22,146 nt of DNA from a virus. The DNA is taken from the IMG/VR virus record IMGVR_UViG_3300006059_000014, positions 1 through 22,146 of that record; one strand, given 5' to 3'. The stretch's first letter is position 1. Each line of letters opens with the position of its first letter. Below, in pieces: positions 1 through 22,146 of this stretch. The notes below the pieces were generated by a model. The model saw only the letters and a list, made by a program, of their open reading frames with translations. It was not told where the DNA came from and did not search any database. Made by a program: the position numbers and the translations under genes.

Positions 1-329
1 GTACTGATATATCTTATGTAGATAGTGCAACATTAGGAGCATCCTTTACTATTAATACTAATGGGGTATATGCTATTAGTTTTTCTGATAGTTTTAGTGC
101 CACTTCAGAAGTTGGAATTAGTTTAAACTCTAATCAATTAACAACATCTGTACCAAATATTACAGCTACTAACAGACTTGCTGAAGGTTCTGTTCCTTCC
201 GCTAACGCTACTGCAAGTTGTTCATGGATTGGTTATCTAACAGTTGGAAGTGTAATTAGACCCCATTGTTCTGGTACTTCTACTGGAGCAACTAATATGG
301 CTGTGTTTACTATTACAAGGGTATCATAA
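1..329 (+). CDS. Tail-fibre-like protein, C-terminal part (cut by window start)
   Basis: The reading frame is open from base 3 to the TAA at 327-329 and gives about 108 residues. It lines up along its length with the C-terminal half of the next gene: both contain SATLGASFTINTNGVYAIS, then SCSWIGYL, then GSVIRPHC, and both end in FTITRV plus one residue. It is therefore the preceding member of a tandem pair of paralogues. A 20-nt stretch at 54-73 recurs at 603-622. The alternating hydrophobic pattern and the repeated Ser/Thr/Asn suggest an all-beta tip domain, possibly C1q/TNF-like; that fold is an inference. The N-terminus lies outside the window. The stop codon is followed directly by the ATG of the next gene. 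Confidence 0.7.
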   Translation, partial: TDISYVDSATLGASFTINTNGVYAISFSDSFSATSEVGISLNSNQLTTSVPNITATNRLAEGSVPSANATASCSWIGYLTVGSVIRPHCSGTSTGATNMAVFTITRVS

Positions 330-875
330 ATGACAGTAACAATTTCAGATGCAGGTATTGTCTTTGCTGATGCCTCAAGTCAACCAACTGCTCTAACTAC
401 TGGTGCTCAGACTATTAGTGGGCAGAAAACATTTGCCTTAGTGCCAAATGTTACAGCAGCACAAAGTATGGTAAGGCTTAATACTGCTAATGGATATGGT
501 TCTGCAAGTATTTGTATTAAAAGATATACAAATACTGTAACAAACCAAGGTTCAGATATTACTTACGCTGATAGTGCAACTCTTGGTGCTAGTTTTACCA
601 TAAATACTAATGGGGTATATGCAATTTCAATTTCAACTATTGCAGCAAGTTCTCCAGTTTCAGGAATTTCTTTAAACACTACAGCACCTGCGACTTCAGT
701 AGCAAATATTCCAGTAGCCGAAAGACTTAATAATGGGAATTCATCAGGTGGTAATACAGCTTCATGTTCCTGGATTGGATATTTGCCATCTGGTTCAGTA
801 ATAAGGCCCCATTGTGATGGTGCTGCAACAAACTCTGCTGCAAATGAGCAATTTACTATTACGAGAGTAGCATAA
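330..875 (+). CDS. Tail-fibre-like / receptor-binding protein, tandem paralogue
   Basis: 181 residues. The short N-terminal module (SDAGIVFAD, residues 6-14) matches the start of the gene at 1549 (SDAGVQFAD) and probably attaches the protein to the virion or to a fibre partner. Residues about 40-181 form a Ser/Thr/Asn-rich, probably beta-rich domain that is paralogous to the partial gene to the left. Small fibre-like proteins with a common start and divergent tips are typical of phage host-range regions. The ATG directly follows the previous TAA, and an AAGGG lies about 10 nt upstream as a ribosome site. Assignment to the fibre apparatus rests on composition, paralogy and position next to other fibre genes; no catalytic motif is seen. 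Confidence 0.65.
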   Translation: MTVTISDAGIVFADASSQPTALTTGAQTISGQKTFALVPNVTAAQSMVRLNTANGYGSASICIKRYTNTVTNQGSDITYADSATLGASFTINTNGVYAISISTIAASSPVSGISLNTTAPATSVANIPVAERLNNGNSSGGNTASCSWIGYLPSGSVIRPHCDGAATNSAANEQFTITRVA

Positions 876-1544
876 ATGCCAACATTAATTACCGCAGGCG
901 ACCTTGTAGCTGGTGCTCAAATAGTTGGAGCCAGTGACGGAGCCTTAAACATCCAAACAGGACCTAGTGGTTCTAAAGTTAATGCTGTCCAATTGGCTTC
1001 TAATGGAGCAGCTACATTTCTACAAGCTCCTATATTTCCTACAACTCCTGTTGTAACTTCTCAAACAGCTAGTGCAATAGTTAGTGGAACTAAAGTAAAC
1101 ATTGCCACTTTAACTAACCAAACCTTTACAGGAATTCCTAGTTGGGCAAAAAGAATTACTCTTATGTTCCAAAACTTAACTAAAGGAGGAACTTCTTCTC
1201 CAATAGTGCAAATTGGTTCTGGAACATATGATGCTACTAGTTATGTAGCTGCTGCTTTTGGTGCTCCAAATGGAAACTCAGTTACTGCTGCAAATTCTAC
1301 AATAGGATTTATACTAGAACCAACTGCAACAAGTGCATTAGTTTTTAATGGAGTAATTACTATTAATCTAATGGAAGCTGCTACATTTCTTTATGCACAA
1401 CAAGGAACATTAATAGGTACATCGCAAGGATACTCTTCTGCTGGAACACATGCTTGTTCTGGATTGATTGACCGTGTTAAAATTACTACTTTAAATGGTA
1501 CTGATGTGTTTAGTGCTGGTTATATTAACATCTTTTGGGAATAA
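876..1544 (+). CDS. Tail-fibre-like protein with C-terminal tip domain
   Basis: 222 residues. Residues 1-60 are Gly/Ala/Asn-rich and resemble the low-complexity shaft start seen in phage fibres (ITAGDLVAGAQI). From about residue 85 comes a domain beginning GIPSWAKRITLMFQNL and ending in GYINIFW. An 'I-P-x-W-A-K-R-I-T-L-M-F' entry of this kind is recurrent in C-terminal tip domains of phage tail fibres and is probably involved in surface recognition. The gene starts directly after the TAA of the previous one (TAAATG), so the fibre genes are probably cotranscribed and perhaps translationally coupled. It lacks the SDAG-FAD anchor of its two neighbours, so it may attach differently. Confidence 0.65.
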   Translation: MPTLITAGDLVAGAQIVGASDGALNIQTGPSGSKVNAVQLASNGAATFLQAPIFPTTPVVTSQTASAIVSGTKVNIATLTNQTFTGIPSWAKRITLMFQNLTKGGTSSPIVQIGSGTYDATSYVAAAFGAPNGNSVTAANSTIGFILEPTATSALVFNGVITINLMEAATFLYAQQGTLIGTSQGYSSAGTHACSGLIDRVKITTLNGTDVFSAGYINIFWE

Positions 1545-1548
1545 CTAA

Positions 1549-2334
1549 ATGACAACAGCACTTTCAGACGCAGGTGTTCAGTTCGCTGATGCCACGGTAC
1601 TTCCTTCAGCAGGAACTTTACAGCAATTTAATGTTGGTGCTTCTGTAGCATCCAATGCCCTTACAGTTACCTTTGCTGGTGGTCCCCTTGCTTTTCGTAA
1701 TGCCACATTAACTAGTGGTATTCCAGTTAATACTCAAGTAGGAGCATTAAGTCTTACAGTACCTAGTACTGCAACATTGGGTACTATATCTGCTGTACAA
1801 GCACAGCTTGCTTTAGTTGTTCTTTACAATAGTGGTGTTCCACAATTAGGCATAGTGAATTTGTCTGGTGGTGTAAACCTTGATGAAACCATTCTTCTAT
1901 CGACCACTGCAATCAGCACATCAGCAACTTCTGCCAGTGTGGTGTATTCGACTTCAGCAGTTACCTCTTCACCATTCAGGGTAGTGGGTTATATTACCAT
2001 CACTGAAGCTACAGCAGGTACTTGGGCAACTGCTCCAACGCTTGTGCAGGGTGCTGGTGGACTTTCATTTCCTGCTAATTCAGTAGGTATGAATCAAACA
2101 TGGCAAACTGTAACTAGGGTTGCGAGTACTACTTATTATAATACTACCTCTAGACCTCTTTTGTTACTGCTTCAAACCACGGGTGGAACAAACCTTACAG
2201 TAACCATTGGTAGTTATACTTTTTCTACGACAACTCAGGCGGCTACATCTAACTGCTGGAATACATTTATTGTTCCTCCTGGACAAGGTTATTCATTTAC
2301 TGGTGGTTCCGGTGCTGCCGCAGAATTGAGGTAA
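1549..2334 (+). CDS. Tail-fibre-like protein with SDAG-FAD anchor
   Basis: 261 residues. The N-terminus (LSDAGVQFADATVLPSAG) matches the anchor of the gene at 330 while the rest is unrelated, which is the pattern of a shared attachment module with exchanged distal parts. The body is Ser/Thr/Val/Gly-rich with repeating short beta-strand-like segments. The C-terminus (FIVPPGQGYSFTGGSGAAAELR) looks like the compact end domain of small phage tail proteins. There is no signal peptide and no enzymatic motif. The gene starts 4 nt after the previous stop and is followed by the small ORF at 2337. Function is assigned from position and composition only. Confidence 0.6.
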   Translation: MTTALSDAGVQFADATVLPSAGTLQQFNVGASVASNALTVTFAGGPLAFRNATLTSGIPVNTQVGALSLTVPSTATLGTISAVQAQLALVVLYNSGVPQLGIVNLSGGVNLDETILLSTTAISTSATSASVVYSTSAVTSSPFRVVGYITITEATAGTWATAPTLVQGAGGLSFPANSVGMNQTWQTVTRVASTTYYNTTSRPLLLLLQTTGGTNLTVTIGSYTFSTTTQAATSNCWNTFIVPPGQGYSFTGGSGAAAELR

Positions 2335-2336
2335 TT

Positions 2337-2678
2337 ATGACTATCTGGATTGACTCAAACAATGTTCTCCATGATGATGACAATGGGGCTGCTTTATCGC
2401 TTCCCTCCTGGCCTCAAGGAATGACTGTAGCCACACTTGAACAAGTACAAGCTATTACAAATCCACCTAAGACACTAAAGCAACAAACTCTAGAACAAAT
2501 AGAAACATTGGAACAAGCTAATCCTTGGACCCATAGACGTATTCGTGATTTGTGTGATGCTATGGTGGCAGCTATTAAAATGGCTAATCCATCAGTAGAT
2601 ATGAGTGTTATCCCAGGATTTGCAGCAGTGGCTTTACTAGAAGCTCAAATTGCCAGTATGAGAGCTAACCTAAAATGA
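2337..2678 (+). CDS. Small protein after fibre genes (possible fibre chaperone or partner)
   Basis: 113 residues. The N-terminal 35 residues look beta-rich (WIDSNNVLHDDDNG, then PSWPQGMTV). Residues about 48-113 are strongly helical and Gln/Glu/Ala-rich, which suggests a coiled coil. Small genes with an N-terminal Trp/Asp-rich part and a helical C-terminus directly after fibre genes are often fibre assembly chaperones, but no diagnostic motif is visible and this role is an inference. GAGG lies about 6 nt before the ATG. The stop overlaps the next start (ATGA). Confidence 0.5.
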   Translation: MTIWIDSNNVLHDDDNGAALSLPSWPQGMTVATLEQVQAITNPPKTLKQQTLEQIETLEQANPWTHRRIRDLCDAMVAAIKMANPSVDMSVIPGFAAVALLEAQIASMRANLK

Positions 2679-2971
2679 TTGACCTATTATGTCTTTTGCT
2701 ATACCCCGCTTTGGTTGGTTTGAGCAATCCAAAGAAAAATTGGTATCTTTTACCTGTTACAATCCTGGCATGGATAGTGGACTTTGTTGCCAACTTCACA
2801 ACTATTTCAATCCTTGTAGGCAGTTTACCCAAAGGTGGGGAGTGGACTTTCAGTCAACGCCTAGAACGTCTGTGCAAGGAAACTGGCCCAGACCAACAAC
2901 TCTTCATAGAAATATCGAAGAAGCTTAACCGTGTAGACCCTCTACATCAACATATTAAAGCGGTGCTATGA
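2675..2971 (+). CDS. Small membrane protein, FSQRLERL family, unknown function
   Basis: 98 residues. Two hydrophobic segments, about residues 3-17 and 24-50, form a likely hairpin in the inner membrane. They are followed by a charged cytosolic tail that begins TFSQRLERLC and ends in HIKAVL. The tail pattern 'TFS-x-R-L-x-R-L...HIKAV' recurs in small membrane proteins of many phages; no function is established for it that I can name. It overlaps both neighbours by 4 nt (ATGA) and lies in a block of three membrane-associated genes with the holin, so a lysis or membrane-remodelling role is plausible but unproven. Confidence 0.6.
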   Translation: MIDLLCLLLYPALVGLSNPKKNWYLLPVTILAWIVDFVANFTTISILVGSLPKGGEWTFSQRLERLCKETGPDQQLFIEISKKLNRVDPLHQHIKAVL

Positions 2972-3201
2972 CCTTTGACCAAGCATTACAAGTTTTATTT
3001 GGAGCAGCTATCTTGGCTATAGGTTGGTTTGCAAGAGTCTTGTACTCAGCAGTAAATTCCTTACGAAAAGACCTAAGTGATTTGCAAATTCATATTGCAG
3101 AGAAGTATATTCCTAAAGAAGACTTCAATCGCTTGGCTGACGAAATTAAAAACCTACTCAACAACATTGTTGATAAACTAGATAAGAAGGCGGACAAATA
3201 A
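2968..3201 (+). CDS. Small protein with N-terminal TM helix and coiled coil
   Basis: 77 residues. One TM helix (about residues 8-27, containing AILAIGWFARVLY) is followed by a helical, heptad-like charged region and the terminal motif DKLDKKADK. The combination GWFAR-L, a short linker with KYIPKEDF and a C-terminal KLD-KADK is common in small phage proteins next to holins. The function is not established, but the architecture fits a membrane-anchored lysis accessory or a tail-to-membrane linker. ATGA overlap with the upstream gene; the stop shares a base with the holin start (TAATG). Confidence 0.6.
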   Translation: MTFDQALQVLFGAAILAIGWFARVLYSAVNSLRKDLSDLQIHIAEKYIPKEDFNRLADEIKNLLNNIVDKLDKKADK

Positions 3202-3710
3202 TGGACTGGACTTCTATTATCAAATCAGTTGCTCCTACTGTAGCCACAGCCCTTATGGGGCCTCTGGGCGGTGCAGCAGTTGCAGCTATAGGTGGTGTCC
3301 TAGGCATTGCCGAACCTACACAAAAAGCTATTTCAGACATTATCCAAAATGGTCAGATGACTCCTGAACAAATTGGTAAGCTGAAAGAACTAGAACTACA
3401 ATATCAAAACGACGAGAAAGAAAGGCAATTTAAATATGCTGACCTCACTTTCCAAGACGTACAATCGGCTAGGGAAATGGAAGTGGCTACAAAGTCAATC
3501 ACTCCCTCAGTATTGTCTTATGGGGTTTTGGCTGTCGGTGGGAGCTTTCTCGGTGCTGTCCTCTTCGGATATGCCAAAGTGGATAGTGTCCTTGCTGGAA
3601 CCCTTGTCGGATATATTGTCAGTGAAATGAAACAAGTCTTGGCTTACTGGCTAGGTTCTAGTGCAGGTAGCGCGGACAAGACTCAAATTATAGCCAATCA
3701 AGGAAACTAG
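3201..3710 (+). CDS. Holin, GTA / 3-TM type
   Basis: 169 residues. A Gly/Ala-rich hydrophobic N-terminal segment (about residues 13-34) is followed by a charged helical stretch (about 45-90) and then two hydrophobic helices (about 99-119 and 123-145). The ending (YWLGSSAGSADKT) matches the C-terminus of the gene-transfer-agent holin family. Such holins form membrane lesions that release the endolysin; here the partner would be the lysozyme at 14491, more than 10 kb away on the same strand. There is no gap to the gp4-like gene: the TAG is followed immediately by ATG. Confidence 0.75.
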   Translation: MDWTSIIKSVAPTVATALMGPLGGAAVAAIGGVLGIAEPTQKAISDIIQNGQMTPEQIGKLKELELQYQNDEKERQFKYADLTFQDVQSAREMEVATKSITPSVLSYGVLAVGGSFLGAVLFGYAKVDSVLAGTLVGYIVSEMKQVLAYWLGSSAGSADKTQIIANQGN

Positions 3711-4421
3711 ATGAGTACCTCCGGAGTATCCTCATGGACCCTGCAAAGGGACGCCATTATAAATTCTGCCCTAAGAAAGCTTGGGGTACTCGCTGACGGA
3801 GTTGTCGCATCTGCTAATCAAATTACCACTGGTGCTGAAGCTCTCAACTCTATGTTGAAGCTTATGGAAACTAAGGGAATGCCTATATGGAAAATTATTG
3901 ACTATAATTTTACCACTGTAGCTAACCAAAATACATACAACATTGGTAATGGGTTGGCCCTTAATACCCCTGCTCCTTTGAAAGTGCTACAAGCTCTAAG
4001 GGTTATTACTCCTAATGGAACAAACACTCCAATGGATGTAACCAACCATTACGACTTTAACCTACTTCCAATTACAGCAGCCGCAGGTAATCCGATTAAA
4101 TTGTTTTACCAGCCCTTTGCTCAGTCTGGTAACATTAGGCTTTGGCCCACTCCTCTCGACACTAGCAACACAATTTACATGAGCTACCATGCTCCTTTTA
4201 CGGACATGGTTAATAGTACAGATGATTTGGATTTCCCTCCTTATTGGACTGATGCTGTCATCTACAACCTAGCTTGGAGACTTGCTCCTGAGTATGGTGC
4301 TAGTAAAGAAGACAGAGCAGCTATTCGTACAGAAGCGCAGTTCTTTGAAGAAGAAGCTCTCTCCTTTGGAACTGAAGAAGGAAGTTTGAAATTCCAACCC
4401 GATTGGCAAGGAAAACGATAG
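3711..4421 (+). CDS. Head-tail adaptor, P22 gp4-like
   Basis: 236 residues. The N-terminal helix INSALRKLGVLADG, followed by EALNSMLKLMETKG, is the start of the P22 gp4-like (head completion / tail accessory) family. Next come a beta-rich middle part with YNIGNG and an RLWPTP segment, and a C-terminal helical stretch with a Glu-rich end. In P22-like phages this protein binds below the portal ring and starts tail assembly. The gene directly precedes a gp10-like gene, which is the P22 order and supports both calls. TAGATG junctions occur at both ends. Confidence 0.75.
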   Translation: MSTSGVSSWTLQRDAIINSALRKLGVLADGVVASANQITTGAEALNSMLKLMETKGMPIWKIIDYNFTTVANQNTYNIGNGLALNTPAPLKVLQALRVITPNGTNTPMDVTNHYDFNLLPITAAAGNPIKLFYQPFAQSGNIRLWPTPLDTSNTIYMSYHAPFTDMVNSTDDLDFPPYWTDAVIYNLAWRLAPEYGASKEDRAAIRTEAQFFEEEALSFGTEEGSLKFQPDWQGKR

Positions 4422-5864
4422 ATGTCATTCACTGAATCACCCGCTGTAGAAACGCTTGAAGTTAAGCGCATAGGCTTTGTTGGCGCAGACGAACAGCGTG
4501 GTGCCAGTAATGCCAAAGACCAATTATTTATGAACTTCCTGGCGGAAAAGATTGAACATCCAGACCGTCAAGGAGTTAAGTATTGGGTACGTACACGCCC
4601 AGGATTATCCACTGTGTACACACTAGGAACAGGAGTAGGCCGTGGTATTTACTACTGGAACTATGGGACTGGTTATGTTTTTTCTATCGTTGGGAATACC
4701 GTATATTCTAATACTGCTGTACTTGGTACTCTCAATACCTCTACCGGAGCCTGTGGATTTACCGAGTTCCTTGATTCAACTGGAACAAGAAAACTCATCC
4801 TCCTAGATGGAACTGATTGTTGGGTGTTTACTTCTGGTACAGCAATGGGAACCAGAGTAACGGATGTTAATTTCCCCACTCCACACATTCCTCAGCCAGT
4901 CTTTATTGACGGCTATTTGTTTGTAGCTAAGGCTAATAGACAAGATATTTACAACTCTAATTTGAATGACCCTACTACATGGAATAGTTCTCAGTATATT
5001 TCTGCTGAAATCTATCCTGACTTGGTAATGGGTTTGACAAAAAACAATAACTACCTTATTGCCATTGGGCAGTATAGTGCAGAATGGTTCTACGATGCTG
5101 GTAATGCCACAGGTTCTCCTATGGCTCGCTACCCATCAGCCGTTCAACAGTTTGGTGTAGAAGCAACTAATACAGTTGTACAAACTGACAAAGAAATTAT
5201 TTGCGTAGGGCAGACACAAGATGGTAGTCGTACTGTCTGGTCTGTAGACGGATTTAAGGAAAAGGACATTTCTATTCCTTCAGTTCGTTATGCTTTGGAT
5301 GCAGAGGGTGCAAACATCACTACTGCCTCAGCTATGGCCTTGCGCGTATGTGGACAAAAACTTTATGCTATCTTTCTCGCTAGTGGTCGTATCTTGGTGT
5401 ATAGCTTTGATACTCAACTCTGGCATGAATGGTCTTTCACTAACGTACCAACCGATGTTACCAATAGTCCTGTAGGGGCTCCGTATATGTTGGTTAGTAA
5501 TGGCACTACGATGGTAGTGGCTAAGTTTGATGAAACTATTTATACAGACTTTGGAATAGCTCCAACAGGAGTATTACAAACTTCTTGTATGGACTTTTCT
5601 ACTTCCAGACGTAAACGTATGGACGAAATGATTGTAGTGGGAGATGCTCCTAATGGAACAAATAATGTTCCTGCTACTATTCAATGGTCAGATGATGACT
5701 ATAATACGTGGAGTACTGGAGTTACTATGAATATCAATCCATACAGGTCTAGAATAACTAGACTTGGAATGTTTAGACGTAGAGCTTTAAAACTCACTTA
5801 TAATCAACCTTATCCTCTCCGTATGGAAGGAATGGAATTCCAGATTAACAAGGGACAATCATAA
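4422..5864 (+). CDS. Packaged DNA stabilization / tail hub protein, P22 gp10-like
   Basis: 480 residues, close to the usual size of P22 gp10-like proteins. Family-like features are DIYNSNLNDPTTW (about 181-193), SAEIYPDLVMGL, then IAIGQYSAEWFYDAGNATG with a following RYPSAVQQFGVEA. This is the beta-propeller-like pattern of the Phage_stabilise family. In P22 the protein closes the tail channel after DNA packaging. The position immediately after a gp4-like gene agrees. The stop overlaps the next start by one base (TAATGG). I see no frameshift. Confidence 0.78.
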   Translation: MSFTESPAVETLEVKRIGFVGADEQRGASNAKDQLFMNFLAEKIEHPDRQGVKYWVRTRPGLSTVYTLGTGVGRGIYYWNYGTGYVFSIVGNTVYSNTAVLGTLNTSTGACGFTEFLDSTGTRKLILLDGTDCWVFTSGTAMGTRVTDVNFPTPHIPQPVFIDGYLFVAKANRQDIYNSNLNDPTTWNSSQYISAEIYPDLVMGLTKNNNYLIAIGQYSAEWFYDAGNATGSPMARYPSAVQQFGVEATNTVVQTDKEIICVGQTQDGSRTVWSVDGFKEKDISIPSVRYALDAEGANITTASAMALRVCGQKLYAIFLASGRILVYSFDTQLWHEWSFTNVPTDVTNSPVGAPYMLVSNGTTMVVAKFDETIYTDFGIAPTGVLQTSCMDFSTSRRKRMDEMIVVGDAPNGTNNVPATIQWSDDDYNTWSTGVTMNINPYRSRITRLGMFRRRALKLTYNQPYPLRMEGMEFQINKGQS

Positions 5865-6247
5865 TGGCTGGTTTACCCCCACCTCCAATTACAGACCCTA
5901 GTGGGTCATTTGCATGGCTGGACTGGTATAACCAACTTACCAACTACCTTAATGTTACTGGTAATGTCCCTTGGTCTGTAGTTAATAAAGCTGGTTCCAA
6001 CCTATCTGATTTGCAGAATAGGGACCATGCCATGTTGAATTCCATAGCTGGAACAGGTGTCTACCACTTGTCTCAGACTGAACAAGGTAGGGTAACGGCT
6101 ACAGTTGTGGTTAATCAGTTAGCTGGTGCCCCTACAGCCACTCAGATTCCTGCTGGATACTGGGCCATATATAAAGATACCACTGGTGGTACTCTTGCTC
6201 TTTACGCTAACGATGGCGGAACAATTAAGAAAGTAGCACTGGTATGA
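5864..6247 (+). CDS. Small virion-associated protein, unknown
   Basis: 127 residues. The N-terminus is Pro-rich (PPPPITDPSG), then aromatic and polar (WLDWYNQLTNYL), then SDLQNRDHAMLNSIAG, and the protein ends with a small beta domain (GYWAIYKDTTGGTLALYANDGG). The last part resembles small beta modules found at the ends of phage structural proteins. It lies between the tail hub and the putative ejection genes, so a structural or tail-needle-like role is possible, but I cannot assign a family. ATGA overlap with the following gene. Confidence 0.5.
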   Translation: MAGLPPPPITDPSGSFAWLDWYNQLTNYLNVTGNVPWSVVNKAGSNLSDLQNRDHAMLNSIAGTGVYHLSQTEQGRVTATVVVNQLAGAPTATQIPAGYWAIYKDTTGGTLALYANDGGTIKKVALV

Positions 6248-8022
6248 GCGCAGAAGATACTGGTAATGGCGATGGAACAGGTTTTGGTAGTCCGTCACTA
6301 AGTAGTTGGGGAAGTATATCCAACCCCAATTATGGAGTAGGAACTGGTACTCAAACCCAACCTGGGTTTACCACTCCTCCAAACTATAACCCGTCTGGTG
6401 GTTATAACGCTGGAACAAACACACCTAATTACACTTTTAATAATAGTGATACTAGCAATACTGGCCCTACCAATAATGTTACTGGTGCTGGTTTTGACCT
6501 TAGTAAACTATATAATGGTGCTGGAAGTTCCAGTGGGAATAATCCTTATGGTTTGTCTGCTGGTACTGGAGACGCCGCAAGCCCTGGATGGGGAGCAGCT
6601 TTTACAGGAAACTTTGGAGACGGACCAGGACAATCTACTGACACAGGAACAAAGCAATATTCCCCAGAAGAACTAGCCCAAAAAGGCCTTCCTTCTTGGT
6701 ATAACAATGTCAATCCTGGTTGGAGAGAGTCGTTATTTAATGCTACCAATCCATCAGCAGGTGGAATGATGCAGACATTAGGCATCCGTGGAATGGGTTC
6801 TACGATGAATGATGTATCTGCTCAGGAAGCAGTTAACCCAGGAATGCAAGACGCTCGTATGAGTGCTGTTGGTAACATTGCTGGAACCGCGGTTAATGGT
6901 TTGATTAAAGCAGCGATGCCTGCGGCTATTAGTATTCCAATGGCAGCTTATAATGCCTACCAGAAATGGGATGGAACTAAGTCTCTAGGAGACAATCTTT
7001 CTGCTATTGCAGGTAGTCCAGGAAGTGCTCTTAGCCAAGGACTTCAGTTTGCTGGAGTCAATCCACTAGCTTCTCAAGCTTTAGGTATGGGAACTGATGC
7101 GGCAACAGGCCGAGATATTACCAACCCTGCTCTAACTCTAGCTGGTGGAACCATAGGTAGTTATCTTGGTGGTGCCAATGGTGGAGGACCTGTAGGTTCA
7201 TTTATAGGTAATCAACTTGGTTCTGGGGCTGGTCGAATGATTGCAGCTTCTTACAATCCTAGTCAAGGTGGTAGCCCATCTCCTTCTTCTTCCGACACCA
7301 ATCCTTCGCAAACAGCGTCAACTCCACAAGGAACACAAGTGGCTTCTACCCTTCCTTCAGATATTCATGATACCCTAACAGGATTAGGGGTAAATGTGCC
7401 TAGCAGTGGTGCTGCTCCCGGAGCATCCTTTACTCCTCAGTCTCTTCCCCAACAGAATGCTGGTGGAGGGTTTGATCTTGCTAGTTTAGTAGGTGCCTAT
7501 GGTGCTTATCGGAATGGCAATAATGTCATTGACAATGCCAATTCCAATCAGGCTGCAATCAATAACCAAATCTCCCAACTGAGTAATATGTATGGACCTA
7601 ACAGTCCTTACGCACAACAACTCAGGGCATCTCTTGCTGCTAAGGATGCTGCTGCTGGACGTAACAGTCAATATGGTACTCGTGAAGTTCAATTGCAAGC
7701 TATGTTGGCTGACAAGGCTGCACAAACTGCTGGAACCATTGGTACTCTTGCTGGTCAAGGTCAACAATCGGCTAATGCTGCCTCTCAAGCTCAAGCTCAG
7801 CAATGGGCTGCTCTTGCTAACATGGCAGATAAAACTGGGGCTACTCAATGGGCTACTAATGGTCTGAAGGGTATGTGGAATAACATGACAGGAAATGGGT
7901 ATACTCAAGCCAATCCTGCTACCAACTACACGTTGCAGACTGGCCTTCAGTATGGTCCACAACAATCTCCACAAGATTATCAGGCTTCTCAGCCTTCTGA
8001 CCAACCTATCTGGAACACCTAA
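6244..8022 (+). CDS. Glycine/asparagine-rich putative internal virion (ejection) protein
   Basis: 592 residues in three zones. Residues 1-150 are extremely Gly/Asn/Ser/Thr/Pro-rich and probably disordered. Residues about 205-345 alternate short helices with Gly-rich hydrophobic stretches (AAMPAAISIPMAAYNAY; LAGGTIGSYLGGANGGG) that could insert in a membrane. After a Ser/Pro linker, residues about 425-560 are helical and Ala/Gln-rich (AQQLRASLAAKDAAAGRNSQ). The architecture and the location upstream of two further large Ala/Gln-rich genes fit the ejection-protein triplet of podoviruses. No enzymatic motif is seen and the functional call is by context. Confidence 0.55.
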   Translation: MSAEDTGNGDGTGFGSPSLSSWGSISNPNYGVGTGTQTQPGFTTPPNYNPSGGYNAGTNTPNYTFNNSDTSNTGPTNNVTGAGFDLSKLYNGAGSSSGNNPYGLSAGTGDAASPGWGAAFTGNFGDGPGQSTDTGTKQYSPEELAQKGLPSWYNNVNPGWRESLFNATNPSAGGMMQTLGIRGMGSTMNDVSAQEAVNPGMQDARMSAVGNIAGTAVNGLIKAAMPAAISIPMAAYNAYQKWDGTKSLGDNLSAIAGSPGSALSQGLQFAGVNPLASQALGMGTDAATGRDITNPALTLAGGTIGSYLGGANGGGPVGSFIGNQLGSGAGRMIAASYNPSQGGSPSPSSSDTNPSQTASTPQGTQVASTLPSDIHDTLTGLGVNVPSSGAAPGASFTPQSLPQQNAGGGFDLASLVGAYGAYRNGNNVIDNANSNQAAINNQISQLSNMYGPNSPYAQQLRASLAAKDAAAGRNSQYGTREVQLQAMLADKAAQTAGTIGTLAGQGQQSANAASQAQAQQWAALANMADKTGATQWATNGLKGMWNNMTGNGYTQANPATNYTLQTGLQYGPQQSPQDYQASQPSDQPIWNT

Positions 8023-8024
8023 TA

Positions 8025-9050
8025 ATGGACGCAACAGTACCGCAACCTGGAGGTGCCAATCTCCCCAATCAGGATAGTTTAAATGCTCTGTATGGGTCAT
8101 GGAATCCTATGGCTTATTCCCAAGGATACCAGAACCAAGATACAGCCAACGCCTTTAGAGATCAAGCCTATCAACAACAGCAAAACACTACACAGCAAGG
8201 CACTCTTGCTGACCAGTTTAATGCTGCTAATAATCCACAATTGTTAGCTAAACAAGGACTGGATAACCAACTGACTGCGGCTGACATTACTGGAAAAAAT
8301 ATTAACAATGCTAGTTCTGGTATAGACCTAGCAAGTAAGTCTGACCTCTATCCAGATAAACAGAGTTTGTTACATCAACAAATTGCTAGTAATCTTTCAG
8401 ATGAACAATTAAAGATTGCTGGTAATCATGCCGCTGAGGCATATGCTGAGGCTTTAAATGCTCCAGATGCCTCTACTCCTCAAGGACAAGCACGTATTCA
8501 ACAAGCTGACGTCTATCGTCAAGCTATAGCTGGTGGTGCTGCTGAGTCTGCCAAACGTGCTCAAGAGCGTCAATTGGCAGAACTGCAAAGAACTACGCAA
8601 GCTAATATTGCTAGTGGACAGCAACAAACTGAGCGTGATGTTGCTAATATTCATGGTCAAACATCTAGAGATACCACTAATGCAATTGTTGGTGGTAGGG
8701 CTACTGTTGCTGGAATTAACAAAGCTGTTGACCTTCGTATGGCACAAGCTATGGATAAATTGCAGACCAATCCTGATGACCCCAATGCTCAACGTGAGTT
8801 TGCACAAGCTTTGGCAGCTCGTAATGCTGCTTATGGTGGCAAGCTTGACCTTACTGGAATGGGCTTCCCGAATGTTGCTCAATCTGCGGCTGGTGGTGGA
8901 CAACCTGCGACTAGTGGAGGGGCAAGTAGCTCTGTCTCTCCTCCTAAGGGACAAGATGGTAAGCCAATGAAACAGATAGGTACATCAGGAGGAGTTCCTG
9001 TTTACCAAGACTCTGATGGAAAACAGTACATTGGACAAAACTCTAAATAA
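8025..9050 (+). CDS. Putative internal virion / ejection protein
   Basis: 341 residues, mostly helical and rich in Ala, Gln and Asn (SYGS-like start, then QQQQNTTQQGTLADQFNAAN). A long predicted coiled-coil stretch (about 125-270) includes KRAQERQLAELQRTTQANIA. The C-terminal 70 residues are a Gly/Ser-rich linker followed by a small motif (GTSGGVPVYQDSDGKQYIG). Composition and position between the 592- and 1808-residue genes suggest the second member of an ejection-protein set. It starts 2 nt after the previous stop. No catalytic signature is recognised. Confidence 0.55.
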   Translation: MDATVPQPGGANLPNQDSLNALYGSWNPMAYSQGYQNQDTANAFRDQAYQQQQNTTQQGTLADQFNAANNPQLLAKQGLDNQLTAADITGKNINNASSGIDLASKSDLYPDKQSLLHQQIASNLSDEQLKIAGNHAAEAYAEALNAPDASTPQGQARIQQADVYRQAIAGGAAESAKRAQERQLAELQRTTQANIASGQQQTERDVANIHGQTSRDTTNAIVGGRATVAGINKAVDLRMAQAMDKLQTNPDDPNAQREFAQALAARNAAYGGKLDLTGMGFPNVAQSAAGGGQPATSGGASSSVSPPKGQDGKPMKQIGTSGGVPVYQDSDGKQYIGQNSK

Positions 9051-9067
9051 TTTTTCTGGAATAAATT

Positions 9068-12000
9068 ATGGCCCTAGTTCCCTTTAATGGTCAACTTGAC
9101 CAACAAGATAATTCCCCAAAGGGGCTAGTTCCATTTAACGGAAATTTAGATGGAGATTCTCATGGTCTTCAACCGTTTAATGGTCAATTAGATGCAGATT
9201 TAGGAACAGCGGTTAAATCCAGTTTTGCTGGAGTGGGTAACACTGTAGACCAATATGCTTCTGGTATTATGGGAGCACTAGCTAGCGTTGGTAGTGATGA
9301 TGCGGCTGATAGTATCTTTGATGCTAGTAAGCAACGCATTGCAGACCGCAATCAATGGTCCAATCCTGATAATAAGAAGATTGGGTTTGGTGGTAAAGTA
9401 GCTGGCGCTGCCGCTACAATACCTATGCAAATTTTGTCTGCTCCTTTGAGTGTTATGGGAGTTGGGCAGGATGCTCTTGACCAAGGGGAAACAATGGGTA
9501 CGGCTGAGGGAGCTATGGGGGTTGATACAACCTTCAATGCTCTTGGTTATATCCTTGGGCCAGGTAAAACGCTATTCAACACCATTCTTAAGAATGCTGG
9601 AGCTAACGCTGCTCAGTCATACATTAGTCAATGGGTTAGACAACAACTCATGTCTACTGATGCGGGAAAGAAAGCTAATGACCCTAAACTCGAAGATGCT
9701 CTTGTATCCGCTATTGTGGGCGGAGCAACGGCGGGAATGCTTCATCAGAACCCAGAGGCTAAGGCAAATGTTAAGCCAACGAATGAGCCCTCAGCTAGTC
9801 CTGTAGCTCAGGGTTTAGATGCTCTTGATAGGCAGAAAGCTCAAGCGGCGGCTGCTACGGTTCCTGAAGCAACTCCGGATGGAATAGCTGCTGCTAAGGC
9901 AGCATATGAGCAAGCTCTACGTGAGCGCCAGCTAGCTCAACAATCGGCCTTTAATAGGGCTGGTCCCAATGGGGAAGTCAATCCAGCTTTGGAAGGACTT
10001 ACTCCACAAGACCCGATGAGTCGTATGGCGACACAATTAGGGGCTGACCCAACTGCTCCTGCTGATACTCCTATGTCTAGGATGGCTGCTGATTTGACTG
10101 GAGATAGGTCTACACCAGAGTCTCGTGCTGCTCAAGATGCTATTGAAGCTCGTCAGCGTGAAATGGAACAAGGAGTTAAACGTCAAACTTCTCTTGATAT
10201 GAATGCCAATGAAAGGGCTCGTCAAGAGAATGCTAGTACTAACGACGCTTATGTCAATGGTATTCCAGGACGTGCAAGTCGCTTACTTAATGGGCAACAA
10301 GGAGAACTCTTTGGTGGTCCTGCTGAGGCAGGTGGTAATGAGGGTCTCAATCATGGACCCAATCCTTTTGGTACGTCTGACACCACTACTCATTGGGTAA
10401 CTGATGAGAATGGAATGCCTATTCGTGCTGATAGGTCTATGGAAGCACAGAATGTCCAAGAACCCCTCCAACGTAATCTATGGGGAGATGAACTTCCTCA
10501 ACAGCATGAACAGGAAAATCCTAGTTCCTTAACTCAAGCCATTGATAATATGCCTCCTGGTTCTGCTAGAGAGGCTGGTGTTTCTCGTCTTCGCTCCTTG
10601 TGGGATGGATTGACAGAACGCCGCGGCTCTATGGCAAACAGAGAGATGGGTACTTCTGGAGCTATCCGTGGAAGAGGACGTAGCCAACGTGGTGTGGTTA
10701 ATCCAGATGTTTTTGCTGAAACATTTAGAAAGACTAAAGATATAGGTGAGGGGTTTATTCTTCAAGCTAAGGGTGTTGGTAACGGACTTAATGTTACTAT
10801 TCATGGCCCTAATGGAGAAGAATTAGGCGGTGCTGTCTTTAATAAGACAAACAACTTTGACCCTCCTCATATGGTTGATGCCTTTTCTCCTGCTGTTCGT
10901 TCCAAACTTCATGGAGGAGCCGCAGAGATATACAAATTTGTTTCTGAGCTTGGTAATGACATAGTTCCTAGTAGGAACCTTACTCCTGACCAAAAGCTCC
11001 CTAATGGGGATGTTAGGTCTGGTGGTCGGACTATGTGGAAAGGGTTTGAGGAATCAGGCCTATCCCAAGGACGTCGTATTCCTCGTGGACAGAGTGGTGT
11101 TATTAGTGCTGACTTACTTGGTATTAACAAAGTACATAACTTTATACGAAGTGTAATTGAAGATGGGTCTACTAGACCTGTCCAACGTATTCTTGAGAAA
11201 TTCAAGGGTATGTACAATGAGCACTCATTGGTGCAAGCTTACAACCAATCTCTAGACCCCAAAGGTAAAGAGCATTTGGTTATGATGGCTCCTGATGAGT
11301 TTCATAATCTAGCGGCTCGTCGTAACTCAGATACGATGATAAGTGAGGATGGTAGGTCTCGTCGTACCAGTGTTAGAGAAGGGCTTAACACTCCTGAAGG
11401 GCTTGATGATATTCCCTATTTGATGATAGACAAAAATGGTCAAGTGATTGGTCATGAGGGTCGTCATCGGATGGATGTGCTTGCGGAAAAAGGAGTAGAG
11501 CAAGGACCAGTTCGTATTATCCACAAGGAATGGAGAAATGAACCTGGGGCATATGATGACCCTAAGCCTAACGTAACTCACCTATTTCCTGAGAAAGATA
11601 CAGTCTCTCCAATTAAGCGTCCTGCCCTTCCTATGCCTGATGAACTCATGGCTAATGGACGTGGTGAGAAATGGATGAATGGTAGTAAGTTTGAGCCAAC
11701 TACAAATATACCTAACTCTCAACGGGGTGGTATTAATGTTAAGGCTTTGACTGATACCTACGAAGACCTTAAGAATGGCCTTAATGATAGGCTCAAGGTT
11801 GTGGCTAATGCCAGCTTTGATAAGGACAAGGCAGCTACAGACTATGTAACCAAGAACATTCCAGAGGCTATGGGAGCCGCTGAGGGTCGTCTTGCTCCTC
11901 CAGATAGTCCTGCTAAAATCATTGCCGATTCTACTGCTCCTGGAGTTAGTGACACTCCTCCTATTTGGAGTAATGTTCAGTCTGGTCCTGGCCTCACCGC

Positions 12001-14494
12001 GGCTAAGTTTAAAAACCATCCCCTGCTACAGGCAGTGTCTAGGGTGTTGAACTATGCTCAGAAGGTTGGAGATTTCCAAGTACGTAATCTTGTTCATCCA
12101 TTAGAGAAATTCCTGGCCTCAATGCCAGGAAAAGAACTCTTGAATGTACATGAAGTTATGAAACGTGAAATGTTCAATGAACGTCGTTACACTCCTGACG
12201 AACTACGTCAAGCTGGAATGAGCGATAGGGAGATGCAGGCTTACAACATGGTCCGTAAGGCCTTTGATAGTGCCTTGGATATTCAGAACAAAGCTAGAGC
12301 CCAGATGGGCCTTGACCCTGTCCCTGCTAAGGAGGCTTACCTAAGCTCCAATTGGCAAGGGGATTGGCATGTTCCAATCTTGGATAAGAATGGAAAGCTT
12401 GCTTGGTATATCCGCACTACTACAGCCAAACAAGGCCGTGAGGCTATTGCCTACCTAAAAGGTAGATTCCCTGACCTAGATATTACTGATAAGACTAAGC
12501 CTGAGTTCCGTAACAACCAAAGAACTCCTGGAGTTCCTAACGATGTTATGGGTGCCTATCATGATATGCTAGGGTTCTTTAAGGATAACCCAGAAGTTAG
12601 CTCGCAGATTCAGTCTGCTATGCAGGATTTCTTGGAGTCTAAGGGTTACTCTGCTCGTGGACAAGCCAACCACTTCCTTGAAAAAGCAAATATCCGCGGA
12701 TTCGAGGGTGACCGACCTTGGCTTAACCCACAGGCTAACGCCTACACTGGTCTTAAGTCTCAGATTAGTTACCTGAATAACGCTATCCGCTGGAGCCACA
12801 CTCAAGAAGCTATGGCTAACATCAAGCAAGTCTTGTCCAACCCTGATGTGGTGAACAAAATGCCTAATGCTACAGACTACGCTAAGACTGTTGTAGCTAG
12901 GGAGCTTGGTATTGATGGGAATTGGTTTGGTGGATTAGAGAATGCCATAGCTAAGGGTATGGGAGTTAGTCGTAGTAGCTTGTACCGAGTTACAAGTGAC
13001 CTTAAACTGATGACCTATTTACAGCTTCTAGTGGCTTCTCCAGCTTACATGATAGCTACCCCCTTACAGGTTGTAATGACGGCTCCTAGCTGGCATAGAG
13101 TGCTTACAAACGAGGGTTTTACCCACAATGTAGGAGCTACTTCCGTAAAGGCTCTTGGAGATACTATGTCAGGCATCACTTCCCACATAGCCCATGAGTT
13201 AGGACGTCCTGGAACTGAGCTACCAATGACAGACTTTGGACGTAAGGCTTTGCAGTACGCTGAAGATTCTGGCATTATCAGCAAGAACTTGTTCGATGAA
13301 TCTGGTGGTTTGGGTGAACATGCAATGCTTGCCCGTGCCCATGCTACTATGGGATGGACCATTGGCTTTCCAGAGAAGGTTGCTCGTATGGGTGCCTTTA
13401 TGAGCTTTGCTCACCATCTGGAAGCTTCTGGTAAGTTTGACAACCATCTAGATTTGTTCCGTAAGGCTGAAGAACTAACTGACAATAGCATGACCAGCTT
13501 TAAGTCTTTTGACAGGCCTGGAATTGTTTCCAAGTTAGGGGCGGCTGGACAACTAGCCTACACGTTTAAATCGTTCTTGTTTAATGGCTTTAACCAATTG
13601 AGTACCTTCACTAGAATGGCTCAAAGGGGAAATGTTAGTCCTCTGTTGGCTTCCGTAGGAATGTACGGGCTTATGGGTGGATTGGTGTCATTACCATTGG
13701 TCAATGAGCTAGATGGATTGTGGAACCTAACCAAGGAGGCTGTAGCTAATTTTGCTCCTAAGCATTATGAGGATGTACAGGGAGTGGGACTTAAGGGAAG
13801 CCTTATTTCTCTCCTTCCACAAACCTCAGCATTCCGTGACTTGGTTTCTTACGGACTTCCTTCCGCGGCTACAGGTGCTCAGTTGTCGTCTAGGTTTAAC
13901 CTAGCGGCTATTGACCCAGAGAAACCCTTGCAAGGAATTGCTCCTGTCATGCAAGAAGCTAAGGAATGGGCTGGTATGGGCCGTGCGGCCATAGACCTTA
14001 ATAAGTCTAATGTGCTGTCAGGAATCTACCAGATTTCTCCTCCTCTTGTACAAGGTAATATGGAAACTAGGTTTGATGCCTTTAAAGGACAAAGACCTGG
14101 AGCTTACTTAAAACCTGGACAATTGGATGCACCACAGGCCCAAGCCCATATTCGTAACCAGAATGATGTGCTTTATAGACAAGCTGGTATGACTAGCCTT
14201 CCAGAGGCTAGGGATAAGGAAGCGGCTTACATTGCCAACTCAGAAGCACAACGGGTAAAAACTGCTCAGGAAACATTGGTTAATCGGATATTGTCTGCGG
14301 TACAACGTGGAGACAAGCCTGATATTAAATCCAATGCTCAGGCCTATATAAGACTGAATCCTAATTCAGACCTACAGGCTGATTTGGAAGAAGGTGCTAT
14401 GAAGATGAACATGACTCCTCAGGAGCGCATGGCCGTCAAGATGCAAGCTATTCCGGAGCTTAAGGAATATCAACACTACGCTAAGATGAAATGA
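9068..14494 (+). CDS. Giant putative ejection / polyvalent virion protein (1808 aa)
   Basis: The longest gene in the window. It opens with three copies of L-x-PFNG-x-LD at residues 3-11, 20-28 and 34-42, followed by hydrophobic, Gly/Ala-rich helices (about 54-75 and 108-135). Residues about 260-500 are low-complexity Ala/Gln/Asn and helical. Around 796-801 lies HEGRHR, preceded by DKNG and followed by a short hydrophobic strand; this pattern occurs in polyvalent phage proteins. A second large domain (about 1000-1280) precedes a hydrophobic helical region (about 1315-1345 and 1490-1550) that could contact membrane. The size, the three-gene order and the downstream lysozyme fit a protein injected with the DNA. 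No peptidoglycan-cleaving motif was recognised inside it. Confidence 0.65.
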   Translation: MALVPFNGQLDQQDNSPKGLVPFNGNLDGDSHGLQPFNGQLDADLGTAVKSSFAGVGNTVDQYASGIMGALASVGSDDAADSIFDASKQRIADRNQWSNPDNKKIGFGGKVAGAAATIPMQILSAPLSVMGVGQDALDQGETMGTAEGAMGVDTTFNALGYILGPGKTLFNTILKNAGANAAQSYISQWVRQQLMSTDAGKKANDPKLEDALVSAIVGGATAGMLHQNPEAKANVKPTNEPSASPVAQGLDALDRQKAQAAAATVPEATPDGIAAAKAAYEQALRERQLAQQSAFNRAGPNGEVNPALEGLTPQDPMSRMATQLGADPTAPADTPMSRMAADLTGDRSTPESRAAQDAIEARQREMEQGVKRQTSLDMNANERARQENASTNDAYVNGIPGRASRLLNGQQGELFGGPAEAGGNEGLNHGPNPFGTSDTTTHWVTDENGMPIRADRSMEAQNVQEPLQRNLWGDELPQQHEQENPSSLTQAIDNMPPGSAREAGVSRLRSLWDGLTERRGSMANREMGTSGAIRGRGRSQRGVVNPDVFAETFRKTKDIGEGFILQAKGVGNGLNVTIHGPNGEELGGAVFNKTNNFDPPHMVDAFSPAVRSKLHGGAAEIYKFVSELGNDIVPSRNLTPDQKLPNGDVRSGGRTMWKGFEESGLSQGRRIPRGQSGVISADLLGINKVHNFIRSVIEDGSTRPVQRILEKFKGMYNEHSLVQAYNQSLDPKGKEHLVMMAPDEFHNLAARRNSDTMISEDGRSRRTSVREGLNTPEGLDDIPYLMIDKNGQVIGHEGRHRMDVLAEKGVEQGPVRIIHKEWRNEPGAYDDPKPNVTHLFPEKDTVSPIKRPALPMPDELMANGRGEKWMNGSKFEPTTNIPNSQRGGINVKALTDTYEDLKNGLNDRLKVVANASFDKDKAATDYVTKNIPEAMGAAEGRLAPPDSPAKIIADSTAPGVSDTPPIWSNVQSGPGLTAAKFKNHPLLQAVSRVLNYAQKVGDFQVRNLVHPLEKFLASMPGKELLNVHEVMKREMFNERRYTPDELRQAGMSDREMQAYNMVRKAFDSALDIQNKARAQMGLDPVPAKEAYLSSNWQGDWHVPILDKNGKLAWYIRTTTAKQGREAIAYLKGRFPDLDITDKTKPEFRNNQRTPGVPNDVMGAYHDMLGFFKDNPEVSSQIQSAMQDFLESKGYSARGQANHFLEKANIRGFEGDRPWLNPQANAYTGLKSQISYLNNAIRWSHTQEAMANIKQVLSNPDVVNKMPNATDYAKTVVARELGIDGNWFGGLENAIAKGMGVSRSSLYRVTSDLKLMTYLQLLVASPAYMIATPLQVVMTAPSWHRVLTNEGFTHNVGATSVKALGDTMSGITSHIAHELGRPGTELPMTDFGRKALQYAEDSGIISKNLFDESGGLGEHAMLARAHATMGWTIGFPEKVARMGAFMSFAHHLEASGKFDNHLDLFRKAEELTDNSMTSFKSFDRPGIVSKLGAAGQLAYTFKSFLFNGFNQLSTFTRMAQRGNVSPLLASVGMYGLMGGLVSLPLVNELDGLWNLTKEAVANFAPKHYEDVQGVGLKGSLISLLPQTSAFRDLVSYGLPSAATGAQLSSRFNLAAIDPEKPLQGIAPVMQEAKEWAGMGRAAIDLNKSNVLSGIYQISPPLVQGNMETRFDAFKGQRPGAYLKPGQLDAPQAQAHIRNQNDVLYRQAGMTSLPEARDKEAAYIANSEAQRVKTAQETLVNRILSAVQRGDKPDIKSNAQAYIRLNPNSDLQADLEEGAMKMNMTPQERMAVKMQAIPELKEYQHYAKMK

Positions 14495-14919
14495 AAACGA
14501 GTACAAAAGGATTGCAGGCCATAGAAGGCCGAGAGGGTAGGAAGAATGTAGCATACCAAGACTCCAAAGGAATTTGGACTATTGGTGTGGGACATACTGG
14601 ACCTGAAGTAGTTGAAGGACTAGAGTGGACTGAAGAACAAATCGAAGCCGCCCTAGCTGAAGACGTTACCAAAGTTGAGGATATGCTTAATGCCAATGTT
14701 ACAGTTGACTTGAAGCAAAATCAATTTGATGCTTTGGTTTCCATTGGATTTAACATTGGATATAACGGTGAATTGCATTCCACCATCCTACGTAAACTTA
14801 ATGCTGGAGACTATGATGGTGCCTCTGATGCCATTATGATGTGGGATAAACCACCTGAGATTGTAGACCGTCGAAAGACTGAGCAACTTCAGTTCGATAC
14901 GCCTTACACGGACGCATAA
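14491..14919 (+). CDS. Endolysin, T4-type lysozyme (GH24)
   Basis: 142 residues. The catalytic start is complete: E12 in AIEGREG, then AYQDSKGIWTIGVGHT with D24 and T30, a D-to-T spacing of six as in T4 lysozyme. Further family marks are DALVSIGFNIG and the C-terminal RR-x-x-E pattern (DRRKTEQL). It cleaves the glycosidic bonds of peptidoglycan to release progeny. The N-terminus has no signal peptide and no SAR-type hydrophobic segment, so release needs a holin; the 3-TM holin at 3201 is the natural partner. The ATG overlaps the TGA of the giant virion gene (ATGA). Confidence 0.93.
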   Translation: MKTSTKGLQAIEGREGRKNVAYQDSKGIWTIGVGHTGPEVVEGLEWTEEQIEAALAEDVTKVEDMLNANVTVDLKQNQFDALVSIGFNIGYNGELHSTILRKLNAGDYDGASDAIMMWDKPPEIVDRRKTEQLQFDTPYTDA

Positions 14920-14957
14920 AAAAGGCCCCTTGGAGCAATCCTTGGGGCTATTTTTTT
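14918..14957. terminator. Bidirectional rho-independent terminator between convergent operons
   Basis: The stem G14925-C14929 pairs with G14944-C14948 (GCCCC/GGGGC). It continues after a TT/TT internal loop with GGA/TCC and is closed by a GCAA tetraloop (14935-14938). It is flanked by A6 on the left (beginning in the lysozyme stop codon) and T7 on the right, so it can end transcripts on both strands. It fills the whole gap between the lysozyme stop and the stop of the HslV-like gene. Confidence 0.88.
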
Positions 14958-14959
14958 GT

Positions 14960-15412
14960 CTATAATTTTATTACTTTTGTACCCATGCCTGTAAGAGGGT
15001 CCACCTTCATTGCCGCTTGTACCGCTTGCTTAGGTGTGGCTCCCATATGCATTGCTCCCAATGCTGTTAGGCTCCCACTCCCTATGGAGTGATACTTGCT
15101 GTCAACTGTTAGCCAATTTCCTGGACTGTCATAGAAGATAAAGATTCTTCCTGACTGAGTCAGTATTAGGCCACTAAAGTTTTTAGTCTTAGGTGCTCTA
15201 TCGTAAAGCTCTGGGTTGTGGTAGAAATCCACCACTGTCATAATGTCCATTGCATTGCCAGCAAAGCCAGCTAGGAATGGTTCAGGACAGAAGTGGTCCT
15301 TACCGCTTGCAAACTTGAATATCTTAGTCTTGCATTTAGATTTCAAAACTCCGTCTGTCGTCATCTGCAAGTCGCAAGCCATTTCAGTTTGGTTACATAC
15401 TATTGTGGTCAA
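14960..15412 (-). CDS. HslV / proteasome-beta-like Ntn-hydrolase peptidase
   Basis: 150 residues, somewhat shorter than bacterial HslV (about 175). After loss of the initiator residue the N-terminus is TTIV, as in HslV. In mature numbering the nucleophile is T1, followed by ACD with D13 and TKIFK with K29; the 16-residue distance from D13 to K29 equals Asp17 to Lys33 of HslV. GFAGNAMD matches the GFAGG-AD block, and IGSGS plus DPLTGMG match the Ser129 and Asp166/Ser169 sites of proteasome beta subunits. No HslU-like ATPase is in the window. The start is TTG in a TTGA overlap with the upstream gene, with AAAGGAGG 12 nt before it. It is the last gene of the operon. Confidence 0.82.
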   Translation of the reverse strand: MTTIVCNQTEMACDLQMTTDGVLKSKCKTKIFKFASGKDHFCPEPFLAGFAGNAMDIMTVVDFYHNPELYDRAPKTKNFSGLILTQSGRIFIFYDSPGNWLTVDSKYHSIGSGSLTALGAMHMGATPKQAVQAAMKVDPLTGMGTKVIKL

Positions 15413-15789
15413 TGTTGTCCCAATCCTCCTTTAAACCCCACAGCTTCCTCCGTGTCCGGTAATGTCGCTTGTAAGTAGTTAATTGCACGTGCTAGTAAGT
15501 CTTTATTATTTTTAAAGTGACCTAATCCACGATTACAATTATTACAAAGTAACCCACGAATTTTATTCGTGCTATGGCAATGGTCTAAATCAAGTCGTTT
15601 AGTAGTTGGAGCAAGACCACAGATAGCACAAACATTTCCTTGTTTTTGTGCTAGTTGCTCATAGTCAAACTCCATAATACCATACCGATTTTTTAATATA
15701 GTGTCTCGTCTAGTTTGATACTTGGCTTTCTTACGAAGACGGTCTTTTTCTCGACGCTCTTCAACACTAGATGCCACAAGAACCCCCAT
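15409..15789 (-). CDS. Endonuclease VII-like HNH nuclease (copy 1)
   Basis: 126 residues. The N-terminal 40 residues are basic and helical. Then come the zinc and active-site features: C54-x2-C57, D69-H70-C71-H72 in LDLDHCHST, and C82-x2-C85-N86 in GLLCNNCN. This is the recombination endonuclease VII (beta-beta-alpha metal) layout. The start lies 23 nt inside the end of the ribonucleotide reductase gene, so its first residues are read from the reductase tail in another frame. Free-standing genes of this type often behave as mobile homing endonucleases; a junction-resolving role is the alternative. It is paralogous to the gene at 19254-19619. Confidence 0.85.
   Translation of the reverse strand: MGVLVASSVEERREKDRLRKKAKYQTRRDTILKNRYGIMEFDYEQLAQKQGNVCAICGLAPTTKRLDLDHCHSTNKIRGLLCNNCNRGLGHFKNNKDLLARAINYLQATLPDTEEAVGFKGGLGQH
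15425..15432 (-). promoter_or_regulatory. Strong ribosome binding site for the HslV-like gene
   Basis: AAAGGAGG on the minus strand, 12 nt before the TTG at 15412. It is the best Shine-Dalgarno sequence noticed in this operon and lies within the 3' end of the endonuclease VII-like gene. It supports TTG as the start even though the spacing is rather long, and that start leaves Thr as residue 2. Confidence 0.6.
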
Positions 15790-17443
15790 GACCTGTTATT
15801 GAGCAGACGTCATGTTCCTCGAAGACAGTTCCCTTGTGCTTGACTGCTTCTTCGTAGTCGCATTCTGTAATTGGTTGTCCTCCCCTACTACCGTCAGGGT
15901 AACAGGTGAAGCCTCGCAACCGCGGAGCGTAGTGCCCAAGTACTTTGGTAAATTCTTCAACACACGCCTCATTGTTCGCTTTCGTTCCCCATGCAGGTAG
16001 GTTAATGGTAGAGCTAATTGACATGTCAACGAAATCTTGAACGTCTGCTTGGAATTTGATTCGTTGCTCATAATTGGTACTTAGCTTGTAGGCTGTGTCG
16101 ATGGTATCAGGTTTGAGTCCATATTCCTTAATGAGTCTATCTGCTGTTGCATCAACAACATACATATACTTCCATTTCGTTCCCTCAGTAAGGAACCGAC
16201 GCTTATAAGCGACTGCAAACAAAGGTTCAATTCCTGTAGTTGTTGAAGCGAGTATGCCGATGGTGCCAGTTGGAGCAATTGCTCGATAAGCAATCGGGTG
16301 GCTGATATAGAATCTATCGCAGTGCTCATCTGCGCTTCGTTTGGATTCATCTCTGTAAACTCCTAACCATTTATTTAATTCTGCTGTTACTTCGTATTGG
16401 CTTCCTCGTTGGAGGAGCCATTCGTGAATACCCATAAGGCCAAGCCCGAGTCGTCGATTTTTTTCACGCACCTTATAGACCTTCTCGTATGGGAGGTCAG
16501 CTCGAAGTGTTCCGCACACCAAGAATTTGGACGCCAGACTAACGACGCTTTTGAACTCTTCCAGACTATGTATATTGCCCAGATTAATTGACCCAAGATT
16601 ACAAACGTCGCTATCATCTTCAGACGTAACCTCTGTACAGGCGTTGCGTAGTGTTTCATTCTCTTTGTCAAAGAAGTTGAAGCTAAATCCTGGCTCTCCA
16701 GTTTCCATAGCTTGACGAACATTGCGTTTGAACACAGGGTTCTCATGCAAACTGTTCTCTGTAATTATCCCACGCATTTGTGTGAACCCTCCTAGAGAGG
16801 CAGTGTCATAGTTGACACTGATGTTTGTCATGTCCAATGCGGCAGGGAAATTAAAGTTGGCTTCCTTAGCTTTCTTTATTTCGTCGGGCCAGTTTTTTGC
16901 GCCCAAGAATGTAGGGATGTCCTCATGCCTCCAATTAAGCGAAGCATAAATAGCACTTCTACGACTTCCTCCTTGCATAACGTTACGTCCGATTTCATTA
17001 ATCGCCGACATAAGAGGGAGAGGCCCTGAAGCTGTGCCGCCAGTGCGCGCAAGGGGTTTTCCGGAGGGCCGGAGCCTTGAGTAATCAATTCCAATTCCGC
17101 CTCCAGTCATCAAACAAGACATAGCTCGCCATGTTACGTTACTCCATTCTTCTCGTGTATCCTCTTCTGCTCTGAGGAGGTAGCAATTGTTATAAGCCTT
17201 ATAAGGTCTTCCCGCATAATATAGGTAACGGCCTCCTGGAAGGAATCGCATTGCTTTAATATGCTCTGTAAGCTCGGCCCGTTCATTTGTAGACATGAGA
17301 GCAGTCTGGGTTCCCCATCTTGTTCCACATACATCCTCAACAACCCGTTCTGCAAGTGCATCCCAACTGTCATTTGGGCCTTGGGCATATTTTTGTCTAA
17401 AGATTTGCTGAGCAAATTCTGTTTTAAATCGGTTGACAATCAA
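15767..17443 (-). CDS. Ribonucleotide reductase, class II-like (adenosylcobalamin-dependent)
   Basis: 558 residues. It reduces ribonucleotides to deoxyribonucleotides for phage DNA synthesis. Active-site features are C87 (YNNCYLL), the radical/catalytic group N267-x-C269-x-E271 (RNACTEV) and C281 (SDVCNLGS). The APTGTIGILA block is at 390-399, and a C-terminal redox Cys pair is at C547 and C556. There is no ATP-cone at the N-terminus and no small-subunit gene nearby, which points to the monomeric cobalamin-dependent type common in phages. The start is TTG at 17443 in a TTGA overlap, with AGAAGGA 6 nt upstream. I see no intein or intron. Confidence 0.88.
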   Translation of the reverse strand: MIVNRFKTEFAQQIFRQKYAQGPNDSWDALAERVVEDVCGTRWGTQTALMSTNERAELTEHIKAMRFLPGGRYLYYAGRPYKAYNNCYLLRAEEDTREEWSNVTWRAMSCLMTGGGIGIDYSRLRPSGKPLARTGGTASGPLPLMSAINEIGRNVMQGGSRRSAIYASLNWRHEDIPTFLGAKNWPDEIKKAKEANFNFPAALDMTNISVNYDTASLGGFTQMRGIITENSLHENPVFKRNVRQAMETGEPGFSFNFFDKENETLRNACTEVTSEDDSDVCNLGSINLGNIHSLEEFKSVVSLASKFLVCGTLRADLPYEKVYKVREKNRRLGLGLMGIHEWLLQRGSQYEVTAELNKWLGVYRDESKRSADEHCDRFYISHPIAYRAIAPTGTIGILASTTTGIEPLFAVAYKRRFLTEGTKWKYMYVVDATADRLIKEYGLKPDTIDTAYKLSTNYEQRIKFQADVQDFVDMSISSTINLPAWGTKANNEACVEEFTKVLGHYAPRLRGFTCYPDGSRGGQPITECDYEEAVKHKGTVFEEHDVCSITGHGGSCGI

Positions 17444-17685
17444 ATCCGTTCCTTCTGTTCTTTAATTTTAATCGCTTTGTCTAATAGTTTTTGCATAGAG
17501 AAAATAACTTCTTCTAGTGTACCTGATACTTGTGCATGGTAGAAACCTTCTTCATCCAACAATAGATAGTTGGGCCTACTGGCAATGAGGTCTGCCGCCA
17601 TAATCAGTTCATCAAAGTCGCTTATCATTTGGTCTCTATGAGTCGCAATCATGTTGCGAAATCTACCTAGGGGGAGCATACCCAT
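17440..17685 (-). CDS. Small unknown protein upstream of the reductase
   Basis: 81 residues, helical and amphipathic (DFDELIMAADLIAS, then VIFSMQKLLDKAIKIKEQKE), with a short beta-like centre (YLLLDEEGFYHAQVSG). I do not recognise the family. Its stop overlaps the TTG of the reductase by 4 nt, so translation is probably coupled. The ATG used here overlaps the previous small gene by 23 nt; the ATG at 17652 (Met12) is an alternative that removes the overlap. Its place among small packed early genes suggests an accessory role only. Confidence 0.55.
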   Translation of the reverse strand: MGMLPLGRFRNMIATHRDQMISDFDELIMAADLIASRPNYLLLDEEGFYHAQVSGTLEEVIFSMQKLLDKAIKIKEQKERI

Positions 17686-17839
17686 TGTTCTTTTCTTCTT
17701 CTAGTTCTTCCCTGTAGTGACGCAGGAAATCACGTATCGCACGTTTAGTTTCATTTTCTTCTTGTTCTCTTTCCAAGTACCGAAGCTTTGCCTTCTCTTT
17801 GTCCGCTTCCCAAACAGTTCGTTCCGGTTTAATTGTCAT
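17663..17839 (-). CDS. Very small charged helical protein (58 aa)
   Basis: 58 residues, beginning MTIKPERTVWEADKEKAK and ending NNGYAPPR. It consists almost entirely of Glu, Lys and Arg in a single predicted helix (about 9-50), such as a coiled-coil or nucleic-acid/protein-binding adaptor. It fills what would otherwise be a gap of about 140 bases between two small genes. The ATG lies inside the end of the preceding ORF (ATGACAATTAA) and its end overlaps the next gene by 23 nt. No family is recognised; the tight fit into the operon is the main evidence that it is real. Confidence 0.55.
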   Translation of the reverse strand: MTIKPERTVWEADKEKAKLRYLEREQEENETKRAIRDFLRHYREELEEEKNNGYAPPR

Positions 17840-17984
17840 TAAAATATTTAATTAGCTTTACTTGATGTTCTTCTATCTCGTCAGAAAACTTGTCTACTAA
17901 GTCATCAGAGGTTATCTCTAGGAGTTCCAATAGAGTTACCTCGTCTACGTTACGCAATTCATCTAGTAGCTCTGCTTTACTCAT
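17829..17984 (-). CDS. Small acidic helical phage protein (51 aa)
   Basis: From the ATG at 17984 the protein is 51 residues, starting MSKAELLDELRNVDEV, then LLELLEITSDDLVD, and ending in KYFNDN. The repeated Leu/Glu/Asp pattern indicates two or three helices. An upstream ATG at 18026 would add 14 residues but would overlap the previous gene by 50 nt, so the 17984 start with an 8-nt overlap is preferred. Similar short acidic Leu-rich proteins occur in early regions of other phages; no function is known to me. Confidence 0.6.
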   Translation of the reverse strand: MSKAELLDELRNVDEVTLLELLEITSDDLVDKFSDEIEEHQVKLIKYFNDN

Positions 17985-18183
17985 CGTAAAATGTATTAGC
18001 GACGACATAGTAATAGGCCTCGTCATAAGACCCTCCTGAATCTACAAACTGTTGTCCATATTCGTCTGCTAGACGCTCGGCTTTATCAAGCGTCTTAGCA
18101 AAACAACAGACAACATCCTGTCCTTTGTCAATGTCCTTACGAACAACTGCAAAGAGGGTGGCTCTGTTTTTAATCAAACTCAT
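17977..18183 (-). CDS. Small unknown protein (68 aa)
   Basis: 68 residues with a beta-alpha-beta look: TLFAVVRKD, GQDVVCCFAKTLDKAERLADEYGQQ, then EAYYYVVANTFYD. The compact pattern suggests a small soluble alpha/beta domain. The ATG overlaps the stop of the DUF3310 gene by 4 nt (ATGA). No catalytic motif or family is recognised. Confidence 0.6.
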   Translation of the reverse strand: MSLIKNRATLFAVVRKDIDKGQDVVCCFAKTLDKAERLADEYGQQFVDSGGSYDEAYYYVVANTFYDE

Positions 18184-18500
18184 TTACGTTTTTCTACTTC
18201 AATCTTTTTCTCTAGAAAGTGGATTGCTTTCTTAAGGTCTTCGATACCACCTTTGTCTTCCCAACGAGCAATGTACTTTAGGGCTGTGCCTGTCAGGTAG
18301 TCTAGCTTCCATGCTACGATGACGTCCCAAGGCTGTAGGTTGCCATACTTCTTATAGTGGTCTCCACCATACTGTACAGCGTTAGCCCCTATCATTGTAC
18401 CACCAGTACGTTTGGAAGCTTCAAAGGCTTTAATCTTGTCATTGTGTTTAGCCTTGTCCATTTCATAAGAAATGTCCTCAATCATTGTTTCTGAAATCAT
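18180..18500 (-). CDS. DUF3310 family protein
   Basis: 106 residues. The C-terminal 65 residues carry the family features: YGGDHYKK (44-51), QPWDVI (56-61), ALKYIARW (73-80) and DLKKAIHFLEK (88-98). DUF3310 proteins are widespread in phage early regions and are often listed as nucleotide-kinase-like, but I know of no proven activity. The N-terminal 40 residues are a variable helical extension. The start overlaps the stop of the metallophosphoesterase (ATGA). Confidence 0.85.
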   Translation of the reverse strand: MISETMIEDISYEMDKAKHNDKIKAFEASKRTGGTMIGANAVQYGGDHYKKYGNLQPWDVIVAWKLDYLTGTALKYIARWEDKGGIEDLKKAIHFLEKKIEVEKRK

Positions 18501-19258
18501 AGGTATTTATTCTTTAACCAACTTAGTTTAACATTCATAAAGTCGAATTCTCCATCGGCAACGTCGTGGAGCATAAGTAATCCTCGCCAGTGGTTGTTTC
18601 CTTGCGGTCCAAGATAATCTTCCTGGTGCTCATAACAACTGCCAGCAATAATACAAGTGATGGCACTCCCATCAGCGCGATAGCTAGTAGCAATTTGAAG
18701 TCCTTGTTGATGGCCCTGTATACAGGACTGATGTTTCTTACTTAGGCAAGCCGATGCAGTAGTAACTGGACGCCCGAGGAGACCAGAAGTAAAGTAATGG
18801 CTATAGGCAACCCCATCAATGATAACCACATCAAGGAATGGATGCACTTCCCAACCAAATTCTTTATAGCCAAGGTCATCGACAGATAACACACCATCAA
18901 GTTTGGCATCATTCTCCACAGCACGGTTGATGCGGTGTTCATGATTGCCGAGTGTGAGTACCATCCTTGGTCTGTAAAGTTTCTCTTTGTTTCGTTTAGC
19001 TTTCTCATTAAAATCTTTAATAGGTTTTAAGAGTACGGCCATTGCGTCTCTGGCCGCTTGAACATCAAGTGTGTAGCGCCGACCTTCAAATGACTTGCGA
19101 CCAACGTCATAGCTGGATAAACTAGGCATATCCGCAAAATCTCCCAGATTGACAATGACTTCTGGTTGTTTTCGGACAATGTAGTTTCCAATTGCTGTAA
19201 GGAAGCTTGTATCATCTCCATGCCGGATTTGGCAGTCAGGTATGACCAAATGTTTAAT
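18497..19258 (-). CDS. Metallophosphoesterase (calcineurin-like), probable ATT start
   Basis: 254 residues if started at ATT 19258 (reads M/I-KHLVIPDCQ), or 250 from TTG 19249. Motifs in TTG numbering: D5-C-Q7, G36-D37-F-A-D40, G101-N-H-E-H105, S150-H151 and G179-H180-Q-Q182. This is the calcineurin-like phosphoesterase series, but the His of D-x-H and the last His of GH-x-H are both Gln. Such enzymes hydrolyse phosphomono- or diesters; the substrate here is unknown. ATT is preferred because AAGGAG lies 7 nt before it but 16 nt before the TTG, and because it restores the first beta strand. ATT overlaps the upstream TAA stop (ATTAA). Confidence 0.82.
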   Translation of the reverse strand: MKHLVIPDCQIRHGDDTSFLTAIGNYIVRKQPEVIVNLGDFADMPSLSSYDVGRKSFEGRRYTLDVQAARDAMAVLLKPIKDFNEKAKRNKEKLYRPRMVLTLGNHEHRINRAVENDAKLDGVLSVDDLGYKEFGWEVHPFLDVVIIDGVAYSHYFTSGLLGRPVTTASACLSKKHQSCIQGHQQGLQIATSYRADGSAITCIIAGSCYEHQEDYLGPQGNNHWRGLLMLHDVADGEFDFMNVKLSWLKNKYL

Positions 19259-19619
19259 TCTGGTTCTCCTTCAGATAGCATATAGCTTTTTCTAAAATAG
19301 ATGTGTTATCTTTTGCATTACCAAGTAATAGATTACAATGATGACATAGAATGCCCCTTACTTTTCCTGTAGAGTGGCAATGGTCTATGTGCCATTGTCG
19401 ATTAGTTGGCACTGTGGTCTGCCCACATATAGCACATGATTGGTTTTGTAAAGTCCATATTATCTGATACTCTATATCAGTAATTCCGTACCTACGGAGT
19501 CTTCGACGACGTTCAGATTGTCGTCCAACTTCTCGTACACGTTCTGGATTTTTTGCACGTCGTTTACGCTGAGCCTCTCGGTTAGCGGCTTTTTGTTCTT
19601 CAGTGAATTCTCTCTTCAT
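19254..19619 (-). CDS. Endonuclease VII-like HNH nuclease (copy 2)
   Basis: 121 residues. A strongly basic N-terminus (RKRRAKNPERVREVGRQSER) is followed by C62-x2-C65, D79-H80-C81-H82 in HIDHCHSTGKVRG, and C92-x2-C95-N96. This is the same layout as the gene at 15409, and the two are paralogues (both have YGI...Y, CAICG, DHCHST, RG-LC-CN and LG). It sits between a small unknown gene and the metallophosphoesterase and overlaps both, and its 3' end supplies the ribosome site of the latter. It is probably a mobile homing-type nuclease; a DNA-junction nuclease is the alternative. Confidence 0.85.
   Translation of the reverse strand: MKREFTEEQKAANREAQRKRRAKNPERVREVGRQSERRRRLRRYGITDIEYQIIWTLQNQSCAICGQTTVPTNRQWHIDHCHSTGKVRGILCHHCNLLLGNAKDNTSILEKAICYLKENQN
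19264..19272 (-). promoter_or_regulatory. Ribosome binding site that decides the metallophosphoesterase start
   Basis: GAAGGAGAA on the minus strand within the last codons of the endonuclease VII-like gene. Its AAGGAG core is 7 nt from the ATT at 19258, an optimal spacing, and 16 nt from the next standard candidate, TTG 19249. No ATG or GTG exists in the frame between the upstream in-frame stop (19271-19273) and the TTG. Confidence 0.65.
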
Positions 19620-19807
19620 TGAGTTGTGGTTGGGGCGGCATGTATGCCGAGTTCTTCATCATCTTTTCCGGTAAACAGAGGCAATGCTCCGTTAGCCATT
19701 AGGTAATTAATACCTACATTTAATACGAAGGAGGCTTCCAGCCTGTTAAGCTTGCCTTGAAAGGCAATGTTACCTTCTTCGTCTTTTGTTATTACTTCAA
19801 TAATCAT
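19616..19807 (-). CDS. Small unknown protein (63 aa)
   Basis: 63 residues: a beta hairpin-like start (MIIEVITKDEEGNIAFQGKL), one helix (EASFVLNVGINYLMANG) and a polar tail. It overlaps both neighbouring HNH-type genes by exactly 4 nt (ATGA on each side), so it lies between two putative mobile nuclease genes. No family or motif is recognised. It may be an original early gene left between two insertions. Confidence 0.6.
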   Translation of the reverse strand: MIIEVITKDEEGNIAFQGKLNRLEASFVLNVGINYLMANGALPLFTGKDDEELGIHAAPTTTQ

Positions 19808-20166
19808 TTAGATTTTCGTTCCTGTTGTGTTTTCTTTTTGTGACATGGTTTGCATAACACTTGTAAGTTCTCTTTCTCACAAAACAATCCATCTATAAAC
19901 TCGTCCCAAGTCTTGTCAAACCCTATTGGTTTAATGTGGTCAACTTGGACTTTACTTGCGGGAAATTCTCCTTGGCAATGGGCACAGAGGAAATGTTGCG
20001 CGAGTCTATTAGTTGCCTTGTTAATTTTCTTTTCAGTTTTAGCCTCGTTAAGTACTGTGTACTTTGGACCCCAACGACGACTACCAGAGCGCAAAATGGA
20101 AGTGACAAAGCTATTAAACCTAGCAGGTGTCCACTGTCCATCGTTATACGTCTTCCTCTTTTTCAT
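19804..20166 (-). CDS. HNH endonuclease
   Basis: 120 residues. The HNH core has C61-x2-C64 (zinc), D76-H77 in VQVDHIKPIG, N100, C105-x2-C108 and H109 in LQVLCKPCHKKK. The N-terminal 55 residues are basic and contain RSGSRRWGP. This is classical HNH rather than endonuclease VII-like, so it is distinct from the other two nucleases in this operon. The ATG lies 23 nt inside the end of the exonuclease gene. It is likely a homing-type nuclease; a packaging role is less likely because terminase genes are not nearby. Confidence 0.85.
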   Translation of the reverse strand: MKKRKTYNDGQWTPARFNSFVTSILRSGSRRWGPKYTVLNEAKTEKKINKATNRLAQHFLCAHCQGEFPASKVQVDHIKPIGFDKTWDEFIDGLFCEKENLQVLCKPCHKKKTQQERKSK

Positions 20167-20869
20167 ATGGGAATTGCCATACCTCTCCTACGTTTCGTTG
20201 TATCCATAGGACTTGTCCATTCATCAGAAGGGCTTCACGGCTGTCATACGCATCGTAGACGGCATCAAAAAGTTCTTCTGGTGTCTCTAGTCCATTAAGG
20301 ATTTTGGTAGCTTTAACAGGACCTATGCCTGTTGCTCCTTTAATATTATCTGAGGCATCCCCAACTAGCACTTGGTAGTAGAAGTTTCGTAGCCCTGTTA
20401 TCGGACTTATTTCCTGAAGCTTTGCATCCTTAGTCCAACGATTGTTGGTTGTACCACCCATTATTTCCCATGAGTAGTGGAGTCCTGGGACTTGAAGAAG
20501 GTCTTTATCCAAAGAGACAATAACAGTAGGTTTATCCGCAGTAGCAGAACATTGTGCGATACCCATAAGGTCATCTGCTTCGCAGTTGTCTGATACCACT
20601 GCCTTATATTCTTCCCGAAGATAGGCTTGGCAGGCGTCAAGGTACTTTGGTTTGGGTTTGCTGAGTCGATTCGCTTTATATTCAGGGTATATCCTATATC
20701 TGAAATTGGTTGGACCTGATAAGTAAAATACGAACTCAGTGGGATTGATGCTGGATACGATTGTGTCAAGCAAGGCTTCCATTCGAGAGAAGGCAATGTG
20801 TTCATTGTCATGCTCGGCTGAAGCTGAACATCTATACGCAAATAAATCTCCGTCTAATAGGGCTTTCAC
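20144..20869 (-). CDS. 5'-3' exonuclease / flap endonuclease
   Basis: 241 residues. Acidic metal-binding groups typical of the PolA-exonuclease/FEN family are D6-G-D8, E97-A-D99-D100, D121-K-D123 and D171-A-S-D174-N, followed by the helix-hairpin segment GATGIGPVKA (178-187). The basic YKANR (64-68) lies in the helical arch. It probably removes primers or degrades DNA ends during replication and works with the polymerase at 21647. The start is GTG at 20869, preceded by AAAGGAAG at good spacing, in a GTGA overlap with a small ORF. Confidence 0.9.
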   Translation of the reverse strand: MKALLDGDLFAYRCSASAEHDNEHIAFSRMEALLDTIVSSINPTEFVFYLSGPTNFRYRIYPEYKANRLSKPKPKYLDACQAYLREEYKAVVSDNCEADDLMGIAQCSATADKPTVIVSLDKDLLQVPGLHYSWEIMGGTTNNRWTKDAKLQEISPITGLRNFYYQVLVGDASDNIKGATGIGPVKATKILNGLETPEELFDAVYDAYDSREALLMNGQVLWIQRNVGEVWQFPYEKEEDV

Positions 20870-21084
20870 AAGCTACTTCCTTTAACTCTATGAGGAAAAG
20901 AGCGTTGCTCTAGGAAGCAACGCAATTCCCCATTCTTCTTGGCAATCCATGCCTCTTGTGTCTTAGTGTCGTGGCAGTCATCAGTCTGCTCCATCCCTTG
21001 AACCTTCTCAACTGTGTCAGCGACACCCAAGTTATAAGAGGCCCAAGCGATAGCGCAAGCTAAGACTAACTCACTTAAGATAAT
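20866..21084 (-). CDS. Small single-TM protein without a standard full-length start
   Basis: The frame is open across nearly the whole gap between the ssDNA-binding gene and the exonuclease and ends in TGA overlapping the exonuclease GTG. Read from ATT 21084 (overlapping the upstream TAA as TAATT) it gives 72 residues: a TM helix (about 2-20, LSELVLACAIAWASY), then a soluble part with EAWIAKKNGELRCFLEQR and FPHRVKG. The only ATG in frame, 20994, would give 42 residues without the TM and has AGAAGG 9 nt upstream. A TTG at 21030 is a third option. I favour a real gene but the start is uncertain. Function unknown. Confidence 0.45.
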   Translation of the reverse strand: MILSELVLACAIAWASYNLGVADTVEKVQGMEQTDDCHDTKTQEAWIAKKNGELRCFLEQRSFPHRVKGSSL

Positions 21085-21593
21085 TAAGGCGTATCGGATG
21101 CCATTCCCTCGACAGTCTTGTCATTACCAAATACGTAGTCAACAAAGAACTGCGCTGTGTCGATAATTTGCTCCCGAGTAACCTTTTCTTTATTGAGTCC
21201 AGCAAGAGCAATTGCCGCGCTGATAGATGACTGTTTGACAATATAAATTTGCTTCTGCGCGCGTTCAGATGGAGTCTCAAAGTTACTTCCGGTAACACGT
21301 GTGGCTGGCGCATTCGTCGGTGCGGAGGCTGTAGACGAACTTGGGACAGCAGTCGAACCCGCAGGTAGTATGGCAGCCCATTCGTTATAACCTGCCGCGT
21401 TTTTGGTAACTGTAACTTCAACTTCTTGTCCTACAAACTCCTGTACTGCTTTGAATATAGCTGGATTGGAAAATGACATAACGTTCTGTGTACGAGCTTC
21501 TCCATTGTAGAGATAGGCCACAGTTGCTTTGTCGTAACGGCTCTTGCCTTTGACAACGTGTTCCACGTTGACGTTCAATATCTTAACTTGCAT
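21084..21593 (-). CDS. Putative single-stranded DNA-binding protein
   Basis: 169 residues. Residues 1-75 are beta-rich and look like an OB-type domain (MQVKILNVNVEHV, then TVAYLYNGEART, then VEVTVTKNAAGYNEW). A Ser/Thr/Ala/Pro-rich flexible linker follows (about 79-98), and then a helical C-terminal part (VTGSNFETPSERAQKQIYI, then VTREQIIDTAQFFVDYV). The layout and the place between DNA polymerase and exonuclease agree with a phage ssDNA-binding protein, but no family signature settles it. It is the first gene after the promoter at 21638-21666, with AAAGGA 5-6 nt before ATG. Confidence 0.6.
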   Translation of the reverse strand: MQVKILNVNVEHVVKGKSRYDKATVAYLYNGEARTQNVMSFSNPAIFKAVQEFVGQEVEVTVTKNAAGYNEWAAILPAGSTAVPSSSTASAPTNAPATRVTGSNFETPSERAQKQIYIVKQSSISAAIALAGLNKEKVTREQIIDTAQFFVDYVFGNDKTVEGMASDTP

Positions 21594-21610
21594 AATTTCC
21601 TTTTAAAAGA

Positions 21611-21629
21611 GCATTAAAACTTTTAATGC
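21611..21629 (-). promoter_or_regulatory. 5'-leader hairpin before the ssDNA-binding gene
   Basis: Perfect inverted repeat GCATTAAAA-C-TTTTAATGC (plus strand), which folds as a 7-bp stem with a 5-nt loop. It lies between the promoter -10 box and the ribosome site, at the predicted 5' end of the transcript. It may protect the mRNA or modulate translation. It is followed on the minus strand by TCTTTT, so weak termination is another possibility. Confidence 0.5.
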
Positions 21630-21637
21630 ATACTAAT

Positions 21638-21666
21638 ATTATACCATTAATTGACCTTTAAGTCAA
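21638..21666 (-). promoter_or_regulatory. Near-consensus sigma70 promoter
   Basis: On the minus strand: -35 TTGACT (21666-21661), 17-nt spacer, -10 TATAAT (21643-21638) preceded by TGG, an extended -10 arrangement. The predicted start is near 21631. The -35 box lies in the last codons of the polymerase gene. A dyad ATTGAC-N6-GTCAAT (21650-21667) covers the -35 box and could bind a regulator. It would drive the ssDNA-binding gene and the downstream early operon with host RNA polymerase. Confidence 0.75.
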
Positions 21667-22146
21667 TCATTTCTTTCTTATTTGGTCCCACTTGGACTTC
21701 AGCCCCGAGAGGTAAACTGAAAGGGTAACCAAAGACCTGTCTACAAAGCCCAGGTACGGCCTGAACGCTGGCACTAAGGATATTACCAACGACATCCACA
21801 CTAGAGCTAGGACAATCACAAACAATACTATCATGAATAGTACTAACAAGTGCATATTCTACTCCACTTTCTTTAAGTCGTTTACTTGCCTCAAGACGTG
21901 CAAGCATAACAAGGTCGGCCCCGAAGCCCTGTACTGGGTAATTTTTAATAACTGTAATGGGCCAGTCCAATCCCCCTGTCCATCGGTTAGCCATTGGTGT
22001 AATGGGGTATTGTCTTCCACTGGGAATTTCCAACCTCCCATCCCTTTGGGCTGTGTGAATAAGTTGCTCATGCCACTTAGCTATTCCTTGATATTTAGCG
22101 TAATACTCGTCAATGACGGCTTGCCAGAACTTTTGTGACTTACTGA
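21647..22146 (-). CDS. DNA polymerase, family A (C-terminal part, cut by window end)
   Basis: The frame is open to the window edge and gives about 165 C-terminal residues. It reads KFWQAVIDEYYAKYQGIAKW near the edge, then RLEIPSGRQYPITP, NYPVQGFGADLVMLA (polymerase palm/O-helix-side region) and the motif C segment VSTIHDSIVCDCP with the catalytic HD. This is the C-terminal half of the polymerase domain of PolA-like phage replicases. The motif is HDS, not the HDE of T7, as in several phage polymerases. The N-terminal part, including any 3'-5' exonuclease domain, is outside the window. Its final codons contain the promoter for the next genes. Confidence 0.92.
   Translation of the reverse strand, partial: SKSQKFWQAVIDEYYAKYQGIAKWHEQLIHTAQRDGRLEIPSGRQYPITPMANRWTGGLDWPITVIKNYPVQGFGADLVMLARLEASKRLKESGVEYALVSTIHDSIVCDCPSSSVDVVGNILSASVQAVPGLCRQVFGYPFSLPLGAEVQVGPNKKEMIDLKVN

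Follow-up and report, generated by a model that had tools for sequence, protein, structure and literature searches.

The question raised by this locus is whether a short viral gene encodes a proteasome-like protease with its catalytic residues in place, and how such an enzyme would operate with no ATPase gene at its side. The window, that is, the whole stretch of viral DNA analysed here, is 22,146 nucleotides long. A first-pass annotation had proposed that the gene encodes an HslV/proteasome-beta-like protease with an intact active site, which might borrow the HslU ATPase of the host, act alone, or block host HslV through mixed assembly. The gene is as follows.

14960..15412, minus strand: predicted PPH-type N-terminal-nucleophile (Ntn) hydrolase gene, 150 codons plus stop; phrog_1040 match with E 3e-32, AlphaFold pLDDT of 95.3, catalytic residues conserved in 39 homologues.

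Read on the minus strand from 15412 to 14960, the open reading frame specifies 150 amino acids; a plus-strand reading of the same interval was ruled out by its many stops. The match of this frame to a protease family is judged to be beyond chance, because the whole protein matches phrog_1040, "peptidase HslV family", at 113.3 bits (E 3e-32), because, within the small clade around it (L001, L002, L020 and L022, 57-65% identical), changes at third codon positions are two to three times as frequent as at second positions, and because there are hundreds of phage homologues.

Translation is predicted from the sequence to begin at a TTG codon (15412-15410), the sole ATG, GTG or TTG in frame downstream of the preceding in-frame TAA. 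This codon shares bases with the stop (TGA) of the HNH gene upstream, and a GGAGG lies approximately 12 nt 5' of it, within the following element.

15421..15434, minus strand: ribosome-binding-site-like AAAGGAGG and surroundings, upstream of the TTG start, recognized by sequence.

The predicted N-terminus therefore reads (f)Met-Thr-Thr, with the codon of the nucleophile directly after the start (TTG-ACC) and no propeptide. Methionine aminopeptidase normally cleaves a Met that precedes Thr, and its removal would thus leave Thr1 N-terminal without any propeptide being processed. Non-ATG starts were found in 7 of 51 homologues. Within the clade, the start is TTG in the window, ATG in two other members, ATT at L002:3001 and ATA at L020:1874, the last two being assigned from N-terminal conservation and possibly masking sequencing errors. 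ATT and ATA are very rare start codons.

As a single sequence, the window protein gave no match in a Pfam scan and, in a search of the PDB, a best E-value of only about 0.4. These weak results were overcome by profile searches; a profile built from 18 phage homologues matched Thermotoga maritima HslV with an E-value of 2.1e-20, and proteasome beta and BPH (Betaproteobacteria proteasome homolog) subunits at 1e-8 or better. An AlphaFold2 model computed with 35 homologues (pLDDT 95.3, pTM 0.89) adopted the proteasome-beta/HslV fold, and comparison of this model by Foldseek and VIA-align yielded Z scores of 16-17 for HslV, 15.9 for BPH and about 16 for proteasome beta. The structural alignment placed model residue 2 on residue 1 (Thr1) of the matched chains. 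The only helices in the model span residues 54-65, 114-122 and 127-137, corresponding to H1, H3 and H4, and H2 is absent. Structure prediction and a Foldseek search had been suggested in the first-pass annotation, with lack of the four-layer Ntn fold as the outcome that would speak against a protease; the fold was recovered, and the model indicates that the window gene encodes an Ntn hydrolase with a proteasome-beta/HslV fold.

Conservation at the predicted active site was counted over 39 non-redundant homologues (less than 70% identity), with the following results.

15407..15409, minus strand: codon 2 (ACC), the predicted Thr1 nucleophile of the mature protein, aligned with HslV Thr1; Thr in 37/39 and Ser in 2/39, some of these homologues having been retrieved by a pattern that includes MTTVAWDG and thus selects for Thr at residues 2 and 3.
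15371..15373, minus strand: Asp14, equivalent to Asp17 of HslV and proteasome beta; Asp in 39/39.
15323..15325, minus strand: Lys30, equivalent to Lys33; Lys in 38/39, Arg in 1/39.
15257..15259, minus strand: Gly52, equivalent to the oxyanion-hole Gly47 of the proteasome and Gly48 of Escherichia coli HslV; Gly in 38/39.
15074..15082, minus strand: Gly111-Ser112-Gly113, the Ser129 loop; both Gly invariant, Ser in 37/39.
14990..15001, minus strand: Asp138-x-x-Thr141, equivalent to Asp166 and Ser169 of proteasome beta; Asp in 35/39, Thr or Ser in 36/39; the Asp corresponds to Cys159 in E. coli HslV.

The catalytic positions other than the nucleophile lie outside the MTTVAWDG selection, and an independent set of phage sequences agrees, position 2 being T or S there. 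Equivalents of Thr1, Asp17, Lys33, the oxyanion Gly, Ser129, Asp166 and Ser169 thus make up a complete set in the window protein, most of them near-invariant across the homologues. The claim of intact catalytic residues is accordingly borne out, Thr2, Asp14 and Lys30 all being conserved. The assignment of mature Thr1, Asp13 and Lys29, with a 16-residue Asp-Lys spacing, was also correct, these residues aligning with Thr1, Asp17 and Lys33 of E. coli HslV, and the GFAGNAMD, GSGS and D-x-x-T (DPLT) motifs were all found in the protein. Since Asp138 stands where HslV has Cys159 but proteasome beta has Asp166, the alignment places the active site nearer to the proteasome type than to the HslV type. 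Conservation of catalytic residues cannot by itself tell a peptidase from an Ntn enzyme of different chemistry; the same core serves a ligase in connectase.

The description of the product as an HslV-like protease held for the Ntn fold and the intact catalytic residues, but not for HslV in the strict sense, in that the protein falls below the model cut-offs, has neither H2 nor the pore loop, and keeps Asp166. The NCBIfam HslV models TIGR03692 and NF003964 scored 16.4 and 17.1 bits, against cut-offs of 157.75 and 137 bits, and the proteasome-beta models TIGR03690 and TIGR03634 gave 18.3 and 16.4 bits, against 191.9 and 224 bits. What is shared with HslV (ClpQ; E. coli b3932, T. maritima 1m4y, Staphylococcus aureus 6kui) is the fold (Z about 17), Thr1, Asp17, Lys33, AGFAG and the GSG loop; unlike HslV, the window protein is without H2 and the pore loop with its HslU contacts, has no accompanying HslU, and retains the Asp166 that HslV has lost. 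The residues of HslV that form the pocket for HslU are Phe54, Phe57, Ala79, Lys80 and Gln114 (PMC6429459). In the alignment with E. coli HslV, Phe54 is replaced by Met58, Phe57 by Val61 and Gln114 by Thr102; Ala79 and Lys80 pair only loosely with Tyr70 and Asp71, both falling where H2 is missing, and nothing in the protein corresponds to the pore residues Arg89 and Lys90.

These differences bear directly on the possibility that the protein is a phage HslV, onto whose ring the C-terminal tails of host HslU would dock, so that the ring would degrade substrates chosen by HslU. Such borrowing would suit the best fold matches, which are HslV chains, the local AGFAGxxxD motif, which is identical to that of E. 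coli HslV, the lack of any phage ATPase in the window, and the presence of hslUV in hosts such as E. coli. It is nevertheless disfavoured, because the HslU-contact positions are changed or fall in the deleted region, the pore Arg and Lys included, and the HslV model scores lie far under the cut-off. BPH offers a precedent on the same side; it is a descendant of HslV in which such contacts have been lost, and no association with HslU was seen (PMC5777263).

A search with TIGR00390 agreed with the reported absence of HslU from the window; no match was obtained in the window record, which is a fragment, or in clade record G001 (41 kb). Among 18 records of PPH-encoding phages, none contained HslU above the cut-off and 16 had no match at all, the only sub-threshold matches coming from two Machinavirus records. 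Host-HslU borrowing is therefore unlikely, and taking both lines of evidence together we give it a very low probability.

HslU-like AAA+ ATPases are encoded at L074:313-2049 and L075:310-2052 (both Machinavirus) and in the other jumbo phages L077-L081. They carry a long insert, and their C-terminus does not resemble the HslV-activating tail. Another Ntn/HslV-like open reading frame, longer than PPH at about 178 aa, lies 2-3 kb upstream of the AAA+ gene in CR5, pSal-SNUABM-04 and Machina, far from PPH; in pSal-SNUABM-04, for which no HslU was reported (PMC7823757), the AAA+ gene is annotated as DnaA. The Machinavirus ATPase was ruled out as a general partner of PPH, being far from the PPH gene, present in Wellington, which has no PPH match, and missing from most PPH phages. 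JSS1_004, which is reported to repress heat-shock genes including hslU and hslV (PMC12345140), was likewise rejected as a relative; it is not described there as an Ntn enzyme.

The shared fold could also serve interference with the host enzyme, in that phage subunits would enter mixed assemblies with host HslV, or cap it, and thereby alter its activity during infection. Conservation is highest in the H3/H4 region, which makes the contact between rings in proteasomes (PMC8665760), and this would fit such a decoy or modulator. A decoy would, however, have no need of Thr1, Asp17, Lys33, Ser129 and Asp166, yet these are kept in very distant homologues; furthermore, the sequence has little identity to E. 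coli HslV, and without H2 the outline of the subunit is different. We regard this reading as very improbable.

In order to place the protein among known proteasome-like families, its features were compared with those published for each. PPH was described by Fuchs, Alva and Lupas as a protein of approximately 140 residues found in tailed phages and their hosts, lacking both H2 and a propeptide, for which neither a co-occurring AAA+ ATPase nor a function is known (PMC8665760). Judged from these features and from the phrog_1040 match, the window protein fits PPH, a kind already described and already named in phage databases; its 150 residues suit the published length, H2 and a propeptide are absent, and the Thr/Ser1-Asp17-Lys33 set is present. 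With PPH and phrog_1040 it shares a size of approximately 140-150 aa, lack of propeptide and H2, the same catalytic residues, occurrence in tailed phages and lack of a dedicated ATPase, whereas its identity to members of other clades is no more than about 22-35%, and it differs from other PPH in its TTG start and in its place in a replication operon, where it follows a ribonucleotide reductase gene and converges on an endolysin gene.

The remaining relatives are more distant in architecture. BPH (5ovs/5ovt) has the same fold (Z 15.9), likewise lacks a propeptide and is independent of HslU, but is longer, has a long acidic pore loop and is not a phage gene. The archaeal and bacterial 20S proteasome beta subunits (Z about 16) share the full catalytic set, including equivalents of Ser129, Asp166 and Ser169 (Ser112, Asp138 and Thr141); in contrast, the window protein has no propeptide, alpha subunits or H2 and is shorter by about 50 or more residues. 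Anbu, also among the Foldseek matches, has the same fold but comprises about 230 residues and shows lower identity in alignments (11-16%).

Homologues, which the first-pass annotation had wanted sought together with their gene neighbours, occur in over 400 phage records, among them those of Guernseyvirinae, Phapecoctavirus, Machinavirus, and Caulobacter and Rhizobium phages. They are often annotated as HslV family peptidase; a genome search with the Rhizobium homologue as query gave no match. The family is thus carried by hundreds of sequenced phages, many of them infecting Salmonella and E. coli, and a function for phage PPH was not found in the literature after 2021 that was searched. By itself, the window gene contributes a divergent clade whose start codons are unusual, and it leaves this overall picture unchanged.

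The computed fold, the complete catalytic set at conserved positions, and the absence of a propeptide, of H2 and the pore loop, and of a general ATPase partner are best accounted for if the window protein is a PPH that would assemble by itself, become an active peptidase upon Met removal, and work without a dedicated ATPase. From sequence and model we consider this reading likely, and action alone is the best supported of the three options first put forward. In such a scheme, host methionine aminopeptidase would remove Met and so expose Thr1 directly; in mature numbering, Asp13 and Lys29 would activate Thr1, assisted by Ser111 and Asp137, and Thr1 would attack the peptide bond, the amide of Gly51 serving as the oxyanion hole. 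More tentatively, the subunits may form a ring, or a pair of rings joined through the conserved H3/H4 region, and, with no dedicated AAA+ protein to assist them, might break down unfolded polypeptides or some particular protein of the host or the phage. Action free of AAA+ has been proposed earlier for proteasome-like homologues that have no such partner. The complete proteasome-type active site, together with the missing HslU docking surface, yields direct predictions for simple biochemistry.

The strongest rival is a specialized enzyme, a substrate-specific processing protease or connectase-like transpeptidase/ligase that would cut or join one phage or host protein, perhaps as a monomer or dimer. 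PPH is short of H2, and the first pair of helices is missing from connectase, a specific ligase that works as a monomer (PMC8665760); BPH, for its part, could depend on an unknown cofactor or act on a specialized range of substrates (PMC5777263), and the non-ATG starts among the homologues would fit low expression. On the other hand, the model is without the connectase-type helical insertion above the active site, and no neighbouring gene recurs across the family as a substrate candidate, as was also found in PMC8665760. We hold this rival to be unlikely, though less so than borrowing or a decoy. Somewhat easier to entertain, but still doubtful, is the wider proposal of an ATPase-free, phage-specific Ntn enzyme whose chemistry or assembly would be new relative to HslV and proteasomes; it might form a minimal ring, a dimer or a monomer, would carry the proteasome-type Asp166 site on an H2-less subunit, could be a site-specific processing enzyme or ligase, and would serve host takeover or a lysis switch.

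The surroundings of the gene comprise the following features.

14491..14919, plus strand: endolysin (lysozyme) gene, phrog_7, E 8e-44; convergent downstream neighbour of PPH in the clade.
14918..14952, strand-neutral: bidirectional terminator-like hairpin between PPH and the convergent endolysin gene; folding z of -2.9 (minus) and -3.9 (plus), with a T-run on both strands.
15409..15789, minus strand: endonuclease-VII-like HNH gene between the ribonucleotide reductase gene and PPH, phrog_2914, E 3.5e-33; its TGA overlaps the PPH start.
15767..17443, minus strand: ribonucleotide reductase gene, phrog_84, E 1.3e-59; upstream of PPH in 5/5 clade members.

PPH is indeed the last gene of the replication-side operon and lies beside the lysozyme gene, as had been noted, the two being convergent across a gap of 40 bp. 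The hairpin in this gap was not among the results of a simple consensus terminator scan; its predicted folding and T-runs are consistent with a bidirectional terminator.

The variable setting of the gene in other phages raises the further possibility that it is a moron-like accessory which happens to occupy an insertion hotspot and brings the phage little or no benefit. Neighbours do vary between phage groups, and the HNH gene directly upstream in the window is absent between the ribonucleotide reductase gene and PPH in L001, L020 and L022. Such a gene would not, however, be expected to show the pattern of purifying selection seen here, in which third codon positions are the most variable, nor a position conserved in five of five clade members together with conserved catalytic residues, and we consider this explanation extremely unlikely.

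An endolysin of phrog_7 lay within about 1.5 kb of PPH in five of the nine phage groups in which both could be placed (p about 0.009 with all groups and 0.04 once that of the window is removed), a post hoc statistic which covers one endolysin family, assumes uniform gene placement and leaves out Caulobacter phage BL47, where the distance is large, as a phiCbK relative. This proximity gives no more than a hint of a link between PPH and lysis.

Three small HNH/endonuclease-VII-like genes are present on the minus strand of the replication operon (15409-15789, 19254-19619 and 19804-20166), the second being assigned by its sequence only. In L002, the ribonucleotide reductase gene is split by a group I intron (RF00028, 75.5 bits) at L002:2028-2337, and the window copy is without an intron. 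Directly upstream of the endolysin gene, positions 9068-14494 of the plus strand encode a protein of 1808 aa that matched no PHROG and may be an ejection protein or reside inside the virion; related open reading frames of about 800 aa occupy the same place in L001 and L002.
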